IMG/VR virus record: IMGVR_UViG_3300030739_000009
Coordinates: 1 to 64,000 of that record
Direction: 5' to 3' (one strand)
DNA: 64,000 bases
DNA from: a virus
In this document: positions 1 through 64,000 of the stretch, piece after piece
Numbering within the stretch: position 1 is the stretch's first letter
How the letters are laid out: each line of letters starts with the position of its first letter
Made by a program: the position numbers and the translations under genes
Notes under the pieces: model-generated
Seen by the model: the letters and a program-made list of their open reading frames with translations, nothing else
Told to the model about the DNA's origin: nothing
The model's database searches: none

Positions 1-128
1 GCCTGCGGTGGACGTGGGAGCAGCTCACCGCCCTGTCCGGCTGGTATCCGGCCGAGAGGTACTCCGATGAGCACAGCGACGGTTTCTGGCTTGACCGCGC
101 CGACGACAACCCTGCCCCCTCGGCCTGA
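1..128 (+). CDS. C-terminal end of an unknown small protein (5' cut by window edge)
   Basis: Frame 3 is open from the left edge to a TGA at 126-128 and encodes about 41 residues rich in Trp and acidic residues. The stop lies just upstream of the GGAGGT ribosome site of the next gene, so it looks like the tail of the preceding gene of the same operon. Function cannot be told from this fragment. Confidence 0.6.
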   Translation, partial: LRWTWEQLTALSGWYPAERYSDEHSDGFWLDRADDNPAPSA

Positions 129-140
129 CCGGAGGTCACC

Positions 141-332
141 ATGTCCGATCCGCGCATCTTCCCGTCCGAGCTGCAGCCCGGCGATGTGGTCACCTCTGAC
201 CCGCGCCGCGACTACACCGTGCGGACCGTCGTACTGGACGACTTCGGCGACGTGCTGATCAACGACGGCGCGCCGGACCGCGTCCGGATCGACCGCGAGC
301 AGACCGTCACGATCCGCCCGCGCACCACCTGA
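141..332 (+). CDS. Small hypothetical protein, beta-rich
   Basis: A 63-residue protein starting at ATG with GGAGGT seven bases upstream. Its alternating hydrophobic and charged residues (GDVVTSDPRRDYTVRTVVL) resemble a small SH3-like beta barrel as found in many actinophage accessory proteins. No catalytic motif is visible. First complete gene of a long plus-strand operon of small genes. Confidence 0.75.
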   Translation: MSDPRIFPSELQPGDVVTSDPRRDYTVRTVVLDDFGDVLINDGAPDRVRIDREQTVTIRPRTT

Positions 333-414
333 CCTCGCCGCCCGTCCCGCGCAGGGCGCGGGCGGCACCTATCAACCCCGTCCCGCCGCCAGCAGCACAC
401 CGAGGAGACGCACC

Positions 415-828
415 GTGTCCAGCACCGCCGTGGCGACCCGCCTCTACGTCGACACGACCACCACCAGCCATGACGACATCGACCACATTGCGGTGGAGCG
501 CGTCATCAACGACACGGGGCCGCGCCCGCATCTCACCGCGGCGGAGCGGGAGTTCGCGGCCCGGTTCCTCGCCGACCACGGCTTCGAGATCCCGGCGATC
601 GCTGAACGTCTCGGCGTGAAGCCCGACACGGTCCGCAAACTCCTCGGCCTGCCCATTGAACCGCGTAGCCCGCGCGAACCCGCCCCGTGCGGTACTCGGC
701 GCGGCTACCACCGGCACCGCCGATCAGGCGATCCGGCGTGTCCACCGTGCCGGGCAGCGAACGCTGCCGCTGATCGACGGCTGCGGACTGCTGGAACGAC
801 CGTCGAACCGACCACGAAGGAGTTGTGA
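415..828 (+). CDS. HTH protein with C-terminal Cys/His zinc motif
   Basis: 137 residues, GTG start, GAGGAG seven bases upstream. Residues 41-80 look like a sigma-type helix-turn-helix (EIPAIAERLGVKPDTVRKLLG). Residues 92-112 carry a CGT..GY..H...G...C..CR.A pattern that recurs in actinophage HTH proteins and probably binds zinc. The same pattern occurs in the large HTH protein at 17096-18247. Likely a DNA-binding regulator; target unknown. Confidence 0.8.
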   Translation: MSSTAVATRLYVDTTTTSHDDIDHIAVERVINDTGPRPHLTAAEREFAARFLADHGFEIPAIAERLGVKPDTVRKLLGLPIEPRSPREPAPCGTRRGYHRHRRSGDPACPPCRAANAAADRRLRTAGTTVEPTTKEL

Positions 829-830
829 TC

Positions 831-1235
831 ATGTCCCGTACTGCTTCCCGTACCGATCTGACCGCCGCGATGCAGGCCGCCGCCGTGTACCTCCGCAGTG
901 CCGCCGATCGTGCCGAGCGTGGTGTGCCGGTGGATCCGGTCACCGCCCGCCGGTCAGCGGCAGCGCTGGATGAACTCGCCGGCCTGGACGCGCCACCCGC
1001 CGAGGGTGTGCGGCTGCTGCTCGACCGCGCCGACCTGACGGAACTCGCGGCGATCCTCAGCAACGAGCGGTACCGCATGGACCGAGGCGACGGCCATCCG
1101 CTACCGCAGCCGCGGTGGGGCGCGAACGTCCGCATCTCGCAGGCCGTACAGGCGGCGCTCACCGCCCCCGCCTGCCTGTGCCCCGCACTCCGCATCCACC
1201 AGGCCGGATGTCCGGCCGACAACACGGAGGCGTGA
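831..1235 (+). CDS. Hypothetical protein, helical with Cys-rich tail
   Basis: 134 residues from ATG at 831. A GTG two codons earlier overlaps the previous stop, but AAGGAG at 817-822 spaces best to the ATG. The first 90 residues are Ala/Arg/Leu-rich helices; the C-terminus has a C.C.....H..GC cluster. No known function. Co-transcribed with its neighbours. Confidence 0.75.
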   Translation: MSRTASRTDLTAAMQAAAVYLRSAADRAERGVPVDPVTARRSAAALDELAGLDAPPAEGVRLLLDRADLTELAAILSNERYRMDRGDGHPLPQPRWGANVRISQAVQAALTAPACLCPALRIHQAGCPADNTEA

Positions 1236-1238
1236 CCC

Positions 1239-1367
1239 GTGGACGACACCTGCGACGGCTGCGCGGAGTGCCGCGACTCCGCGAACTGGTCGGAGTGCTG
1301 CGCCGCATGCCACTGCTGCCCGCCGGAACTGCTCTGCCCCGCCTGCCGACCCGACCCGAAGGACTGA
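1239..1367 (+). CDS. Very small Cys-rich protein
   Basis: A 42-residue protein from GTG at 1239, with CGGAGG eight bases upstream and its stop two bases before the next ATG. About ten cysteines arranged as CxxCxxC and CC pairs (CDGCAEC, CHCCPPELLCPAC) suggest one or two zinc-binding knuckles. It fills what would otherwise be a gap between two tightly packed genes, which supports it being real. Confidence 0.7.
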   Translation: MDDTCDGCAECRDSANWSECCAACHCCPPELLCPACRPDPKD

Positions 1368-1369
1368 CC

Positions 1370-1903
1370 ATGACCGAGCCCTTGTCCGATGAGCGCCTCG
1401 CTAAGATCCGCGCCGACATCGCACTGTCCACCCAGGGTCCGCCGAGGCAGCAGCGTTTCGAGGCGTGGACCCGGCTCGCCGATACGCACGCCGAGACCCT
1501 CCTCGACGAGGTCGAGCGGCTGCGCGCCGAGCTGGCCGAGGAGGAGTACGTCAGCGCCGAACGCGGGCGCTACCTCGCCCAGGTCGACGCAGCGCTGGAC
1601 GCGGCTGGCCAGGACGAGGGCGGCGGCTACCTCGCCTACGCGCGCCGCATCACGGAGGTGGCCAAGGAGCGCGACAAAGCCCGCGCCGAGCTGGAGCAGG
1701 CACGCGAGGCCGAACCACTACGGCCGAGCCCCGACCACATGGCCATCTACCTCGACCAGGCTGGCTGCGTCTGGGCCGACTACCTCACGCTGCCCCCGGG
1801 CGATGACGTGCTGCCCCTGGTCTGGGCGGGCGAGCAAGCCCGATCGAAGGCCGACCTGGCGGCCGACGGGTTCGAGCTGCGCGTGATCGGCTGGTCCAAG
1901 TGA
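1370..1903 (+). CDS. Coiled-coil hypothetical protein
   Basis: 177 residues, ATG start. Residues 15-110 are strongly helical with heptad-like Leu/Ala spacing and Glu/Arg pairs, predicting a coiled coil. The C-terminal third has more beta and aromatic character (IYLDQAGCVWADYL). Its TGA overlaps the next ATG in TGATG. Unknown role. Confidence 0.8.
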   Translation: MTEPLSDERLAKIRADIALSTQGPPRQQRFEAWTRLADTHAETLLDEVERLRAELAEEEYVSAERGRYLAQVDAALDAAGQDEGGGYLAYARRITEVAKERDKARAELEQAREAEPLRPSPDHMAIYLDQAGCVWADYLTLPPGDDVLPLVWAGEQARSKADLAADGFELRVIGWSK

Positions 1904-2220
1904 TGCGCGCCGGCGACACCCCGGCCGACCGCACGCCGTACTGCGTGGCGAAGGGCTGCGCCAGCCTCCCGCCCCGCGAGCACCTCGAAGCACACGCCCA
2001 CTGGGGCTGCACCGGACCCGAGCAGACGGCCGAGCTCATCGACACGTTCGAGCAGCACATCCGCACCCAGGTCGCCGAGGAGATCGAGACGACCGCCGAG
2101 GCCAGCCGGCAGGGGCTACTCGACAGGCCGAAGGCTGAACGCGGCCTCCACATCAACGACTTCCAGTGGGCCGCCGCGATCGCCCGGCAGGCCGACGACA
2201 CCACCAGCAAGGAGGCGTGA
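1903..2220 (+). CDS. Hypothetical protein with Cys/His N-terminus
   Basis: 105 residues. The ATG overlaps the preceding stop, indicating translational coupling. The N-terminus has CVAKGCASLPPREH.....H..WGC, a possible zinc site, followed by an acidic helical region. No recognised family. Confidence 0.75.
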   Translation: MRAGDTPADRTPYCVAKGCASLPPREHLEAHAHWGCTGPEQTAELIDTFEQHIRTQVAEEIETTAEASRQGLLDRPKAERGLHINDFQWAAAIARQADDTTSKEA

Positions 2221-2221
2221 C

Positions 2222-2434
2222 GTGCACGTGTCCCAGACGATCACCGACGGTTACCCAATCCACGCCGCCCGCTTCAAGGGCGGCCGGGTCCACCATCGCG
2301 CCAACGACTTCGACTGGGGCGGCTACATGCACACCGCGTGCGGCAAGACCGGGCTGCCCGCGACCGGCTACCCGAATCGGCCGCCTACCGCCTGCCCGAA
2401 GTGCTACCCCGACGCAGCCACGAAGGAGTCCTGA
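2222..2434 (+). CDS. Small zinc-ribbon-like protein
   Basis: 70 residues from a GTG one base after the preceding stop. Ends with H.ACGKTG......TACPKCY, so a CxxC and an upstream Cys could form half a zinc ribbon. Such short ribbons are abundant in Streptomyces phage early regions. Function unknown. Confidence 0.7.
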   Translation: MHVSQTITDGYPIHAARFKGGRVHHRANDFDWGGYMHTACGKTGLPATGYPNRPPTACPKCYPDAATKES

Positions 2435-2436
2435 TC

Positions 2437-3090
2437 ATGCAGAGCCACGACGCCGAGTTCAGCGAGGCAGGCCGAGGCTTCGTGCCCGCGCCCAAGCAGG
2501 AGCCCGATGTCACCGTGCCTGTCGACGAGCCACCGTCCGCCCGTAGTCCCCTGCCGCGTCGGCTGATCCGGTACGGCCAACCTGAGGAGCAGCACATGAG
2601 CGACGACGCCAGCGACTGGCTTCGGTTCGGCGAGCACATGGCCGACGCCCGCCGCCGCGCAGGACTCACCCAAGCCGAACTCGCCGACCGGGTCCGCCTG
2701 CACCCCAACACCATCTCCAACTACGAGTCGGGGCGCGTGCCGCAGAAAGCGCCGCGCGTCCCCACCGGCTATTACGCCGTCGCGGAGGTCCTGGCCATGT
2801 CCGGGGCCGACGTTGAACGGCTGCCGGGCGGCCCGAGTGGCACTGTTGATCCGCCCGCCCGCATGGTCACGAGCCGCATCACCCACATCGCCGACTGTCT
2901 CACCGCTGATGCCGAGGGTCTCGCCGAGGACTTGCAGCGGTTCGCTGCCCGCGCCGGGCAGGGCAAGTTCCTCGGTGATGAGGCCCGCAACCTGACCGAG
3001 CACATGGTGCGGCTGACATGGCAGGCGTCCAAGTTGGACGGCATGCGGGAGATGGCCGAGATCTACAACGCCGAGGAGGCCCAGCGATGA
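2437..3090 (+). CDS. XRE-family HTH regulator
   Basis: 217 residues from ATG 2437. A second in-frame ATG at 2596 has a strong CCTGAGGAG ribosome site, so a 164-residue form starting just before the HTH is possible. The XRE helix-turn-helix (AGLTQAELADRVRLHPNTISNYESG) lies about residues 72-96. The C-terminal 90 residues are helical and may dimerise. It sits inside the small-gene operon rather than at a divergent control region, so it may tune early expression. Ends in an ATGA overlap with the next gene. Confidence 0.85.
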   Translation: MQSHDAEFSEAGRGFVPAPKQEPDVTVPVDEPPSARSPLPRRLIRYGQPEEQHMSDDASDWLRFGEHMADARRRAGLTQAELADRVRLHPNTISNYESGRVPQKAPRVPTGYYAVAEVLAMSGADVERLPGGPSGTVDPPARMVTSRITHIADCLTADAEGLAEDLQRFAARAGQGKFLGDEARNLTEHMVRLTWQASKLDGMREMAEIYNAEEAQR

Positions 3091-3398
3091 CCGAGCCGAC
3101 CCACGTCCCGCAGCGCATCGTCGATGTCGCTCTCGCCGCCATGGAGGGCGAGGAGCACTACAGCAGCCTGCCGCTGGAGCACATCGTCCGCGTCGTGATC
3201 GCGGCCGTCGCCGACGACATCAAGGACGACCTGACCCGTCTCCACGAGGAGCACGACCGGATGCGCATCGGCATCGGCCGGGCCCTGCACCAGATCGACA
3301 TGGGGCCGCAGATGGTGTCCGAGCGTGTCGAGGAACACTGGTCCGTTGTCGCGATGCGGGCCGACAGCGTGCTGCGTAGCGCCGTGGACGGTGCGTGA
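3087..3398 (+). CDS. Hypothetical protein
   Basis: 103 residues, ATGA overlap with the upstream gene. Helical; residues 30-75 contain a short charged coiled coil. No motif recognised. Confidence 0.75.
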   Translation: MTEPTHVPQRIVDVALAAMEGEEHYSSLPLEHIVRVVIAAVADDIKDDLTRLHEEHDRMRIGIGRALHQIDMGPQMVSERVEEHWSVVAMRADSVLRSAVDGA

Positions 3399-3670
3399 TG
3401 GCCGCCGTCCCGGTCGCGGTCCGCGTCACCCGCTACGCCTGCCCGACCTGCGGCCGAACCCACAGCAAGAAAGCCGGGTGCGCCGCGCACATCGCCCGCT
3501 GCTGGCAGAACCCGGAGGCGCGGGCATGCAAGACCTGCGTGCACTACTCGCCGCCGGAAGCCGGCCCGTATCCGGAGCATCCGGGATGGCCCGAGCAGTG
3601 CGGGGCCGACATCGAACTGACCGGCGGCCTGAAGGTCGGCTGCCCTGCATGGGAGGCACCTGATGCCTGA
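3398..3670 (+). CDS. Zinc-finger-like small protein
   Basis: 90 residues; ATG overlaps the previous TGA (TGATG). The N-terminus reads YACPTCGRTHSKKAGCAAHI, a C2HC/C2H2-like pattern, with a second Cys set (CKTCVHY and CGAD..CP) downstream. Probably zinc-binding; nucleic-acid or protein partner unknown. Confidence 0.75.
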   Translation: MAAVPVAVRVTRYACPTCGRTHSKKAGCAAHIARCWQNPEARACKTCVHYSPPEAGPYPEHPGWPEQCGADIELTGGLKVGCPAWEAPDA

Positions 3671-3974
3671 CACCACCACCTCGGACCGCTGCCCGTCGTG
3701 CCTGTGCGAGGACTGCGGCGGCCGACTCGACCAGCACACCCCGGGCGGGTGCAGCTGCGAGGACTGCAAGCCCAGCCCCTACCTGGGCCCGCTGTCGTGC
3801 TCCCTAGCCAGCTTCAAGCCCCCGGCGCGAATCGCCTACCTCGCAGAGCAGTTGGCGCCGCTGCTGTCCGCGCACCTCAGCCCCAAGAAGCAGCGGCGGT
3901 GCCTCGCAGTTGCCCATGCCGCCCACCATGCACTGATCGACTACGACTACCCCGAGGGGCGCCCCGATGCCTGA
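3663..3974 (+). CDS. Cys-rich hypothetical protein
   Basis: 103 residues, overlapping the upstream gene by 8 bases. The first 36 residues contain CPSCLCEDCGG and CSCEDCK clusters; the rest is helical with basic residues. Likely binds zinc at its N-terminus. No family recognised. Confidence 0.75.
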   Translation: MPDTTTSDRCPSCLCEDCGGRLDQHTPGGCSCEDCKPSPYLGPLSCSLASFKPPARIAYLAEQLAPLLSAHLSPKKQRRCLAVAHAAHHALIDYDYPEGRPDA

Positions 3975-4332
3975 CCTCAACCCCGCCGACGAACTCCGCG
4001 CGGCCAGCGGTCGCCTGAAGTGGCTGCTGCACCCCGACGGCATGCCCGAGCAGATCCGCGCCGGCTGGACGCAGCAGCCGTTCCCGGCGCAGCAGGGCGT
4101 GATCACTGTGCCAGGCGAGGAAGTGCCGGTGGCGTTGGGATGCTGGGGTGGCGTCAGCGAGTACATGGTCGCGATGCAGCCCACCGTCGGGGAAGGGCTC
4201 GCGAAGTGGCTGGCCACGGAAGCCGACGTCCTCGATGAGCTGCTCGCCGCCGACCCGTTGTGGCGTCCGCATCCTGTGTTGTACCAGCCGCTGATCATTG
4301 CCCGCGCGATCCTCGCCAGCGGGGAGGCGTGA
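3967..4332 (+). CDS. Hypothetical protein
   Basis: 121 residues, 8-base overlap with the gene before and ATG overlap with the gene after. Starts with an amphipathic helix and ends with a helix predicted to pack (LYQPLIIARAILAS). Actinophages and Streptomyces prophages often carry proteins of this type; no function known to me. Confidence 0.75.
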   Translation: MPDLNPADELRAASGRLKWLLHPDGMPEQIRAGWTQQPFPAQQGVITVPGEEVPVALGCWGGVSEYMVAMQPTVGEGLAKWLATEADVLDELLAADPLWRPHPVLYQPLIIARAILASGEA

Positions 4333-4838
4333 TGGCCACCTACACCTGGGGCGAGACAATCGAACGCCGCCGCTGGTGGCAGGTTCCCTGCGAAGGCCCG
4401 TGGGGCGCAGCCGGAGCCGAGCTGTACAAGGCCATGCACGCCGCGAGCTGCTCGTTCCGGACGGCCCACGGCCTCGCGGACGATGCGGCGCTCCACGACA
4501 ACGCCTTGCGGATCACCGTCACCGACGACGCCGTCGTCATCGCCTACAGCCTGGAAGAGGACGCCCCGGCCAGCAAGGAACTGCCCGGCGTCGCCGTGCT
4601 GCTGGCGGAGTCTCTCGCCGGGATGCGCATGTCTCAGGCCGACCTCGCCCGGACCGCCAACCTGTCCACCAAACACGTCTCGCAGCTCGCGACCGGCAAG
4701 GTCCCGCTCTCACCAGACGTCGCCGTCCGCCTGGAACACGCCCTGGGCGTATCGGCCGTGGACTGGCTTCGGGCCGACGCGCCCCGACAGATCGCCGCGC
4801 ACCACACTGCCCACAAGACCGAGGAGTCGACCCGATGA
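4332..4838 (+). CDS. Protein with C-terminal XRE HTH (HigA-like)
   Basis: 168 residues. The N-terminal 85 residues form an unrecognised alpha/beta region. The C-terminal half has an XRE-type HTH (GMRMSQADLARTANLSTKHV, then a basic-turn and helix) of the kind found in HigA/MqsA antitoxin-like regulators. No toxin is adjacent, so the fold is clear but the role is not. ATGA overlap with the next gene. Confidence 0.8.
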   Translation: MATYTWGETIERRRWWQVPCEGPWGAAGAELYKAMHAASCSFRTAHGLADDAALHDNALRITVTDDAVVIAYSLEEDAPASKELPGVAVLLAESLAGMRMSQADLARTANLSTKHVSQLATGKVPLSPDVAVRLEHALGVSAVDWLRADAPRQIAAHHTAHKTEESTR

Positions 4839-5191
4839 CGACGTTCCCGAACCGCTACGACCCGCGCCTGATCCTCAAGGCCGCACCCGACCAGGACCTG
4901 TACATCGGCTGGTCCACCATGTGCGAAGCCCCCGCCGGATCGTGGACTCGCGCCGAGGCCGCCGAGTGCGGCATCGACCCGGAACGCTTGGACCGGGCCG
5001 ACAAGACCGGCACCAGCTTCATCGACTCCGCTGAGGGCGCATGGGACGACCGGGTGATGATCGCGGAGCAGCGCGGGCTACTCCCCCGCGTACACCTCGC
5101 GGCCTACGCCGAACTGTGGCTCAGCGGCGAGCAGGATAAGGCGTTCGACCTGCTGGAGCCGTTCGAGGACGAGACCGAGGTACGGCGATGA
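4835..5191 (+). CDS. Hypothetical acidic protein
   Basis: 118 residues, ATGA overlaps on both sides. Acidic, mixed alpha/beta (DLYIGWSTMCEAPAGSWTRA; LWLSGEQDKAFDLLEPFED). No conserved motif recognised. Confidence 0.75.
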   Translation: MTTFPNRYDPRLILKAAPDQDLYIGWSTMCEAPAGSWTRAEAAECGIDPERLDRADKTGTSFIDSAEGAWDDRVMIAEQRGLLPRVHLAAYAELWLSGEQDKAFDLLEPFEDETEVRR

Positions 5192-5661
5192 CCGACCGCA
5201 GCTTGATCAAGGACGCGGCGGAGCACGCCCGCCGCAGCAACCCGCTGGCCGACACCGACCGGATCGCGCAGATCCGTTCCCTGCATGCCGCGCGCATCCT
5301 GCCGTGCACGCACGAGGAACGCGGGATGCTGCTCACCGAGATCGACCGGCTCACCGCCGAGCGGGATGGCCACCAGTCCGGCCGTGAGCAGCTGCGCGCC
5401 ATCTCCCGCGAGCACCGCGCCGAACGCGACCGCTACCGGGCGGCGTGGCAGTCCGCCCGACTTCGCGCCGAGGGCTCGCACCTGACCGCCGTCGCCAACG
5501 CCGAAGCCTGCGACCATGCCCGCCAGATCGGCAACCAGCTCCACGCCCGCGTCACCGCTCTCGCCGCCGACATGCGGACGTGGTGCTCCCCGCACGGCCT
5601 CGCCAACCACTACGCCGACCAACTCGACCGCGCCATCGCCGGGCCGGGAGGCCAGCCGTGA
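5188..5661 (+). CDS. Coiled-coil hypothetical protein
   Basis: 157 residues. A long charged helix around residues 45-100 (Glu/Arg/Leu-rich) predicts a coiled coil. A pair of cysteines flanks it. No catalytic residues visible. Confidence 0.75.
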   Translation: MTDRSLIKDAAEHARRSNPLADTDRIAQIRSLHAARILPCTHEERGMLLTEIDRLTAERDGHQSGREQLRAISREHRAERDRYRAAWQSARLRAEGSHLTAVANAEACDHARQIGNQLHARVTALAADMRTWCSPHGLANHYADQLDRAIAGPGGQP

Positions 5662-5855
5662 CGATCGTCGCCCGCTACTGGGTCCGGTGCGCCACCTGCC
5701 GAGCGTGGCTGAACCACGGCGGCGGCCACCCCTCGCCCGGCGAAGCCCGCCGCGAAGCCCAAGCCCAAGGCTGGACCGTCCAAGCGCCAGCCGACCCGAA
5801 GCAGCGGGACGTCGTCGATACCTGCCCGAACTGCACACCGAAGGAGACCTCATGA
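5658..5855 (+). CDS. Small zinc-ribbon protein
   Basis: 65 residues from a GTG that overlaps the previous stop (GTGA). Two CxxC pairs, VRCATCRAW near residue 11 and DTCPNC near the C-terminus, enclose a helical segment (SPGEARREAQAQGW), matching a small zinc ribbon. Many actinophage early genes encode such ribbons. Confidence 0.75.
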   Translation: MTIVARYWVRCATCRAWLNHGGGHPSPGEARREAQAQGWTVQAPADPKQRDVVDTCPNCTPKETS

Positions 5856-6139
5856 TCACCCGCTTTCGCAAGCTGCCCATCGAGATCGACGCCATCCAAT
5901 GGACCGGCGACAACATCGCCGAGTGCGAAGCATTCGCCCCCGGCAAGTGGTGGACCGTCGAACCCGAGGACCGCACCGAGGACCCCGAAATCACCGCAGA
6001 GGTGTACGACGAGCTGCACTCCACGTGGGTGGGGATGCACACCGGGCAGTGGATCATCCGGGGGATTCGGGGCGAGTTCTACCCGATCAACCAAGACGTA
6101 CTTGCCGACACCTACGAGATGGTCGAGGCCACACCGTGA
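5852..6139 (+). CDS. PGDYG-like small phage protein
   Basis: 95 residues. The C-terminal section HTGQWIIRGIRGEFYPINQD followed by TYEMVE resembles the PGDYG-type phage domain, in which a glycine-aspartate turn is followed by G-E-xYP and a terminal Y-E. The start KLPIEIDAIQWTGDN also fits that family. The precise function of the family is not established; it is typical of tailed phages, which supports the phage origin of this operon. Confidence 0.8.
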   Translation: MITRFRKLPIEIDAIQWTGDNIAECEAFAPGKWWTVEPEDRTEDPEITAEVYDELHSTWVGMHTGQWIIRGIRGEFYPINQDVLADTYEMVEATP

Positions 6140-6519
6140 CCCGCACCCGCCTCATCGTCACCGGCTCCCGCGCTCTCGCCGACCGCGACCTCGTCTGGGA
6201 CGCCCTCGCGCTCGCCCGCTGGGAACTCGGACCGCTCGTCGTCGCGCACGGCGCCGCGACCGGTGCAGATACCCTCGCCGCCCAGTGGGTCCGCGAGCAT
6301 CCCGACCTCGGCTGCGTCGAGGAACGCCACCCGGCGGACTGGCGCGGCCTCGGCCGTGCCGCGGGGCCGATTCGCAACCAGGCGATGGTCGACGCCGGCG
6401 CCGCACTCGTCCTGGCGTTTCCGTTGCACCACTCCATCGGCACGCGGGACTGCATGTCACGCGCCGCAAAAGCATTGATTGAGGTCCGGGAGATCCGGGC
6501 GAAGGCGGCGGTGAAGTGA
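6136..6519 (+). CDS. YspA/DUF2493-type SLOG-fold nucleotide-binding protein
   Basis: 127 residues from a GTG overlapping the preceding TGA. It begins with a Rossmann-like strand and GSR (RLIVTGSRALADRD), followed by HGAATGADTLAAQW and GPIRNQAMVDAGA, the signature pattern of the YspA subgroup of the SLOG superfamily. SLOG proteins bind nucleotides or nucleotide-derived ligands; some work in conflict systems. In phages their role is not established. It overlaps the next membrane-protein gene by GTGA. Confidence 0.88.
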   Translation: MTRTRLIVTGSRALADRDLVWDALALARWELGPLVVAHGAATGADTLAAQWVREHPDLGCVEERHPADWRGLGRAAGPIRNQAMVDAGAALVLAFPLHHSIGTRDCMSRAAKALIEVREIRAKAAVK

Positions 6520-6905
6520 CTGCACTGATCATCTCCGTCGCTGTCCTCGCCTACCTTGCCGCGGCCGGACTCACGGCCCGCTCCCTGTTCGGGAGGTGGC
6601 GGGCGCACGCCATCGACTACGAGGGCCCGTACGGCTTTCCCCATGCCGATCCCGTCGAGCGTCTGAGGCTCGCGAAGAAGCGGTATGCCCGCGGGGATCA
6701 GCGGGGCGACGCCGCTGTGGCTCTCTTCTGCGGCTTGATCTGGCCGCTGTCGCTGGCCGTCTGGGGTGCGGTCGCGGGCTACGGCTGGCTGGTGCGGACG
6801 ATGCTCGACACTGCGCCTCACCGGTCCCGGCTGGAAGTCGAAGTGGCGAACGCCGCGATGGCGAAGCGGATCACCGACCTGGAGAAGGAGCTGAAGATCC
6901 GATGA
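6516..6905 (+). CDS. Two-TM membrane protein with C-terminal coiled coil
   Basis: 129 residues, GTG start overlapping the upstream stop. One TM segment spans residues 2-22 and a second about 68-92 (VALFCGLIWPLSLAVWGAVA). The last 25 residues form a short charged helix. Cytoplasmic-membrane location is likely. Directly follows the SLOG protein gene, so a sensor-membrane-effector pairing is conceivable but unproven. Confidence 0.8.
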   Translation: MTALIISVAVLAYLAAAGLTARSLFGRWRAHAIDYEGPYGFPHADPVERLRLAKKRYARGDQRGDAAVALFCGLIWPLSLAVWGAVAGYGWLVRTMLDTAPHRSRLEVEVANAAMAKRITDLEKELKIR

Positions 6906-7279
6906 CTGCGCTGCGCCGTCCTGGTGGCCGCTGGCTCCTGCGCGTCCACCACTGGGCCGGTCGCGCCAGCGGCGAACGCGAAGGCGGATACGACAGGAGC
7001 CACACCGTCACCGCTGATCCGGCGTTCGGCGGACGCACGCCCGACACGGACACGCACCGGACGCACGTCATCGAGGGCTGCGAGTTCGATGAGCTGGTCG
7101 TCGGCAGGTTCCTGCACGTCGAACAGGTGGGCATCGGCACCTGGTGGATCAACGTCGGCGGCGTCACCGTCCACGTCACCGCCGACCGCGACGGAAAGCC
7201 CAAGCGCGTCTGGGTCGCGGGCCCCGATGATTACGACGAACGCAAGCCCGGCTGCCAGTACCAGCTGACGTGGGGCTAA
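6902..7279 (+). CDS. Hypothetical protein
   Basis: 125 residues; ATGA overlap with the membrane protein gene. Beta-rich with a repeated hydrophobic pattern (VEQVGIGTWWINVGGVTVHV). No family recognised. Confidence 0.75.
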   Translation: MTALRRPGGRWLLRVHHWAGRASGEREGGYDRSHTVTADPAFGGRTPDTDTHRTHVIEGCEFDELVVGRFLHVEQVGIGTWWINVGGVTVHVTADRDGKPKRVWVAGPDDYDERKPGCQYQLTWG

Positions 7280-7295
7280 CACCAGGAGGAGTCGG

Positions 7296-7595
7296 GTGCC
7301 TGACGTGCAGCGCGCCGAGGACCGGGTCATGTGCCTCGCCTGCTACAAGCCGACCCGGTTCGCGGATCTCGCGCTCGGCCCGGACGGCATACCCACCGAC
7401 CTGTGCCGCTGGTGCGACTTCGAGTTCGTACCGCTCGGCGACTGCGAACCCGCATGGGCGCCGCCCCGGCGCACGATAGACCTGCCCGACATTGACACCT
7501 GCCCGGTCAAGCTGGTCGACACGGACTGCTTCACCGAGGGCGAGCCGTGGGTGTTCGTGATCGAGCCGGACATGACGGAGGACGACGATGAGTGA
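7296..7595 (+). CDS. Small zinc-binding acidic protein
   Basis: 99 residues from GTG 7296, with a strong AGGAGGAG ribosome site. Contains CLACYKPTRF and CRWCDF, two CxxC pairs that could bind one zinc, followed by an acidic tail. Unknown role. Confidence 0.78.
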   Translation: MPDVQRAEDRVMCLACYKPTRFADLALGPDGIPTDLCRWCDFEFVPLGDCEPAWAPPRRTIDLPDIDTCPVKLVDTDCFTEGEPWVFVIEPDMTEDDDE

Positions 7596-7935
7596 CGGAA
7601 TCGTGCGGGCGCCATTCACGCCCGAGCAGGTCGACTCGCTGAACGACTTCCAGGAGACGGGCGTCATGCACCCGTTTATGTGCGGTCGGGACGGGTGCGA
7701 CAGTCGGGGCGATGAGCTGCCGCTGGTCGCCGGGCCCGATGGATGGCACTGCCTGGACGAGCGGTGCGGCTACCAGCAGGACTGGGTGCACGCCTGGATG
7801 GCCGACGGAACGTGGCGGCAGGTGCAACTGCCCATCGCGGTCAAGCAGGCGGCGCTGCTGCGCAAGGAGACGATGGCGGCGATGACGGAGTTGCTGGACA
7901 CGGCCGCCGGACTCCGGGGGAACGACGATGCCTGA
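7588..7935 (+). CDS. Hypothetical protein with Cys motifs
   Basis: 115 residues, overlapping the gene before by 8 bases. Cysteines occur as MCGRDGCDSRG and CLDERCGY; the C-terminal 45 residues are an amphipathic helix. Possibly a zinc-stabilised small domain. Confidence 0.75.
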   Translation: MSDGIVRAPFTPEQVDSLNDFQETGVMHPFMCGRDGCDSRGDELPLVAGPDGWHCLDERCGYQQDWVHAWMADGTWRQVQLPIAVKQAALLRKETMAAMTELLDTAAGLRGNDDA

Positions 7936-8215
7936 CCGCGCCCCGCTCGATGACCCGGCCTACGCCCCCGAGCATCCGCCGATCAACGGCATCATCCCGC
8001 CGGTCGTGGCCCGCTGGGGTCCGAAGTCGCAGCGGCGGTGGTTCAGGCGGTTCCGCGCCGAGTTGAAATGGCAGAGCCTGGACGGCTTCTACTGCGAGTC
8101 GGAGCACCACGTCGGCTCGTGCTGCGACTCGTGCGCGCAGGATGCGGCCATGGGCTACGGAGGCGACGTGGACGGCTACTGCTGCTGCCAGGACGAGAGG
8201 ATGGGGCATGGCTGA
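7928..8215 (+). CDS. Cys-rich hypothetical protein
   Basis: 95 residues, overlapping the upstream gene. The C-terminal half is dense in cysteine (CCDSCAQD, then YCCCQDE). Together with its neighbours it makes a run of Cys-rich products near the operon end. Confidence 0.72.
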   Translation: MPDRAPLDDPAYAPEHPPINGIIPPVVARWGPKSQRRWFRRFRAELKWQSLDGFYCESEHHVGSCCDSCAQDAAMGYGGDVDGYCCCQDERMGHG

Positions 8216-8357
8216 CAGGGACAAGCGGGAGACGCCCAGTTCCGCAGAACTGCGGGCGCGCGGGACCGTTGGCGGCCGTCGGGCGACCGGGAGGCCTCCA
8301 GCGGACACGAAGCCCATGCCTCCGCCCGGTCCCGGCTCTGCAACGACAGCAAGGTGA
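8208..8357 (+). CDS. Small basic protein, last gene of the operon
   Basis: 49 residues from ATG 8208, overlapping the preceding gene. Basic and Pro/Gly-rich, mostly disordered. Its stop is three bases before a strong hairpin, which marks the operon end. Confidence 0.6.
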   Translation: MADRDKRETPSSAELRARGTVGGRRATGRPPADTKPMPPPGPGSATTAR

Positions 8358-8359
8358 GC

Positions 8360-8391
8360 GGCGGTCGTCCCCGTGTGTCGGGACGGCCGCC
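8360..8391 (+). terminator. Rho-independent-like hairpin at end of first operon
   Basis: GGCGGTCGTCCC and GGGACGGCCGCC pair as a 12-bp stem with one G-T pair and an 8-base loop. There is no long T run, as is common in actinomycetes. It lies between convergent operons and may serve both strands. The rest of 8392-8485 shows no feature. Confidence 0.7.
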
Positions 8392-8485
8392 GCCTGCGCG
8401 CGTTGTCCGGGGTCGACTGCCGTCGGCCGGGGTGCGCACGTCCGAAGCTACGGCGCGGCACTGACAACCTGCCGTGGCCTGCCGT

Positions 8486-8875
8486 TCAGCCTTTGAGGCG
8501 GCGTGTCGCTGTCCTGGCCGACGAGTGCAGGAGCTCCATCTCCACCAGCTCGACCTGTGCCTTGAGCGCGGTGAGCCGGGCGGCCTCAGCCTTGTGCCCG
8601 GCGAGGATGCGGCCGAGCGTGTCGGGGTCCATTCGTCGGCCGAAGGTTCCCATGTCGCGCCAGGATGCGCGGAGGCTGTTGATCTCGCGGCGCAGTGTCG
8701 CCGTGGCCATGAGGGCGAGCAGCCAGGGCTGGTCGGCGAGGATCTCGTGCCGCCAGCGGTCCGCCGGAACCTCGTCCCACAGCCAGCGGATGGCGGCGGC
8801 GGGCAGGTCGGGGCTGGACGGCGCGGGGAGGCTGGCCGGCCAGTCGGCGGGAGTCGGATATCGCTGTTCGGGCAT
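8486..8875 (-). CDS. Hypothetical helical protein
   Basis: 129 residues from ATG 8875. A GTG at 8893 is a possible alternative, and neither has a clear ribosome site. Helical with Trp/Arg-rich centre (WRHEILADQPWLLALMATAT) and a charged C-terminal helix. Last gene of the minus-strand block. No family recognised. Confidence 0.65.
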   Translation of the reverse strand: MPEQRYPTPADWPASLPAPSSPDLPAAAIRWLWDEVPADRWRHEILADQPWLLALMATATLRREINSLRASWRDMGTFGRRMDPDTLGRILAGHKAEAARLTALKAQVELVEMELLHSSARTATRRLKG

Positions 8876-8912
8876 TTGTTCGAAGCATTGCACTACGGGG
8901 CGCGCCGTACCA

Positions 8913-9098
8913 CTACAGCCCCGGCAACGCGTCCTGCTCGATGCCGCCGCGCCGGGCCGCGAACTCCTCCAACCTGCAGTGCTCGCCCCTGCCGTGCGCC
9001 CGCGCCTCGGCGGTGTACAACGGCCGGTGGCAGTCAACGCAGCGGACCGGCGGGCGGTCCGTGTCTCCCTCGACAGGGAGCAGCGCGGGCTGCGTCAC
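8913..9098 (-). CDS. Small zinc-ribbon-like protein
   Basis: 61 residues, GTG start overlapping the preceding stop (GTGA). Contains RCVDCHRPLYTAEARAHGRG then HC, consistent with a CxxC...H/C zinc site of the kind seen in Streptomyces phage small proteins. Confidence 0.75.
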   Translation of the reverse strand: MTQPALLPVEGDTDRPPVRCVDCHRPLYTAEARAHGRGEHCRLEEFAARRGGIEQDALPGL

Positions 9099-9349
9099 CG
9101 CTCGTCGACCTGCGCCGGATCACCGAGGGCGTCCAGTCGGCAAGTCTGGCAAATCTGACCGTGCGAGAGGTCCAGCATGCCCCCCTCCCCGGGCTCCTGG
9201 TGCTCACGACCGCCACACTCACGGCAGAGGACGAACCCGCCACAGCAACAGGCCAGACAGGAGCCGGCGACCTGATGCCAGTCGCTCCAATGCCGCTCCT
9301 CCATCTCATTGGGATCGGTCCGCATCCACCTGAACTCGGTCACGCTCAC
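9095..9349 (-). CDS. Cys-rich small protein
   Basis: 84 residues from GTG 9349, overlapping the upstream TGA; a second GTG two codons in is possible. Contains SCLACCCGGFVLCRECGG and CQTC, enough for two zinc sites. Function unknown. Confidence 0.72.
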   Translation of the reverse strand: MSVTEFRWMRTDPNEMEERHWSDWHQVAGSCLACCCGGFVLCRECGGREHQEPGEGGMLDLSHGQICQTCRLDALGDPAQVDER

Positions 9350-9789
9350 CCTGCCGCCTCCGTCTCGTCCGCCCCGGCCATCAGCTCCAGGTAGCCGCGG
9401 ACCCGTTCGTCCCGGCCGCACTGGCATGCTGCGCTGGTGCCGCGCCTGGGGCACGGGTACGGCTCGTCTCCGTCGTCGACCAGGCCGTGCGGCTCGGCGA
9501 GGAGCCGGGCCAGCATTGCCCGCTTCATCGCGACGTCCGCCAGAACCCGGGCCGGGTCATGGCGGACGATGTGCGCCCCCTCTGCGGGGAACACGTCCCT
9601 GGCGTGGATCTCGCTGGCGGTGTCCACGATGCCCCGCCCGTTCCGTGCCTGCCTCCAGCGCGGGATCGGCTTACTGCGGCAGCTCCCGACGATGACGAGC
9701 GGGCTGAGCGTTGCGAGCGCCGCTCTTTCGTCTGCTGTCGCCTGCGTCTGGATTGCGCGCACCAACTCGTCGATACGGATCACGAGCAC
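9346..9789 (-). CDS. DUF6221-like protein
   Basis: 147 residues. HIVRHDPARVLADVAMKRAM matches my recollection of the DUF6221 family common on Streptomyces chromosomes, plasmids and phages, where 'ARHDPARVLREV' is the hallmark. The C-terminus has C........CQCG. Function of the family is unknown. GTG at 9789 is preceded by GGGGAG; a GTG at 9783 overlapping the upstream stop is an alternative. Confidence 0.75.
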   Translation of the reverse strand: MLVIRIDELVRAIQTQATADERAALATLSPLVIVGSCRSKPIPRWRQARNGRGIVDTASEIHARDVFPAEGAHIVRHDPARVLADVAMKRAMLARLLAEPHGLVDDGDEPYPCPRRGTSAACQCGRDERVRGYLELMAGADETEAAG

Positions 9790-9974
9790 GGGGTCTCCCC
9801 AGCGATGGCAGCCTGCACTACGGCCAGCAGTTCGGGCAGTCGGTCCCGCTCCAAGCCGAACTCCAACGACCCGGCGCCCGCGTCCAGGTAGCCGACGAAC
9901 GGCACGTAGAACAGCACCTCGTCCGGGTCGTCGGGCATTGGGGTGCAGCGGATCAGGTCAAGGTCATCGGTCAT
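9780..9974 (-). CDS. Small hypothetical protein
   Basis: 64 residues from ATG with GAGGAGACCTCC upstream. Acidic; one predicted strand-helix-helix arrangement. Overlaps both neighbours by a few bases. Confidence 0.75.
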   Translation of the reverse strand: MTDDLDLIRCTPMPDDPDEVLFYVPFVGYLDAGAGSLEFGLERDRLPELLAVVQAAIAGETPCS

Positions 9975-10084
9975 GCGGAGGTCTCCTCTTCAAAAGCGCG
10001 GATGGTGGGGCATGGCCACGGCACCCGGTCGCCGGTTGGGGACTCGACCTCGCGGACCGTCGGGCAGAAGTACAAGCCGGTCAA
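9971..10084 (-). CDS. Tiny protein with TTG start
   Basis: 37 residues. TTG at 10084 overlaps the preceding TGA, and the stop overlaps the next ATG (ATGA). The sequence reads MTGLYFCPTVREVESPTGDR then VPWPCPTIRAFEE, with a pair of Cys-Pro knuckles. Coupling at both ends and sensible composition support it, although it is very short. Confidence 0.6.
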   Translation of the reverse strand: MTGLYFCPTVREVESPTGDRVPWPCPTIRAFEEETSA

Positions 10085-10392
10085 AGCCGCACCCACCCGT
10101 ACCGCTGTCCGGCCAGCGTCGCCGACATGTCGCCCTGCCCGTTGCCGGGCGGGTCCATCGGCCGCAGGTCCTCACGTCTGCGATCCTCGCCCAGCAGCTC
10201 CAGTGCGTCCCGGAGCGACGGCAGGCTCACGGAGATCTGTGCGACCTCCTTGGTCGTCGTACTGCCGCCGCCTTCGGTGTAGTCCTCGACGGCCAGGAAC
10301 GCCGTGTCGCCGACGACGGACACGGTCAGGACCCGTGCGGGTGGCTTCGCACCGTCAAGGCAGTCGGCGAGCATGATCTGGTGAATGGCCAT
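10081..10392 (-). CDS. Hypothetical protein
   Basis: 103 residues, ATG overlapping the previous stop (TGATG). Beta-strand-rich N-terminal half (VLTVSVVGDTAFLAVEDY) and a helical segment around residue 60. No family recognised. Confidence 0.75.
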   Translation of the reverse strand: MAIHQIMLADCLDGAKPPARVLTVSVVGDTAFLAVEDYTEGGGSTTTKEVAQISVSLPSLRDALELLGEDRRREDLRPMDPPGNGQGDMSATLAGQRYGWVRL

Positions 10393-10673
10393 CAGGACTC
10401 CGGAATGTCGGGGACTATCGTGACCCGCTGCCTGCTGCGGGCCCTCTCGGTGGCGTACTCGCGGTAGTCGCCCTCGGTGTAGTCGGCAGGCCGGCTGCTA
10501 ATGGCGTCGCCGAGCATTCGGTGCAGGGTGATCGCGTCGGCGAGTGGGATCTCGACCGGCATCGAGTACGTCCAGCTGGGTGCGCGGACGTCGACGTCGA
10601 TGGTCCGCTGGGTGCCGCTGCCGTGGACAGCAACGACCTCGGTCCAGGTGAGGGCCTCGAAGTCAGCTGGCAT
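10392..10673 (-). CDS. Hypothetical protein
   Basis: 93 residues. Beta-rich start and a short helix (LADAITLHRMLGDAI). Composition and size resemble its downstream neighbour, so the two may be distant paralogues (inference only). Confidence 0.72.
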   Translation of the reverse strand: MPADFEALTWTEVVAVHGSGTQRTIDVDVRAPSWTYSMPVEIPLADAITLHRMLGDAISSRPADYTEGDYREYATERARSRQRVTIVPDIPES

Positions 10674-10851
10674 CGGGCTCCTCCGCTTTGGCGATCGCGG
10701 CCCGTACCCGGTCCGCGGCGAGCCGGTACGTCACAGCGTGCCGCAGACCGTCCAGGACCCAGCACTCGTCGAGGACCGCCTTCAGCTGCGCCTCGGCCGT
10801 GAGGGCACGATGCTGCCAGTCGGTGGCGGGCGGGGCGTCGGCGACCGTCAA
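10663..10851 (-). CDS. Small helical protein
   Basis: 62 residues with a probable TTG start overlapping the upstream TGA. Ala/Arg/Leu-rich two-helix hairpin. No function recognised. Confidence 0.65.
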   Translation of the reverse strand: MTVADAPPATDWQHRALTAEAQLKAVLDECWVLDGLRHAVTYRLAADRVRAAIAKAEEPDAS

Positions 10852-11060
10852 GGCGCCTCACCGCCGCACCGGCAGTCCTCCGCAGCGCCCTGCCCGATCT
10901 TGCAGGCGCACGCGGGCGTCAACGGCGGATCACCCGGGCCGGGGACGAACCCGGCGCAGTTGTCGCAGTCGCCTTCCTGCCACTCGCCGTCTTCCTCGTC
11001 GTCGAGGTAGTCGTCTTCGTCGTACAGCTCGTACTCGGTGCCGGTCTCAGCGTCGGTCAC
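10848..11060 (-). CDS. Acidic Cys-containing small protein
   Basis: 70 residues from GTG 11060, which overlaps the preceding stop. Strongly acidic N-terminus (YELYDEDDYLDDEEDGEW) and C-terminal CDNC...C.C.......CRCG, a probable zinc knuckle. The charge resembles DNA-mimic or zinc-ribbon proteins, but there is no proof. Confidence 0.72.
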   Translation of the reverse strand: MTDAETGTEYELYDEDDYLDDEEDGEWQEGDCDNCAGFVPGPGDPPLTPACACKIGQGAAEDCRCGGEAP

Positions 11061-11281
11061 TGGATCTCGACCTTCACGGTGTCGCCGTTGCCGTCCAGGA
11101 GCAGCAGCGTGCCGCCCGCATCGACTTGCTCCGCCAGCCATGCGCACAGGATGACGGACTGGTTGACGGCGTCCGTCGCATTGAGGCCGCCGCGGGCCAT
11201 GAGTGAGCGCAGGGCCGCGTCGGACTTCTCGGTGAACGCGATCGTGATGCGGCGGGCGATCGGCGGGGCGGTGTCCTTCAT
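11057..11281 (-). CDS. Ribbon-helix-helix-like DNA-binding protein
   Basis: 74 residues. RRITIAFTEKSDAALRSLMA followed by N.TDAVN fits a ribbon-helix-helix fold: a short strand, helix A, then a helix beginning N-A-T-D. Small RHH proteins of this kind are common on Streptomyces plasmids. Likely a regulator of this operon or of plasmid functions. Confidence 0.75.
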   Translation of the reverse strand: MKDTAPPIARRITIAFTEKSDAALRSLMARGGLNATDAVNQSVILCAWLAEQVDAGGTLLLLDGNGDTVKVEIQ

Positions 11282-11332
11282 GCGGATCTCCTGAGGGTTG
11301 GTGTCGGGGCCGCGCGTGCAGCCCCGGCGGCT

Positions 11333-11515
11333 CTAGATGCTGCTACTGAACGCCGCGACCGGCACATCGCCCCCGCCCACGGCAGGCCGCAGGACACGCC
11401 GCAGCATGACGCCCGGCCCGGCAGCGGCGAGACCACCCAGCGGGATACGGGCACGGGCCGGCGGGGTCGTGCGGCGCGGCGGGACGGCCGGGACCGGGAG
11501 CAGGACGGTGGACAT
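11333..11515 (-). CDS. Small Pro/Ala/Val-rich protein
   Basis: 60 residues from ATG 11515 with CGGAGG five bases upstream. Rich in Pro, Ala and Arg with one moderately hydrophobic stretch. Composition resembles small Spd-like plasmid proteins, but evidence is thin. An A/T-rich pocket about 25 bases upstream suggests that a promoter starts here. Confidence 0.55.
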   Translation of the reverse strand: MSTVLLPVPAVPPRRTTPPARARIPLGGLAAAGPGVMLRRVLRPAVGGGDVPVAAFSSSI

Positions 11516-11538
11516 GCGGGCCTCCGAGTGGGCTGCGA

Positions 11539-11544
11539 AATATA
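11539..11544 (-). promoter_or_regulatory. Possible -10 box
   Basis: On the minus strand the sequence is TATATT, inside an A/T-rich pocket in very GC-rich DNA, 24 bases before the 11333-11515 gene. No convincing -35 box is visible, so this is tentative. Confidence 0.3.
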
Positions 11545-11637
11545 GCGGTTCATACGGGTTTATTCACTCGATTGTCTCGCGCCAGGCCATGATCCCGGGC
11601 GGCTTCGACTTAACCTGATGCGTAGACTTCGTGCAGG

Positions 11638-12084
11638 TCAGGTCGTGGATTGGCCCATCTTTGCCGGTGGCCAGTCAGCGACTTGAAACGACGCCAGGCC
11701 GAGCCCACGCCAGAGATCAACAAGGTCGCGTTTGTCTTCGAGGACCAAATCCACATCCCAGTACGGCTCGATCTCCCGTCGGTACAGCTCCTCCTTCACC
11801 TCCACGTCCGGCCTGCCGTCGCCGGGGCTGCGCATCGACAGCTGGTCGTAGTGGATGCCGTTCCAGAACAGCCACTGCTCCGTGGCATATCGGTGCGTGA
11901 CCTTGAAGCCGCGCCCGGACGCGAGCACGATCCCGTAGCCGTCCGCCCGCGCCCAGCCCGCGACCATGTGGACGGCCTCGTTCACCTCGTCCAGGCCGCA
12001 CAGGTCGGCGTCGTACGGGGACCGGTCGCCGATCAGGGCGTAGCAGCCGTCGAGGTCGATCTGCAGGGCCTTGGGCAGGCTCAT
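11638..12084 (-). CDS. PNK-type 3' phosphatase (HAD fold)
   Basis: 148 residues from ATG 12084. The N-terminus has LQIDLDGCYALIGDRSPYD, a HAD motif I (D-x-D-G) followed by the R-S-P-Y-D segment typical of the 3' phosphatase domain of T4 polynucleotide kinase-like enzymes. VLASGRG matches motif II, and DVDLVLEDKRDLVDLWRGLG matches the motif III/IV region (V-L-x-D-x-x-x-V-V-D-x-W). Expected activity is removal of 3' phosphates or 2',3'-cyclic phosphates from cleaved RNA. No kinase P-loop is present. It forms an overlapping trio with a zinc protein and an RlaP-like nucleotidyltransferase, so RNA repair is the likely context. Confidence 0.82.
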   Translation of the reverse strand: MSLPKALQIDLDGCYALIGDRSPYDADLCGLDEVNEAVHMVAGWARADGYGIVLASGRGFKVTHRYATEQWLFWNGIHYDQLSMRSPGDGRPDVEVKEELYRREIEPYWDVDLVLEDKRDLVDLWRGLGLASFQVADWPPAKMGQSTT

Positions 12085-12236
12085 CCGAGACCCGTCCCGT
12101 TGCACATCCGGCACTCGTTGCTGCCGCAGCAGTCGTCGCATTCGGTGCCTCCGCAGCCTTCGCCCTCGCAGCCCTCGCACTCGCCGCTGCCGCTGCAGGC
12201 CGGGCAGGCGTCCCACGGGTCCACGCCGGGCTTCAC
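12081..12236 (-). CDS. DnaJ-like CxxCxGxG zinc protein
   Basis: 51 residues from a GTG overlapping the previous stop (GTGA). Cysteine repeats CPACSGSGEC, CEGCEGEGCGG and CRMCNGTG match the CxxCxGxG zinc modules of DnaJ. Here they stand alone, without a J domain. It is translated between the nucleotidyltransferase and the 3' phosphatase, so it could be a zinc adaptor of that pair. Confidence 0.78.
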   Translation of the reverse strand: MKPGVDPWDACPACSGSGECEGCEGEGCGGTECDDCCGSNECRMCNGTGLG

Positions 12237-12892
12237 GCCGCCTCCTCCCAGTACGCCTTCCGGACCCGCCGCAGCCACGCCTCGGCCGCCGCAGTGTCCG
12301 GCTCGGCGGGCAGCACACCAGGCCGGTCCAGGGCGGCCTCGGCCTTGGCGAGCAGCCGGTCCGCGACCTCCGGCCGTTCCGCGATCTCCTCGCCGAGCCG
12401 GCGCACCTCGTCGGGGTCGGCGAGGCGGATCGTCAACTGGCCTGTCGTGTGCAGCTCCTCCGCCTGGATCAGGAGTCGGACGAGGTGGCGTGCGTGCTTG
12501 GCCTGCCGGATACGGGACTCCGGGCCATGCGACTTGATCTTGCGGAGCTGCTGGGTGGCATACCCGAGGTACGCGTTGCGGACTCCGGCTGCCGAGCGCA
12601 GGCCTTCGCGCAGGCCGATCAGCTCCTCGCCGAGCAGCGTCAGGACCTGGTAGTCGTCCAACCAGAGCAGCTCGGAGGCGGTCGGGTTCGAACCCATGAT
12701 CAGTTTCACGGCTTTCCGGGCCTCATGGAACGTCGAGTCCGGGTCCGTCGTCACCACCGACTCCGTGACCACGCTCAGGCCGTGCAGCTCGACCGTCGGC
12801 ACCGCGAACATGCCGAGGATGTCGACGTCCGAGCCGGCGTGGTTGAGGCCATAGGCGGTGCTGCCGACGATGCCGGAGAGCAAGACGTTCAT
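12233..12892 (-). CDS. RlaP-type nucleotidyltransferase (DNA polymerase beta superfamily)
   Basis: 219 residues. The N-terminus LLSGIVGSTAYGLNHAGSDV then DILG is the G-S-x-A-Y-G-L...S-D-x-D-x-x-G signature of polymerase-beta-type nucleotidyltransferases of the RlaP (PF10127) group. The rest is helical with conserved-looking R/K positions (RQAKHARHLVRLLIQAEEL). RlaP proteins are linked by genome context to RNA repair. Substrate is unknown; nucleotide addition to damaged RNA ends is the usual proposal. Overlaps its neighbours by 4 bases. Confidence 0.85.
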   Translation of the reverse strand: MNVLLSGIVGSTAYGLNHAGSDVDILGMFAVPTVELHGLSVVTESVVTTDPDSTFHEARKAVKLIMGSNPTASELLWLDDYQVLTLLGEELIGLREGLRSAAGVRNAYLGYATQQLRKIKSHGPESRIRQAKHARHLVRLLIQAEELHTTGQLTIRLADPDEVRRLGEEIAERPEVADRLLAKAEAALDRPGVLPAEPDTAAAEAWLRRVRKAYWEEAA

Positions 12893-13383
12893 TCGGCACC
12901 GCCGAAGACCTCACGCCGCGCCTCCGCCACCAGATCCGCACCGCCCTCCCACCGGTCCGCCACGCCCTCCATGAACTGGTCCAGCGCCGCCCGCACCTTC
13001 AGCGCCTGCGCGAGCGTCAGATGGGCGTTGTGGCCCGGAGTGAGGGCACTGTCGCCGACGGCCAGCCACACGCACGGGCCCTTCGCCGCCGACGACTCGT
13101 ACACCTGCACGTCGTGGCCGTAGTCCGTCGGGATCGGACCGCCGTAGCCGAGGAACCCGCGGTCGCTCCGCTCGAACGGCTCGGCCAACACCGTCACCGC
13201 GGCCCGGTCCTGGACGCCAGCGAGCGCGTCCGCCCAGTCGGCGCTGGAGTGTTCGTCCATGTGCAGTTCGCGGTGCGTGGTCGCCGAGCTGTCGAGCATC
13301 TCCAGGACCTCGGGCGGCACCGTGGCGTACGGGGTTGTCTCCGTCCAGGTGCAGGGCGGGAACGGGCAAGTGTGCAGGGTCAT
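12889..13383 (-). CDS. Hypothetical protein upstream of the RNA-repair trio
   Basis: 164 residues from ATG 13383, overlapping the nucleotidyltransferase start. Begins with TCPFPPCTWTE, a CxxxxC that may bind metal, then a mixed fold with a helix near the C-terminus. Not recognised; possibly part of the same functional group because of its coupling. Confidence 0.72.
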   Translation of the reverse strand: MTLHTCPFPPCTWTETTPYATVPPEVLEMLDSSATTHRELHMDEHSSADWADALAGVQDRAAVTVLAEPFERSDRGFLGYGGPIPTDYGHDVQVYESSAAKGPCVWLAVGDSALTPGHNAHLTLAQALKVRAALDQFMEGVADRWEGGADLVAEARREVFGGAE

Positions 13384-13434
13384 CGTGCTGCTCCTTCGGT
13401 TGGGCCGCCCGGCTGTGTGCCGGGCGGCAGTGGT

Positions 13435-13797
13435 TCAGCGGATCTGCGCGGAGGCGTTGACGGCGACGGCGATCTCCCAGGCGGCTGCGCTGGTCGAGGT
13501 GTGCTGGAACATGTCGCCCTCCTCCTCGGCGCTCCCGGCAACCTCGTCGAGGAGTTCCGCGACGGCCAGCCCGATGCCGGGGTGCATGAACCCGATCCAG
13601 TCGCCGTTGGCGCCGTTGCTCACGGGCTCATCGACCACGTAGATCGGGGCGTCCAGGTCGTGGCCGGGGTCGTGCACGATGCGGTCGCCGTGGTCCATCG
13701 ACAGCCACGGCGGCGGCGTGATGCCGGGCGCGGAGGCGAAACGGCGCACGTGCTCAGCGGCGGTGCGCAGGTCGGCGGCAGGGTTCGGGTCGGACAC
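13435..13797 (-). CDS. Hypothetical protein
   Basis: 120 residues, GTG start with AAGGAG nine bases upstream. The sequence (DLRTAAEHVRRFASAPGITP; YVVDEPVSNGANGDWIGFMH) has the look of a conserved actinophage family, but I cannot name it. Separated from both neighbours by short gaps. Confidence 0.72.
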   Translation of the reverse strand: MSDPNPAADLRTAAEHVRRFASAPGITPPPWLSMDHGDRIVHDPGHDLDAPIYVVDEPVSNGANGDWIGFMHPGIGLAVAELLDEVAGSAEEEGDMFQHTSTSAAAWEIAVAVNASAQIR

Positions 13798-13818
13798 GGT
13801 GATCTCCTTCGAGGTGGG

Positions 13819-15297
13819 TCAGCGGATCTGGTCGAGCTCGGCCGTGGTCTCCGCGCCATGCACGCGCTGCAGCGGGAGCTGGACGGTGTCGTCCGGGTCG
13901 AACAAGGCGTCGAGGGTCACGGTGTCCGGGTCGGGGCCGGGCGGCGGACCGCCGAGGCCGACCTCCACGCCGTCACCGCGGGTACCCCAGCCGGTCTTCA
14001 GGCACGTCGCGATGGCATACCAGCGCAGCGCCCGGAGCACGAAGAACGACCACAGCGTCGCGACCGGCGCCAACGCGAACGTCAGCAACTGCGACCAGGC
14101 CGGCTCATCGGTACGCCGGAACGACAGGTAGCGCAGGGACTGCCCGTAGCCGACGAGGACCGGGATCAGGAGCAGCAGCGGGTTGAACGTGAGCGACTCG
14201 ACGGGCCAGACCACGAACAGCACCAGGAAGATCGTGCTCGACAGCGCCATCTGCACCCAGCCGAAGAAGTGACCCCAGTAGGCGTAGCCGTCGAGCTTCA
14301 GGTATTTGAACCGCCACCATGATCGAATGAAGGCCCCGCGATCCCATCTCAGCATCTGCCGGACGTGATGACTGAGCGTCTCCGGCATGGCCGTGAACGC
14401 GAACGCCGACGGCTGCTGGACGCAGCGACCCCGCTCCAGCGCGTAGATCGTCAGCATGGAATCGTCGGAGAACTCGATACGCCGGCCGAAGAACGACTCG
14501 TTCAGGTAGCCGTCGAGGTTGTCGACGACCAGCGCGGCCCGATAGGCGGCCAGCACACCGGAGTTCACGAGGACCGCGCCCATCGTCGACGCCGCCGACC
14601 GGTCCACCAGCTGGCCGGTGACGAACCACAGGTCCGTGAACCGGGTCAGCAGGTTCTTGCGGTTGTTCTCCGCGAGCACGATCCCCGCCACCGACTGTGC
14701 GCGGGCGTCCGCCAGCGGCTTCAGCAACTCCTCGACTGCGTTGGTCGCGAGGTTCGCATCGGAGTCGACGGTGATGTACACGTCCGTCACATCTGCGGTC
14801 GCCCGCACGACATGGCCCTGGGCCTGCCGCTTGCCGCCGTTCTCGGTCCGCAGCCACGTCGCCTTCACCCCGGCCTGCCGCGCCGTGGTCAGGAACCACG
14901 CCTCGATGACGGTGTAGTCCACGGTGGAGCCGTCGTCGACGACGAACACCCACTGCGGCCGTCGCGACTGGGCCAGGATCGATTCCAGGCACGCCCGGAT
15001 GTACTCCGGTGCCTCATTGAACAGCGGAACCGGCACCGTGCAGAACAGCTTGTCGAGTTGCCGGGCCTGACGGGGCGTGACCTTCTTCGGGCGTTCCAGC
15101 GAGTACAGGCACACCTGCCACACCAGGATCACGAACGCGAGAGTGTAGATCGTGGCGAACCGGCCGCCGTGGCCCTGCCACGTCGAGATCGACGAGGCGA
15201 CGTGCCGGAACGCCCACACCGAGACCGCGCCCAGCGTCAGGCCAGCGCCGGTGAGGATGCGCAGGGTGCGGCGGGAAGCGGACAGCGGGGCGTTCAT
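13819..15297 (-). CDS. Hyaluronan-synthase-like processive glycosyltransferase (GT2)
   Basis: 492 residues, membrane protein. Two TM segments lie near the N-terminus (residues 8-30 and 43-62) and about three or four near the C-terminus. The GT2 core has VDDGS, TVDSDANL, RIEFSDDSM and HVRQMLRWDRG. These correspond to the D, DxD, third Asp and Q-x-x-R-W motifs of processive enzymes such as hyaluronan, cellulose and chitin synthases. All catalytic positions appear intact. It probably synthesises and extrudes a polysaccharide at the cell surface, changing the lysogen or infected cell. The last 45 residues are acidic and probably disordered. Coupled by ATGA to a small membrane protein. Confidence 0.88.
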   Translation of the reverse strand: MNAPLSASRRTLRILTGAGLTLGAVSVWAFRHVASSISTWQGHGGRFATIYTLAFVILVWQVCLYSLERPKKVTPRQARQLDKLFCTVPVPLFNEAPEYIRACLESILAQSRRPQWVFVVDDGSTVDYTVIEAWFLTTARQAGVKATWLRTENGGKRQAQGHVVRATADVTDVYITVDSDANLATNAVEELLKPLADARAQSVAGIVLAENNRKNLLTRFTDLWFVTGQLVDRSAASTMGAVLVNSGVLAAYRAALVVDNLDGYLNESFFGRRIEFSDDSMLTIYALERGRCVQQPSAFAFTAMPETLSHHVRQMLRWDRGAFIRSWWRFKYLKLDGYAYWGHFFGWVQMALSSTIFLVLFVVWPVESLTFNPLLLLIPVLVGYGQSLRYLSFRRTDEPAWSQLLTFALAPVATLWSFFVLRALRWYAIATCLKTGWGTRGDGVEVGLGGPPPGPDPDTVTLDALFDPDDTVQLPLQRVHGAETTAELDQIR

Positions 15298-15470
15298 CGG
15301 TCGCCCGCAGACTTGCCGCGACGCCATGCGACCCGGGCCAGGACCGCGCCGAGGGCGACGATGCCGACCGCGAGACCCAGCAGCCACAGCTGCCCGAACG
15401 CGATGCCGCCGATCGTGACGGTGCCCGCGCCGGTCGCTGCCAGAGTGCCGCGGTTGGAGAAGTAGTTCAC
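15294..15470 (-). CDS. Small membrane protein coupled to the glycosyltransferase
   Basis: 58 residues from GTG 15470 with GAAGGAT upstream. Residues 12-46 are hydrophobic (IAFGQLWLLGLAVGIVALGA), followed by a basic tail VAWRRGKSAGDR. The L-A-A-T-G before the hydrophobic stretch faintly resembles a sortase signal but lacks the proline. Its TGA overlaps the glycosyltransferase ATG, so it probably assists that enzyme. Confidence 0.72.
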   Translation of the reverse strand: MNYFSNRGTLAATGAGTVTIGGIAFGQLWLLGLAVGIVALGAVLARVAWRRGKSAGDR

Positions 15471-16096
15471 GATGATCCTTCGATGGGTGAGGTGCGCTTG
15501 GCTAGGTAGCGATCGTGCTCGCAGGGTCGGCATGCTTTGCTGCCGTCTCGATTGACCCGAATGTTCTCGGGTGTGCGTGCATGGCCTCGCTTGCACGTCG
15601 GACTCAAGGAAGTTGTCCGATTGGCCTGCTGTTCGACACCGGTCGCCCACCGGACGTTCCCCGGTTCGTAGTTCCCGTCGTTGTCGATCCGGTCGATGGT
15701 GTGGTTCTTGGAGGGCCGCTCGCCGACGTCGGCAAGGAACGTCTCGAACGAGTTGCGCCATTGGTCGCACATGGTGATGCCGCGACCGCCGTAGCGGGCC
15801 CACGCAGTGTGGTTCTCGTTGAAGCAGCGCTGCTTGATGCCAACCCAGATGTTGTACTCGGTAGAGTTGGTCCTGCCGTGGGTCGTGCCCATCGCTGCAT
15901 TGCGTAGCGCGATCTCGCTCAGAATGCAGCCGCAGGACAGCGTCTTGCCGAGCGACCACACTGCGATCGTCTTCTCGGTCCCGCAGTCGCAGCGCACGGG
16001 AATGCGGTGGGTTCCTCGGTCGTCTCGGAATCGGCCGCCGGTGACGACGAGCCGGCCTGAGCGCTCCCCGTTCGGGATTTCACGCATCTTCGGCAT
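15467..16096 (-). CDS. Free-standing HNH-type homing endonuclease
   Basis: 209 residues. N-terminal zinc-ribbon-like section VRCDCGTEK...SLSCGC, then YGGRGITMCDQW and HTIDRIDNDGNYEPGNVRWA. That last stretch is the second half of an HNH/AP2-like endonuclease seen widely in phages. A second Cys/His set (CKRGH....N.......CRPCEHDRY) closes the protein. It lies between the small membrane protein and a 35-residue gene, both of which it overlaps, so it may be an insertion. Probably a selfish DNA endonuclease. Confidence 0.85.
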   Translation of the reverse strand: MPKMREIPNGERSGRLVVTGGRFRDDRGTHRIPVRCDCGTEKTIAVWSLGKTLSCGCILSEIALRNAAMGTTHGRTNSTEYNIWVGIKQRCFNENHTAWARYGGRGITMCDQWRNSFETFLADVGERPSKNHTIDRIDNDGNYEPGNVRWATGVEQQANRTTSLSPTCKRGHARTPENIRVNRDGSKACRPCEHDRYLAKRTSPIEGSS

Positions 16097-16187
16097 GGCC
16101 GCTCACCTCCGCGGCGTTCGTGATGCCGAGCGCCAGACCCCAGAGGGACAGTGCGGCGCCGGCGGTGGAGACGGGTGCGTGAGACAC
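16080..16187 (-). CDS. Tiny hydrophobic protein
   Basis: 35 residues from GTG 16187, with AAGGAAC upstream. The centre STAGAALSLWGLALGITNAA is hydrophobic enough for one membrane helix. It overlaps the start of the HNH gene in another frame. It could be the original neighbour of the glycosyltransferase genes before the HNH gene arrived. Confidence 0.45.
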   Translation of the reverse strand: MSHAPVSTAGAALSLWGLALGITNAAEVSGHAEDA

Positions 16188-16277
16188 GAGGTTCCTTGAT
16201 CGGTAGGTGAGTTGGTGACGCGGGCTTCGGGCGGTGGTGGCCCAATCCTTCCGGAAGATCGGATCGGGCCAGGATGG

Positions 16278-17099
16278 TCAGGCGCCGGGTTCGGGCGGCG
16301 GCGGTTCGCCCATGACGTCCAGCAGCCGTTCGGGCAGCGAGTTGGGTCCGAGCAGCGGGTTGACGCAGGCGACGTTGCCGTCGAGCCAGCCGAACGGCAC
16401 CATGCCGTCGACCTCCAGCCACAGGGCGGTGCGGGCGAGGTCGATCGCGACGGGGTCGATGTCCATGCCGTAGACGCATTCGAACGTGACCATCGGCAGG
16501 ACCAGCGCGACCAGTTCGGGCGGTGCGCTGCCGTCGACGGTCAGCCTCGACACGTAGGCCTGCGAGATCTTCCGCGCCGCCTCGACCATGAACACCCCGG
16601 CGCCGCACGCCGGATCGACCGCCCGCAGCCGAAGAATCTGCTCCGGATCATCGGCTTTCAGGCACTGCCCGATCGCGACGTCCAGTGCGAACCGGGTCAT
16701 CTCCCGGGCGAGCGGCTGCGGCGTGTACCAGGAGCCCTGCACGTCCCGCTGCGACGTGCCCGCAGGCTTCGCGACCTCTAGCGTCCGGCCGTCGGTGACC
16801 AGGTGCAGGCGCAGCAGCTGCTGGTTGACGTCACCGAGGTCGTGGATCGTCCAGTCCGTGAGCTTCCCGACCGCATCCAACTCCCGCTCGGCTTCGGCGT
16901 CGCTGCAGTACGGCAGTTCCGGCCGGCGAAGTCCGCGGGCCTCAACCAGGCGGCAGATCAGGGACCTTACGGTGTGCTGGATTGCGTCCTGCCACAGCTG
17001 CGGACGGCCGCCGATGTGGTGGGCGGTCACGACGGCCGCGCGCATCGCCGCATCGACCACAGCGTCGGAGACGCGCACTGGCGTCTTGACGGCGCTCAT
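16278..17099 (-). CDS. Adenine-specific DNA methyltransferase-like protein lacking motif IV
   Basis: 273 residues from ATG 17099 (ATGA overlap). GSWYTPQPLAREMTRFALD is the pre-motif of type IIG/Eco57I-like N6-adenine methyltransferases. VDPACGAGVFMVEAAR is motif I (SAM binding), and GMDIDPVAIDLARTALWL is motif II/III. The chain then ends at about GNVACVNPLLGPNSLPERLL, where full-length homologues would continue to the catalytic NPPY motif. It can probably bind SAM but has no visible catalytic motif. It may be a truncated remnant, a regulatory derivative, or part of a split enzyme whose other half is elsewhere. Confidence 0.78.
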   Translation of the reverse strand: MSAVKTPVRVSDAVVDAAMRAAVVTAHHIGGRPQLWQDAIQHTVRSLICRLVEARGLRRPELPYCSDAEAERELDAVGKLTDWTIHDLGDVNQQLLRLHLVTDGRTLEVAKPAGTSQRDVQGSWYTPQPLAREMTRFALDVAIGQCLKADDPEQILRLRAVDPACGAGVFMVEAARKISQAYVSRLTVDGSAPPELVALVLPMVTFECVYGMDIDPVAIDLARTALWLEVDGMVPFGWLDGNVACVNPLLGPNSLPERLLDVMGEPPPPEPGA

Positions 17100-18247
17100 G
17101 ACGCGTCCGGGGCCGGATGGCGGGTGCCGTTCAGCAGCCGGTACAGGTACGGGTCGCGGACACCGAACTCCAACGCCATGGCCTTCACCGACTCGCCAGC
17201 CTCCTTGCGTGCGCGGATCGCGGCGAGCTGCGAGACGGTGATGCGGGTCCGGGGCTTCGCGCCGTTCGCCCGGCTGCGTTCCCGGGCGTGCGTGCTCGCG
17301 GCCTGCGTGCACGGCCCGCAGCGGCAGGCGTGGTTGGAGTACGTCGACGCCTTCCCGTGCACAAGGTCGCGCTGAGGACGACCCGCGCGTCGCAGCACGG
17401 CACCGGTCGCGGGACGGCGCCTCGACGCCGCTGGAGCGGTTGCCGAGCGGGAGCCGACGCGCCGGTCCGTACCCCAGACCCGGGACGGCTTCTCGCCCTC
17501 ATGCCACCACAGCAGGAACCTCTGCCGCGCCTTGGAAATCAAGACGTTGAACGTTCCACCGGTAACACCGAGGGCGCCCGCGGCCTGCTGGTAGTCGCCG
17601 GTCGCAGCGAGGGCTGTCAGCGCCTCCTGCTGGCGCAGGGTGAGCTGCGGCCAGATCTGGTGCAGGGCCGCGCGCTCGACGACGCCGCGTTCCGGGGACT
17701 GCGGCAGGATCGGGTTCCAGTACATGGCGTAGCGCGGCATGCCGTCGCCGTAGCTGCTTGTGGACCGGCCGTGGGTACGCATGCCGTCCTTGACGAGAGC
17801 GTCGGAGGCGGCGATGCCGACCCAGAACAGGTCACCGCCCGTCGGCGCCACCTCGGCTTGCAGGATGTGCTGGACCAGCGCGAACCAGACGGCGTCGCGG
17901 CGTTCCTCGACGTCTCCGGCGAGGTGCCAGCGGTCGCGCTTGAGGATCGTGTTGGTGAGTCGGTTGAGGTCGTTGAGGGTCCAGTCGTGCATCGGATCTC
18001 GGTGGTTGTCGGGTGGGGCGTCGGGTTGCTGGTCCTCGACGGCTACGGAGAATTCGCCGACGAGGCTGGTTCCGAGCCGGATCTCGCCGCGGTCGCCGTC
18101 GAGGGTGACGCCGACCGAGCGGGATCCGAGGATGGCGCGGGCGTGGTGGTGGACGGCCTCGGCGAGTTGCTCCGGAGTGGCGGCTTCGGTGTGCAGCGGG
18201 CGGACGTGCCGGTCGCTGCCGATGTGGTCGAACGTGATTGTGGGCAT
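17096..18247 (-). CDS. Sigma-like/HTH protein with zinc motif and second HTH
   Basis: 383 residues. The first 85 residues are a separate small domain; a possible internal start at 17992 would omit it. The middle contains a sigma region 4-like HTH (LTLRQQEALTALAATGDYQQ then AAGALGVTGGTFNVLISKA). Then comes HGKASTYSNHACRCGPCTQA, the zinc motif also seen at 415-828, and a final HTH (ESVKAMALEFGVRDPYLYRL). Likely a transcription regulator acting on phage promoters. Overlaps the methyltransferase-like gene by ATGA. Confidence 0.8.
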   Translation of the reverse strand: MPTITFDHIGSDRHVRPLHTEAATPEQLAEAVHHHARAILGSRSVGVTLDGDRGEIRLGTSLVGEFSVAVEDQQPDAPPDNHRDPMHDWTLNDLNRLTNTILKRDRWHLAGDVEERRDAVWFALVQHILQAEVAPTGGDLFWVGIAASDALVKDGMRTHGRSTSSYGDGMPRYAMYWNPILPQSPERGVVERAALHQIWPQLTLRQQEALTALAATGDYQQAAGALGVTGGTFNVLISKARQRFLLWWHEGEKPSRVWGTDRRVGSRSATAPAASRRRPATGAVLRRAGRPQRDLVHGKASTYSNHACRCGPCTQAASTHARERSRANGAKPRTRITVSQLAAIRARKEAGESVKAMALEFGVRDPYLYRLLNGTRHPAPDAS

Positions 18248-18645
18248 CAGAACCGCCACCACCCGTCATGCGACGCCGGACACAACGGGTACCCGTCGAG
18301 CATCGGCCGCAGCAACGCCAGGTGCTCCGCGACGGCGTCCGGGGCTTCCGCGCCCCAGTACCCGCTGCCGTCCCAGCGTGCCTCGCATCGCCCGCCGTAG
18401 CGCCCGTCGGTGTGCTGGCGGAGGAACTGGGCGGCGTCGGTCGGCTCCGGGTGCTGGAGGTCCCACAGGGTGCCGATGCAGGCGACCGTGACGCCCTTCT
18501 TGCGCCGGAACCAGACGGCGTTGATCTGGCCGTCGAAGTAGTACGGGTGCTGGCCCTGCGGGCTAGGCGTGCACTTGCCGCGCAGGCTGCCCAGGTCGAC
18601 GGCGTACGGCTTGCGCGAGATCAGGAACCGGTCGTCGCGGATCAT
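18247..18645 (-). CDS. Hypothetical protein
   Basis: 132 residues from ATG 18645, ATGA-coupled to the upstream gene and TGATG-coupled to the downstream one. Rich in aromatic residues; GVTVACIGTLWDLQHPEPTD resembles restriction-alleviation-like zinc-free small folds, but I cannot assign it. Ends WWRF. Confidence 0.72.
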   Translation of the reverse strand: MIRDDRFLISRKPYAVDLGSLRGKCTPSPQGQHPYYFDGQINAVWFRRKKGVTVACIGTLWDLQHPEPTDAAQFLRQHTDGRYGGRCEARWDGSGYWGAEAPDAVAEHLALLRPMLDGYPLCPASHDGWWRF

Positions 18646-19022
18646 GACTGCACGGCTTCCCCGCCGGGCCACGTCAGCTGAGCCTGCTGCCGCTCGACCC
18701 AGCGGCTCCGCACGACGTATCGCCACGGCAGGCCGTCCGGGTCCTCGGGCTTCGCGGTGATGATCCCGGCGAACTCGTGGTCGGGGAACGCCGTGAGAAG
18801 GTTCGTCAGGTCGGCTGCGATCTCGCTGCCGTTGTATGGCGAGGTGATGCGCGGCTCCACGGCGACGGCGGTCGTGGTCGTCGTGCGGCCCGTGTCGCTG
18901 TCCTCGTGAGTCTCCTCGAGGACGAGTTGCACGTCGTGCAGGCCGGGGCCCGAGCGGATCTGCGCCCAGGACAGCGGCGGTGTGATCGTGACGGTGCCGG
19001 TTACGCGGGTGGGGCTGGACAT
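18642..19022 (-). CDS. DUF6205-like protein
   Basis: 126 residues. VTGTVTITPPLSWAQIRSGP followed by a Thr-rich acidic segment and FAGIITAKPEDPDGLPWRYVV resembles the DUF6205 family as I remember it (V-x-G-x-I-x-I-T-P-P-L-x-W-x-E-I). The family is widespread in Streptomyces and its phages; function unknown. Confidence 0.7.
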   Translation of the reverse strand: MSSPTRVTGTVTITPPLSWAQIRSGPGLHDVQLVLEETHEDSDTGRTTTTTAVAVEPRITSPYNGSEIAADLTNLLTAFPDHEFAGIITAKPEDPDGLPWRYVVRSRWVERQQAQLTWPGGEAVQS

Positions 19023-19064
19023 GAGGGTTGCCTTTCGAGGGTTGATGAGGGGGCGGAGGCGCGG

Positions 19065-19391
19065 TCAGTTGCCGAGGTCGAGCAGCAGGTTGGAGAGATC
19101 GCTGCGGGTGCCGTCGGACATGTCGCCGTGCTTGACGACCAGACGCAGCGCCCGAACGGCACCGCGCAACTGCTGGGCCTCGGCGACGGCTTCGGCCGCA
19201 TGGTCGGCGGCGGGCTTCCAGCCCTCGGCAACATGCCGCAGGACATAGGCGGCGGCTTCCTTGGACATGCCGGACGATGCCGCTTCGATCACGACACCGC
19301 CCGCGTCCTTCTCGCCGGGCCGGATGATGACGTAGGCGAGAGCATCGGTGCCGTCGACGGCGACCATGGTTACGTTCTCGGGGACGGGCAT
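19065..19391 (-). CDS. Hypothetical protein
   Basis: 108 residues from ATG 19391 with GAAGGAG nine bases upstream. N-terminal strands (VTMVAVDGTDALAYVII) then helical (GMSKEAAAYVLRHVAEGWKP). No family recognised. Confidence 0.72.
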   Translation of the reverse strand: MPVPENVTMVAVDGTDALAYVIIRPGEKDAGGVVIEAASSGMSKEAAAYVLRHVAEGWKPAADHAAEAVAEAQQLRGAVRALRLVVKHGDMSDGTRSDLSNLLLDLGN

Positions 19392-19441
19392 TGGGGCTCC
19401 TTCGGGGAGTTGACGGACGGGAAGGGCTCGGGCCGGACGGT

Positions 19442-19507
19442 TCAGGCGTCGGCTTCGGCCACGGTGATGTTGAACCCGTAGCCGTAGTAGAACGGGTTGC
19501 CGCACGA
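19442..19507 (-). pseudogene. In-frame continuation of the DUF7448-like gene beyond its TGA
   Basis: The 22 codons after the TGA at 19510-19508 stay in frame and read SCGNPFYYGYGFNITVAEA up to the next stop. No start codon precedes them. The Gly/Tyr-rich sequence is what I expect at the end of DUF7448-like proteins, so this looks like the separated C-terminus of the upstream gene, not a gene of its own. Confidence 0.55.
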
Positions 19508-19882
19508 TCAGCTCACCGTCAGTTCCAGCACGTCGCCCATGTCCGCGAAGACATGCCACTGAGTGAAGCCCTCGGTCGTACCCACGCCCGTGATCACGTG
19601 GTCGATCAGTTCCGGGTGCAGCAGGAACGCCTCAAGTTCGGTGTAGGCGCAGCAGTCGTCCGTGTCGACGAGGAACACCCGCTTGCCGCTGTCCAGCGTC
19701 AGGGCAGTGCCGGTGGAGGTGCGCCAGCTGCGGGCGGACTCGGGGACCTGGACGTCCTTCTCGACGCTCACGATCCGGTGGCCGACGACCGCGTTGGCGA
19801 GCACGGCGACGTTCTCCGGCATGGTGCCGTTGTCGTCGTCCTCGTGCAGCGTCTCGGGCTCGTAGTTCAGCTTGTCGGTCAC
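19508..19882 (-). CDS. DUF7448-like protein, apparently ended early by TGA
   Basis: 124 residues from GTG 19882 (GGGAGAAC upstream). VVGHRIVSVEKD, TALTLDSGKRVFLVDTDDCC and FADMGDVLELTV form a beta-rich phage protein like DUF7448. It stops with LELTVS-TGA, but the same frame continues with a family-like C-terminus (see 19442-19507). A single TGG to TGA change, recoding, or a sequencing error would explain this. Function of the family is unknown. Confidence 0.72.
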   Translation of the reverse strand: MTDKLNYEPETLHEDDDNGTMPENVAVLANAVVGHRIVSVEKDVQVPESARSWRTSTGTALTLDSGKRVFLVDTDDCCAYTELEAFLLHPELIDHVITGVGTTEGFTQWHVFADMGDVLELTVS

Positions 19883-19936
19883 GGTGTTCTCCCTGGTGGT
19901 TGGTTGACGGGATTGGCGGGACAGGGACGGGAGGCG

Positions 19937-20680
19937 TCAGGTCGGCAGGTCGATGGCGAGGACTTCCGGGTGCCGGTAGGTGACACGGTCCAACTCGATG
20001 CGGACCTCGACTTGCTGGCGGTCCAGGCGGCGCAGCACCAGCAGAGTGCGGCAGAAGTCGGTCATGATCCCGCCGGGCGAGTTCACGCCGGCCCAGTCGA
20101 GGATGCGCCGACTCAGGTCGGGCTCGCGCTCGGTGGTGGTCGTGTACAGGCAGGGCACGTCCACGCCGTTGGGGCTGACATCGATCTCGTGGGCGCAGCG
20201 CTCGATCTCGTCGAACCGCCGGTCGCCTACGGGGCGCTCCTCGAGCCGGAGCCGCTCGTATCGCTCGATCACGATGAGCACGGGCCGGACCCCAGCGCGG
20301 ACGAGCCGCCTCACCGCCGCGTTGACATGCTCCGGGGTGAGCATCATCTCCGGTTCGACGTGCAGCCGTTCGGGCATCGGGTCAGGCGGGAAACTGGTGC
20401 ACAGCAGAACATGGCCCTGAGTCTCGGCGACGTGGATCGCGATGCGGCGGCCGACGGTGGCTTCGCGGGTTCCGCGCTGCGCGACGATGCCGACACGGCG
20501 GCGCTCCTCGAGCCCTACGAGGTCGTCGAGGTCAGGCCACGGGGTCTTGAGGTGCGTCACCCGTCCGGACTGCAGATCCTCAAGCCACGGCTCATACCGG
20601 TCAGCCACGGAGCCGACGTGCGGGGCGTCTCCACCGGGTTCTTTCACTTCTTTCACTGCCTTCGAGGAGTTGGGTAACAC
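19937..20680 (-). CDS. Degenerate DnaB/RecA-fold paralogue
   Basis: 247 residues from GTG 20680, four bases after the dnaB stop. It follows the DnaB core in order. TPWPDLDDLVG corresponds to the T-G-F-x-D-L-D-x-L-T-G entry; VGIVAQRGTREATVGRRIAI sits where Walker A should be; GHVLLCTSFPP corresponds to V-A-F-F-S-L-E-M; and RPVLIVIERYERLR corresponds to the Walker B stretch. The Walker A Lys is replaced by Glu and the Walker B Asp by Glu, so ATP hydrolysis is unlikely. The next gene upstream encodes an intact DnaB. It may be a structural or regulatory partner of DnaB. The fold alignment was done by eye. Confidence 0.65.
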   Translation of the reverse strand: MLPNSSKAVKEVKEPGGDAPHVGSVADRYEPWLEDLQSGRVTHLKTPWPDLDDLVGLEERRRVGIVAQRGTREATVGRRIAIHVAETQGHVLLCTSFPPDPMPERLHVEPEMMLTPEHVNAAVRRLVRAGVRPVLIVIERYERLRLEERPVGDRRFDEIERCAHEIDVSPNGVDVPCLYTTTTEREPDLSRRILDWAGVNSPGGIMTDFCRTLLVLRRLDRQQVEVRIELDRVTYRHPEVLAIDLPT

Positions 20681-20683
20681 GGG

Positions 20684-22045
20684 TCAGCCCTGCGCCATGT
20701 CGACGAACCGGCTGTAGTGGCCCTGGAATGCGGTCGTGATCGTCGAGGTCGGGCCCGACCGGTTCTTGGCGACAATGAAGTCGGCCTCGCCCGCGCGCTC
20801 GTGCTCCGGCTCGTAGGAGTCGGGTCGGTGGAGCAGCAGAATCAGGTCCGAGTCCTGCTCGAGCGCCCCCGACTCGCGAAGGTCCGACGCGACGGGCCGC
20901 CTGTCCGTACGCTGCTCCGGGCCACGGTTCAGCTGCGAGAGCGCGATCACCGGGAGCTTGAGCTCCTTCGCGAGGAGCTTCACCGACCTCGAGATCTCCG
21001 AGACTTCCTGCTGCCGCGACTCGTACCGCTGGCCGCCGCCGGAGCGCAGCAGCTGCATGTAGTCGATGACGATGAGCTTCAGGTCCTGCTCGGAGGCCAT
21101 CTGACGGGCCTTCGTGCGGATCGAGGTGAGCGTCAGGTCCGGCGAGTCGTCGAGGTATAGCGGCGAACTGGTGATCCGCGCGACTGTCCGGCCCATGCGC
21201 TCCCGGTCCTCCGGGGTCAGCGCACCCTTCGTCTGCAGGTGGTGGTGGGCGATCCGCCCCTCGGCGGAGATCAGCCGCTTGAGGATGTCGGTGCAGGACA
21301 TCTCGAGACTGAAGAACGCCACACCCATCTGGTGATTGATCGCGGCGCAGCGGGCGACGTCGAGACCGAACGTGCTCTTGCCCTGCCCCGGACGCCCGGC
21401 CACGATCACCATCTGTCCCGGGTGCAGGCCGCCTGTGAGCGCGTCCAGGTCGGCGAACCCGGTCGGCACGCCTGCGGGCCCGATGCCGAGCTGGACGGCT
21501 TCGATGTCCTCGAGCGCAGCGGGGAACAGCGCGCCGATCGGCAGCAGGCCGCTGGCCGACTCGGCGTCGGGCATTCCTGCGGCCTCGAGGATGCGGTCCT
21601 GGATCGCCTCGATCGTCCCGGCAGTGTCGCCCTGCCCGCTGTCGATCTCCTGCAGGCCCTGGTAGAGCGCGACGACGAGGCGGCGCTTGCGGGCCTTCTC
21701 CCGGATGATCTGCGCATACCACTCGGCGCTGCCGGGAGTGGGGCAGCCGACGATCAGGCCGTGGAGGTAGACCGGGCCGCCGCAGCGCACCAGCTGGCCG
21801 GCCTTCTCGAGGTCGTCGGCGACGGTGATGGGGTCGGCCGGCTCGCCTGCCGCATACAGGTCGATGATCGTGTCGTGGATCGTCTCGTGTGCCGGGCGGT
21901 AGTACTCGCCGCCTTTCAGGCCGGACCCGAGGACCTCCGGGATGGCCTCCTTCGCGCAGAGCATCGCGCCGAGGACCGCGCGCTCGGCGAGGAGGTCTTG
22001 AGGCGGGGTGCGCTCGAGGGTCGGGCTTTCGGTGTGGTCGGTCAT
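20684..22045 (-). CDS. dnaB: Replicative DNA helicase DnaB
   Basis: 453 residues, the usual DnaB length. The N-terminal domain starts PQDLLAERAVLGAMLCAKEA. The RecA core has AGRPGQGKST (Walker A, about residues 216-225), VAFFSLEMS, KLIVIDYMQLL (Walker B), SQLNRGPEQR and a C-terminal FIVAKNRSGPT (arginine finger region). Hexameric 5'-3' helicase for the element's replication fork. ATGA overlap with the initiator gene upstream, so the initiator and helicase are made together. No separate loader is visible. Confidence 0.95.
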   Translation of the reverse strand: MTDHTESPTLERTPPQDLLAERAVLGAMLCAKEAIPEVLGSGLKGGEYYRPAHETIHDTIIDLYAAGEPADPITVADDLEKAGQLVRCGGPVYLHGLIVGCPTPGSAEWYAQIIREKARKRRLVVALYQGLQEIDSGQGDTAGTIEAIQDRILEAAGMPDAESASGLLPIGALFPAALEDIEAVQLGIGPAGVPTGFADLDALTGGLHPGQMVIVAGRPGQGKSTFGLDVARCAAINHQMGVAFFSLEMSCTDILKRLISAEGRIAHHHLQTKGALTPEDRERMGRTVARITSSPLYLDDSPDLTLTSIRTKARQMASEQDLKLIVIDYMQLLRSGGGQRYESRQQEVSEISRSVKLLAKELKLPVIALSQLNRGPEQRTDRRPVASDLRESGALEQDSDLILLLHRPDSYEPEHERAGEADFIVAKNRSGPTSTITTAFQGHYSRFVDMAQG

Positions 22046-22941
22046 GGTCGGGTTCCGTTCTGGCGTCGGGCTCGGGCGCGGCCGGTCTTGTGGCAGATGG
22101 AGCAGAAGTCGATGTCGCCGTTGGGCAGGGTGACCATGTGCGTCACCGGGTCGCAGTCCGGGTTGTTGCAGCGGGGCTCGCCGGGTTCTTCGCTTCGAAT
22201 GGGCGGGAGTTTGTCGGTGAGGCGCGTGCGGACGAGTCCGGCCGGGTTGCCGATCTGCATCGGCAGTCCGGCGGTGAGCGCCTGCTCGAGTTGCGATTCG
22301 GATGCTCGCTCGAGCCACGGGACGACGAGTGGTACGAGCTTGGTGATCTCTTTCTCGCCGAGGGCGAGCCGTGAGTGGCGGCTGATGATCCGGGCGAGCA
22401 TGTCGTGCGCTGTCTGCTGTTGCAGCGAAGCGTCTCCCCCGCCCGCCCGCCCAGTTGCCTGCTCCTCCTGCGACCCGCGCGATTCGTGGGAGGTGGGTGG
22501 TTGAGGTGTCTGGGGAGTAGGGGGGGCTTTTTTCGCCCGCCTACTTGGCGGATTACGCCCCCCTACGCCGTCCGTAGGGGGGCTTTTTTCGGTCGACGGG
22601 CCCGCTGGCTCATCGCCGGCCCCGTCTGCGTAGGGGGGCGTTTTACGCCCGTCTACTTCATCGCTCAGATCAAGGAACCGGAACTTGAGGACCTTGCCGT
22701 TGTGGCCGCCTTCGTGCTTCTCGATCACCTTCTCGTTGAGGGGCACGCCGAGGACGCGGCGCATCTCACGGTCGGTCTTGATCATGCACATCTCCATGAT
22801 TGCGGCGTCGTAGGGGCTGTTCCAGGTGATCCAGGTCTTCTCGTCCGCGTCGTCAGCGAGCACCATCGCAACCAGCTTTTCCCGATGGGTCAGACCCGCC
22901 AGGGCATGCTTCTTGACGCTCCGGTAGACGTCGTGACCCAT
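22042..22941 (-). CDS. Replication initiator-like winged-helix protein
   Basis: 299 residues from ATG 22941. Residues 1-90 (ALAGLTHREKLVAMVLADDA then DAAIMEMCMIKTDREMRRVL) are a winged-helix domain like those of plasmid and phage replication proteins. Residues 96-142 are a Pro/Gly/Lys-rich linker encoded by the iteron-like repeats at 22517-22656. Residues 175-240 are helical, and the C-terminus has a zinc ribbon (RCNNPDC ... DFCSICH). Its position directly upstream of dnaB, and the repeats inside its own gene, parallel lambda O. Likely binds the origin and recruits DnaB. Confidence 0.8.
   Translation of the reverse strand: MGHDVYRSVKKHALAGLTHREKLVAMVLADDADEKTWITWNSPYDAAIMEMCMIKTDREMRRVLGVPLNEKVIEKHEGGHNGKVLKFRFLDLSDEVDGRKTPPYADGAGDEPAGPSTEKSPPTDGVGGRNPPSRRAKKAPPTPQTPQPPTSHESRGSQEEQATGRAGGGDASLQQQTAHDMLARIISRHSRLALGEKEITKLVPLVVPWLERASESQLEQALTAGLPMQIGNPAGLVRTRLTDKLPPIRSEEPGEPRCNNPDCDPVTHMVTLPNGDIDFCSICHKTGRARARRQNGTRP
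22517..22656. repeat. Iteron-like G/T-tract repeats inside the initiator gene: candidate replication origin
   Basis: Three direct copies of GTAGGGGGG(G)C followed by a T run start at 22517, 22574 and 22630, about 57 bases apart. An inverted copy is at 22551-22566, so ACGCCCCCCTAC and GTAGGGGGGC form a perfect 10-bp dyad. Copies 1 and 3 are each followed by a weaker inverted half (CGCCCGCCTAC, ACGCCCGTCTAC). Six-T runs next to six-G runs are rare in this DNA. The protein meaning is only a low-complexity linker, so selection on DNA is plausible. Candidate binding sites for the initiator encoded here. Confidence 0.6.
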
Positions 22942-23042
22942 CAGCCCACCGCCGGGCGGCACGCGTCAGAGCAGTACGGGGTCACGCGGATCTCCAACTG
23001 GCGCACAGGTACAGGGCGGTGCTTCTTCTTGCTCGTCGGCAA
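22941..23042 (-). CDS. Tiny basic Cys-containing protein
   Basis: 33 residues from TTG 23042, two codons after the repressor stop. Its TGA overlaps the initiator's ATG (TGATG). Reads MPTSKKKHRPVPVRQLEIRV then TPYCSDACRPAVG; the C...C pair and the basic start resemble short actinobacterial zinc peptides. Coupling at the downstream end supports it; the weak ribosome site argues for caution. Confidence 0.5.
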   Translation of the reverse strand: MPTSKKKHRPVPVRQLEIRVTPYCSDACRPAVG

Positions 23043-23045
23043 GGT

Positions 23046-23264
23046 TCAACTTCGTGGTGCTGCGCCGGTCAGTTCATCGACCTGGACTCCGTAGGCCCTG
23101 GCGATGCGTGCGGCTCGCGTGAGGCCGGGCTGCCGCTTGCGGGCCAGGTAGCGGGAGATGGAGCCCGCGTCGATGCCGGTACGTGCAGCGATGGCGTTCT
23201 GATCTTCGTCGCCGTGTTCGGCGGCGAGGTCTCGGAGTCTTTGAACGTTGAAGGTGAAGGGCAT
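23046..23264 (-). CDS. Cro-like XRE HTH repressor
   Basis: 72 residues from ATG 23264 with GGGAGGGAGGTG upstream. Almost entirely an XRE HTH (DEDQNAIAARTGIDAGSISR then YLARKRQPGL). It starts the minus-strand replication operon and faces a larger HTH gene across a control region containing operator-like dyads, like Cro versus CI. Probably represses the promoter at 23313-23342. Confidence 0.85.
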   Translation of the reverse strand: MPFTFNVQRLRDLAAEHGDEDQNAIAARTGIDAGSISRYLARKRQPGLTRAARIARAYGVQVDELTGAAPRS

Positions 23265-23298
23265 GAGTCACCTCCCTCCCTGAATGCTAGGGGGCAAT

Positions 23299-23342
23299 TT
23301 GCCAATGAGCACATACTATCCAAGTCGAATGCTCATAAGCAA
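23299..23342 (-). promoter_or_regulatory. Leftward promoter of the replication operon overlapped by an operator dyad
   Basis: On the minus strand TTGCTT (23342-23337) and TAGTAT (23318-23313) are 18 bases apart, a fair sigma-70 promoter. TTGCCAATGAGCA (23299-23311) and TGCTCATAAGCAA (23330-23342) are near-perfect inverted halves flanking the -10 and covering the -35. This is where a CI/Cro-type repressor would act. Confidence 0.6.
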
Positions 23343-23418
23343 ATAGTGGCCCGTCGGACGGCTCCCCGATGGCCGGAGGTGGGGTGATGTACTCGACAAG
23401 ATCGCCCTGACCACTATG

Positions 23419-23434
23419 GTTGCTCTCTAGCAAC
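23419..23434. promoter_or_regulatory. Operator-like palindrome before the rightward HTH gene
   Basis: GTTGCT-ctct-AGCAAC is a perfect 6-bp inverted repeat 39 bases upstream of the 23473 gene. Its AGCAA/TTGCT core echoes the arms of the dyad at 23299-23342, so the same repressor may bind both. Confidence 0.5.
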
Positions 23435-23472
23435 ATGCAGACGGGCAGCAGCCCGCTCACTAGCATCGAGAC

Positions 23473-24021
23473 GTGGACGGGACGGGCATGGACGGCGCAG
23501 CAGCAGCGGAACGCCTCGCCGCCTATGTCAAGACCGTCGCCCCCCGCGCCAACTACGACATCGCCAGCCCTCGAGGCGACCGCATGCGCCTCGCCAAGGA
23601 CGCCGGGATGTCCACCACCACCTTCAGCCGCATGCTCTCCGGCGACCGAGTCCCCGACGCCCGCAGCCTCGTCGGCCTCGCCCGCGCACTCGGCATCGGG
23701 CTCGAGGAGTTCTTCACCGAGTCCGGCATCGCCGAACCTGTCCGGCCGGCCGAAGCAGTCCCATCGGTCGGCGCGGCCCTGGACGCCGTCGCCGGACGCC
23801 TCGGCGTTCCGCCCGAGCAGCACGAGAACTTCGTCGACCTGGTCGAGAGCGTCGCCACCCTCACCAACAGCCTGAACGCGGACGAGGCCCTGCCGCATAT
23901 CAAGTCCCTGGTGGCGCTGCTCAACACGTCCGCCAAGTTCCGGGCGATCCCTGGCGCGATCGTCATCGGTGACCCGGACGCCACGCCGACCGACGAACCG
24001 GTCGAGCACGACGCCGAGTAG
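23473..24021 (+). CDS. XRE-family immunity-repressor-like protein
   Basis: 182 residues from GTG 23473; ATG 23488 with GGGACGGG upstream is an equally good start. The HTH (MRLAKDAGMSTTTFSRMLSG) lies near residues 37-60. The rest is a helical domain suited to oligomerisation. Divergent from the Cro-like gene across about 210 bases with operator dyads. Most likely the lysogeny repressor of the element; the family assignment is firm but the role is inferred. Confidence 0.8.
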   Translation: MDGTGMDGAAAAERLAAYVKTVAPRANYDIASPRGDRMRLAKDAGMSTTTFSRMLSGDRVPDARSLVGLARALGIGLEEFFTESGIAEPVRPAEAVPSVGAALDAVAGRLGVPPEQHENFVDLVESVATLTNSLNADEALPHIKSLVALLNTSAKFRAIPGAIVIGDPDATPTDEPVEHDAE

Positions 24022-24104
24022 CCGCCCGCGCTGCTCCCGCTCCCCGCGCAGCCCCCGCCGCGACTCGGGTGGGCGGGTGCACGTCGGGCACGGGCTGACA
24101 GTTC

Positions 24105-24132
24105 CTGACAGCAGAGGACGCGGGCGTACGAT
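24105..24132 (+). promoter_or_regulatory. Promoter candidate
   Basis: CTGACA (24105-24110), 16 bases, then TACGAT (24127-24132), close to the Streptomyces TTGACA/TAGGAT consensus. It is followed by two GGCGCGCGCC palindromes and CAGTGG/CCACTG arms (about 24139-24184) that could fold in the leader of the 24230 gene. Confidence 0.5.
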
Positions 24133-24229
24133 CCTCCAGGCGCGCGCCAGCACAGTGGAGAGACCGGCGCGCGCCCACTGTTTTCCCGATTCCGCCCGTT
24201 GGCCGCAGCCCGCGCGAGACGATCAGCCC

Positions 24230-24667
24230 ATGACTGAGGATGAGCTGACCGCCGACGAGCAACTCCGCGCCCTGGCCGCACTGGAAGCCGTCACCGCCAA
24301 CGACGACAATGCGCTGGCTGTCCTCGCCGCACCGGGTGAACGCCCACTCCCAGAGCTGCTCGCGGTGTACGGCGAGCACAACCTGCAGCGGATCATGCTC
24401 GCGGCGTTCGGCATCAATGCCGCCACCCGCCCGGACGAGATGAACGAGCTGCTCGCGGAGATGAACTCTGCCCAGCAGTTCCGACTGGTGTTCATCCTGA
24501 TCAGCACGCTGCGTCAGGTCGCCGACCAAGCCGGCGGCGACCTCGCCACCGCGAAGATCATCGGGTCGGCGGTCGTCAACGCCATCGGCACTTTCATCGC
24601 GGAAGGCGACACCGCAGTCGAGGTCGTCCTGCAGGCGCTGCGGCAGGAAGTACTCAAGGCCGGGTAG
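24230..24667 (+). CDS. Hypothetical helical protein
   Basis: 145 residues from ATG 24230, acidic and helical (AQQFRLVFILISTLRQVADQ). No family recognised. It stands alone behind its own promoter, between the repressor-like gene and another single gene. Confidence 0.72.
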   Translation: MTEDELTADEQLRALAALEAVTANDDNALAVLAAPGERPLPELLAVYGEHNLQRIMLAAFGINAATRPDEMNELLAEMNSAQQFRLVFILISTLRQVADQAGGDLATAKIIGSAVVNAIGTFIAEGDTAVEVVLQALRQEVLKAG

Positions 24668-24712
24668 CGCGCCCGACCGGACCTGTCCGACGCGCCCGAT
24701 AGCGTGTCCGCC

Positions 24713-25096
24713 ATGCGCCCCGACCGTTTCCTGCAACTCGCCATCACCGCCGCCCGCACCATCCCCGGCGTCACCCGCGCCGACACCGTGCCCATCGAGG
24801 AGGACGGGCGTTCCAAGCGGCCGTACCTGTTCGCGGTCGAGACCGGCGGGAAGACCACCCGCTGGCAGGTCACAGCGGCCTCCGCGCCCGGGGACGTGTA
24901 CAGCCAGCCGGAGCGGGAGCCCGTCCTCGGCGACAAGCCCGTACCGCCCGAGACCGGGCCGGCCACGGCGGGCAGCCCCGAGCACGTCGAGAGCGTGGAT
25001 CCGTACTCGCGCAGGGCGCAGGCGGGGGCGATCGCGCACGGGGCGACGATCTTGTTTCATGACGGGTCGCGGGTGTTCCTGAACTCCGCGCGGTAG
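24713..25096 (+). CDS. Hypothetical protein, probably leaderless
   Basis: 127 residues from ATG 24713. TAGCGT at 24700-24705 would place transcription at or near the ATG, as in actinobacterial leaderless genes, and no ribosome site is seen. RPYLFAVETGGKTTRWQVTA and ATILFHDGSRVFLNSA are beta-rich. I remember similar proteins in Streptomyces prophages but know no function. Followed by a strong terminator. Confidence 0.72.
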   Translation: MRPDRFLQLAITAARTIPGVTRADTVPIEEDGRSKRPYLFAVETGGKTTRWQVTAASAPGDVYSQPEREPVLGDKPVPPETGPATAGSPEHVESVDPYSRRAQAGAIAHGATILFHDGSRVFLNSAR

Positions 25097-25104
25097 ACGC
25101 GACG

Positions 25105-25135
25105 AAGGCCCCGGCCATCCCGGCCGGGGCCTTTT
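25105..25135 (+). terminator. Strong rho-independent terminator
   Basis: GGCCCCGGCC (25107-25116) and GGCCGGGGCC (25122-25131) form a perfect 10-bp stem with a 5-base loop, followed by TTTT and preceded by AA. Insulates the gene before it from the toxin-antitoxin unit. Confidence 0.85.
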
Positions 25136-25167
25136 GCATGCCGTGCTCCGGTGCGTGCGCAGAACGG

Positions 25168-25205
25168 TTGGACAGGATCGTCCTACTTTCCTACTCTTAG
25201 AAAGT
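25168..25205 (+). promoter_or_regulatory. Promoter with operator dyad of the toxin-antitoxin unit
   Basis: TTGGAC (25168-25173), 18 bases, TACTCT (25192-25197). The dyad ACTTTC (25185-25190) / GAAAGT (25200-25205) brackets the -10 box, a fitting site for autoregulation by the AbrB-type antitoxin. Confidence 0.6.
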
Positions 25206-25265
25206 TGGAAATCCGGGTACTGTGGTAGTGAACGCAGACAGCGACCACAGACCCAGGAAGCACTC

Positions 25266-25577
25266 ATGCCGACCCGCGACCGCACCAAGCCGCACCGGCT
25301 CCGCGCGCGCCTCCGCGCAAAGGGCCAGGTGACACTACCCGCACCCATCCGGGAAGCCCTACACATCGACACCGGGGACGACATCGCATTCGAGGTCATC
25401 GACGGCCAGGTCATACTGCGAGGCCTCCGCGCCATGCCAGCAGACCAGGCATGGTTCTGGACCCCCGAATGGCAGGCCGGCGAGCAGGAGGCCGACGACG
25501 AGATCGCCAACGGCGAGGGCACCGTCTACAAGAGCGCCGACGCGATGTTCGACGCATTGGAGAACGAGAGCGACTGA
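25266..25577 (+). CDS. AbrB/MazE-type antitoxin
   Basis: 103 residues from ATG 25266 (AGGAAG upstream). The N-terminus RLRAKGQVTLPAPIREALHI then TGDDIAFEVIDGQVIL is a clear SpoVT-AbrB swapped-hairpin DNA-binding domain. The acidic C-terminal tail (EQEADDEIANGEG) would bind the toxin. It lies three bases upstream of a RelE-like gene. Confidence 0.88.
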   Translation: MPTRDRTKPHRLRARLRAKGQVTLPAPIREALHIDTGDDIAFEVIDGQVILRGLRAMPADQAWFWTPEWQAGEQEADDEIANGEGTVYKSADAMFDALENESD

Positions 25578-25580
25578 CCC

Positions 25581-25877
25581 GTGCCAACGTTCGAGAAGCT
25601 CCCGCGCTTCCAGAAGGACTGGAAGACGCTCGAACCTGACCTGCAGGTCAGGTTCAGGGACAAGGTGAAGAAAGAGTTCGTCCCAGCGATCAACGAAGGC
25701 TTCCCGTATCCCGGCGGCCTGCGCATGAAGGGCATCCAGGGTGCCACCGGCATCTGGGAGATGACCTGGGCACCCAACGGCCGCGCGACGTGGCAGTTCG
25801 GCGAGGAGATAACGAAGGGTGACCCGCACGTCATCTGGCGGCGGATCGGCAACCACGAGATCTTCAACTTGCCGTAG
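25581..25877 (+). CDS. RelE/ParE-superfamily toxin
   Basis: 98 residues from GTG 25581. KLPRFQKDWKTLEPDLQVRF, GLRMKGIQGATGIWEMTWAP and VIWRRIGNHEIF follow the RelE/ParE order: helical hairpin, then R-M-K...G-I-W-E, then strand with R-I-G-x-H. It likely acts as an mRNA interferase or gyrase poison, countered by the AbrB-type protein upstream. Pairing an AbrB antitoxin with a RelE-type toxin is known but less usual than MazE-MazF. Might stabilise the plasmid state. Confidence 0.8.
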   Translation: MPTFEKLPRFQKDWKTLEPDLQVRFRDKVKKEFVPAINEGFPYPGGLRMKGIQGATGIWEMTWAPNGRATWQFGEEITKGDPHVIWRRIGNHEIFNLP

Positions 25878-25895
25878 AACCCGGCACTGAACGAT

Positions 25896-25928
25896 GCAGC
25901 CCGGCCCGCACAAACCGGGCCGGGCTGC
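25896..25928 (+). terminator. Terminator-like hairpin after the toxin gene
   Basis: GCAGCCCGGCCCG and CGGGCCGGGCTGC form a perfect 13-bp stem with a 7-base loop. There is no real T run. Ends the toxin-antitoxin unit. Confidence 0.75.
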
Positions 25929-26016
25929 TGTCGCGTCGAGGCTACTGCGGCAGCGCCTGGTCGAGGTATTGCTGCACGACAGGGAACAACCCCGGCCGCA
26001 GGCGCATCATGGTGCC

Positions 26017-26577
26017 ATGACCCTGTACGACCGACTAGCTGCGACCGACGACGGCTCCCGCGCCCTCGCGCAGGGCCGCCTGCGCCGTGAGGCCCTGCGC
26101 CGCCTCCACCGAGCACAGACCGCGTCCGGGCTCGCGCCCGACGAGATCGCCGCCAGGCTCAGCGTCCGCGCCAAGACCGTACGCCGGGCCTTCGACGGCG
26201 ACCGGGACATCACCGTCGGCGCCCTCGCCGAATACCTGCACGCCCTGAGATTCGAGCTGGACCTGCGCCTCGTTCCGGCCGGGGAGCCACGGCGGGCAGT
26301 CGTCGAACAGCGGGACGTGGAGCGGGAGCGGGTCGCAGAGCATCGGGCCGCTGCGCAGCCGACACCCGAGCGCGACGGCTACACCATCGGCGTGTTCATC
26401 CCGGCCTGCGCCACCGAGGAAGAACGCGACCGCATGTACAACCGCATCGCCGAAGCCGCGCACGGTGCCGAAGGAGGCAGCTGGGACGCGCATGTGGTCG
26501 GGGAGCCAGGGGATCCACTCGCGATCGTCCACGACCCGCGCTGCATCGGATGCTCATACTGCCAAGGCCGACGCTAG
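26017..26577 (+). CDS. HTH protein with C-terminal Cys motif
   Basis: 186 residues from ATG 26017, without an obvious ribosome site, so possibly leaderless. Residues 20-75 form an XRE-like HTH (LAPDEIAARLSVRAKTVRRA), then a linker. The second half has YTIGVFIPACATEEERDRMY and ends DPRCIGCSYCQGRR. Monocistronic, flanked by hairpins on both sides. Likely regulator. Confidence 0.75.
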   Translation: MTLYDRLAATDDGSRALAQGRLRREALRRLHRAQTASGLAPDEIAARLSVRAKTVRRAFDGDRDITVGALAEYLHALRFELDLRLVPAGEPRRAVVEQRDVERERVAEHRAAAQPTPERDGYTIGVFIPACATEEERDRMYNRIAEAAHGAEGGSWDAHVVGEPGDPLAIVHDPRCIGCSYCQGRR

Positions 26578-26596
26578 GCGGGAGCAGCATGGCGAA

Positions 26597-26623
26597 GGCC
26601 CCGACCGGGTGACCGGCGGGGCC
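26597..26623. terminator. Hairpin between convergent genes
   Basis: GGCCCCGACCGG (26597-26608) and CCGGCGGGGCC (26613-26623) pair with one bulged base over a 4-base loop. Placed between a plus gene ending at 26577 and a minus gene ending at 26638, so it could end both. Confidence 0.65.
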
Positions 26624-26637
26624 CGTCGCATGTCCGC

Positions 26638-27303
26638 CTACAGCTTGGCCAGCGGTGACCGCTGTCCTTTCCCGAGCCCGCGCAGCTGCTCCCAGTCGAC
26701 CGCCTTACGCCGACGCGGGATCGCGTCCACGTCGCCGCTCCGGTAGACCGGCACGTCGACGGCCCCGGCTTTGCTGCTGCCGAACTGGACTTTCTGCCAG
26801 TCGACGGGCTTGGCCCAGCCGAGCCGGACGATGTGGTCCCAGTCGGAGCGCCGGATGCCGAGCCGGGCTGCGGACTGGTCGGGGCCGAGCGGGGTTTCCT
26901 CGTCCACCAGGCGCCGAAGGGTGGTGCGGCGGCACAGCCGGTCGAGCTGCCCGGGGTGCACGCACGCCCGGTCCCAGGACAGGGCGACGAGCAGGCCGCG
27001 GCCGATGAATCGCCGCACGGTGAACGCTTTGACGTGGTCGGGGCCGCCGGGCGGGTTCGGGGTGCCGAGCGCGGCTGCGATGCGGCTGGCGGCCTCGTAG
27101 TTGCCGATGGGTCCGTCGGGCAGTTCGCGCCTGATCTTGGCGGTGTCGATGGCTTCGACGGTCGCGCGCAGCCACCGGCCCTCGGTGGCGTCGGGCGCCG
27201 GGATGAGCCGGCGGTGCTCGGCCCAGCGCCAGTGCGCTTCGGTGATCTTCAGGCGGTTGATCGCCTGGCGTGAGTCGTACTCGGCGAGACGGCCAGCGGC
27301 CAT
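26638..27303 (-). CDS. Putative DNA-binding protein with repeated HTH-like segments
   Basis: 221 residues from ATG 27303 with GAAGGAG upstream. Contains several units like LGIRRSDWDHIVRLGWAKPV and KITEAHWRWAEHRRLIPAPD, which look like repeated winged-helix or HTH segments. Basic throughout. Faces the parB-like gene across a 366-base control region, so it may regulate partition or transfer genes, as Kor-type proteins do on Streptomyces plasmids (inference). Confidence 0.65.
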   Translation of the reverse strand: MAAGRLAEYDSRQAINRLKITEAHWRWAEHRRLIPAPDATEGRWLRATVEAIDTAKIRRELPDGPIGNYEAASRIAAALGTPNPPGGPDHVKAFTVRRFIGRGLLVALSWDRACVHPGQLDRLCRRTTLRRLVDEETPLGPDQSAARLGIRRSDWDHIVRLGWAKPVDWQKVQFGSSKAGAVDVPVYRSGDVDAIPRRRKAVDWEQLRGLGKGQRSPLAKL

Positions 27304-27669
27304 GACGGGACTCCTTCGGTCGGGGTGCTGCCGAAGGTGACACAAGATCTGAAAGTATGTCAAGACGGTGCAGATGATGATGAATTGGACAGGGCAGCTC
27401 TACTGCGGGCGCGCGGGACGTGATCAACAGGGCTGCGAAGCGGTCGAAATGCGGCGCGATCCGGTCGGATTCGATCACCATTCGTGAAGCTCACGTGATG
27501 ACGTGACGGTGCGTCTGACCTGCGCATACTGGAAGTAGTTGGGCCGATTCCGGAGAGATTCGGGGACGTCATTCGTTCAAGGGGTGGGGGCGGATTCCGC
27601 CTCCGCCGGACAGCCTCAAGGGGCAGTTCCGGCAACCCCATTGGCGAACGGACCGCCCCGGAGGCGCCC
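27304..27669. other. Divergent control region before the parB-like gene
   Basis: No gene is visible in these 366 bases. On the minus strand a perfect TTGACA (27363-27358) lies 55-60 bases upstream of the 26638-27303 gene, but its -10 is poor. The rightward promoter and dyad at 27491-27530 are listed separately. The 140 bases before the GTG at 27670 are a long leader with GGGGCGGATTCCGCC-like short dyads. Confidence 0.55.
27491..27530 (+). promoter_or_regulatory. Operator palindrome and rightward promoter for the parB-like operon
   Basis: TCACGT-gatg-ACGTGA (27491-27506) is a perfect dyad. GTGACG (27503-27508), 16 bases, CATACT (27525-27530) forms a plausible promoter whose -35 overlaps the dyad's right arm, so a bound regulator would block it. 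Confidence 0.5.
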
Positions 27670-28644
27670 GTGAAAGTCACCACCCTGCCCATCCGCCAGA
27701 TCCGCATCGGCGAACGAGCCCGCCAAGATCTCGGCGACCTCACCATGCTGGTCGACTCGATCCGTGACCGCGGACTCCTGCAGCCGATCGTCGTGCGCCC
27801 GGACGGCGACGGCTACACGCTCGTCGCCGGAGGCCGGCGCATCGAAGCGCACCACCTCCTCGGCCACGACCAGATCCCGGCGCACATCGCCGAGTCGCTC
27901 GCCGACGAGCTCGAGGCCCTGCATGCCGAGGACGATGAGAACACCTGCCGGAAGAACTTCACGCCCACCGAGGCGGTCCGTCATGCGGACCGCGTGCGGT
28001 CGGTCCTGCAGTCGCAGGCGAAGGAGCGCATGGCTGCGGCCGGCCGGAAGGCGGCACCCAACCGCCCGGCGGCAACGGAAAGGGTGGGAAACTTGCCCAC
28101 CCTTTTCCTCGAGCCCGAGACCGCAGAGGAAGCCCCCGCGGCGTCCGATTCGGAGTCGATCGCCACTCCGAAGACTCGAGTGCGGGATCAGGAGGCCAGG
28201 GGCAGCGGCCTCTCCGGTCGCACGCTCGAGAAGGCCCGGCATGTCGTCCAGGCCGCCAGGGATCCCGAGGCCCCGGCTCCCGTCCGCGCAGCGGCGCTCG
28301 AGGCGCAACGCGTCATGGACCGCACCGGCAAGATCGACCCCGCCTTCAAGAAGGTCGTCCAGGCCGAGACTGCGGTTCTGACCGCGCCCGTGGCCGAGTA
28401 TCTCGAGGCCTCCGGCGGTGCCGACGAGCTCCGACTCCTCAAGTGGCGCGCGGCCTTCCAGAAGGAACTGGCGAAGGGCTTCGGCCTGATGGGGATGTTC
28501 CGCCCCGAGCAGGTGGCCTCGAGTGCCGACGAGGACGGAATGAACGAACTCCGAACCATGGCTGCCAGGTTGACGACCTATGTGGAGCAGATCGATTCCC
28601 TGCGGGAGCGTCCCGCCGGGCTGTCACTGATCGTTGGAGGTTGA
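27670..28644 (+). CDS. ParB-like partition/nuclease-fold protein
   Basis: 324 residues from GTG 27670. The N-terminal ParB/Srx domain is clear: LPIRQIRIGERARQDLGDLT, IRDRGLLQPIVVRP, YTLVAGGRRIEAHHLLG. KNFTPTEAVRHADRV follows, as in ParB/KorB proteins. The C-terminal half is helical. No parA is visible beside it. It may bind centromere-like sites for plasmid maintenance or act as a regulator. The gene and its downstream partner are unusually rich in CTCGAG. Confidence 0.85.
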   Translation: MKVTTLPIRQIRIGERARQDLGDLTMLVDSIRDRGLLQPIVVRPDGDGYTLVAGGRRIEAHHLLGHDQIPAHIAESLADELEALHAEDDENTCRKNFTPTEAVRHADRVRSVLQSQAKERMAAAGRKAAPNRPAATERVGNLPTLFLEPETAEEAPAASDSESIATPKTRVRDQEARGSGLSGRTLEKARHVVQAARDPEAPAPVRAAALEAQRVMDRTGKIDPAFKKVVQAETAVLTAPVAEYLEASGGADELRLLKWRAAFQKELAKGFGLMGMFRPEQVASSADEDGMNELRTMAARLTTYVEQIDSLRERPAGLSLIVGG

Positions 28645-28645
28645 T

Positions 28646-29164
28646 GTGCGCAAGGTCGGCTGGGCTCCCGAGTGGGTCGCCGAGTACAGCGAGATGATGG
28701 AGGAGGTCGTGCTGAGCACGCCCGACTCCGCGCTGCGGATCGCGGCGTTCCTCTCGAAGCTCCACGACGCCGTCCAGGCGCAGCGTCCGTGGGCGTTCGA
28801 CCTCGAGGCCGACATTCGCCGCCGGGGAGCCGCGGGCGAGGTCTCGAGCTACGCGAAGTCCCGCGTCGCGCCCGCGCTGATCTCCTTCGACGGACGGCTG
28901 CTCACCAAGCCCGCGGTCGCCGGCTTCAAGCGCATCCGGGGCGACGGGCAGAAGTGGATCGCCCAGGAGCTGATCACGGTCGCGCCGTGGGAGGAGCTGC
29001 GGGCGAAGCGCTCCGAGCACCTGACGCTCGAGAAGACGTACGGCTCGAACGTGGCGCTCTACGACAAGCTGCTCGCTCTCGAGACCATGGCACCCGGCTC
29101 TGCGAACCCGGTCCAGGCGAGCAAGCAGCTGGGCATCGACCTCGAGGAGTACCTCGCGGCCTGA
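28646..29164 (+). CDS. Hypothetical protein coupled to ParB-like gene
   Basis: 172 residues from GTG 28646, one base after the parB-like stop, with TTGGAGG inside the preceding gene. Helical, charged, with WEELRAKRSEHLTLEKTYGS near the C-terminus. Conserved pairing with ParB-like proteins in Streptomyces elements seems likely, but I cannot name the family. Ends before a strong terminator. Confidence 0.75.
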   Translation: MRKVGWAPEWVAEYSEMMEEVVLSTPDSALRIAAFLSKLHDAVQAQRPWAFDLEADIRRRGAAGEVSSYAKSRVAPALISFDGRLLTKPAVAGFKRIRGDGQKWIAQELITVAPWEELRAKRSEHLTLEKTYGSNVALYDKLLALETMAPGSANPVQASKQLGIDLEEYLAA

Positions 29165-29178
29165 GGTTGACCGCAGCG

Positions 29179-29213
29179 AAGGACCGCGCCCGCAGGTGAC
29201 AGGCGCGGTCCTT
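29179..29213 (+). terminator. Terminator of the parB-like operon
   Basis: AAGGACCGCGCC and GGCGCGGTCCTT are perfect 12-base arms around an 11-base loop. The 3' arm ends in TT. Lies between convergent genes. Confidence 0.8.
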
Positions 29214-29226
29214 CTGCATGTGGAGG

Positions 29227-29526
29227 CTACTCGGCGGGAGGGTCGTCGGCCTTCTTTGGCCCCTTCCCGCCGCGGATGCCCTTGGCGATCTGCTGGGCGC
29301 GCGTGAAGTGGATGCCCATGGAGTCTCCGATCTCCTGCCAGGTCTTACCCTCGCCTTTCATCCGGCGGACGCGTTCCTGGCGGATCTCGCGGAGCCGGGC
29401 GTGATTCTCCGGCCAGTCCTTCAAGACCTTGGTGATGGCCTGGGCACAGGCGGCATCGTCTTCGATCTCTTCCAGGGCCTTGATGGCGTCCAAGAACCTC
29501 ACCACCTCCTCGGGCTGCTGTGTCAC
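29227..29526 (-). CDS. Small HTH DNA-binding protein
   Basis: 99 residues from GTG 29526 with GGGAGCG upstream. The C-terminal half has a sigma region 4-like HTH (GEGKTWQEIGDSMGIHFTRA) followed by a basic tail. Its own upstream region has twin palindromes (29571-29609), so it may be autoregulated. Confidence 0.78.
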   Translation of the reverse strand: MTQQPEEVVRFLDAIKALEEIEDDAACAQAITKVLKDWPENHARLREIRQERVRRMKGEGKTWQEIGDSMGIHFTRAQQIAKGIRGGKGPKKADDPPAE

Positions 29527-29570
29527 TCCGCGCTCCCTTTCCCTCGCGAGAGCGTGGCCAATACGGATGC

Positions 29571-29609
29571 TAGACCCCCGGTCTTGCGCTCGGCTAGACC
29601 GGGGGTCTA
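29571..29609. promoter_or_regulatory. Twin TAGACC-N3-GGTCTA operator
   Basis: TAGACCCCCGGTC (29571-29583) and GACCGGGGGTCTA (29597-29609) form a perfect 13-bp inverted repeat. Each arm is itself nearly palindromic (TAGACC-N3-GGTCT). Two dimer sites 25-26 bases apart lie between the HTH gene and the rightward transfer operon, a good regulator site for both. Confidence 0.6.
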
Positions 29610-29646
29610 AGTTGCTATGAGTGGCCACGCGCCACTGATCAACAAA

Positions 29647-29687
29647 TGACCCCGACCGACGCTCGCAACGTCATGTGGTCGGGGTCA
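29647..29687 (+). terminator. Leader hairpin, possible attenuator
   Basis: TGACCCCGACC (29647-29657) and GGTCGGGGTCA (29677-29687) are perfect 11-base arms with a 19-base loop, 40 bases upstream of GTG 29727. It supports the internal start chosen for the next gene, since an ATG at 29646 would put the hairpin inside the coding sequence. Confidence 0.55.
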
Positions 29688-29726
29688 GACCACCCTCAAG
29701 CCGCTAAGCCACAGAGGAAGGTCCAA

Positions 29727-29972
29727 GTGGAGACTACCGATCTGGCCCGCACCTGCACAGATGCCCCACGGGTGACGGATCCGAGCCCGCGCCCAGCCCC
29801 GCCGAAGCAGCGCCTCACCGCCCGCCCGCTGAGCCACGACCTGCCGACCGCCCCGTACGGCCCGCGCTCGTTCACCCGCGCCGACCTGAACGCGGCGATG
29901 GTCGCCGAGGGCCTGCGCCCGGTCGGGATCGGCGAACCCGCCGCATGGCGCGCATTCAGGGACGACGCCTGA
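29727..29972 (+). CDS. Small hypothetical protein
   Basis: 81 residues from GTG 29727 with GAGGAAGG upstream. An ATG at 29646 in frame is possible but has no ribosome site. Pro-rich linker, then SFTRADLNAAMVAEGLRPVG, a short helical module. First gene of the rightward transfer region; ATGA-type coupling to the FtsK gamma gene. Confidence 0.68.
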   Translation: METTDLARTCTDAPRVTDPSPRPAPPKQRLTARPLSHDLPTAPYGPRSFTRADLNAAMVAEGLRPVGIGEPAAWRAFRDDA

Positions 29973-30199
29973 TGGCCGCCGACCAGCTGCTCTACGACGC
30001 CGCGATCCTCGTCACCACCAGCCGCTTCGCCGCCCCCGACCGTCTCCAGCGCCGCCTGCACGTCAGCATGGGCGACGCCGTCGACCTCCTCGACGAGCTG
30101 GAGGAGTACGGCATCGTCGGACCCTCCCAGGGCAGCCTGCCGCGCAACGTCCTCGTGAAGGCCGAGGACGTCGACGAACTGCTCGGCGGTGCATCGTGA
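29972..30199 (+). CDS. Stand-alone FtsK gamma (DNA-recognition winged helix) domain
   Basis: 75 residues from ATG 29972. LYDAAILVTTSRFAAPDRLQ, DAVDLLDELEEYGIVGPSQG and SLPRNVLV match the FtsK gamma domain, with the E-E-x-G-I-V-G-P-x-x-G-S-x-x-R-x-V-L-V hallmark. In FtsK/SpoIIIE this domain reads oriented octamers (KOPS/SRS). Here it is a separate protein 5.6 kb upstream of a TraB/FtsK motor. It may confer sequence recognition in trans or act as a repressor. Confidence 0.85.
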   Translation: MAADQLLYDAAILVTTSRFAAPDRLQRRLHVSMGDAVDLLDELEEYGIVGPSQGSLPRNVLVKAEDVDELLGGAS

Positions 30200-30450
30200 C
30201 CACGATCAGCGTCCCCGGCCCGAACCCGCAGGGCAGCCACCACTGGGTCATGACGATCAGCTGGCAGACGACACCCGGATCCGAACGTCGAGGCACCTGG
30301 CGCTCCACCATCACCCCGGAGCCCGGCCAGACCCGCGCCGACATCTACGAGATCCTCCGCGCGTTCGTGATGCGCGACGCCAGCTGCGGCATCCCGCCCA
30401 CCGTCCTGTTCTTCGCCCTGGAACCGAACGCCCTCGGCGGTGCGCGATGA
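30196..30450 (+). CDS. Hypothetical protein
   Basis: 84 residues, GTG overlapping the previous stop. Beta-rich N-terminus (HHWVMTISWQTTPGSERRGT) with a helical centre. Not recognised; resembles small genes beside Streptomyces plasmid transfer loci. Confidence 0.7.
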   Translation: MTTISVPGPNPQGSHHWVMTISWQTTPGSERRGTWRSTITPEPGQTRADIYEILRAFVMRDASCGIPPTVLFFALEPNALGGAR

Positions 30451-30761
30451 CCCGCCCCGACTGGATCTACGGCCCCGACGGTGTCCTCGCCAAACCTGAA
30501 GCATGGGCCGCACAGGCCAGCCCGAGCGAGCACGTCGCCCCGTGGCCCGGCGGCGTCCTCATGCGGTTCACCACCCTCGGCGGATCCCACGTCGACGTCA
30601 CTGGCAGCGGCGACCACACCGAGGACAACGCGTGGCACTGCCGCGGATGCCTGCTCGACTCCGAGCGCCCCGCGAAGGACTTCCTCTTCCGGATCCGCAC
30701 CAGGGCCAACGACCACGCCAGCATCTGCCGGGCCGTGCCCAAGCCGGAGGGGACCGCATGA
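30447..30761 (+). CDS. Hypothetical protein with CxxC motif
   Basis: 104 residues, ATGA overlap. VLMRFTTLGGSHVDVTGSGD and AWHCRGCLLDSERPAKDFLF include one CxxC, and a final Cys lies near the C-terminus. Possibly zinc-binding. No named family. Confidence 0.7.
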   Translation: MTRPDWIYGPDGVLAKPEAWAAQASPSEHVAPWPGGVLMRFTTLGGSHVDVTGSGDHTEDNAWHCRGCLLDSERPAKDFLFRIRTRANDHASICRAVPKPEGTA

Positions 30762-30901
30762 ACGGCGAACCCACGCTCTTCGACCGCGACGGCTCCAGCC
30801 GCCCGGCGACCGACGACGAGATCCGCGCCGTCCTCACCGGCGACCTCTACGCCGCATGGCAGGACTGCCAGGACGACGACGACGAGGACGGCGACCAGTG
30901 A
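30758..30901 (+). CDS. Very small acidic protein
   Basis: 47 residues, ATGA coupled on one side and GTGA on the other. Ends in a run of Asp/Glu (CQDDDDEDGDQ). No function recognised. Confidence 0.62.
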   Translation: MNGEPTLFDRDGSSRPATDDEIRAVLTGDLYAAWQDCQDDDDEDGDQ

Positions 30902-31122
30902 ACACCCCCGACGACGAGCCCTACGTCTGCGCCCGCGACATCGGCCTCGTCCACGCCTGGATGGCCTGGGAAGCCGCAACCGAAACCAGCGAACCGCTCA
31001 CCGGCGACATCAGCACCACCACCGAGACCGGCACCTACGGCGTCGGGCTCACCGACTACCGCACCGAACGGCTCACCCGGGTGCTGCTCGCCGACGCGCA
31101 CAGCCAGCCCGGACAGGGCTGA
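30898..31122 (+). CDS. Small hypothetical protein
   Basis: 74 residues from a GTG overlapping the preceding stop. Thr- and Glu-rich. Followed within 10 bases by a hairpin. Confidence 0.65.
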   Translation: MNTPDDEPYVCARDIGLVHAWMAWEAATETSEPLTGDISTTTETGTYGVGLTDYRTERLTRVLLADAHSQPGQG

Positions 31123-31129
31123 CCCAGAC

Positions 31130-31167
31130 GCAGCCCGGTCCGGTGCCCCCGCGACGGGCCGGGCTGC
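31130..31167 (+). terminator. Terminator-like hairpin
   Basis: GCAGCCCGGTCC (31130-31141) pairs with GGGCCGGGCTGC (31156-31167) through 12 positions with one G-T pair. Marks the end of the small-gene group before the membrane-protein group. Confidence 0.65.
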
Positions 31168-31198
31168 CAGCACCCCGAACATCCACCCGGAGGACACC

Positions 31199-31312
31199 AT
31201 GCTCAGCACTCTCATCCACCACCTAGCCAACCTCACCTGGACGTGCACCAGGTGCGGCACCAACAATCCCGACGACGCCGGAACCTGCGGAAACTGCCAC
31301 GCCGACTGGTAA
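31199..31312 (+). CDS. Tiny zinc-ribbon peptide
   Basis: 37 residues from ATG 31199 with CGGAGG seven bases upstream; TAA stop. The sequence has TWTCTRCGTNNPDDAGTCGN then CHADW. Two CxxC pairs spaced 11 apart make a complete small zinc ribbon, as in the RanBP2/zinc-ribbon minimal folds of actinobacteria. Too short for routine gene calls but well supported. Confidence 0.78.
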   Translation: MLSTLIHHLANLTWTCTRCGTNNPDDAGTCGNCHADW

Positions 31313-31343
31313 CCCCCACTCGCGGCCAGATCACCGAACCCAC

Positions 31344-31367
31344 GCCGGGCGACAGCAGCCGCCCGGC
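31344..31367 (+). terminator. Short hairpin
   Basis: GCCGGGCG (31344-31351) and CGCCCGGC (31360-31367) with an 8-base loop, between the zinc peptide and the next gene. May be a weak terminator or an mRNA-stability element. Confidence 0.45.
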
Positions 31368-31393
31368 ATCACCACCCACGGAAGGAGAGCACC

Positions 31394-31630
31394 ATGCACC
31401 CCACATCGCTGATCACCGCGCTCCTCGCCCTCACGTTCGGGGCATGGCTCGCCGTCCGCACCGGTGACGGGGCCGGGGCGTTCGCCGTCGGCTACACGGC
31501 CGCAGCCTTCACCGGGCACCGGCTCTTCCGCGTCCACCACCACGACACGCACCGGCACGCGCTGATCGTCGCGTTCGCGGCATTGCTCCTCATCCCCAGC
31601 ATTCGACACCGCCTCGTCCGCTTCGCCTGA
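31394..31630 (+). CDS. Small membrane protein (Spd-like)
   Basis: 78 residues from ATG with GGAAGGAG upstream. Two hydrophobic segments (LITALLALTFGAWLAV and HALIVAFAALLLIPSI) surround a His/Arg-rich loop FRVHHHDTHRH. Small two-TM proteins upstream of SpdA/TraB homologues are typical spread genes of Streptomyces plasmids. Confidence 0.72.
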   Translation: MHPTSLITALLALTFGAWLAVRTGDGAGAFAVGYTAAAFTGHRLFRVHHHDTHRHALIVAFAALLLIPSIRHRLVRFA

Positions 31631-31641
31631 AAGGCAGACCA

Positions 31642-33000
31642 GTGACCGACCCTCTCGACCAGCCGTGGCAGGACCTTCGCAGCATCCTCGCTGCGCCTGT
31701 CGACGCGCCCGAGAAGGCCCCGGCTCGACCCCCTCTCACGCGAGCCCAGAAGTGGCTCGTCGGCATGGTCTCCGGATTCGTCACGATCATCGCTGGCATC
31801 GGCTTCGCCGGGTCGTACACCGCAGTCACGAAGCTCGCCGCAGCCAAGGGCTTCGGCTGGTTCGCCTGGGCGTTCCCCGCCGGCGTCGACTCTGGCATCG
31901 GCGGGTTCCTCGCCCTGGACCTGCTCCTCACGTGGCTGCGGATCCCGTACCCGCTGCTGCGTCAGATCGCCTGGTGCCTGACCGCCGCGACGATCTGCTT
32001 CAACGCGTCCTCGGCCTGGCCCGACCCGCTCGCCGTCGGCATGCACGCCACCATCCCGCTGCTCTTCATCGCCGCCGTCGAAGGCGCCCGACACGCAGTC
32101 GGTCGGATCGCGGACATCACCGCCGACCAGCACATGGAGTCGCCGCCGCTGATCCGCTGGATCATCGCGCCGTGGCCGACGTTCCGGATCTGGCGACGAA
32201 TGCGACTGTGGCACCTGCCGTCCTACACCGCAGTTATCGAGCAGCAGAAGGAACTGAAGATCTACCGCGCCAGACTCCGCAGCGACTACGGGCGCCGTTG
32301 GCGTCGGGACGCGCCTGCGGACAGGTTGCTCGTCTTCGAGCTGGCTCACTTCGGGACTTCGGTTTCGGATGCCCTCGCGGCACCCGAAGCGGAAGCCGAA
32401 GCGCATCGCGCGGCCGAAGTTGAGCGGCGGGCCGAAGCCCTGCGGCAGGCAGAGGCCGAAACCGAAGCCGCCCGCGAAGCCGAAGAGCGCCAGCGGGCCG
32501 AAGCCGAAGCGCGGCGGATCTCCGAAGCCGAAGCCGAAGCAAAGCTCGCCGGGATCGCCCGCGCGCAGAGAATCGCCGACGCCGAAACCGAAGCCCGCAT
32601 CGCCGCAGTCGAAGCCGAGCGGCACCGTGCCTTCCAGGCGCAGCAGGCCCAGGAAGCCGAAGCGAAGTTGCAGCGCGAACAGGAGATGCTTCGCGTCGCC
32701 CAGGAGCGCAGTCGCCTCGAAGCCGAAGCGGCGAAGCCGAAACCGAAACGGGGAGCCGAAGCGGCCCGAAGCCCGAAGCCGAAGCCGACGCCCGGAGCCG
32801 AAGCGAAATCGAAGCCCGCGGCCATCGGCGGCAAACGCACCCAGGTGGAAACCGAAGTCGAAGCCGTCCTCGCGCTCATCCAGACCGACGGCTATGACGC
32901 CGTCGGCCTGGAGCGTGTGAAGGCCGACTTCGGGTTGAAGCACGCCGCCGCCTACGACCGGCTACTCAAAGCCCGTGACCGCTACCGCAAGAGCGCCTGA
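31642..33000 (+). CDS. DUF2637 SpdA-like membrane protein with long Glu/Ala coiled coil
   Basis: 452 residues, GTG start. Residues 33-160 contain four TM segments (GMVSGFVTIIAGIGFAGSYT; FAWAFPAGVDSGIGGFLALD) with the G-x-D-x-G/A-L-D-L pattern of DUF2637, found in spread proteins of Streptomyces conjugative plasmids. Residues 245-395 are an A-E-A-E-rich coiled coil. The last 60 residues (TQVETEVEAVLALIQTDGYD) look like a winged-helix DNA-binding domain. It would sit at the hyphal membrane and help intramycelial spread. The coiled-coil coding DNA holds the CCGAAGC array. Confidence 0.85.
   Translation: MTDPLDQPWQDLRSILAAPVDAPEKAPARPPLTRAQKWLVGMVSGFVTIIAGIGFAGSYTAVTKLAAAKGFGWFAWAFPAGVDSGIGGFLALDLLLTWLRIPYPLLRQIAWCLTAATICFNASSAWPDPLAVGMHATIPLLFIAAVEGARHAVGRIADITADQHMESPPLIRWIIAPWPTFRIWRRMRLWHLPSYTAVIEQQKELKIYRARLRSDYGRRWRRDAPADRLLVFELAHFGTSVSDALAAPEAEAEAHRAAEVERRAEALRQAEAETEAAREAEERQRAEAEARRISEAEAEAKLAGIARAQRIADAETEARIAAVEAERHRAFQAQQAQEAEAKLQREQEMLRVAQERSRLEAEAAKPKPKRGAEAARSPKPKPTPGAEAKSKPAAIGGKRTQVETEVEAVLALIQTDGYDAVGLERVKADFGLKHAAAYDRLLKARDRYRKSA
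32384..32804 (+). repeat. Array of 17 CCGAAGC heptamers, all one orientation
   Basis: CCGAAGC begins at 32384, 32396, 32432, 32462, 32498, 32504, 32522, 32528, 32534, 32588, 32657, 32723, 32756, 32766, 32773, 32779 and 32798. Fourteen copies are in one reading frame (Ala-Glu-Ala), one is in the second and two are in the third (Pro-Lys-Pro, Ala-Arg-Ser), so the DNA word persists where the protein changes. Glu is 24 GAA to 6 GAG here. Oriented short repeats are what FtsK/TraB motors read. Confidence 0.8.
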
Positions 33001-33020
33001 ATCCGGAGACCGAGAGACCG

Positions 33021-33566
33021 ATGAACGAGTCCCCCTTCACCAACCCCTACAACATCACGACGGTCCCGCCGTGGAAGAACCCGGAGCCGGAGTCGCCCCC
33101 ACCAGCGAAGTTGTCGCCGCGCGCCAAGGCCGGTCTCGGTCTTGGCTTCGCTGTCGTGGCGGCGGCGGGGATGTGGACGTGGTCGCAGTACGAGACGTCG
33201 CAGGCCAACGCGCACGTCCAGCAGGAGCAGCTCGCCCTGGACACCGCGAAGGTGAACCTGGCCAGCCAGCAGCAGGCCGCGGCTCTGGCGCAGGCCGCAG
33301 CGCAGGAAACCCCAGCTGAGAAGGCCCGTCGTCTCGCCGTGGAGGCCTGTATCGCGGAGGCCGGGAGTAACTACGGCGCGGTGTCGGAGTGCGGGCAGAT
33401 CTACCCGGTGGTGAGTTCCCCGGCGCTGACGGACACCTCCAGTACTTCCAGCGTGAGCAACGGGTCCGGGTCGGGCTCGGGCATCGGGCTGGTCGTGCTG
33501 GTCTCCGTCGGCGGTGTGCTGACGTTCGGCGCGGTGAAGAAGCGCTTCCCTGTCCGTAGTTCGTGA
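33021..33566 (+). CDS. Two-TM membrane protein (SpdB-like)
   Basis: 181 residues. TM segments at about 37-55 (GLGLGFAVVAAAGMWTW) and 150-168 (IGLVVLVSVGGVLTFGAV), with an Ala/Gln coiled coil and two cysteines (CIAEAGSNYGAVSECG) between them. The coiled coil would be extracytoplasmic or cytoplasmic depending on topology. Position between the SpdA-like and TraB-like genes fits an accessory spread protein. Confidence 0.75.
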   Translation: MNESPFTNPYNITTVPPWKNPEPESPPPAKLSPRAKAGLGLGFAVVAAAGMWTWSQYETSQANAHVQQEQLALDTAKVNLASQQQAAALAQAAAQETPAEKARRLAVEACIAEAGSNYGAVSECGQIYPVVSSPALTDTSSTSSVSNGSGSGSGIGLVVLVSVGGVLTFGAVKKRFPVRSS

Positions 33567-33570
33567 CCTC

Positions 33571-33676
33571 CTCCCACCCACCCCCCGCCCGCCGGGAAAG
33601 ACCCGCAAGGGCCCTCCCGTGCAGGTCAGAGCCCTGGTCCCGTGTTCTGGGGGTCGGGTGGGGGGGTGGGTGGGAG
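33571..33676. repeat. Perfect 16-bp inverted repeat with G-quadruplex-type tract
   Basis: CTCCCACCCACCCCCC (33571-33586) and GGGGGGTGGGTGGGAG (33661-33676) are exact complements separated by 74 bases. The right arm extends to GGGTCGGGTGGGGGGGTGGG with further G runs, enough for an intramolecular quadruplex. It fills most of the gap before the 33704 gene and may act as terminator, replication pause, or transfer-related structure. Confidence 0.65.
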
Positions 33677-33703
33677 ACCCATCTGAGCGAGAGGAGTGCG
33701 GTG

Positions 33704-35245
33704 ATGGCGACAGCGACTGAAGCGACCGAGGCAACCGCTCCGGGCGAGGAGCACGGCCCGGCGAGCGGGCCCGAGGCAGCTGCCCCGACTGCTGGCCCGG
33801 GGCCGCTCGCGAAGCTCCTCACCCCGGTGGAGCCCGCCCGCCCGGTCCGGCCGCTCGGAACGACGGCGGCCATGAAGCAGGCCGCCGACGCTACAAGCAG
33901 CAAGGACGCTACGGGCAATGCCGACTCGGTCAAGGCCGGCGGGCGTGGCAGTGTCGTGGCCGCGCTCGGCCACGCCCTGGCCGAGCGGATCCGCCGCGGC
34001 GGCACCAGCGTCAAGCGCACCCACACTATCGCCGAGACCCGGGCCTCCGGCGGCACCAACACCGCCAGCAGCACGAACAGCGCTGGACGCCTCGCCAAGC
34101 AGGACGGCCAGAGCCGCACCAGCCGCGACGCCAAGGTCGCAGACCTCAACAACAAGGTGCAGCAGCGCCACGGCCGGACGGGCAGCGACGTCAAGAAGGC
34201 TGCCACGACCGACGCGAAGTCCACGCGCACCAAAGCGTCGAAGGGCGACACCTCACCCAAGGGCCCGGCCGCCAAGGCCACCCGGCCCGGGGGCGCGAAG
34301 GACAGCGCCGCAGCCAAGACGCCGGGACCCTCGACACCGGCCGCTGCCGCGCGCCCCTCCGGCCCGGACCTGGCGAAGAAGCCCGACCCGAAGAGCCCGG
34401 CCGACCCGAACGGCAAGACCGCGGCCACCAAACCTGCCGGCACGCCGCCCGGCGGACCGGCGAAGGACACCCAGACTGCGGGCGGCACCGGCCCGGCCAC
34501 GCCAGCCGCGCCGGCCGGACCCACGCTGCGGACCAAGCCCGCGCGCGAGGCCGGATACCGCGACGGCACCCGGGTTGCTGCCGTCACCGGCCACGCGAGG
34601 GCCTACCGTGATGGCGCCCTCGACGGCTGGGACGACCGTACGGCCACCGACAAGGCCGAAGGCCGAACCATGACCGACACGCGGGCACGCAACGCCTCCC
34701 GGCCCCAGCAGAAAGCCGCACCGAAGATGGCCCCGGCCGCCGGATCGACCGTCGACCTCGCGAAGAAGCCCGCCGCCGCGGTGCCCGTGCAGGTGACTGC
34801 CGTCAACGACAAGGCCGTCGCGTTCACCGCCGCCGGTGGCGAGCAGCACACCATGAGCCGCGGCGAAGTCCGCACCCTCAAGGCATTCGAGCGGCGCCTC
34901 GCGGAGAAGAAGGCGGCGCTGGGCCGGATCGCGGAGCGCAGCAAGGACACCCGTGTGCAGGCCGTCGACCTGGCGTCGCGGGCGCAGCGCCTGTCCGAGG
35001 ACGCGAAGACAGTCAAGGGCGGCGACAGGATCGTCGCCCTGTTGGGGCGTCTCGCCGAGCGGGCCCAGGTGCTGCGCGGCCGCGCCGAGGACATCGAGAA
35101 GAACGCGCAGCGCGGCAGCGAGGCCGTGAACACCTTGGCAGCCAATGCCGAGACCCGGCACGGCGGCATCTACCGCGCGGTCGTCGACTCGCCGCTGACC
35201 GCGCCCGCCGAACGCGAGTTCTACCAGGACAAGGCGGGGAGCTGA
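33704..35245 (+). CDS. Large Ala/Pro/Lys-rich transfer-associated protein
   Basis: 513 residues from ATG 33704 with GAGAGGAG upstream. Residues 1-300 are low-complexity, basic and disordered. The conserved-looking segment GYRDGTRVAAVTGHARAYRD then GALDGWDDR follows. Residues 385-510 are helical (LKAFERRLAEKKAALGRIAE). Proteins with this layout occur just upstream of TraB/FtsK-like genes in Streptomyces mobile elements as far as I know; function not established. Followed after two bases by the next gene. Confidence 0.7.
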   Translation: MATATEATEATAPGEEHGPASGPEAAAPTAGPGPLAKLLTPVEPARPVRPLGTTAAMKQAADATSSKDATGNADSVKAGGRGSVVAALGHALAERIRRGGTSVKRTHTIAETRASGGTNTASSTNSAGRLAKQDGQSRTSRDAKVADLNNKVQQRHGRTGSDVKKAATTDAKSTRTKASKGDTSPKGPAAKATRPGGAKDSAAAKTPGPSTPAAAARPSGPDLAKKPDPKSPADPNGKTAATKPAGTPPGGPAKDTQTAGGTGPATPAAPAGPTLRTKPAREAGYRDGTRVAAVTGHARAYRDGALDGWDDRTATDKAEGRTMTDTRARNASRPQQKAAPKMAPAAGSTVDLAKKPAAAVPVQVTAVNDKAVAFTAAGGEQHTMSRGEVRTLKAFERRLAEKKAALGRIAERSKDTRVQAVDLASRAQRLSEDAKTVKGGDRIVALLGRLAERAQVLRGRAEDIEKNAQRGSEAVNTLAANAETRHGGIYRAVVDSPLTAPAEREFYQDKAGS

Positions 35246-35247
35246 CC

Positions 35248-35616
35248 ATGGCAATCACCTACCGTGAGCTGCTGCGTGAGGCGCGGGCCCTGGCCTCGGA
35301 CGTGCGCCGCGCCACCGCCGCCCACAAGAAGATCGCGACCGCGATGAACGACCACGCCAAGGACACCGGCCGTGTCGCCGAACAGATCTCGACCCTTCAC
35401 GTCGACACCGCCACGGTTGCCGAGACCCGCGAGGTCGCCCGCATCATGCAGGGCCTGTCCACCGCCGCGATCGCCTACGCCAACGCCGCCGACGAGGCAT
35501 CCCGGGTCGCGGCGGCCGCCGAGCGGGAGACCGTCGCCACGCACGGCGGCATCAAGGAAGCCGCCGACCGGTCCCCCGCCCCCATGGCCGCCCGCGGCTG
35601 GTACACGCAGGATTGA
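35248..35616 (+). CDS. Hypothetical helical protein upstream of TraB/FtsK
   Basis: 122 residues, all helical. Its final segment ATHGGIKEAADRSPAP mirrors the end of the upstream protein (TRHGGIYRAVVDSPLT), so the two share a C-terminal module: both have T-x-H-G-G-I followed 6-8 residues later by D-S/R-P. It may bind the same partner, perhaps the translocase. TGATG coupling to the motor gene. Confidence 0.7.
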   Translation: MAITYRELLREARALASDVRRATAAHKKIATAMNDHAKDTGRVAEQISTLHVDTATVAETREVARIMQGLSTAAIAYANAADEASRVAAAAERETVATHGGIKEAADRSPAPMAARGWYTQD

Positions 35617-37883
35617 TGATGGCCACCAACGAGACCGCGCCTGCCGCCGTGCACATGCCGAACCCGCGCGCGGAGAAGCGCTTCGCCATCGCCCAGGTCG
35701 CCGCACCACTGGCAACGGCCCTCACCATGCCGCTGCTGGACACCTCGGCCGCGAGCACCGTCAGCATCCTCCTCGCCGTCCCCGCGCTCGCCGCCGGCGC
35801 GAACTTCATGCGGCTGCTGCCCGACGACGCCCTGGACGCCATGCCCGGCGGCGACGTGCTGCGCGCCCACCGGCAACCGTTCCTCGTCTCGGCGATCGCG
35901 ACCGCCACGGCAGCAGCAACAGCGACCTTGAACGGCTGGCCCGGCATCGACGCCCTGGCCGCCGGATGGATGGCACTGCCGTCGGTATCCGGGCTGGTCT
36001 CGCTGGCGTGGTGGGGCGCGACCGGGCATGTCGCGTTCTCGCTGCGCCGCGTCCTGCGCGGCCACCACCACGCCGCCGCCTACCAGGCACCCGCCAGCCC
36101 CGGGCCAGCCGCGCCCCCGACGCCTGGCGATGACGTCCTGATGCCCTGGCACATTCACATCTCCCGCGAGGACGGCGCCCACCCCGGCAACCACCTCACC
36201 CTGACCGGCCGCAGCCCCGAGGCGTGGGAGGGCACGATCGAGGCCGAGCCGGGCCGCCCGGTGTCCGTGACCGCCGAGACCGTGTCCGGCGTCTACCGCA
36301 TTCCCATCGAGCAGGTCCTCATCACCGAGGGCCCGCACACCAGTGCCCGCCGCATCCTGGTCCACATGGTTGCCCCCGTCGTTGACGAACCCCAGTACAG
36401 CGCCCTGGACGCACTGTGGCTGCGCCGGGTGGGTCACCGGGGCGGCTGCATGCCCGGCACCCACCTCGAAGGCACCGTGCCCGACCCGGCGACCGGGGGT
36501 GTCGCAGCGTGGATCGTCGCCGACGAGGACACCGATGCCATCACCATGCCCGACGCCTGGCGCATCGCCGGGGCACTGCGCACCACCACCCTGCTGGCAT
36601 CGGTCGAGGCGACCCGCAACCCCCGCCGGGCCAAACTGCGGCTCATGGACCGCTCGCCACTCGAAGAGGGCATGCCCCTGCCCGGCCCGGCCGCCCTGGT
36701 CGCCAACAGGAACGGCTACGTGGAACTGGGCACCGGGATCTCCGGCCGCCCCGCTCGCATCCAGCTCTACGACGACAAGGGCGGCGCCCGCCACGTCCTG
36801 GGCGCAGGCGTCACCGGCTCCGGCAAGGGCGGCGTCCTGCAACTCCTCGGCCTGAGCTACCACGTCAACGGCGTCGCGATCATCTACGCCGACCCGAAGG
36901 GCTCCTCCAACCCCGACGTCGAGGACATGGCCGCCTACCCCGGCTGCGGCATCGACGGCGCGATGGGTGCGCTGCGCCTGGCCTATGCGATCCTTCTGCA
37001 CCGCGTCGCACAGTCCCAGCGGCTGAGGATGAAGAACTTCCAGGCCACTGCGGAGCGCCCGTTCGTGGCCGTCATCCTGGACGAGTTCGCGCAGCTGCTC
37101 GGCGACAAGGCGATCAACCGGGCCGAGGCCGGGTTCATCGTCGCCGCTATCGCCGAGCAGGGCCGCTCGCTCGGCATGTGCCTGGTCCTGTTCGGGCAGA
37201 TCATCAACCTGGACAAGATGGCCGGGGACACGGCGATCCGCGACAACGTGTTCTACGGCGGTGCTCTGATCCTGCTGCGCTCCGACGGCGCGCAGAAGAA
37301 CCGCGTCGACCTGCCCGACAGCTTCGAGGGCGTCGACCCGTCCAAGATCCCGGCGTTCTGGGCGAGTGACGACGAGTCCCTGATCTACGACCCGGACATG
37401 CCCGAGGACGACCCGCGCCGTACCTTCGGCGTCGGCTACGTCGTCGGCCCCGACGAGCGCGCCGAGATGATGCGCGCCTGGATCCTGGAATCCGCGGCCG
37501 GCCACTTCGACCCCGAGCGCATCACGATCCCGGCGGACTTCCCCGACTGGGATGACCGCGACGAGATCGCCCTGGTCTCCGTCGGCCCGGCTGCCGAGGA
37601 CGAGGAGGACGGCACGTCGAAGTGGGCACCCGCCCGGCCGGGCCCCGTTCTCGCCAAGGAACCGACCGCGCAGGAGAAGATCCTCCGTGTCCTCGCCGAG
37701 CGCCGCGACCCCCTCGACTTGGACGTCGGCTATCTGCATCTGGACCAGATCACCGAGATGACCGGCGTGGCCCGTAAGACTGTCGAGAACACCCTCAGCC
37801 GCCTCGCCAAGGACGGGGCTGTCACCCGCAACCCCGGTGCCGGTGGCGAGTACGGACTGCCCGTCACCGGAGGCGAATCATGA
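35616..37883 (+). CDS. TraB/FtsK-type DNA translocase
   Basis: 755 residues from ATG 35616 (35619 also possible). N-terminal hydrophobic region (residues 25-140, about four TM segments) anchors it. The motor has GAGVTGSGKGGVLQLLGL (Walker A near residue 396), AIIYADPKGSSNPDVEDMA, FVAVILDEFAQLLGD (Walker B near 484) and AAIAEQGRSLGMCLVLFGQI. The C-terminus (TAQEKILRVLAERRDPLDLD to VENTLSRLAKDGAVTRNPGA) is a winged helix like TraB/FtsK gamma. In Streptomyces one such hexameric pump moves double-stranded plasmid DNA between hyphae. It could also partition or package DNA. Overlaps the Mrr-like gene by ATGA. Confidence 0.9.
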   Translation: MMATNETAPAAVHMPNPRAEKRFAIAQVAAPLATALTMPLLDTSAASTVSILLAVPALAAGANFMRLLPDDALDAMPGGDVLRAHRQPFLVSAIATATAAATATLNGWPGIDALAAGWMALPSVSGLVSLAWWGATGHVAFSLRRVLRGHHHAAAYQAPASPGPAAPPTPGDDVLMPWHIHISREDGAHPGNHLTLTGRSPEAWEGTIEAEPGRPVSVTAETVSGVYRIPIEQVLITEGPHTSARRILVHMVAPVVDEPQYSALDALWLRRVGHRGGCMPGTHLEGTVPDPATGGVAAWIVADEDTDAITMPDAWRIAGALRTTTLLASVEATRNPRRAKLRLMDRSPLEEGMPLPGPAALVANRNGYVELGTGISGRPARIQLYDDKGGARHVLGAGVTGSGKGGVLQLLGLSYHVNGVAIIYADPKGSSNPDVEDMAAYPGCGIDGAMGALRLAYAILLHRVAQSQRLRMKNFQATAERPFVAVILDEFAQLLGDKAINRAEAGFIVAAIAEQGRSLGMCLVLFGQIINLDKMAGDTAIRDNVFYGGALILLRSDGAQKNRVDLPDSFEGVDPSKIPAFWASDDESLIYDPDMPEDDPRRTFGVGYVVGPDERAEMMRAWILESAAGHFDPERITIPADFPDWDDRDEIALVSVGPAAEDEEDGTSKWAPARPGPVLAKEPTAQEKILRVLAERRDPLDLDVGYLHLDQITEMTGVARKTVENTLSRLAKDGAVTRNPGAGGEYGLPVTGGES

Positions 37884-38551
37884 CCGCACCTGCCCGCGCC
37901 CGTCGCCGTCCGGCCCGTCGTATGCGTCGTCGCCGCCGCCATCCGCTGACGGTGGTCGTGGTCGTCGCGGTGCTGGCGTGGTGCGCGGTGGCGCTGTACC
38001 GGCTGGTCGTTGCGCACGCGGAGGTGAGCATCACCGTCGCCGTCCTGCTGCTGGCCGCCGCAGGCCTCGCGGCCGGTGTGCGCCGGCAGGTGCGGCGTCG
38101 CCGCGAGCAGCAGCGTGTCCAGCGGACCCATGCCCTCGCGGACTTCCTGCGCATGGACGACGTCCAGTTCGAGTACGCCCTCGCCGACCTGTGCCGCCGT
38201 GACGGCTGCACCAACGTCGTGCGTGTCGGTGGCGCCAACGACCATGCTGCGGACGTCCTCGCGACGCTGCCGGATCGGCGGTGGTGGCAGGCGTGGCTGC
38301 CTCGCAACCGGCGGATCCTGATTCAGGCGAAGCGGTACCAGCTCGGTAATCGTGTCGCGTCGGGTGTGGTCCAGGCCGTCAACGGCATGTACCGGGATGT
38401 GCATCGCACGCAGCTCGCGGCCGTGGTTACGACGTCGGATTTCACGCGCGACGCGGTCAGGCTCAACGGCAAGCTGCCGGTGCCGCTGCGGCTGGTGAAC
38501 GGCGACCAGCTCGGGGCGTGGGCTGCGGGCGGTGCGCCGCCGTGGCGGTGA
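37880..38551 (+). CDS. Membrane-anchored Mrr-type restriction endonuclease-like protein
   Basis: 223 residues. Arg-rich N-terminus, then two TM segments (LTVVVVVAVLAWCAVALY; ITVAVLLLAAAGLAAGV). The nuclease domain has FEYALADLCRRDGCTNV, GGANDHAADVLA (acidic residues in the G-x-G-D-x-G-x-D position), ILIQAKRY (Q-x-K) and AVVTTSDFT. PD-(D/E)xK catalytic residues are therefore present. Type IV Mrr enzymes cut modified DNA. Here it is tied to the membrane and coupled to the translocase, so it may act on incoming or transferred DNA. Confidence 0.85.
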   Translation: MTAPARARRRPARRMRRRRRHPLTVVVVVAVLAWCAVALYRLVVAHAEVSITVAVLLLAAAGLAAGVRRQVRRRREQQRVQRTHALADFLRMDDVQFEYALADLCRRDGCTNVVRVGGANDHAADVLATLPDRRWWQAWLPRNRRILIQAKRYQLGNRVASGVVQAVNGMYRDVHRTQLAAVVTTSDFTRDAVRLNGKLPVPLRLVNGDQLGAWAAGGAPPWR

Positions 38552-38554
38552 GGG

Positions 38555-38770
38555 TCAGGCGTCGGGCTTGGGTGGCCGTCCGCCCGTGTTGCTCCGGTCC
38601 CAGGTCTCGCCCCATGCCGCGACTGCGCCCTTCTCCCAGACGCGGCCGGTGCTGAGTGTGCTGACGGGTTCGGGGAATCCGCGCTTCTTGGCGAGGGCGT
38701 AGGCGCGCTGTCGGGAGATGTTGAACATCTGCCCGATTTCGGTGAGGCCGACGAGTTCGGTCGTGGTCAT
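38555..38770 (-). CDS. Excisionase/AlpA-like HTH protein
   Basis: 71 residues from ATG 38770. ELVGLTEIGQMFNISRQRAY then LAKKRGFPEPVSTLSTGRVW is the MerR-like winged helix of AlpA/Xis proteins. No integrase is nearby, so it may be a regulator of the divergent gene rather than an excisionase. Confidence 0.82.
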   Translation of the reverse strand: MTTTELVGLTEIGQMFNISRQRAYALAKKRGFPEPVSTLSTGRVWEKGAVAAWGETWDRSNTGGRPPKPDA

Positions 38771-38776
38771 GGTCCG

Positions 38777-38833
38777 ATCATTGCGGTTCCCATTTCCCTA
38801 GTCAACATGTTCTGCGCTGTAAACCTGTTGACA
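38777..38833. promoter_or_regulatory. Divergent promoter region with GTCAACA/TGTTGAC operator
   Basis: Minus strand: TTGACT (38805-38800), 17 bases, AATGAT (38782-38777), a good promoter close to the 38770 start. Plus strand: TTGACA at 38828-38833, with a weaker -10 near 38851. GTCAACA (38801-38807) and TGTTGAC (38826-38832) form a 7-bp dyad containing both -35 boxes, so one regulator could switch both directions. Confidence 0.6.
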
Positions 38834-38896
38834 GAGTACCTAGCTATCCGCCATGCTGGAAGCAGAAGGAAAGCCCGAGCAGCCAGGGAGACCAAG

Positions 38897-39616
38897 ATGT
38901 CGAACGCGGTGACCGTCACAGTCCGCAAGCGCTGCGCCGGCTCCTATGACATCGACACCCCGGCTGGTACCTACCAGCTCCAGAACTGCCCCGTCGACAC
39001 CAGCGACGACTTCCTAAAGGGCCTGCCGCGCGGACCCCGCTGGATGCTCACCAGCCCCGGCGAATACCACGCCGACAGTGAGTTCACCACCAAGCGCGAA
39101 GCCGTCGAATACGTCCGCACCATCCAGCAGGAGCAGGCCGACCAGGCCGCCAAGGAGGCAACCGCCATGACCGAGACCACTACCCCGCAGCAGGCATACG
39201 GCGTCTTCGCCGACGGCGACCTCACCGAGGACGGCTTCCGGGGCGACTACGGCCGCATCGCCGCCGGGGCCACCGCCGCGAACTACACCAGCGACCCCGC
39301 CAACGAGGGCATCACCTTCACGGTCAAGCCCATCTGCATCGGCCACCACGTGACCGACGAGCGCGGCGCGCACGCCGACGCGCTGCCCGTCCCCGCGTGC
39401 GAGTCCGGTGTCACCTACGGCATCTGGAACGAGAACGACGGCGGCTTCGTCCACTCCCGCGACTGCGCCCTGAAGGCCGCCAACGACGCCGCCGAATTCC
39501 TCGCCGAAGACGCGGACGGGGACTACCGGATTGTCGCGGTCTGCCGCGAGCACGAGGACCAGCCAGCCGGGACCTGCGCAGACTGCAACACCGAGGCCGA
39601 CGAGGACGAGAACTGA
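38897..39616 (+). CDS. Hypothetical protein
   Basis: 239 residues from ATG 38897 (AGGGAGACC upstream). N-terminal half beta-rich with TTKREAVEYVRTIQQEQADQ helix; C-terminal half has CREHEDQPAGTCADC, a C-H-C-C zinc-like site, preceded by acidic stretches. Expressed from the divergent promoter at 38828. No family recognised. Confidence 0.75.
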   Translation: MSNAVTVTVRKRCAGSYDIDTPAGTYQLQNCPVDTSDDFLKGLPRGPRWMLTSPGEYHADSEFTTKREAVEYVRTIQQEQADQAAKEATAMTETTTPQQAYGVFADGDLTEDGFRGDYGRIAAGATAANYTSDPANEGITFTVKPICIGHHVTDERGAHADALPVPACESGVTYGIWNENDGGFVHSRDCALKAANDAAEFLAEDADGDYRIVAVCREHEDQPAGTCADCNTEADEDEN

Positions 39617-39960
39617 TGGCCGGTCGCATGAAGCCGTGGCTCGCCAGCTGGCGCAAGATCGACACCCGCATGGTGATCGGCGGCAGCACCGTCGTCACAG
39701 TCACCGTGGTTGTGACCACTCCCGGAAGCAGCGCCGGACGCGAGATCGAGATTGAGCTCACGCCGACCATGGCTCGCCACCTCGCGGACCGCCTGGAGCG
39801 CAACGCCTTGGAAGCCGACGAGCACAACGACCGCAGGCCGGGGGCGAAGAACTCCAGTCGCTGTGGTGCCGTACCGCCGGACGACAACGCGACCTGTGGC
39901 CTGCTGTCAGGCCACGACGGCCAGCACTGGAGCGACGACCTCAACATCGACCCCTGGTAG
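39616..39960 (+). CDS. Hypothetical protein
   Basis: 114 residues, ATG overlapping the previous stop. MVIGGSTVVTVTVVVTTPGS and IELTPTMARHLADRLERNAL suggest a small alpha/beta fold, and CGAVPPDDNATCGLLSGHDG-x-H resembles a metal-binding tail of Streptomyces proteins (C...C..L.GH.G.H). Function unknown. Confidence 0.72.
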   Translation: MAGRMKPWLASWRKIDTRMVIGGSTVVTVTVVVTTPGSSAGREIEIELTPTMARHLADRLERNALEADEHNDRRPGAKNSSRCGAVPPDDNATCGLLSGHDGQHWSDDLNIDPW

Positions 39961-39994
39961 AAGCCCGCCACCCGACCCGATCAAGGAGCCCGCC

Positions 39995-40594
39995 GTGACC
40001 CGCCAGACCATCACCCCGCTCGAACATACGAGCCTCAACCCGTCGTTCCAGGGCGCCAACTGGCTGGCCCGCCGCGTCCGGGACGGCGAGATCAACATCG
40101 ACCCGCCCTACCAGCGCGGCAAGGTCTGGACTGGCGACCAGCGCATCGCCCTCGTCGAGAGCTGGATGCGCGGCCTGCCCGCCGGGGTCGTCATCCTCGC
40201 CGACCGCTGCAACACCGCCTGGGCCAAGGCCAACCCCGGCCGCGACCCCTACGAGACCGGCGAGTCGCTGTGGGCGTGCGTCGACGGCAAGCAGCGCCTC
40301 ACCACCGCCGTCGCCTGGTTCGACAGCGAGTTCGCAGTCCCCGCCAGCTGGTTCCCCGCAGATCACGTCGCAACCACCGAGGGCACCGGCGACGGGCCCT
40401 TCGTCCGCCACAGCGGCCTCACCCTCAAGGGCCAGCGGTTCATGGAGCGCTACTGCTCGCTCCTCGTCGCCGAGACGAAGGACTGCGCCACCGAGGCCGA
40501 CGAAGCCGCGTTCTACCTGCTCGTCAACGGCGGCGGCACCCCGCAGACGGATGCGGACATGGACAACGCCGCCCGTGTCGCAGCCGAGCAGTAA
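39995..40594 (+). CDS. DUF262 (ParB-like nuclease-fold) protein, N-terminal domain only
   Basis: 199 residues from GTG 39995 (AAGGAG upstream). INIDPPYQRGKVWTGDQRIA, ESWMRGLPAGVVILADR and WACVDGKQRLTTAVAWF match DUF262: the P-x-Y-Q-R-x-x-V-W and D-G-x-Q-R-x-T motifs. This domain drives NTP hydrolysis or nicking in GmrSD type IV restriction and similar defence proteins. The C-terminal DUF1524/HNH half is absent, so it may be a regulator or anti-restriction decoy, or work with a partner. Confidence 0.85.
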   Translation: MTRQTITPLEHTSLNPSFQGANWLARRVRDGEINIDPPYQRGKVWTGDQRIALVESWMRGLPAGVVILADRCNTAWAKANPGRDPYETGESLWACVDGKQRLTTAVAWFDSEFAVPASWFPADHVATTEGTGDGPFVRHSGLTLKGQRFMERYCSLLVAETKDCATEADEAAFYLLVNGGGTPQTDADMDNAARVAAEQ

Positions 40595-40645
40595 CCGCCG
40601 GGCACCGTCCGGCGTCTCACCCAGTAACCCTCGAAGGAGCCCGCA

Positions 40646-40834
40646 ATGCCGTTCCGTTTCCGCAGGTCTTTCAAGATCTTCCCTGGCGTCAAGCTCAACC
40701 TCAACGGCAAGTCCCGGTCGATCACCCTCGGCTCCGGCCGCGTCCACGAGACGCTGAGCAGCACCGGCCGCCGGACCACCTCCGTGCGGATCGGCGACGG
40801 GCTCTCTTGGCGCAAAAGCAGCAAGCGCCGGTGA
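40646..40834 (+). CDS. DUF4236-like small protein
   Basis: 62 residues. MPFRFRRSFKIFPGVKLNLN is the hallmark N-terminus of DUF4236 (M-x-F-R-F-R-R-x-x-K-I-x-P-G-x-x-L-N), followed by a short beta segment. The family's role is unknown; members occur in bacteria and mobile elements, often near defence-like genes. GTGA overlap with the next gene. Confidence 0.82.
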   Translation: MPFRFRRSFKIFPGVKLNLNGKSRSITLGSGRVHETLSSTGRRTTSVRIGDGLSWRKSSKRR

Positions 40835-41007
40835 GCGCCCGCTTCGAGGTCGTCAGCTGGCCGCCCGCCGGTCTCGGCCGCACGGAGACGACCTACCACG
40901 TCCGCGACAACCAGACCCGCAGCGAAGTACTCGGCCGCTGGGACACCCGCGTCGACGCCGAAGCCCACGCCGCCCGCTGCAACGAACACCAACCAGACGC
41001 GGACTGA
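40831..41007 (+). CDS. Small hypothetical protein
   Basis: 58 residues from a GTG overlapping the preceding stop. RFEVVSWPPAGLGRTETTYH then VRDNQTRSEVLGRWDTRVDA looks like a small alpha/beta fold often encoded in Streptomyces phages. Followed by a strong terminator. Confidence 0.7.
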   Translation: MSARFEVVSWPPAGLGRTETTYHVRDNQTRSEVLGRWDTRVDAEAHAARCNEHQPDAD

Positions 41008-41047
41008 CGCACACTGGTCCCGGCGGAGGAAGACCGCCAGCAACCCG

Positions 41048-41071
41048 GCCCCGCCGTCCCCTCGGCGGGGC
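41048..41071 (+). terminator. Terminator
   Basis: GCCCCGCCG (41048-41056) and CGGCGGGGC (41063-41071) pair perfectly around TCCCCT. Ends the 38897-41007 operon. Confidence 0.78.
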
Positions 41072-41106
41072 TGTGGCATGTCCGCCTCCAATGGCATCCT
41101 GATCGC

Positions 41107-41442
41107 ATGGCCGACGCCACCGGAACCCTCTGGAACTACACCGCCACCGCCTACGAGAACACCCGCCTGCCGCTGAACCCCAGGACGCCGCTGCTACCCA
41201 ACCCCGACATCGGATTCGTCGGCCGCGCCCGGCGAGACGGCGACGAGCAGCGCTACGCCACCCCGTGGACCGAGATCCGGCAACTCGACCCGATCATCCC
41301 GGAAGAGAGCCCCCAGCCGCCCCGACAATGGAGCGTCAACGCGGTCGGGCTCACCCCGGCCGCGACGCACGCTGCACTGCTCGCGGCCGTGGAAGAACTC
41401 AGGCAGCGGATCCGGGAAGAGCGCGCATCATGGTCGGCATGA
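41107..41442 (+). CDS. Hypothetical protein
   Basis: 111 residues; no clear ribosome site, possibly leaderless. Pro-rich N-terminus and a C-terminal helix (ATHAALLAAVEELRQRIREE). Overlaps the next gene by ATGA. Confidence 0.7.
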   Translation: MADATGTLWNYTATAYENTRLPLNPRTPLLPNPDIGFVGRARRDGDEQRYATPWTEIRQLDPIIPEESPQPPRQWSVNAVGLTPAATHAALLAAVEELRQRIREERASWSA

Positions 41443-42098
41443 CTCTCGCCGCGCGCATGACCGCGCTCGCCGACCAGTTGGAAGCCGACGCCGTGGGTTT
41501 CGGTGGCGGCAAGTTCGAGGGCTGGCGGGAAGCCGCAGAGCTGATCCGGGCCGAAGTCGCCGCCGAAGGGCCGCAGACGGTGTGGGCTGTCCACGCCACC
41601 GAGTACGAGGACAACGGTGTCCGTGCGATCCTCGCGACCCCGGAGCTCGCCGAGCAGCACCGCGTCCAGCTCGGCGGACCCCAGCAGTACAGCGGCTACG
41701 GCATCGAAGAGTACGACGTCCTCAGCGTGCTCCCCCGGCGCATCCAGTATCAGAGCCTGTGGGTGACCGTCTATCCGGAGGGGACCGTCGAACGGCACCC
41801 CGGCGGCGGTGCGGACAGCAGGTGGGACTACGAAGTCGCCAGCGGCACGCACATCGACCGCCCGGGTGAACGCACCGTGGTCAACTCCTATGGCGAAAAC
41901 CCCGAACCGGCACTACGCGAACAGGTCGCGTCGGTGATCAGCGGATACGCCGCTGATCAGGGATGGTCGCCAGGGCGGCTGCAATGGACGCTCGGCCGGG
42001 AGTGGGTGTCGCGTCGGCCGCAGGTAGTGGAGCGGCGCTGCTATGAGGCTTCGTTCGGGATGGTGCACGTCCGGTCGTCGTGCCGCTGCGCGCGCTGA
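41439..42098 (+). CDS. Hypothetical protein
   Basis: 219 residues from ATG 41439 (ATG 41430 also in frame). RMTALADQLEADAVGFGGGK then FEGWREAAELIR is a helical start; then beta-rich (LWVTVYPEGTVERHPGGG). Its end overlaps a convergent minus-strand gene by 58 bases. No family recognised. Confidence 0.7.
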   Translation: MTLAARMTALADQLEADAVGFGGGKFEGWREAAELIRAEVAAEGPQTVWAVHATEYEDNGVRAILATPELAEQHRVQLGGPQQYSGYGIEEYDVLSVLPRRIQYQSLWVTVYPEGTVERHPGGGADSRWDYEVASGTHIDRPGERTVVNSYGENPEPALREQVASVISGYAADQGWSPGRLQWTLGREWVSRRPQVVERRCYEASFGMVHVRSSCRCAR

Positions 42099-42256
42099 GC
42101 CTCTGGTGCGCGGGCCCGGATCAGCCACCGCCCGTCACCGGACACGGCAGGCGAGTTGGACGGGCGGCCGACGTCCAGGCCGAGGGTCCGCAGCACCGTC
42201 ACCCACGCCTGGGCCTCGGGCTCCGTGTCGACTTTCAGCAGCACCGTCGTCCCCAT
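42041..42256 (-). CDS. Small hypothetical protein, convergent with its neighbour
   Basis: 71 residues from ATG 42256. MGTTVLLKVDTEPEAQAWVT followed by a Rossmann-like helix-strand looks coding; the last 20 residues overlap the plus-strand gene. GTGAC-N5-GTCAC just upstream (near 42270-42284) may be an operator. Moderately supported. Confidence 0.5.
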   Translation of the reverse strand: MGTTVLLKVDTEPEAQAWVTVLRTLGLDVGRPSNSPAVSGDGRWLIRARAPEAQRAQRHDDRTCTIPNEAS

Positions 42257-42502
42257 GAACATCAGAGTGACGCACTGTCACCTGCTACGCACGCGAAACA
42301 GCCTGATTCGCCTGCGCGGACGAACAGGTCCGGCGCATGCTGGTTGTACGCCGATCCGCGTCGGCAAGACTCCGGCCCCGGCCGCCCTCCCCCCGGCGAC
42401 CGGGGCCGAAGTACGCTCCGCGCAGGTCACGCACGTGATCCGCCGCATCAGGCGCATACTGGGCTCATTCCTGCCGCTCCTGACCCACCGGGAGTCTGTC
42501 TC

Positions 42503-43276
42503 GTGCCTGCCCTCACGCCGTGCCCTGGAACCCACAACAACGCCTGGCGGAAAGCCGAACTCGCCGACCTGCCCCACGAACTCAGCCCAGTCTGGGGAAC
42601 GCCCGTGCACTGCTTGAGCTGCATGGGTCGCGCCTACCACCAGCTCGCCGAACTCCCCGAACTCCTCGCCGCAGTCTGGCTCGAAGCCGTCAACGGCACC
42701 CGCGCCGGCGACAAGGTCGGCACGATCGGCCGCGCACCCGAAGCCGTCTGGCCAGGGCAGGCAGCCCGGCTCATGACCGACCTGATCGTCGGTGGCCTCA
42801 CCGAGCTGGAGGACGACATCCGCCAGTTGCGGCACCTCAACTTCCGCCCGGACCGTGGGCGCGAAGGCCAGACCGCGACCGGCGCAGTGACGTTCCTTCT
42901 GACCCACCTCGACTGGTCGCTGACCTTCCACCCCGCCGCGACCGAAGCCCACGACCGGGACTCCGCGAACCCGGCCTCCCAGATCTCGTACTGGCACCGG
43001 GCGGCGACACGGTTCACCCGGCGGGACGCCAGACTGGAGCAGCGATCTGCGCCGTGTCCCAAGTGCGACTGGCGGGCCCTGTTCTACGGCGACGGCGAAG
43101 ACTACGTCGAGTGCAGAAACGTCGCCTGCGGGAACCTCATGACCGAGGCCGAGTACATGGCCTGGTCGAAGGAACTCACCGAGAAGCACCGGATTGCCGA
43201 GCGGGCTAGCGCCGAAGATCGGTTTGCCGTAATCTCAGCCGCGGCGGAGTGTGTCCAAGAGACCACCGCCGCATAA
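42503..43276 (+). CDS. Zinc-ribbon protein found in phage accessory regions
   Basis: 257 residues from GTG 42503 with GGGAG upstream. CPGTHNNAWRKAEL, VHCLSCMGRAYHQLAELPEL and a C-terminal APCPKCDWRALFYGDGEDYV with C....C zinc ribbon. Helical centre. Streptomyces phage genomes often carry this type of protein; function not known. The 240 bases upstream contain a GC-rich hairpin around 42373-42405 and no other gene. Confidence 0.72.
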   Translation: MPALTPCPGTHNNAWRKAELADLPHELSPVWGTPVHCLSCMGRAYHQLAELPELLAAVWLEAVNGTRAGDKVGTIGRAPEAVWPGQAARLMTDLIVGGLTELEDDIRQLRHLNFRPDRGREGQTATGAVTFLLTHLDWSLTFHPAATEAHDRDSANPASQISYWHRAATRFTRRDARLEQRSAPCPKCDWRALFYGDGEDYVECRNVACGNLMTEAEYMAWSKELTEKHRIAERASAEDRFAVISAAAECVQETTAA

Positions 43277-43284
43277 GCGCCCCG

Positions 43285-43320
43285 AAGCCCCGTCAGCCCT
43301 CACCGGTCGGCGGGGCTTTT
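43285..43320 (+). terminator. Terminator with T run
   Basis: AAGCCCCG at 43285-43292 pairs with CGGGGCTT at 43311-43318, followed by TT. The loop is 18 bases. Ends the 42503 gene. Confidence 0.75.
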
Positions 43321-43324
43321 CGCA

Positions 43325-43352
43325 TGCACGGAAGGCGGTGGCCTTCCGTGCA
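43325..43352. promoter_or_regulatory. Perfect 11-bp inverted repeat before a small HTH gene
   Basis: TGCACGGAAGG (43325-43335) and CCTTCCGTGCA (43342-43352) with a 6-base spacer. It sits directly upstream of ATG 43357 and would overlap earlier in-frame starts at 43324 and 43348. Either an operator or a leader hairpin. Confidence 0.55.
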
Positions 43353-43356
43353 GACG

Positions 43357-43590
43357 ATGGACGACGAGCCCGTGTCGATCACCGGGAGCCTTGAAGCGAC
43401 GCTCTGGAATCCTCAGGAAGCCGCGCGGGCCGCCAGGGTGGACCCGGGCCGGATTGCCGTGTGGGCGAGCCGCGGCTACCTCAAGCGGGTCAACCCCGGC
43501 GTGCGCACCCCGCTCTACCGGGCGCTCGACGTACTGAAGGCCGAGCACGACGTGCGGATACGGCGAGAGCGAATCACCACCGCCGCCTGA
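43357..43590 (+). CDS. Small MerR/Xis-like HTH protein
   Basis: 77 residues from ATG 43357 (GTG 43348 or ATG 43324 possible). WNPQEAARAARVDPGRIAVW then ASRGYLKRVNPGVRTPLYRA is the helix-turn-helix-wing of MerR/excisionase-like proteins acting on HTH-binding sites. Last gene before the tRNA cluster. Confidence 0.75.
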   Translation: MDDEPVSITGSLEATLWNPQEAARAARVDPGRIAVWASRGYLKRVNPGVRTPLYRALDVLKAEHDVRIRRERITTAA

Positions 43591-43639
43591 CCATCGACTC
43601 CCCGCCGCGTTCCGTGCCCATCCCCCGGCCGGCGGGGCT

Positions 43640-43671
43640 GCCGCCCGGCCCAAGTCCCCGGGCCGGGCGGC
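43640..43671 (+). terminator. Strong hairpin upstream of the tRNA cluster
   Basis: GCCGCCCGGCCC (43640-43651) and GGGCCGGGCGGC (43660-43671) are perfect 12-base arms. Between it and the first tRNA, 43672-43843 holds a weak 48-codon open frame (43688-43834) that I do not call, and TAGGAT at 43832-43837, a good -10 for the tRNA transcript. Confidence 0.75.
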
Positions 43672-43843
43672 TCACCAGACCAGCGGCGTGCGTCTGCTCC
43701 GCGCACCGTTGGGGCTCGTCGAGATGCCGAGGGTCATCGCTGACGCGGGTCTGCTCGCGGCCCTGCGCTACCTCCGCACGGTGTCGGGGCCGCGAGCCCA
43801 AAACCCGGTCGCCCGGACGGCGGCCGGTTCGTAGGATCGACGC

Positions 43844-43915
43844 AGCGGGATGGCGCAGCGGTAGCGCGAGGGCCCCATAAGCCTTAGGTCGCGGGTTCAA
43901 TCCCCGCTCCCGCTA
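43844..43915 (+). tRNA. tRNA with anticodon CAT (Met type)
   Basis: 72 bases. Acceptor AGCGGGA/TCCCGCT with discriminator A; D stem GCGC/GCGC; anticodon stem AGGGC/GCCTT with loop CCCATAA (anticodon CAT at 43876-43878); T arm GCGGG-TTCAATC-CCCGC. Base 33 is C instead of the nearly universal T. CCA is not encoded. No C1-A72 mismatch, so elongator Met or a lysidine-type Ile tRNA are options besides initiator. Confidence 0.88.
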
Positions 43916-43917
43916 CT

Positions 43918-43990
43918 GTGACCGCAGCTCAACTGGTCGAGCGCCGCGTTGTGGTCGCGGTGGTTGCGGGTTCGAACCCCGTCGGTCACC
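43918..43990 (+). tRNA. tRNA-His (GTG)
   Basis: 73 bases. Acceptor GTGACCG/CGGTCAC with discriminator C; D stem GCTC/GAGC; anticodon stem CCGCG/CGCGG with loop TTGTGGT (anticodon GTG); T arm GCGGG-TTCGAAC-CCCGT. Position 8 is C rather than T. The base before G1 is T, so the extra G-1 normally paired with C73 in bacterial tRNA-His is not encoded. Confidence 0.88.
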
Positions 43991-43993
43991 TGA

Positions 43994-44066
43994 TGGCTCG
44001 TAGCTCAGTAGGCAGAGCGTCCCGCTGTTAACGGGAGCGTCGCAGGTTCGATTCCTGCCGGGCCAG
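43994..44066 (+). tRNA. tRNA-Asn (GTT)
   Basis: 73 bases. Acceptor TGGCTCG/CGGGCCA (one G-T pair), discriminator G; D stem GCTC/GAGC; anticodon stem TCCCG/CGGGA with loop CTGTTAA (anticodon GTT at 44027-44029); T arm GCAGG-TTCGATT-CCTGC. A canonical, apparently functional tRNA. Confidence 0.93.
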
Positions 44067-44110
44067 CGTAGGGAGAATGGCGCGGGTTCGAATCCCGCCG
44101 TCGCGGCCGG
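44067..44110 (+). pseudogene. tRNA 3' fragment (T arm only)
   Basis: GCGGG-TTCGAAT-CCCGC is a perfect T arm (within 44082-44099), but no D arm, anticodon arm or matching 5' acceptor precedes it; only about 15 bases separate it from the Asn tRNA. Looks like a deleted tRNA. Confidence 0.6.
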
Positions 44111-44126
44111 ATGGCTGCGGCGAAGC

Positions 44127-44160
44127 TCAGCTTGGCGAGCACCTCCCGGGCACTGCCGGT
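44127..44160 (+). pseudogene. Possible tRNA 5' remnant (D arm)
   Basis: GCTCAGCTTGGCGAGC is a textbook D arm, followed by ACCTCCCGGG as at the start of an anticodon arm. No matching anticodon 3' strand, T arm or acceptor follows. Probably another decayed tRNA. Confidence 0.4.
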
Positions 44161-44198
44161 GAGTCGCGGATCTTCGCACCGCGCACCGGCGGTCGCTT

Positions 44199-44272
44199 GC
44201 CTCGGTAGCTCAGTTTGGCAGAGCGCCGTCTTCGTAATTCGGAGGTCACAGGTTCAATTCCTGTCCGGGGCT
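44199..44272 (+). tRNA. tRNA-Thr (CGT) with a damaged anticodon stem
   Basis: 74 bases. Acceptor GCCTCGG/CCGGGGC, D stem GCTC/GAGC and T arm ACAGG-TTCAATT-CCTGT are intact. The anticodon arm is CCGTC-TTCGTAA-TTCGG: the last two pairs next to the loop (T30-T40, C31-T39) do not form. GACGG instead of TTCGG would make it perfect. Function is doubtful. Confidence 0.7.
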
Positions 44273-44292
44273 CAACATGTGGGGGCGATGCT

Positions 44293-44388
44293 GTGCTCCG
44301 CGTCTGGTCCTTCCTCGACACCTTCTGGCATTCCCTCGCCTGCCGGGCGGCTGGGTGTGCGACCGCTACGACCTGGCGCTCGGGGTGA
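44293..44388 (+). CDS. Possible 31-residue protein
   Basis: GTG 44293 to TGA 44386. Reads VLRVWSFLDTFWHSLACRAA, aromatic and amphipathic. Another frame through the same DNA ends ...WVCDRYDLALGVTRDELRR just before the next gene, so the region may hold a frameshifted small gene. Weak support. Confidence 0.3.
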   Translation: MLRVWSFLDTFWHSLACRAAGCATATTWRSG

Positions 44389-44413
44389 CCCGGGACGAGC
44401 TGAGGCGGTGACC

Positions 44414-44560
44414 ATGCCCGCCTCTGACGCTCTGCGCTGGTGTTCCTGCGCCCACGTGTACGACAAGCACCTCAACGGCGGTACCTGCCGGGATCGGTCG
44501 CTGGACGGCTGGCCGTGTGAGTGCGAGCAGTTCGACGGCGACGACGAAGGCGAGGCGTGA
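44414..44560 (+). CDS. Small Cys/His protein
   Basis: 48 residues from ATG 44414. RWCSCAHVYDKHLNGGTCRD then WPCECEQF gives C.C..H...H.....C.......C.C, a plausible zinc site often seen in actinobacterial small proteins. TGATG coupling to the next gene. Confidence 0.7.
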   Translation: MPASDALRWCSCAHVYDKHLNGGTCRDRSLDGWPCECEQFDGDDEGEA

Positions 44561-44739
44561 TGGCCAGCCTCGACCCGATCACGGTGATCTGCCCGGAGTG
44601 CGACATCCCCATCGTCATCCCGGTGAGTGCAACGCCGGGCGACTGGGTCGGGCTGCGCACCGTTGAGGTTCACGTCGGCATCGACCGGGAGCCGATTGAC
44701 GCCCACGTCGCCGAGCACCAGACGGAGTCCACGGCTTGA
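44560..44739 (+). CDS. Small zinc-ribbon-like protein
   Basis: 59 residues, ATG overlapping the previous stop. ITVICPECDIPIVIPVSATP carries one CxxC, with His residues near the C-terminus (DAHVAEHQ). Half-ribbon fold likely. Confidence 0.7.
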   Translation: MASLDPITVICPECDIPIVIPVSATPGDWVGLRTVEVHVGIDREPIDAHVAEHQTESTA

Positions 44740-44918
44740 CCGACGATCATCCTCTCCGGCATCTCGACGCGCCGTTCACGCCGCCCGACCTGTGGACCTG
44801 CATCCCGGGCCGCTGCAGTCGCTGCCAGCAGCCCGCGCTACTCGGCGAGACCCGCTGGCAGCACGTCGGCGAGTCATGCCCGGCGAACGGGCCGACCGCC
44901 GAGTTCCTGCCCGACTGA
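44736..44918 (+). CDS. Small zinc-ribbon-like protein
   Basis: 60 residues with a TTG start overlapping the preceding TGA. CIPGRCSRCQQPALLGETRW ... ESCPANG contains CxxC and further Cys, in keeping with its neighbours. Confidence 0.68.
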   Translation: MTDDHPLRHLDAPFTPPDLWTCIPGRCSRCQQPALLGETRWQHVGESCPANGPTAEFLPD

Positions 44919-44946
44919 TCAACCCTCACCCTCGAAGGACCCTCGC

Positions 44947-45201
44947 ATGCCCGAGCACGACGACGCCCCGAATCCGCCCATGGCACTCCAGCTCTCCGAG
45001 CGGCATCCGTCCACGCAGCAACTGATGAAGCACTTCGCCTACAGCCACCTGCCGACGCACCTTCAGGTCATCTCGCGGCCGGTCTGCCAGCTCGCAGGGC
45101 AGATGGTGATCGCACTCCCGGACGGCCCGGAGCTCACCGCCGGGCTGCGGAAGCTCCTGGAGGCGAAGGACTGCCTGGTAAGGGCGGCACTCGATGGCTG
45201 A
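44947..45201 (+). CDS. acb2: Acb2-like anti-CBASS cyclic-nucleotide sponge
   Basis: 84 residues from ATG with CGAAGGA upstream. MKHFAYSHLPTHLQVISRPV, CQLAGQMVIALPDGPELTAG and LRKLLEAKDCLVRAAL follow the Acb2 helical hairpin: F-x-Y-x-x-x-P-x-x-x-Q, L-A-x-x-x-x-x-x-x-P-x-x-x-E, then L-x-K-L-x-E-A-x-x-x-x-R-A-A. Acb2 hexamers bind cyclic di- and trinucleotides and stop CBASS effectors. Many actinophages carry such a gene. Assignment is by motif memory, not search. Confidence 0.75.
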   Translation: MPEHDDAPNPPMALQLSERHPSTQQLMKHFAYSHLPTHLQVISRPVCQLAGQMVIALPDGPELTAGLRKLLEAKDCLVRAALDG

Positions 45202-45382
45202 CAGCTGCCACGGCTGCGACGTCTGCGGGATCTCCGTCTGCCAGGGCGGTTGCCGCGACTATCGCGCCTACGACGGCGACACCGCCGACTTCACCATCGC
45301 GCGCCACGGCTGCGACGACGACGCGGCCTGCCTCGAAGCGTGGAAGCGCGCCGGGCGGCCGGAGATCCGCGTCACCACCTGA
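45194..45382 (+). CDS. Small Cys-rich protein downstream of Acb2
   Basis: 62 residues, overlapping the Acb2-like gene by 8 bases. CHGCDVCGISVCQGGCRDYR provides two or more zinc ligand pairs, then DDDAACLEAWKRAGRPEI. Unknown role; co-expression with the sponge is certain from the overlap. Confidence 0.7.
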   Translation: MADSCHGCDVCGISVCQGGCRDYRAYDGDTADFTIARHGCDDDAACLEAWKRAGRPEIRVTT

Positions 45383-45423
45383 TCAACCCTCACCCCCACT
45401 GCTCACACCCTCGGAGCACCTGC

Positions 45424-45603
45424 ATGTCCACCCTCGCTTTCCCGTGGCCGCGCGCTCAGCGTCGTGCCGTATCCCGTGACCAGGCCCGCAAGTTCGCGCA
45501 CTACAACGGGCCCGCGCCGCGCTACGAACCCGCGCGGGACCCGTCCTGCCACGTGCACCACCGGCAACTGCCCTGCAAGAGGTGCACGGGAGTGACGTCG
45601 TGA
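45424..45603 (+). CDS. Small basic protein with Cys/His tail
   Basis: 59 residues from ATG 45424. Basic helix (WPRAQRRAVSRDQARKFAHY) and a C-terminal CHVHHRQLPCKRC metal-site pattern. GTGA overlap with the next gene. Confidence 0.68.
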   Translation: MSTLAFPWPRAQRRAVSRDQARKFAHYNGPAPRYEPARDPSCHVHHRQLPCKRCTGVTS

Positions 45604-46286
45604 GCCGCCACACCGCGATCGTCCGCCTCGCCTGCCCGAACGAGCAGCACGAGCACATCCCCTGCGACGGCGTTCACGTCGACCAGGGCGGCGACCTCCA
45701 CATCCAGGCCACACGCCACGGCGACGTGCAGACCGTGGCCCGGTTCCAGCACGGGCACTGGGCCAGCTACGCGCTGGAGGAGACTCCCGGCCCCGACGTC
45801 GACGAGTGGCTGCGCGAGGGCGTCGTCACCCGCGAGGAGTTCCTCGGCCGAGTGCGGGGCGAGTTCGCTGACGACAGCGCCGAGGCCCCGGTCAAGGCCG
45901 AGCGGCTGCCCGAGGTCGGCGAGATGGTGCACATCTGGCGCCCGGACGACGTGCTCGGCGGCTGCGCGCCGCTCCGCGTAGCCGAACACCGGGCCACCCC
46001 GCCGGGCGTGGACACCGTTCTCATCCTGGACGGCCCGCTGCCCTGGACCGACGACGTCGTGCAGTGGCTGACGCAGACCCATGACGAGACCTGTACCGAG
46101 GTCGGGTCCTGGCACTGGCCCTGCGGCGACGACCAGGACGCCGCGCCCGAGCCCGAGAAGCCCGCCCCGCTGACCATGACGATCAACGTCTCCGGCAGTG
46201 TCCTCAGCCAACGCGACCTGCGCGACGAGATCCAGAAGCAGATGCTGCGCCTCGCCCAGCTCAACCCGATCTACTTCCGCCGCTGA
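45600..46286 (+). CDS. Hypothetical protein
   Basis: 228 residues from a GTG overlapping the stop before it. N-terminal CPNEQHEHIPCDGVHVDQGG with metal-like Cys/His. C-terminal PLTMTINVSGSVLSQRDLRD then EIQKQMLRLAQLN resembles tail-associated or assembly proteins with a final amphipathic helix. Last accessory gene before the structural genes. Confidence 0.68.
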   Translation: MSRHTAIVRLACPNEQHEHIPCDGVHVDQGGDLHIQATRHGDVQTVARFQHGHWASYALEETPGPDVDEWLREGVVTREEFLGRVRGEFADDSAEAPVKAERLPEVGEMVHIWRPDDVLGGCAPLRVAEHRATPPGVDTVLILDGPLPWTDDVVQWLTQTHDETCTEVGSWHWPCGDDQDAAPEPEKPAPLTMTINVSGSVLSQRDLRDEIQKQMLRLAQLNPIYFRR

Positions 46287-46314
46287 ACCACCCTCACCCT
46301 CAAGGAGTCCCACC

Positions 46315-46650
46315 ATGTCGTTCCTCACCGAGTTCCACGAGATCGTCACCAAGCTCGAAGCCGAAGGCCACGAACTCGCCGCGAAGGCATCCGGTCTGTT
46401 CGGCGAGGCCGAGAAGATCGTGTCTGGGCTCGTCGGCGAACTCGCCCCCGCCCTCGCGCAGGTCCGCGCCGACGTCACCGCCGACATCACCAAGCTCCTC
46501 GCCCAGGCCGAGGTCGACGGCACGCAGCTCGCGACCGAGGCGGTCGGCGACCTCAAGACCGAGTTCGAGGCGCTCAAGACCGCCATCGAAGCCTTCCTCG
46601 GACAGACCCCCGCAGCGCCGGCCGAGCCTGCGGCTCCGGCTGCCGAGTAG
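46315..46650 (+). CDS. Amphipathic helical protein, possible structural or phasin-like
   Basis: 111 residues from ATG 46315 with AAGGAG upstream. Nearly all amphipathic helix (EFHEIVTKLEAEGHELAAKA; LATEAVGDLKTEFEALKTAI) with an Ala/Pro tail. Resembles apolipoprotein- or phasin-type helices. It heads the fibre/decoration gene block, so a virion or assembly role is likely. Confidence 0.65.
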   Translation: MSFLTEFHEIVTKLEAEGHELAAKASGLFGEAEKIVSGLVGELAPALAQVRADVTADITKLLAQAEVDGTQLATEAVGDLKTEFEALKTAIEAFLGQTPAAPAEPAAPAAE

Positions 46651-46683
46651 TCAGACCCACCACAACCGACAGGAGGCGCGTCG

Positions 46684-47169
46684 ATGGCTGTGACCGCTTA
46701 CGTCTTCCCTTCGTTCATCGACGCGTTGAACTCGAAAACTGTCAACGTCACCACGGACACGCTCGAATGCCTGCTGGTGGCGTCGGGCACGTACACGTGG
46801 AACTCGACGGCCAACGCCGCTGTCCACGTCCACGACTTCCTCACGGCGAACGGCACGCTCACCGAGGTGTCGGGTGGCGGGTACTCCCGCCAGACACTGA
46901 CGTCGGTCAGCACCTCGGACACGTTCAGCTCGCCGCACAACTACACGTCGCTGGTCGTCGGCGCGAACCCGTCGTGGACGTCCGCGAGCTTCTCCGCGGT
47001 GTACGCCCTGTTCTTCGACAACACCGTCGGCGGCTCCGACACCACCAACCAGGTGATCGCGTACTGGGACCTCGGGGGAACGCAGACCGTCACCGCGTCG
47101 ACGTTCACGTTGTCCATGCCTACCGCGAACGCTGTGTCCAACGTGCTTGTGCAGTGGCAGGAGAACTAG
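46684..47169 (+). CDS. Putative virion decoration/minor tail protein
   Basis: 161 residues, ATG with GGAGG upstream. VTAYVF..FIDALNSKTVNV, then Thr/Ser/Gly-rich beta strands and many aromatic residues. Proteins of this pattern occur in actinophage structural clusters. Beta-sandwich fold likely. Function inferred from neighbours. Confidence 0.68.
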   Translation: MAVTAYVFPSFIDALNSKTVNVTTDTLECLLVASGTYTWNSTANAAVHVHDFLTANGTLTEVSGGGYSRQTLTSVSTSDTFSSPHNYTSLVVGANPSWTSASFSAVYALFFDNTVGGSDTTNQVIAYWDLGGTQTVTASTFTLSMPTANAVSNVLVQWQEN

Positions 47170-47201
47170 CCTCCCCGCACGACCAAAAGGGGCGCTGACC
47201 T

Positions 47202-47747
47202 GTGCCAATCATGGGCAACCAATTCTCGTACGCGGACGAATCGGTCGAGTCGGGCGTCGGCGACTGGGCAGCATCAGGTACCACGACACCGACGATCGCG
47301 TCGTCCACAGCGTTCGCCCTGGACGGCACGCACTCGATCCAAGTCACCTCGGCGGGCACGAGCTTCGCCGGACTTGCCTGGAACACGACGCGCCTGCCGG
47401 TGACCGTGGGTGTCGTCTACACGTTCAGCTTTTGGATCTACACGGCCCTGGTCGGCCGGACCGCTACCGCAGAGATCAACTGGTACACCTCCGGTGGCAC
47501 GTACCTGTCGGACTCGGCGACCGGGCAGGCCGCCAACTCGGGCACCTGGACATTGATCAGCACGCAGGCAGCCGCCCCCGCAACTGCCGCATCCGCGCTG
47601 CCGCTGCCGCTCGCCATCGCCTCCGCGTCCGGCCAGGTCTTCTACATGGACGAGTTCTATTTCGGCGTGCTGCCCGACATTCCCGGCGGCGCCGTCAACC
47701 CGATCCACAACACAGCTCAGGCCCTCTCCCGCGCGCATCTCTGGTAG
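47202..47747 (+). CDS. Carbohydrate-binding-like jelly-roll structural protein
   Basis: 181 residues, GTG start. SSTAFALDGTHSIQVTSAGT, VGVVYTFSFWIYTALVGRTA and FYMDEFYFGVLP follow the CBM4/9-type jelly roll (G-x-x-S-L-x-V, then Y-T-F-S-x-W/Y, then Y-x-D-x-x). Suits host cell-wall or polysaccharide binding at the virion surface. Confidence 0.72.
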   Translation: MPIMGNQFSYADESVESGVGDWAASGTTTPTIASSTAFALDGTHSIQVTSAGTSFAGLAWNTTRLPVTVGVVYTFSFWIYTALVGRTATAEINWYTSGGTYLSDSATGQAANSGTWTLISTQAAAPATAASALPLPLAIASASGQVFYMDEFYFGVLPDIPGGAVNPIHNTAQALSRAHLW

Positions 47748-47756
47748 GAGGCGACC

Positions 47757-48275
47757 TTGGCTGGCTCCCAGTTCATGTGCTGGAACTCGGCACTGTCCAC
47801 CACAACCACAATCAACGCCGGTACTCAGTACACCGCCGCCGCCCTCTTGGCTCTGCAGCTCGCCGTGCCGTCCGGCGGCCTGATCCAACTCGTCGAGTGG
47901 GGTGTCTCCTTCAATACGGTGCAGGCCACCGCCGCGATCGTGGAGGTCGCGACGACCGCGACGGCCACGACCGGATTGACGGCGCACACCACCACCACGG
48001 TGTTCCCGGCGATCAACGTCCTCAACGGCGCCACCACCAGGCTGACCCTGGGCACCGGTGCGACGGCCTACGGCGCGGTCGCGATCACCAGCAACACGAC
48101 GCTACGACCCGTCGACCGGCAGGAAGTCTTCAGCGCCTACTCCAAGATCTGGCCGCTGGAGGACTATCCGCAGGTCGGAAACGCCAGCGCGGCCCAATAC
48201 CTCCAGTTCCGGATCCAGCCCCAGGCGACCATCACCTCCGCCCTGATCTACGCCCGCTGGATCGAGATGATCTGA
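47757..48275 (+). CDS. Putative virion structural protein
   Basis: 172 residues from TTG 47757 with TAGGAGG upstream. Ala/Thr-rich beta structure (LIQLVEWGVSFNTVQATAAI) and ALIYARWIEMI at the end. Clustered with fibre-like genes and likely a head or tail surface protein. Confidence 0.65.
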   Translation: MAGSQFMCWNSALSTTTTINAGTQYTAAALLALQLAVPSGGLIQLVEWGVSFNTVQATAAIVEVATTATATTGLTAHTTTTVFPAINVLNGATTRLTLGTGATAYGAVAITSNTTLRPVDRQEVFSAYSKIWPLEDYPQVGNASAAQYLQFRIQPQATITSALIYARWIEMI

Positions 48276-48288
48276 CCGGGGGTCAGTG

Positions 48289-50463
48289 ATGGCGCGTCTC
48301 GGCCGGTCAATCCCGGACCAGGTACGGCTGAGCCGGGACCTCCCCTCCGCCGCAGTCCCGGTCACCGTCAACGGCGTCGCCGCCACCGTTGCCGTCAAGG
48401 CTGCTGCGGGCTCGACGTCGGTCACGGTCCCCGGCGCCGCGGCAACCATCAAGGTCACTGCGCCTGCAGGCACGGTCAAGGTCACCGTCGGCGGCACCGT
48501 CGCGACGGTCGCGGTCAAGGCTGCTGCGGGCATCGTGCATGCGGGTTGCACAGCTGCGGGAAGTGTCGCGGCCGTCAAGGTCACTGCAGTGCCGGGGACT
48601 GTTCACGCAGGTTGCACGATCGCCGGCGCGGTCGCCACGGTCGCGGTGAAGGCTCCGACCGGTACGCCGGCCGTGCGCAGTCCGGGTGCTGCGGCCAGCA
48701 TCAAGACAGCAGCGCCTGGCGGTACCGCTCAGGTCACGGTCCCGGGTGCCGCCGCGCACGTCACGGTGACCGCCCTAGCTGGCACGGTCCACGCCGGATG
48801 CGTGCTCACCGGCGCAACGGCCACCGTGAAGACGACGGCCCCGGCTGGGGCCGTTCACGCCGGTGCCGTGATCGCCGGTCAGGCCGGGCACGTCGCCACC
48901 GCTGCCGTAGCGGGCACGGTCGGGATCGCGACCAGCGGAGCAGCGGGCAGCGCCAAGGTTTTGGCCCCGGCCGGTAGCGTCCACCTCGCGGCGGCGGTCA
49001 CCGGGGCGGCTGCCGCGGTCCAGGTACTCGCGCCCGCGGGCTCGGTCCACGCTGGCTGCACGATTACCGGAGCCGTTCCCAGTCTCGCAGTCACCGGCTG
49101 CCCCGGTGTTCCGGTCGTCGCCACGACCGGTGCCACCGGGACAGTCACGGTCCACGCACCCGCCGGGACCGTGCACGTCAGCGTCCCCGGCAGCAGCGCC
49201 GCCGTCAAGGTCACGGCCGCAGCAGGTACCGTCCACGCTGGGACCGTCATCGCGGGCGCCCCCGCTCTCGTCGAGGTCACCTCGCCCGCAGGTACTGCCC
49301 ACGGCGGAGCAACCGTCACCGGCACAGTGGCGACCGTCGCAACTGCGGCCTCGGCCGGCCATGCAGGCGTCACCGCCGCCGGGCAGGCCACCCAGATCAG
49401 CGTCACCGCAGTCCCGGGGGCCGTCGAGGTCTCCGCGCCGGGCGCATCTGCCCATGTCGTAGTCGCCGCACCCACTGGCAGCTTCCAGGCCGGGACCGAT
49501 GTCACCGGTACAGCGGCCCGCATCTCAGTGACCGCCCCGGCTGGCAACGTGCTCACGGGCGCCGGAGTCATCGGCGCAGCAGCCACCGTCGCCGTCATCG
49601 CACCCGCGGGCTCCATCCGCGCCGGCTGCACCGTGGCAGGCGCGTCCGCCCTCGCTGCGGTCACGGCTGTCCCGGGCAGCGTCGGTATCGGCGCCACCGT
49701 GCCGGGCGTGGTCGCCCAAGTCTCGGTCGCGGCCCCGGCTGGAACAGTCCACGCGGGTTGCACGGTTGCCGGTGCCGCACCAGTGGCCCAGGTCAGCGCG
49801 CCGCCCGGCACTGTCCAAGCTGGCATGTCGGTCAACGTCACCGGCGCACCGGCCACGATCGCCGTGGTCGCGCCGCCCGGCCAGGTCCACGCCGGCGCTC
49901 TCATTGCCGGAGCCGCTGCCACCACCACCGTTACGGCCCGCGCGGGCAGCATCCACGCCGGTGCAGTCATCACGGGCAGCACGGCAACCGTCACCGCTAG
50001 GGCTACGCCTGGCACGGCGTCGGTCTCTGCCACCGGAGCGCCTGTAGTCGTTGCGGTCACCGCGCCGCGCGGCGAGTCCGTCGTCACCGCCGAAGGCACT
50101 GTTCCCGCGCTCACCGTCACAGCCGTCGCCGGTACGGTCCGCATCGGCCGCAACCTCATCGGCGTCGCCGTCACGATCACCGTCGGTGCACCCGGCGGAA
50201 CCGTCGTCGTCGGGCAGATCGTTGCCGGTGTCGTCGCCCGCGTGAGTGTCACCGCACCGCCCGGCAGCGTCGACGTCGCAGCCCCGCTCTACCCGGTGTT
50301 CGCCGTCGCCGCCGCTGGGCCGAGCTGGAGCGCCTCCGACCCGGAGTACGCCGACTGGTCGGCCGCCGACTGCGGCTCGACCTGGACGGCCCGGGGTGAC
50401 GAACCCGCCTGGCGGGCAGCAGAGATCCCGGCCGGCTGGAGTGCACGCGACGCAGGCGGATAG
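48289..50463 (+). CDS. Giant 22-residue-repeat fibrous protein with Trp-rich C-terminus
   Basis: 724 residues from ATG 48289. Residues 20-660 consist of about 30 tandem repeats of 20-22 residues, with a unit like VHAGCTIAGAVATVAVKAPTG. Each holds two short V-x-V strands, a Gly turn and A-P-A-G-T; many have a Cys at the G-C-T position. This predicts a regular beta solenoid or stacked sandwich fibre. The last 60 residues (SWSASDPEYADWSAADC... WSARDAGG) are a Trp-repeat module seen in Streptomyces phage structural proteins. Probably a long virion fibre or surface layer. Confidence 0.75.
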   Translation: MARLGRSIPDQVRLSRDLPSAAVPVTVNGVAATVAVKAAAGSTSVTVPGAAATIKVTAPAGTVKVTVGGTVATVAVKAAAGIVHAGCTAAGSVAAVKVTAVPGTVHAGCTIAGAVATVAVKAPTGTPAVRSPGAAASIKTAAPGGTAQVTVPGAAAHVTVTALAGTVHAGCVLTGATATVKTTAPAGAVHAGAVIAGQAGHVATAAVAGTVGIATSGAAGSAKVLAPAGSVHLAAAVTGAAAAVQVLAPAGSVHAGCTITGAVPSLAVTGCPGVPVVATTGATGTVTVHAPAGTVHVSVPGSSAAVKVTAAAGTVHAGTVIAGAPALVEVTSPAGTAHGGATVTGTVATVATAASAGHAGVTAAGQATQISVTAVPGAVEVSAPGASAHVVVAAPTGSFQAGTDVTGTAARISVTAPAGNVLTGAGVIGAAATVAVIAPAGSIRAGCTVAGASALAAVTAVPGSVGIGATVPGVVAQVSVAAPAGTVHAGCTVAGAAPVAQVSAPPGTVQAGMSVNVTGAPATIAVVAPPGQVHAGALIAGAAATTTVTARAGSIHAGAVITGSTATVTARATPGTASVSATGAPVVVAVTAPRGESVVTAEGTVPALTVTAVAGTVRIGRNLIGVAVTITVGAPGGTVVVGQIVAGVVARVSVTAPPGSVDVAAPLYPVFAVAAAGPSWSASDPEYADWSAADCGSTWTARGDEPAWRAAEIPAGWSARDAGG

Positions 50464-50471
50464 GGGGACCA

Positions 50472-50789
50472 GTGGCGCATTCCCAGTCCCAGGCGTCCAG
50501 GCAGTACGTGCGGGCCGTCGTCACGCCGACGGCCCCGTACAACCCCACGGCTGACGTCGTCCAATTCGCGTTCACGGAGCCCGGCACATCAGTGCTCGGG
50601 GCGCAGTGGTGGACCGGGTCGTGGGTCAGCAGCGAAAGCACCGGCGCAGGCGGCTACCTCGCGCAGTGCCTGGTCGGGCCGGGCGGCACCACGCAACTCG
50701 CACCCGGCTCCTACCAGGTATGGGTGCAGGTCACGGACAACCCCGAGATCCCCGTCCTTCCCGCCTATCTGCTGACGATCACCTGCTGA
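50472..50789 (+). CDS. Small structural protein, Ig-like
   Basis: 105 residues from GTG 50472 with GGGGG upstream. YVRAVVTPTAPYNPTADVVQ, APGSYQVWVQVTDNPEIPVL has an Ig-like beta-sandwich pattern. Between two fibre genes; likely a virion decoration or adaptor. Confidence 0.68.
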   Translation: MAHSQSQASRQYVRAVVTPTAPYNPTADVVQFAFTEPGTSVLGAQWWTGSWVSSESTGAGGYLAQCLVGPGGTTQLAPGSYQVWVQVTDNPEIPVLPAYLLTITC

Positions 50790-50798
50790 CGGGGGGCG

Positions 50799-53291
50799 AT
50801 GATGCCGCTGCCCGGCAACCTCACGGGAGTCACGCTCACCGGCACGTACGTCACCGCTGTCGGCACGCCCTGCGCGGGCACGGTGACGTTCAGCCTCGAC
50901 TACGTGATCGCCGATGCCACCGGCTCGGTCATCCTCTATCCGTCGGCGACCGTCGCGACCCTCGACACCAACGGGCACTTCTCGATCGAGCTCCCGGCGA
51001 CGGACGACACGCACCTGTACCCGGAGCCGTTCACCTACCGGGTCCTGGAGAAGCTGGCCGGCGCGCAACCGCGCACCTACTCGATTTCGCTGCCCGGCAG
51101 CCTCGCGCCGACGGTCGATCTGTCCGCGATTACTCCGACGCAGCCCCTGACCCCCGTCGGCGTCACGATCTCGGGTACCCCGACCACGGGCCAGGTCCCG
51201 ACCGCGACCGGGCCGAACACGGCGGACTGGCAGACACCGTCGGGCGGCGGCAGCGGTGACCTGCTCGCGGCGAACAACCTCTCCGATATCGACTCAGCGA
51301 GCGCAGCCCGCACCAACCTGGGGCTCGGCAGCGCAGCCACTCAGGCCAGCAGCGCCTTCGATGCAGCAGGCACCGCCGCGACCGCACAGAGCAACGCCGA
51401 GGCCTACACCACCAGCGAGATCGCCGCCGAGGTGTCCCGCGCCAACGCCGCATACCCGGCTCTGGCCAACAACCTCTCGGACCTGCCGTCCGAGAGCACC
51501 GCCCGCGCCAACCTCGGATTGGCCTCCGGTGCCACGGCCGCAGCCGCGACCACCGTCGTTGCCGAGAGCAGCTATGGCCAGATGTCGGTCGTGGGTACCG
51601 ACCTCACCTACGCCCGCGAGGACCACAGCCACGGCACCCTGTCACTGGCCGGCAGCGCACCGGCCACTACCGAGGGCGTCGGCCAGGCGGCCGCGCTCGG
51701 CTCGGCGACACTGCCGGCCCGCGCGGACCACGTCCACCCGCTCGCAGCGGCTGGCGCACCCGCGGCCTCGGCGGTGACTAGTACCCAGACCACTGGCGTG
51801 GCCAGTACGTTCGCGGCGTCCGATCACGTCCACGCGCGCGAGGGCTGGGGCGCGCCCACCGCGCAGACGAGCTTCGGTGCGTCCTCCGCGACGGGGAGTG
51901 CCTCCACCGTCCCGCATTCCGACCACACCCACGGCACGCCGACGCTCCCCACCGCGTCAACATCGGTCGCCGGGGTCGTGCAGCTCGACGGAACCGCGAG
52001 CGACATCCAGGCCCTGGGTGCGCAGGCCGCTGGGTCGTCCGGCCTCGCGGCCGACGCGAAGCACGTCCACCCCACCACTGGCCTGGTGCTGGGCGTGACC
52101 GCGGCCGACACGTCCATCGTGGTCGGCGGCACCAGCGGAGCGCCGACCGTCCGGACCGCGACGCTCGACGTCATCGCCACCCAACACCCCGCAGCAGCGG
52201 CCTGGTCCAACGGCGGGCAGAAGATCACCGGCGGTGCCAATGGCGTCTCCGGGACCGACTTCGCGCTCGTCCAGCAACTCCCCGCCGCCGCCACCAGCGG
52301 TGCCGAGGGGACCATCCAGCTCGCGGGCGACATCGGCGGCACCGCGACATCCCCGACCGTCGTCTCCACCCACCTCGCCTCCGCGCTGCCCGTCGCGCAG
52401 GGCGGCACCGGGCAGGCCAGCACGAGCGCCGCCTACAACGCTCTCGCGCCGACCACCACGCTCGGCGACATCGCCTACGCCAACGGGACGGGCACCAACA
52501 CCCGCCTCCCGGGATCCACGTCGGCGACCAAGCAGTACCTGCAGCAGACCGGCAACGGGTCCGCCTCGGCCGCGCCCGCCTGGGGCACCATCGCGGCCGG
52601 TGACCTGCCCGCAGCGACGACCTCGGCGGTCGGCGGCATGCAGTTCGATGGCACCGCCACGGACATCAACTTCCTCGGCGTGCAGGCCGCAGGCTCAACG
52701 GGTAAGGCGGCCGATGCCGGGCACGTGCACCCGGCCTACGAGTGGATGCCCTCCGATCAGGGCCTCATCGCCTGGAACTACGACCCGTCCAGTGCCGGGA
52801 CCACGTGGGTACCGACGTCGACGACCAACGGCTACCTGTTCCTGACCGCGATGATCCTGCGGCAGTCCGCCACGCTGACGAACATCGTCTACGGCCTGTC
52901 CGGGGCCCAGACGAGCGGCCTGACCAGCGGCGAGAACCTGATCGGCCTCTACAACAGCAGCGGCACCCTGCTGACGCAGACCGCCGACCAGACCACCATC
53001 TGGTCCACCACGGCCGACCAGAAGGTCAACACCGTCCCCTGGACGACCCAGCAGACGAACCTCGCGGCAGGCAAGTACTACGTGGGCTTCCTCTACAACG
53101 GGGTCATGACCGGTGCCGCCCTCAATTTCAAGGCGTCCGGCGCGGGCACCACCGCCAACGCCGGTCAGACTGGCGCGAACCTGCGCTACGGCGTCATCAC
53201 CGGAACCGCCACCTCCCTGCCGAGCAGCATCACCCTGTCCAGCATGGCCACACCGTCGCCGTTCAACAGCCAGTGGCTCGGCTTCAGCTGA
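50799..53291 (+). CDS. Tail fibre protein with HxH fibre motifs and receptor-binding-type C-terminal domain
   Basis: 830 residues. N-terminal Ig-like domain (residues 1-110). The shaft has the phage-fibre repeat NNLSDIDSASAARTNLGLGS and NNLSDLPSESTARANLGLAS. Four D-H-x-H motifs (DHSHG, DHVHP, DHVHA, DHTHG) and KHVHP/GHVHP follow, as in trimeric fibres that hold metal between chains. PVAQGGTGQAS is another fibre hallmark. The C-terminal 170 residues (LIAWNYDPSSAGTTWVPTST... KYYVGFLYNG) match the 59497-60240 protein and probably contact the receptor. Confidence 0.85.
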   Translation: MMPLPGNLTGVTLTGTYVTAVGTPCAGTVTFSLDYVIADATGSVILYPSATVATLDTNGHFSIELPATDDTHLYPEPFTYRVLEKLAGAQPRTYSISLPGSLAPTVDLSAITPTQPLTPVGVTISGTPTTGQVPTATGPNTADWQTPSGGGSGDLLAANNLSDIDSASAARTNLGLGSAATQASSAFDAAGTAATAQSNAEAYTTSEIAAEVSRANAAYPALANNLSDLPSESTARANLGLASGATAAAATTVVAESSYGQMSVVGTDLTYAREDHSHGTLSLAGSAPATTEGVGQAAALGSATLPARADHVHPLAAAGAPAASAVTSTQTTGVASTFAASDHVHAREGWGAPTAQTSFGASSATGSASTVPHSDHTHGTPTLPTASTSVAGVVQLDGTASDIQALGAQAAGSSGLAADAKHVHPTTGLVLGVTAADTSIVVGGTSGAPTVRTATLDVIATQHPAAAAWSNGGQKITGGANGVSGTDFALVQQLPAAATSGAEGTIQLAGDIGGTATSPTVVSTHLASALPVAQGGTGQASTSAAYNALAPTTTLGDIAYANGTGTNTRLPGSTSATKQYLQQTGNGSASAAPAWGTIAAGDLPAATTSAVGGMQFDGTATDINFLGVQAAGSTGKAADAGHVHPAYEWMPSDQGLIAWNYDPSSAGTTWVPTSTTNGYLFLTAMILRQSATLTNIVYGLSGAQTSGLTSGENLIGLYNSSGTLLTQTADQTTIWSTTADQKVNTVPWTTQQTNLAAGKYYVGFLYNGVMTGAALNFKASGAGTTANAGQTGANLRYGVITGTATSLPSSITLSSMATPSPFNSQWLGFS

Positions 53292-53302
53292 AAGGAGCGG
53301 CC

Positions 53303-53749
53303 ATGGACCTCGCCAAGCCCACCCCGCCACCTGCCCCGGTCCGGACCGCGAAGCCGCCCGCGCCGCGCCCGGGCTGCCACGGCACCGGCTGCACCACGGT
53401 GCCGCTCGTGCAGTGGCGACGCCGCCTCACCGCGGCCGAACTCGACACCGAGCAGGCCGCGGAGACCGGCCGCCGGGCCGAGCGGTACCTGCTCCGCGAC
53501 GTGCAGAAGCCGCCGCCCGTCGAAGGCCCCATGCCCGACACCAGCGACTACACGCACGCCGTGTACGCCTGCGGCGGCCACGCCATCGCCATGGACGCCG
53601 CCGCGCTCGTCCACGCCGCAGACTGCGCCGGACCCAACTCGGCGACACTCCCCGACTGCGGGTGCACACCCGAACCCGCGGTGCCGACAGTGCTGCCCGT
53701 GCAGGAACTGCCAGCGCACTGGACCGCCGCCCCGGTAGGGAGCAGCTGA
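53303..53749 (+). CDS. Hypothetical protein between fibre and terminase genes
   Basis: 148 residues from ATG with AAAGGAG upstream. Pro-rich start, GCHGTGCTTVPLVQWRRRLT, and a C-terminal Cys/His set (ACGGHAIAMDAAALVHAADC then CGCTPE). Streptomyces phages often have such a protein before the terminase. Role unknown. Confidence 0.72.
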   Translation: MDLAKPTPPPAPVRTAKPPAPRPGCHGTGCTTVPLVQWRRRLTAAELDTEQAAETGRRAERYLLRDVQKPPPVEGPMPDTSDYTHAVYACGGHAIAMDAAALVHAADCAGPNSATLPDCGCTPEPAVPTVLPVQELPAHWTAAPVGSS

Positions 53750-54516
53750 TGACGAGGCGCCGGCCGCGGCCGGGCGACCATCCTTGCGCCGGGACGTACA
53801 GCGACAAGTACAAGCGGCGCCCGGATCTGGTCGGCCAGCCCTGCCGGCAGCCCGCACTACCCGGCGAGGAGTTCTGCTCGCGGCACCGCCCCATCCCGGA
53901 CGAGAAACGCTGCACCGCGCACCTGTCGAAGAACCATCCGAAGGACCCCGGGGGCCGGTGTCCGTGCCCGGCGCTTCCTGGGCAGCGGGTCTGCGGGTTC
54001 CACGGCGGCAAGACGCCGCAGGCCCTCAAGGTCGCGAAGACTCGGGTCGCCGAGGAGAGAGCGAGGAAACTCGTGGCCACCTACGGCCTGAAGATCGAGA
54101 CGACCGCCGTCGAGGCGCTCCTCGACGAAGTCCAGTGGACGGCCGGGCATGTCGCGTGGCTTCGCGGTCGCGTCCAGGAAATCGAGGCGGAAGCGCCCGA
54201 CGGCGACGGTGAGAACCCGCTCATCTGGGGTCGCACGAGGCGTAAGGAGGGCGGCGAGGACTGGGGTGAGACCCATGAGGCCGTCGCCAGTATCTGGCTG
54301 CGCCTCTATCAGCAGGAGCGCACCCACCTGGTGCGCGTCTGTGCCGAGGCCATCAAGGCGGGCATCGAGGAGCGCCGCGTCAAGTTGGCGGAGAGCCAGG
54401 GCGAGCAGGTTGCTCAGGCAATCAGGGGAATTCTCAACGACCTGAACCTGACGCCGGAGCAGCTCGCCCGAGTCCCCGACATCGTGCCGCGTCACCTGCG
54501 GGCTCTGATCAGCTGA
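53749..54516 (+). CDS. Putative small terminase subunit
   Basis: 255 residues, ATG overlapping the previous stop. The first 95 residues hold three Cys/His groups (CAGTYSDKYK...CRQPALPGEEFCSRH; RCTAHLSKNHP...CPCPALPGQRVCGFHGGK), so a zinc-stabilised DNA-binding head. The rest is helical with a C-terminal segment (LTPEQLARVPDIVPRHLRAL). Position directly before terL and domain type suit DNA recognition for packaging; no classical TerS motif, so this is inferred. Confidence 0.68.
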   Translation: MTRRRPRPGDHPCAGTYSDKYKRRPDLVGQPCRQPALPGEEFCSRHRPIPDEKRCTAHLSKNHPKDPGGRCPCPALPGQRVCGFHGGKTPQALKVAKTRVAEERARKLVATYGLKIETTAVEALLDEVQWTAGHVAWLRGRVQEIEAEAPDGDGENPLIWGRTRRKEGGEDWGETHEAVASIWLRLYQQERTHLVRVCAEAIKAGIEERRVKLAESQGEQVAQAIRGILNDLNLTPEQLARVPDIVPRHLRALIS

Positions 54517-54531
54517 GCCGAGGGGGCGGCA

Positions 54532-57069
54532 ATGACCGCCACCATGGACTGGGCCGAGTACGCGGCCCGGGAGTTCGAGAAGCCCGACACGCTGACGGTG
54601 CTGGGCTTCGAACCGGTCTGCAAGCCGCGGGTCCTCGCCCGACTGGCCGGGACCCCCGAGGCCGACTTGCCGCCGATGTGCGGGACTTGCCCGCAGGAGC
54701 GGTTCCTTGCCCTGCCCGACGAAGACCTCGACGTGCTCTACGGCGGGGCTGGCGGCGGCGGCAAGTCCCAGAGCTTGCTGGCCCTGGTCATCCGCACCTG
54801 CGTCCGCTTCCCCGGCATCCAGATCTTCTGGTTCCGCAAGACGTTCCCGCAGCTGAACCAGTCGGTGCTGCGGAACCTGGCGCGATACAACTACGCCAAG
54901 GCGGTCGGCGGAATCTGGAACGGCTCGAAGTACGAGCTGCGGTTCCCCGGCAACTCGATCCTGACGTTCGCGCACGCGAAGAACATGGAAGAGGCCGCCG
55001 CGCTCAGTAGCGCGGAGATCAACATGCTCGTCATCGATGAGCGCACCACGATGCCGCCTGAAGTCGTGGACTTCCTCTACACGCGCATCCGCTCCGGCGT
55101 CGAAGGCGTGCCCTGCCTCGGCGCACGCTCCGCCAGCAACCCCGGCCACATCGGGCACGGCGTCGTCAAGGACGACTACGTCGACGCCACCGACTACGGC
55201 ACCAAGGAGATCGTCGACAGGGCCGGGCGGCGCCGGATCTTCATCCCCGCGAAGGCGTCCGACAATCCGTACGTCGGCGACTACGAGAAGAGCCTCGAAG
55301 GCATCGCTGACCCGGACCTGCGTGCACGCATCAAGGACGGGGACTGGTCCGCGATGCCTGACGCCGCGTTCCCGGACTGGAAGCGCGACCGGATCGTCGT
55401 CCCGCCGTGCGAGCTGCCCGCATCGTGGCAGCGGCGCGGCGGCATGGACTACGGCTGGGCAGCGCCGTCGGTGTACCTGGCCGCGGCGAAGGACGGCGAC
55501 GGGCGGCTGTGGTTCTACCGCGAGCTGACGATGGTCCAGACACCGGAGCGCGAGCAGGCCCGGCAGATCCTCGACGCCAACGCCGGCCATCATGTGCTGG
55601 CGATCGCGGCCGACCCCGCCATGTGGGGCAAGACGGGGTCCTCGCTCCCGCCGGCCGATCAGATGGCGACCGAGGGCCTGCACCTGACGAAGGCCGACAC
55701 CGACCGGCTCGGCGGCAAGGCCCGCATGCACACCTACCTCGCCGAAGCGCCAGCGTGCGCCTACCACCGCGAACTCGGTTGGGCGACCTGCCCGCTGCTG
55801 CATATCCTCGACGGCGCCTGCCCGCAGTTCACGAAGACCATGGGCGAGCTGCCGCGCGATCCGCACCGGCCGGAGGACGTCGACACCGATGGCCCAGACC
55901 ATTGGTACGACGCCTGCTTCGTTGCCGGGACGCTGATCTCCACGAGCCGCGGCGACGTCCCCATCGAGGACGTCCGCGTCGGCGACGAAGTGATGACCCG
56001 ACAGGGGTGGCGACGGGTGCGCGACTCAGCTCGCACTGGCATTGCGCAGCCCGTACTCAAGGTCTCAATGAGCAACGGACGCGAGCTGATTGGAACCGGG
56101 AATCATCCCGTCTTCGTGCAGGGGGAAGGCTTCGTTCGGCTCGATTCCCTGAGATACCTTGATAGAATTCAGACATGCCACGCAAGCGCCCAAGGGTTGA
56201 ATCTGTCGTCTTCAACGGCATCACTTTCCGCCGCTATCCGGACGCCAAGCGCAGAACTGAACAGGTCTACTTCACGCCAGGCGGGAGTCATCGCGCGCGC
56301 GGCGTCGGCCGCCTCCATCAGGAAATCTGGAAGGCTGCACACGGCCCGATACCCGAGGGCTTCGATACCCATCATCGGGACCACGATCCAGACAACAACT
56401 CGATCGACAATCTCGTCTGTGTGCCCAACGAGGTCCACCGCTCTCATCACGGGGATCAGCCGCGGAGCGATGCTCAGCGCACGGCATGGGCGGCTAACCA
56501 GCAGCTGGCCGCAGAATGGCACCGCAGCGACGAGGGGCGTGCCTGGCACTCCGAGAACGGAAGGCGAGCTTGGATCGGGCGCGAGCCGCGCACGCTGGCG
56601 TGCGCGCATTGCGGCGAGGTGTTCGAAACTACCGACCGCAACGAATCGACGCGGTTTTGTTCTGGGAAGTGCCGCGCCTATGCCCGAAAGGCGAGCGGAA
56701 TCGACGACGTGGACCGCACGTGCGAGGGCTGCGGCGAGACGTTCCGCATCAATCGCTACGCCTCGACCCGAAATTGCTCCCGCGCATGTTCTTGGACTGT
56801 CCGACGCCGGACGGGCTGACGTATACAACCTTTCCGTCGAAGACGTCGAGGAGTACTTCGCCAACGGCGTCCTGGTGCACAACTGCCGCTACCTGATCAT
56901 GTCGATCGGTGGTGAGTCCCGCTGGCACTTCCCTGGCGAAGAGCCTGAGACAACCCACGTCGACCCGCAGGCCCAACCCGCGGTCACCGTTCCTCTCCCT
57001 CCGGCGCAGCTGCCGACGAGCTTCGGCGGTTTCCCCGTCGCGACGGGGGGCGGTGGACCGTGGGGCTAG
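54532..57069 (+). CDS. terL: Large terminase subunit (TerL) interrupted by an intein
   Basis: 845 codons; 522 residues after splicing. ATPase: GGAGGGGKSQSL (Walker A, residues 71-82), QIFWFRKTFPQL, INMLVIDERTTMPPE (Walker B and catalytic Glu). Nuclease: GGMDYGWAAPS (motif I Asp), VLAIAADPAMWGKTGSS (motif II Asp), DGPDHWYDA (motif III Asp). The intein (codons 462-784) splits motif III exactly after DA, so the extein junction is DA/CRYLIM. TerL cuts and pumps DNA into the prohead; without splicing, motif III is broken. Ends in overlap with the portal gene. Confidence 0.93.
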   Translation: MTATMDWAEYAAREFEKPDTLTVLGFEPVCKPRVLARLAGTPEADLPPMCGTCPQERFLALPDEDLDVLYGGAGGGGKSQSLLALVIRTCVRFPGIQIFWFRKTFPQLNQSVLRNLARYNYAKAVGGIWNGSKYELRFPGNSILTFAHAKNMEEAAALSSAEINMLVIDERTTMPPEVVDFLYTRIRSGVEGVPCLGARSASNPGHIGHGVVKDDYVDATDYGTKEIVDRAGRRRIFIPAKASDNPYVGDYEKSLEGIADPDLRARIKDGDWSAMPDAAFPDWKRDRIVVPPCELPASWQRRGGMDYGWAAPSVYLAAAKDGDGRLWFYRELTMVQTPEREQARQILDANAGHHVLAIAADPAMWGKTGSSLPPADQMATEGLHLTKADTDRLGGKARMHTYLAEAPACAYHRELGWATCPLLHILDGACPQFTKTMGELPRDPHRPEDVDTDGPDHWYDACFVAGTLISTSRGDVPIEDVRVGDEVMTRQGWRRVRDSARTGIAQPVLKVSMSNGRELIGTGNHPVFVQGEGFVRLDSLRYLDRIQTCHASAQGLNLSSSTASLSAAIRTPSAELNRSTSRQAGVIARAASAASIRKSGRLHTARYPRASIPIIGTTIQTTTRSTISSVCPTRSTALITGISRGAMLSARHGRLTSSWPQNGTAATRGVPGTPRTEGELGSGASRARWRARIAARCSKLPTATNRRGFVLGSAAPMPERRAESTTWTARARAAARRSASIATPRPEIAPAHVLGLSDAGRADVYNLSVEDVEEYFANGVLVHNCRYLIMSIGGESRWHFPGEEPETTHVDPQAQPAVTVPLPPAQLPTSFGGFPVATGGGGPWG
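55915..56883 (+). mobile_element. Intein in TerL, with its middle overprinted by an HNH gene
   Basis: 323 codons. Block A: CFVAGTLISTSRGDVPIEDV (Cys1 at codon 462). Block B: GTGNHPVFVQGEGFV (the N-x-H). Block F: DVYNLSVEDVEEYFANG. Block G: GVLVHN, ending in His-Asn before Cys+1. All splicing residues are present. Between codons about 547 and 755 the terL frame is only a Ser/Ala/Arg-rich stretch without domain features, while another frame of the same DNA encodes an HNH protein. It therefore works as a mini-intein with a long filler. Confidence 0.9.
56175..56819 (+). CDS. HNH endonuclease nested in the intein in a different frame
   Basis: 214 residues from ATG 56175, two bases shifted from the terL frame. 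RYPDAKRRTEQVYFTPGGSH, HQEIWKAAHGPIPEGFDTHH, RDHDPDNNSIDNLVCVPNEV and HRSHHG form a complete HNH domain of the HNH_3 type (E/D-HH-x-D-x-D-x-x-N-N-x-x-x-N-L...H-x-x-x-H). Two zinc fingers follow (CAHCGEVFE...RFCSGKC and CEGCGETFR...NCSRAC). The A/T-rich TTGATAGAATTC before the ATG may carry a promoter or start site. Likely the homing endonuclease of the intein or of itself. Confidence 0.88.
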   Translation: MPRKRPRVESVVFNGITFRRYPDAKRRTEQVYFTPGGSHRARGVGRLHQEIWKAAHGPIPEGFDTHHRDHDPDNNSIDNLVCVPNEVHRSHHGDQPRSDAQRTAWAANQQLAAEWHRSDEGRAWHSENGRRAWIGREPRTLACAHCGEVFETTDRNESTRFCSGKCRAYARKASGIDDVDRTCEGCGETFRINRYASTRNCSRACSWTVRRRTG

Positions 57070-58667
57070 GAGCACGTATCCGCGATGCCTTCCGCCGGAC
57101 CCCGGTAGCCGAGGCCGCCCCGGCCGGTCCGTCGGCTTCGGCTGCGGCGGGCGCGCAGCGTATCGGCTACGAGTACGGCACGGCGCTCATGCCGACGACG
57201 TCGCGCACCGCGGCAGCGTACAGCCAGGAACGCCAGCAGGTCATGACGCAGCTGTACCAGGCGTACCTGACGTGCCCGTGGGTGGCCGCGCCGATCGATC
57301 TGATCGCACGCACGGTCACTGCGGGCGGCCTGCAGGTGGTGTCGGATGCGCTGTCGGACGACGGGACAGTGCCGCCGGACACGCCCGAGGTGACACGGCT
57401 GCGCCGCCTGATGCGGTATGTGAACCCGCGCCAGGACATGGTGCAGCTCCTGCGGTCCGCTGTGATCGACCTGAACTTGTTCGGGGACGCGTACATCGAG
57501 ATCGTGACGCTGCTGGGCGAGCCGGTCGCGCTGTACACCCTGGACTCGACGACGATGACGGTCGTCGCGGACGCGCACGGCGAGGTCACCGGGTACATCC
57601 AGGTTGTGGACGGCCTGGGCGGCACGCGGACGGCCGAGTTCACTCCGGAGCAGGTCATCCACATCTCGCTGGACGCGCCGCGGGGTGGCTCCTACGGGGT
57701 GGGTCCGACGCAGAAGGCACTGCTGCCGGTGACGGCGTGGCTGTTCACCGAAGCGACGATCAAGGAGTGTTTCCGCCGGGGCGACCCGCCGCGGATCCAC
57801 GTCGACCTCGGGCACCTGTCCGACACTGAGGTGCAGCGGTGGCGCGAGCAGTACATGGTCTTCAATCTGGGGCCGAAGGCGGTCGGCAACCCCACGATCA
57901 CGACCGGCGACGGCAAGGTCGAGGTCCTGGACCCGCGCAAGGTCACCGACTACCTGGCCGCCAGCAAGCAACTGCGCGACGAGATCATCGCCACGTTTGG
58001 TGTCCCGCCGGGCAAGCTGGGGATCATCGAGTCCGGCAACCTGGGCGGCGGCACTGGGGAGTCTCAGGACAAAACGCTGCGAATCAACACCATCATCCCG
58101 GTGCAGTCCCTCGTCCTGGAGAAGATCAACTTTCATCTGCTGCAGCAGGGCTTCGGCATCGAGGACTGGCACCTCGAATTCCCCGAGATCGACTACCGCG
58201 ACTCGACGACCGTTGAGAACATCCGCGACACCCGCCTGCGCAACGGCTCCTACACCCTGAACCGCGTCCGCGACGAGATCGGCGAACCCCCCGTCGACGG
58301 CGGCGACGACCCGGTCCTGGTCGACCGCCAGAACCTCGTCAAGTGGTCCGACATGGACGCCATGTCCAAGGCCGGCATTGCCATGAAGCTCAAGGGCACC
58401 TCCCTGGAGCCCGACGCCCCGACACCCGGCACCCCGGTGACGCTCAGCAAGCCGGATCCCGTTGAGCCGCCCGTTGTCCAGCCCGTCCCGTTCGACGCGT
58501 CGCCGCTCGGCCCCGAGGACGGCCCCGGCCTGGCCGGCGACCTGCCGCAAGGCACGGGGCCCCGCGAGAGCCTCGACGAGGAATGGCGGCGCACCTACCG
58601 GGCGCGCCGCACCCAGGCCCTCGCCGAACTCCCGCCTGCCCGCGAACTCGTAGGAGCAGGGAGGTGA
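57060..58667 (+). CDS. Portal protein
   Basis: 535 residues from GTG 57060, inside the terL end. VAAPIDLIARTVTAGGLQVV, NPRQDMVQLLRSAVIDLNLF then GDAYIEIV, and EIIATFGVPPGKLGIIESGN follow the order of HK97-type portals (core helix, G-x-A-Y/F, then I-A-x-x-F-G-V-P-P-x-x-L). Forms the dodecameric DNA channel of the head. C-terminal 130 residues are Pro-rich and probably flexible. Confidence 0.92.
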   Translation: MGLGARIRDAFRRTPVAEAAPAGPSASAAAGAQRIGYEYGTALMPTTSRTAAAYSQERQQVMTQLYQAYLTCPWVAAPIDLIARTVTAGGLQVVSDALSDDGTVPPDTPEVTRLRRLMRYVNPRQDMVQLLRSAVIDLNLFGDAYIEIVTLLGEPVALYTLDSTTMTVVADAHGEVTGYIQVVDGLGGTRTAEFTPEQVIHISLDAPRGGSYGVGPTQKALLPVTAWLFTEATIKECFRRGDPPRIHVDLGHLSDTEVQRWREQYMVFNLGPKAVGNPTITTGDGKVEVLDPRKVTDYLAASKQLRDEIIATFGVPPGKLGIIESGNLGGGTGESQDKTLRINTIIPVQSLVLEKINFHLLQQGFGIEDWHLEFPEIDYRDSTTVENIRDTRLRNGSYTLNRVRDEIGEPPVDGGDDPVLVDRQNLVKWSDMDAMSKAGIAMKLKGTSLEPDAPTPGTPVTLSKPDPVEPPVVQPVPFDASPLGPEDGPGLAGDLPQGTGPRESLDEEWRRTYRARRTQALAELPPARELVGAGR

Positions 58668-58669
58668 CC

Positions 58670-58735
58670 ATGCCTACCGGACATCCCACCAGGGCGCAGG
58701 ACGTGCTTCCCCTGATCCAGAAGGAGATCGGCTGA
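58670..58735 (+). CDS. 21-residue peptide, probable truncated gene start
   Basis: ATG 58670 with GGGAGG upstream, ending at TGA 58733. Reads MPTGHPTRAQDVLPLIQKEI-G. Excellent ribosome site but almost no protein. It stops nine bases before the end of an inserted minus-strand gene, so it may be the leftover N-terminus of a gene disrupted by that insertion. Confidence 0.5.
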   Translation: MPTGHPTRAQDVLPLIQKEIG

Positions 58736-58743
58736 CCGGGCCC

Positions 58744-59334
58744 CTACAGGCCGAGCAGCCGGGCCTTCGCCGCAGCGAACTCCTCGGGCGACAGTACGCC
58801 CGACGCGGCCAGCTGCTGCAGCTTTCCGAGCTCATCCGCGACAGAGCCGACACCAGGCTGAGCAACTGGCTGCTGGAACCGCGCCCGGATGCCGCGGGCT
58901 TGTAGCAGGTCGTTGAACTCGGCGGCACGCTTGGCCTGGGTGGTGATGTTGAAGCCGGTGAGCATCTCCAGGCGGAGCACGATCGCGGCACCGGTGTCGT
59001 CGGTGTAGTGGATGTGGATGTTGTTGTTCTGTTCCAGGCCGCGTGTCCCGTTGCGGGAGCCCGCCGACAGGAGTGCCTCGGCGCCGGTGACCTGCCGGCG
59101 GACGATCTGCACGTCGCTGATCGCGGCGTAGGGGATCCTGAGCGGCGGCCAGAACTTCTTGCTGCCGATGGTGGGGCTGAGGCCGAAGCGGTCGTCCCAG
59201 GTCCGCAGGATAATCTCGCCGACCTTCGCCTTCGGTAGCGCGGCGAGGCCGCCCCGGTAGCTGACCTTGTACTCGGCGATCGGCACCGGCGCCCCGTCGA
59301 CCGGCGTCGGCTTGCTGCTCTTGAACAGTCCCAT
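58744..59334 (-). CDS. Moron: SHOCT-domain protein with PH-like N-terminus
   Basis: 196 residues from ATG 59334 with GGGGGAC upstream, on the opposite strand to all surrounding structural genes. N-terminal 130 residues look like a PH/bacterial-PH fold (GEIILRTWDDRFGLSPTIGS; IPYAAISDVQIVRRQVTG). The C-terminus VADELGKLQQLAASGVLSPE then EFAAAKARLLGL is a clear SHOCT domain. SHOCT proteins are widespread and poorly understood, some host-membrane or oligomerisation linked. Likely expressed from the prophage or plasmid state. Confidence 0.82.
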   Translation of the reverse strand: MGLFKSSKPTPVDGAPVPIAEYKVSYRGGLAALPKAKVGEIILRTWDDRFGLSPTIGSKKFWPPLRIPYAAISDVQIVRRQVTGAEALLSAGSRNGTRGLEQNNNIHIHYTDDTGAAIVLRLEMLTGFNITTQAKRAAEFNDLLQARGIRARFQQPVAQPGVGSVADELGKLQQLAASGVLSPEEFAAAKARLLGL

Positions 59335-59496
59335 GGTGTCCCCCTGGGGTTCGGTGGGCGGCCAGCTTCGCAGCGCCACATGATCCACCGTCAGCACGTT
59401 ACGCAACGGTGACGCACGGTTCGATATCCGCGCGCGCCGATGGACGGCGGCGCCCTTCACGACCGGCCACCCGGCAAATCCCACGAGCGGAGCATC
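59335..59496. other. Gap between the moron and the plus-strand structural genes
   Basis: 162 bases with no gene. On the minus strand it should hold the moron promoter; TTGCGT near 59411 is the best -35 candidate, with no strong -10. No terminator-like hairpin is seen for the plus strand. Confidence 0.4.
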
Positions 59497-60240
59497 ATGG
59501 CCCAGGCAGGCGAGCAGGAACCCGTCGTCACCGGACGCGTCAACACCGACATCACCGTTGACCACCTGACCGTCAACCGGGGCGCGAACCTGACCAATCA
59601 GACCACTGCCCCCGCGACCCCGTCCGGTGGTGCTGTCGTCTACTCCCAGTACGGCGTCGCCGTGTTCATGGACACCTCCGGCAATGTCACCTCGCTGAAG
59701 AACCCGGACCCGACGGCCGCGGACTCCGGTCTGATCGCCTGGTCCTTCGACCCGGCCGCAGCGGCATCGACGTTCCTGACCACCGCGGGGGTCGTGTACC
59801 TCTCGAAGGTCATCGTGACGCAGCAGCAGACCCTCACCAACGGACTCGTCGAGGTATCTACGGCAGGTGGCACACTGACCGCGTCCGAGAACTACCTGGC
59901 GCTGTTCAACTCGACCGGCACGCAGATCGCGATCTCGGCTGACCAGAGCACGGCCTTCGCCAGCGCTGGCCTGATCACCGCTGCCTGGGCGAGCCCCGTA
60001 GTGAGCGCCGCCCCGGGTGCCTACTACGTTGGGGTGCTGTGCAACGGCGGCACCGCGATCACCCTGGCCTCAGGGTCGGCGCTCAAGCCCGGCGGCGTCT
60101 CGATCGGCAACGCCGGCCTGGCCACGGCGACGGGCCGGTTCCTGTCCTCGGGTACGTCGCAGACGGCGATGCCGCAGTCGGTGACGCTGGGCTCGGCGTC
60201 GGGCAACCTCGCCGCGACGATCTGGGCAGCGATCAGCTAG
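59497..60240 (+). CDS. Paralogue of the tail-fibre C-terminal domain
   Basis: 247 residues from ATG 59497. Residues 80-247 (LIAWSFDPAAAASTFLTTAG, LALFNSTGTQIAISADQSTA, GAYYVGVLCNGGTAITLASG) align by eye with the last 170 residues of the fibre at 50799-53291 (LIAWNYDPSSAGTTWVPTST, IGLYNSSGTLLTQTADQTTI, GKYYVGFLYNGVMTGAALNF). N-terminal 80 residues are a different short shaft. Likely a second receptor-binding or virion surface protein made by duplication. Confidence 0.75.
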   Translation: MAQAGEQEPVVTGRVNTDITVDHLTVNRGANLTNQTTAPATPSGGAVVYSQYGVAVFMDTSGNVTSLKNPDPTAADSGLIAWSFDPAAAASTFLTTAGVVYLSKVIVTQQQTLTNGLVEVSTAGGTLTASENYLALFNSTGTQIAISADQSTAFASAGLITAAWASPVVSAAPGAYYVGVLCNGGTAITLASGSALKPGGVSIGNAGLATATGRFLSSGTSQTAMPQSVTLGSASGNLAATIWAAIS

Positions 60241-60309
60241 GGCCACCTGCGGGGCAGATGGCGACTTCAACTCCGCAGGTCTCGCTCAACGCACGGCGGG
60301 GGGCGATGG

Positions 60310-61773
60310 GTGAACGGCAGCATGATCGCCCTGTATCCGCCGCTTGACCTCGCCGAGCAGCTTGCCGTCCCTGGCGGCATCTTGCCCGAGTCCATGCATT
60401 GCACGATTGCCTACACGGGCCCGGCGGTCGGCGTCGACCGGGACACGCTGCGCAAGGTCGCGGCGAGCCTCGCCGACCGGCCACCGATCCAGGCAAGCAT
60501 CTCCGGCCATGCCCGGTTCACCGGCGGCGAACTGGATGTCATCGTTGCCCTCGTCGACGGGCCCGGAATCGAGGACCTGCGCCGCGACACCCTTGATGTA
60601 CTCGCCGCGCACGGCATAGACGTCCCGCGCGAGCACGGCCACACCGCGCACATCTCGATCGCATTCATCGACCCGGACGCCGAGTCGCCCATCGACCGCA
60701 TCCCGTGCACGCCCGTCCTGTTCACCACGGTCAACGCCGTCCACGCAGGCGACCGCACCGGCTACACCCTCGCCAGTGAGACCGCCAGCAGTCTGCGCGA
60801 GGACGCCCGGACCGCATTCGCCACGGGCTGGGCCAGCGTCCGCGACGCCCCGATGACCGACGAGGTCCGCGCAGCCTCGATCGCCGCAGTCGAATGGGCG
60901 TGCGGGCATCCCGATGCCCCGGCCGTCCTCGAAGCCACCATCAAGATCGGGCAGCTTGAAGGGACCTGGGCGCTGATCTACCAGCGCCGCGAGAAGCGCG
61001 AGAAGCAGCACCAGGCCGCAGTCCTCGCCGCCTGGGCCAAGTGCCTGCAACTCATCTCCCTCGACGAACTCGTCGGAAGCTTCCACGCCCAAGCACCCAA
61101 TCTGCCCGACCAGTCGCCGCAGGCCATCAGGATGCAGGCCCTCGCCATCGCACGCCAAGCATTCATTGGCGCCAACATGGCCGACCCCGCCTACCAGAAG
61201 TTCCTCGACAGCATCACCACTGCGCTGGGTGATGCCCAGGCTGAAGGTGCAGCGGCAGGGCGTGCCATCAGCGGCAGCAAGCACGACATGGCCGCCGCCT
61301 ACGACTCAGCCCGCGACGACATCAGCGACCTCACGACCTGGGGGCAGGCACCACCCGTCGCAGCGAAAATCATGTCCGGCGCGGCTTCGACACTCGCGCG
61401 ACTCCTCGCCAAGGGCTTCGCCGCGAAGCTGACCCTCGCAGCGCTCCTCGCCGCCGTCCGCGCCGCACTCACCGGCGACGGCGCCACCCCGGTCACCGCC
61501 CCCCTCGACATGGCCATGGGCCAGGCATGGAGCAGCGGCGCGGTCGGCACATTCACTGACGGCGGCGTCACCATGCTCAACTACTGGACCGCCGGCGGCA
61601 ACAACGTCTGCGCGGCCTGCCAGGACGCCGAGAGCGGCAGCCCGTACGCCATCGCCGACGCGCCCGTGCCGCCGCTTCACCCGAACTGTCGCTGTGTGCT
61701 TTCGCCGGCGGATGCCGATGTCCCCGGCGCTCCCCCGCCGTCAACCGCGATCCCCGACGAAGGCGAGGAGTAG
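60310..61773 (+). CDS. 2H phosphoesterase fused to a MuF-type minor head protein
   Basis: 487 residues. Residues 1-165 are a 2H (2'-5' RNA ligase-like) domain: SMHCTIAYTG (H30-x-T32) and GHTAHISIAF (H114-x-S116) are the two catalytic H-x-T/S motifs. After a helical linker, residues 240-480 are MuF-like, ending MLNYWTAGGNNVCAACQDAE then PVPPLHPNCRCVLSP, the C-x-x-C...H-P-x-C-R-C signature of SPP1 gp7/Mu F proteins. MuF proteins enter the head, and some carry effector domains injected with DNA. 2H enzymes include Acb1, which destroys CBASS signals, and RNA cyclic phosphodiesterases. Confidence 0.87.
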   Translation: MNGSMIALYPPLDLAEQLAVPGGILPESMHCTIAYTGPAVGVDRDTLRKVAASLADRPPIQASISGHARFTGGELDVIVALVDGPGIEDLRRDTLDVLAAHGIDVPREHGHTAHISIAFIDPDAESPIDRIPCTPVLFTTVNAVHAGDRTGYTLASETASSLREDARTAFATGWASVRDAPMTDEVRAASIAAVEWACGHPDAPAVLEATIKIGQLEGTWALIYQRREKREKQHQAAVLAAWAKCLQLISLDELVGSFHAQAPNLPDQSPQAIRMQALAIARQAFIGANMADPAYQKFLDSITTALGDAQAEGAAAGRAISGSKHDMAAAYDSARDDISDLTTWGQAPPVAAKIMSGAASTLARLLAKGFAAKLTLAALLAAVRAALTGDGATPVTAPLDMAMGQAWSSGAVGTFTDGGVTMLNYWTAGGNNVCAACQDAESGSPYAIADAPVPPLHPNCRCVLSPADADVPGAPPPSTAIPDEGEE

Positions 61774-61775
61774 CT

Positions 61776-62147
61776 GTGGCGATCTATCCGTACGGCCGCA
61801 AGGTCTGGTCCCTGGACGGCGCCTCCCTCATTGGGGCGTCCAGCACCTCCTCCGTGGTTCTGGACATCCACGACGTCACCGACCTGTGGCTCGCCGCCTT
61901 CGTCGCGAACGCCCCCAGCGGCACGACCCCGACACTCACCGTCCAGGTCGACCTCCTCGACCAGGACGCCAACGTCTACCCTGCCGCCCTGGCACTGACC
62001 GCGCTCACGGCAGCTGGCCATCAGTCCGGGTCCTGCGGCCTGCACACCTCGAACCTGGTCCTGCCGATGCTGTGCCAGGTCACGTGGACGCTCGGCGGCA
62101 CCACCCCCGCGTTCACTGGTGTGACGCTCAGCCTGTACGGCAGGTGA
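61776..62147 (+). CDS. Putative small virion protein
   Basis: 123 residues from GTG two bases after the MuF stop. SSVVLDIHDVTDLWLAAFVA, TLTVQVDLLDQDANVYPAAL: a beta sandwich resembling head decoration or adaptor proteins. No family recognised. Confidence 0.68.
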   Translation: MAIYPYGRKVWSLDGASLIGASSTSSVVLDIHDVTDLWLAAFVANAPSGTTPTLTVQVDLLDQDANVYPAALALTALTAAGHQSGSCGLHTSNLVLPMLCQVTWTLGGTTPAFTGVTLSLYGR

Positions 62148-62149
62148 CC

Positions 62150-62365
62150 GTGTACATGCGACCGGCCAGGGCGCCGGGACGGCACCACGACGAAGCCACC
62201 GCTGAGGTCGAGTTCCGCGACTGGCTGATCACCGCCATCGACGAGGATTCGCGTGTCCGCGAGGCGATCCTGCGGCTGTTCGCCGCCGACCGGGCCCGCA
62301 AGAAGCCCGCACCTCCCCCTGCAGCCACGGCGCGCGCCGCCCGGACCCGCCGAGGAGGTAGCTGA
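62150..62365 (+). CDS. Small basic hypothetical protein
   Basis: 71 residues from GTG 62150 (ATG 62156 possible). Acidic central helix (VEFRDWLITAIDEDSRVREA) and a basic Ala/Pro tail. ATG of the protease overlaps its stop. Possibly assembly-related. Confidence 0.6.
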   Translation: MYMRPARAPGRHHDEATAEVEFRDWLITAIDEDSRVREAILRLFAADRARKKPAPPPAATARAARTRRGGS

Positions 62366-64000
62366 TGGCCGCCGCTGCGCTCAAGCCATTCACCGGCACA
62401 TTCCTGTACCCAGGCGTCAGCCTCAACCGGTGTCTGTACACCAAGGAGCTGATCGGTAAGGCCGTCGCTCGGATGCAGGAGCGCATCGCAGATCCCGACG
62501 CCCTACCGATTGTGATGCGTACACATCACAGCGCCGGTGATAATTCCCAGCTCATCGTGGGTCGGGTCGTCAGAGTCCAGCAAGCACCCGATGGCTCCGC
62601 CCGCTTCGAAGCCCGCTGGTACGACACCGCGCCAGCCCGGGACATCGCGGCGCTCGTGCAGCCAGCCGACGGCGGGCCGCCCGGCCTCAAGAGCGTCAGC
62701 ATCCACGGCTACTTCCTCGGCGAGACCAAGAGCGTCGAAGTCAACGGCCAGATGGCCACCACCGCCGACGACTTGGAAGTCGACGCCGTCGACATGACGG
62801 CAACGCCCGGAGTCGTCCAGGCGCTCATCGACTCCCCCGGCGGATCGCCGCCGACCGAATCCGCGCCGGCCACCGCCGGGCGTACCCCTATCGCCGAAAC
62901 CTGGGAGGTCCCCGTGGCCACCGTCATCACCGAAGAGGCGGCCACGCCGGTCCCCGAGGCCGCACCGCAGTCCAGCGGGCCGTTCGCCGACCCGGGCTAC
63001 CAGAAGGACAAGCAGAAGCGGTACGACCTCTCGACGAAGATCAAGGCCAAGGCGGCGTGGAGCTACATCCACCAGGCCGACAATGCGCGCCTGTACACGT
63101 CGAAGCAGCTCAAGAACATCAAGGCCAAGATTCGAAAGGCCCTCCAGGGCTTCGGCGTGATGGTGTCTGCCGAGAACTGGCTCATCGAAACCGTCGCTCC
63201 AGTCTCCGAATCCCTCGCCGAATGCTGGGCCATGGACCAGTCCGGCGGCGACATCTACATCTCGCTGACGAACGGGCCGACGACCGTCAGCGTCACCTCG
63301 CGCCTCATCGACGCCCACGACCTCCAGGCGGTCGGCGCCGCCGCCATGGCCGGCGCCTGCGACGCACTAACCGCCCTGGACCCGGACCTCGACGACGACA
63401 TCGACGTCGAAGGCGCACCGGCCGAAGACATCGACCGGGGCCTCGGCGACGCCGACGAACCCGAAGACGAGGAGGACCCCGACATGGCTGACGAACCCCA
63501 GCCCGGCTCCGGCTGCCCGTGCGGCTGCGGCTGCTCCGTCCCGCACCAGATGGCAGGCGGCCCCGGCTGCCCGTGCCCGTGCAACGACTGCGGCACCTGC
63601 AACTCGACGCAGGCGTCCGCGGACGAGACCGCACCCGCAGTCGCCCCCCAGCTTTCGACGCCGGACCCGGTTGTCGAACCCGTCCCCACAGTGAAGGAGT
63701 CCGCCGTGACCGACGTCGTCACCCCGGCCGCCGAGACGGCGGCTCCCGCCACCCCGGCACCCACCACCGCCCAGTCCGTCGCGCCGCTGATGGTCGGCCT
63801 CACTCAGGAGCAGTTCGCGCAGCTCCTGCAGCACGTCGCACCGGCCGCACCGGTCGCCGAGGCTGCACCGGTCGCAGCGCCGGCCACCCCTGTCGCGCCG
63901 GTCGCCCCCGCTGTCGTGGCGCAGGAGGCCGCGGCTCCGGTCACCGCACCGGCCCCGACCGAGGAGACCTACACCAAGGCGCAGGTCGACGAGGCCATCA
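62365..64000 (+). CDS. Prohead protease with scaffold-like extension (runs off the right edge)
   Basis: 545 or more codons from ATG 62365, open to the edge. Residues 1-170 look like a head maturation serine protease: LNRCLYTKELIGKAVARMQE, IVMRTHHSAGDNSQLIVGRV (catalytic His region), ARFEARWYDTAPARDIAALV and GLKSVSIHGYF (Ser region). A helical section follows (residues 210-330). Then comes a Cys cluster (CPCGCGC, CPCPCNDCGTC near residues 388-413) and a long Ala/Pro/Val-rich tail with LTQEQFAQLLQHVAP, as in fused scaffolds. Matures the capsid; the unusual piece is the Cys-rich insert. Confidence 0.82.
   Translation, partial: MAAAALKPFTGTFLYPGVSLNRCLYTKELIGKAVARMQERIADPDALPIVMRTHHSAGDNSQLIVGRVVRVQQAPDGSARFEARWYDTAPARDIAALVQPADGGPPGLKSVSIHGYFLGETKSVEVNGQMATTADDLEVDAVDMTATPGVVQALIDSPGGSPPTESAPATAGRTPIAETWEVPVATVITEEAATPVPEAAPQSSGPFADPGYQKDKQKRYDLSTKIKAKAAWSYIHQADNARLYTSKQLKNIKAKIRKALQGFGVMVSAENWLIETVAPVSESLAECWAMDQSGGDIYISLTNGPTTVSVTSRLIDAHDLQAVGAAAMAGACDALTALDPDLDDDIDVEGAPAEDIDRGLGDADEPEDEEDPDMADEPQPGSGCPCGCGCSVPHQMAGGPGCPCPCNDCGTCNSTQASADETAPAVAPQLSTPDPVVEPVPTVKESAVTDVVTPAAETAAPATPAPTTAQSVAPLMVGLTQEQFAQLLQHVAPAAPVAEAAPVAAPATPVAPVAPAVVAQEAAAPVTAPAPTEETYTKAQVDEAI

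Follow-up and report, generated by a model that had tools for sequence, protein, structure and literature searches.

To our knowledge, the described loaders that open or recruit the replicative helicase DnaB have folds unrelated to its hexameric motor. RecA-fold paralogues that help to load or cap an active relative are represented by the RAD51 paralogues (BCDX2, RAD51C-XRCC3). The protein described here, termed pseudo-DnaB, resembles these in being a RecA-fold paralogue, and they are also among the structural matches of the second of its two models. As they belong to eukaryotic recombinase filaments and not to a hexameric helicase, the likeness is one of analogy only. In DnaB, the determinant or docking helix, which spans residues 291-302 in E. 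coli (PMC6391071) and contains W291 in VcDnaB (PMC9912922), packs with the linker helix of the neighbouring subunit, and DnaC, lambda P and DciA bind this linker/docking-helix module (PMC9912922). We propose that pseudo-DnaB targets this DnaB surface as well, and like these three it has its gene next to dnaB on a mobile replicon, but their folds are unrelated to its own, which derives from the helicase itself.

The gene lies in a stretch of 64,000 nucleotides (the window, meaning the whole of the DNA analysed) from a 76-kb virus contig that carries terminase, portal, tape measure and tail fibre genes in addition to ParB, DUF2637 and FtsK-like genes. The co-occurrence of ParB, DUF2637 and FtsK/SpoIIIE-like genes with terminase and portal was seen at window positions 27670-28644, 31642-33000, 35613-37883 and 54532-58667. 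In trees, the nearest rows to the window's dnaB are Streptomyces chromosomal DnaBs, the DNA-level matches of the window are Streptomyces and Kitasatospora plasmids, and an Amycolatopsis plasmid matches its portal; a search of the phage collection with this portal gave no match. From these neighbours and matches, together with the gene content, we take the contig for a phage-plasmid whose host is a Streptomyces-like actinomycete. The genes of interest are the following:

22042..22962, minus strand: ORF upstream of dnaB, product with a four-Cys tail
20684..22045, minus strand: dnaB, intact replicative helicase of 453 aa, ATG at 22045, stop ending at 20684 (Pfam and motifs)
19937..20680, minus strand: pseudo-DnaB (PSD), 247 aa, GTG start, linker-helix-like segment and degenerate RecA core (profiles, alignment and model)
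19508..19882, minus strand: next gene, on the same strand as pseudo-DnaB, DUF7448 protein (PF24240, 1.3e-12; phrog_2131, 1.3e-22)

The first of these shares 4 nt with the beginning of dnaB and the pseudo-DnaB ORF begins 3 nt past the dnaB stop, so that the three genes form a tight unit. The product of the upstream gene found no match in family searches; going by its position, it is probably the replication initiator. The dnaB product matches the Pfam DnaB N-terminal (6.7e-23) and DnaB_C (1.7e-93) domains and its motifs are canonical, GKST and VIDY both being present. No DciA was found in the window record, which may be a fragment. An earlier note on this DNA had placed a DnaB paralogue with dead motifs next to an intact dnaB, and ORF coordinates, profile homology and the Pfam domains of the neighbour all agree with this. 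Elsewhere in the window, an AbrB-like protein is followed by a RelE/ParE-like protein (25134-25877, recognized by eye), a possible toxin-antitoxin pair, and an N6-adenine methylase-like ORF with weak MmeI-type matches (16278-17312) perhaps encodes a partial methylase.

As a single sequence, pseudo-DnaB found no family match in Pfam or PHROGs, and BLASTP against the neighbouring DnaB gave an E-value of 0.09. An HMM built from 11 DnaBs (ten from plasmids and the window's own) matches it in colinear pieces with an E-value of 1.2e-6. When the PDB was searched with the profile of the pseudo-DnaB family, DnaB structures were the only matches at E ≤ 0.01 (best 1.6e-4), and a genome search with the same profile brings back true DnaBs. 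Four bridging members of the family (L009, L012, L045 and L046) score above the Pfam cut-off for the DnaB C-terminal domain (DnaB_C, PF03796), with which the family shares the linker region, the RecA fold and the strand order. With these members included, hhalign aligned the family profile with DnaB at 98.7% over 218 columns (E 3.6e-16); the narrow profile without them still gave 96.4% over 127 columns (E 1.1e-9), while reversed and shuffled DnaB profiles stayed at 0.04-0.5%. The apparent DnaB alignment thus withstood profile comparison. Two structure models were built. The first, from three sequences, reached a pLDDT of 45 and resembled other P-loop NTPases most among PDB entries (Z ≤ 6.8), which speaks neither for nor against a DnaB fold. 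A second one reached a pLDDT of 82 and superimposes on DnaB structures with a Z-score of 18.5 (rmsd 2.7, 189 residues aligned), but its alignment included DnaB cores, and its match to DnaB is therefore a fit and not an independent test. It is hardly in doubt that pseudo-DnaB is a DnaB homologue that has lost its motifs. The earlier description of a protein tracking the whole DnaB core from its entry motif onwards is borne out as regards colinearity; the path itself is broken by a deletion of ~55 residues. Phmmer matches to Pizza repeat proteins were discarded as a summed-repeat artefact, as no single stretch passes. A literature search for a DnaB paralogue or pseudo-DnaB, which covered few subscription papers, found nothing relevant.

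Compared with DnaB, pseudo-DnaB is devoid of the N-terminal domain, the Walker A Lys, the catalytic Glu, the ssDNA loop and the docking helix, and the clade to which the window's protein belongs is also without the Walker B Asp and the arginine finger. The sites concerned are:

20444..20482, minus strand: dead Walker A AQRGTREATVGRR, residues 67-79, in place of A.RP..GK[ST]T (alignment)
20249..20278, minus strand: dead Walker B LIVIERYERL, residues 135-144, Asp replaced by Glu (alignment)
20363..20401, minus strand: site of the ~55-residue deletion, around residues 94-106 (HMM pieces end at 241 and restart at 298)
20567..20608, minus strand: helix-like segment VADRYEPWLEDLQS, residues 25-38, putatively at the position of the DnaB linker helix (model and alignment register)

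The loss of the Walker A Lys and the Walker B Asp had been noted before and is confirmed by the alignment. GKST of DnaB aligns with a REAT/REAK stretch, which reads TREATVG in the window protein, and Asp has given way to Glu in VIERYERL. Within a 10-member alignment R72, E73, A74 and G77 are invariant, REAxxG replaces GK[ST] in 12 of the 15 aligned members, and ExxxG is kept in all 15, with PE where others have RE in L051, L052 and L053. Comparison with the viral/phage DnaBs L086 and L167 suggests a route that may have led from GDGKSVG to SREAKVG. The catalytic Glu following strand 2 (F-S-L-E-M) is lost in all members (LLCTS in the window protein), as is the DLRESG loop, where the window protein has AGVNSPGG. 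By alignment, it is onto DLRESG that the ssDNA-contacting DnaB residues R381/E382/G384 (G. stearothermophilus numbering, PMC6391071) map. The Walker B Asp, replaced in VIER of the window protein, and the arginine finger K-x-R, where IELDRVTY aligns with VAKxRxGP, are both gone in the window's clade; the L009 and L012 groups, seemingly at earlier stages of motif loss, retain them.

Two losses go beyond the Walker motifs noted first: the N-terminal domain and the ~55-residue stretch with the docking helix. A Pfam scan of pseudo-DnaB for the N-terminal domain PF00772 gave no match, and only ~40 residues precede the core. The deletion lies past the strand that has the catalytic Glu at its end and ahead of the strand that precedes Walker B, and it has removed the docking/determinant helix in 15 of 15 aligned members; the corresponding DnaB stretch, TDDDWTRLA, holds the conserved Trp equivalent to VcDnaB W291. 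What would be the linker helix is modelled at residues 25-37 with a pLDDT of about 60; most relatives appear to keep such a helix, which L004, L006 and L009 have shortened or lost. These features bear on the notion that pseudo-DnaB takes a place in the DnaB hexamer as a dead subunit, slowing the ring or changing its timing. Its RecA core is indeed kept, and members of a second truncated family described below could find a place in a ring, since they have the docking helix, the arginine finger and, in six of eight, the DLRESG loop. The window's family has neither docking helix nor ssDNA loop, and the window's clade no arginine finger either, so that it cannot close a ring as a normal subunit would. 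Having lost the ATPase site, the ssDNA loop and the docking helix, pseudo-DnaB cannot work as a ring subunit. The stable mixed rings considered in the earlier note are thus unlikely for this family, the helix that accepts the neighbour's linker helix being deleted throughout, though possible for the family with a Lys-to-Arg exchange; as an account of pseudo-DnaB, we regard mixed-ring regulation as improbable.

Relatives were found by tblastn of plasmids in Streptomyces and Kitasatospora, at some two dozen loci in all. About half of them are situated directly after dnaB (the window, L002, L003, L004, L010, L011/L049, L012 and L046), often with a DciA gene before dnaB; in L008 and L009 a single ORF intervenes. 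No dnaB is near the gene in L005, L006, L007, L014, L015, L045 and L051-L055; the L005 copy follows DciA and the solo copy of L006 adjoins parAB. DnaB_C matches are absent from the entire plasmid records of L005, L006 and L007, while in the records of L045 and L047 they come solely from pseudo-DnaB itself. DciA is present in 14 of 18 plasmid records and three of four viral records, a possible association. The family profile matched 22 of 393 sampled Streptomyces genomes, mostly as weak matches to true DnaBs. Neither the phage records nor IMG/VR scans with the window query or A1 yielded a relative, and the sole match of an IMG/VR scan with the L012 group (L086) proved to be a true DnaB. The pair, for which the earlier note suggested a look at related phages, recurs in related replicons, but not in phage records. 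In the branch of L012 (5701-6651), which includes L010, L045, L046, L053 and L054, an N-terminal domain with CxxC...H...C has been added, possibly a zinc finger, that gave no significant Pfam match. In L002, L003, L010 and L012, the live DnaBs beside pseudo-DnaB are atypical in the residues that follow Walker B (VVDD, AVDA, VIDA). They also carry Lys or Thr instead of a conserved Gln (SKLNR, STLNR); the DnaB of the window is canonical.

Because about half of the loci are without an adjacent dnaB, a target other than DnaB is possible. The RecA fold might have been repurposed without any tie to DnaB, for another partner or ligand, with the REAxxG loop as a new site, e.g., in partition or conjugation. 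The conservation of the altered loop itself and the solo copies beside parAB (L006) or other genes would fit this idea, which we nevertheless deem unlikely given the repeated position directly after dnaB and the same pairing with dnaB in other truncated DnaB-derived proteins. The plasmids of L005, L006 and L007, lacking a DnaB of their own, make the host helicase a plausible target. An inhibitor that binds host DnaB or its loader and switches off chromosome replication in favour of the phage-plasmid could exploit just this helicase, the only one available in these three cases. Most carriers, though, are plasmids that live with their host and would be harmed by a replication block, and the gene is usually part of a replication operon and adjoins a dnaB that belongs to the replicon; we give host inhibition little probability, but count it, like a repurposed fold, among the alternatives still in play.

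Complete copies of pseudo-DnaB are under purifying selection, dN/dS ranging from 0.07 to 0.37 among complete pairs of the window's family, which is in favour of a function. For the pair L002/L003 the ratio is 0.09 and does not exceed the value for their dnaB (dN 0.047, dS 0.32). Broken copies do exist: L008 and L047 are frameshifted, L085 is a remnant after dnaB, and the 2.1-kb tandem repeat of L004 (6710-11872) contains two extra truncated pseudo-DnaBs downstream of a complete copy. These could be taken as signs of a functionless, decaying duplicate, but the dN/dS values of the complete copies and the conservation of the replacement motif over a wide divergence make this very improbable. Together with relatives across Streptomyces plasmids, this argues that pseudo-DnaB is probably a helper or regulator of DnaB and not junk.

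The best explanation, for which we would claim slightly less than an even chance, is that pseudo-DnaB, a conserved pseudo-helicase, mimics a DnaB subunit on one side only, attaches to DnaB in this manner and adjusts its loading. It retains the RecA domain of DnaB and a linker-like segment in a gene of their own, the N-terminal domain, ATPase site, ssDNA loop and docking helix having been lost. The remaining RecA face and linker helix would bind DnaB, either the replicon's own or, where it has none, the host's, with the linker helix of pseudo-DnaB lying on the docking helix of a DnaB subunit. As pseudo-DnaB has no docking helix to accept the next subunit, the mimicry would be one-sided, and the protein might cap, crack or hold open the DnaB ring at the interface that DnaC, lambda P and DciA also exploit, with control of helicase loading at the replicon's origin as the likely outcome. 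Direct binding to DnaB appears slightly more likely than not. The role in loading is put forward tentatively; it would fit the placement of the gene in an initiator-(DciA)-dnaB unit. If true, a helicase-derived regulator that lacks exactly the loader-docking helix would represent a new control of the replicative ring.

The earlier note had called the protein a paralogue, and a recent copy of the adjacent dnaB was one conceivable source. Trees speak against it: the pseudo-DnaB family forms a single group (100/100) far from the window DnaB, which itself falls among Streptomyces DnaBs, and duplication of the neighbouring gene is disfavoured. A second truncated family occurs in Streptomyces mobile elements (L036/L083, L078-L081, L084 and the viral L088, L089 and L093) and is placed inside the Streptomyces DnaBs. 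Like pseudo-DnaB, its members have no N-terminal domain and an altered Walker A, and two (L036/L083 and L078) directly follow dnaB. Unlike pseudo-DnaB, they have only the Lys exchanged, invariantly for Arg, and retain the catalytic Glu, the Walker B Asp (VDG or IDG), the docking helix and the arginine finger, as well as the DLRESG loop in six of eight. On the viral contigs L088, L089 and L093, this protein is the only DnaB-like one, and DciA is also present. The trees place the two families apart, with long branches in play, and separate origins are favoured but not proven, since an AU test does not reject a joint clade (p 0.29, and 0.13 in a tree with one misframed row, TAN3_L108). A general scheme in which Streptomyces mobile replicons have repeatedly made of DnaB a non-catalytic, N-terminally truncated partner that controls DnaB rings by subunit mimicry, alone or with an element-encoded DciA and including host DnaB where the element has none (L005-L007; viral L088, L089 and L093), is conceivable but doubtful. 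Replicons in which DciA occurs together with a dead DnaB, whether or not a live one is present, provide natural test cases for the way DciA loads DnaB. On a further viral contig (L108, 3395-6791, record G399, with five DnaB_C matches in all), dnaB is followed by two tandem ORFs for DnaB C-terminal domains. The first has GPRTIPKFS at Walker A and the second keeps GKS; both fall beside the contig's own dnaB in the tree.
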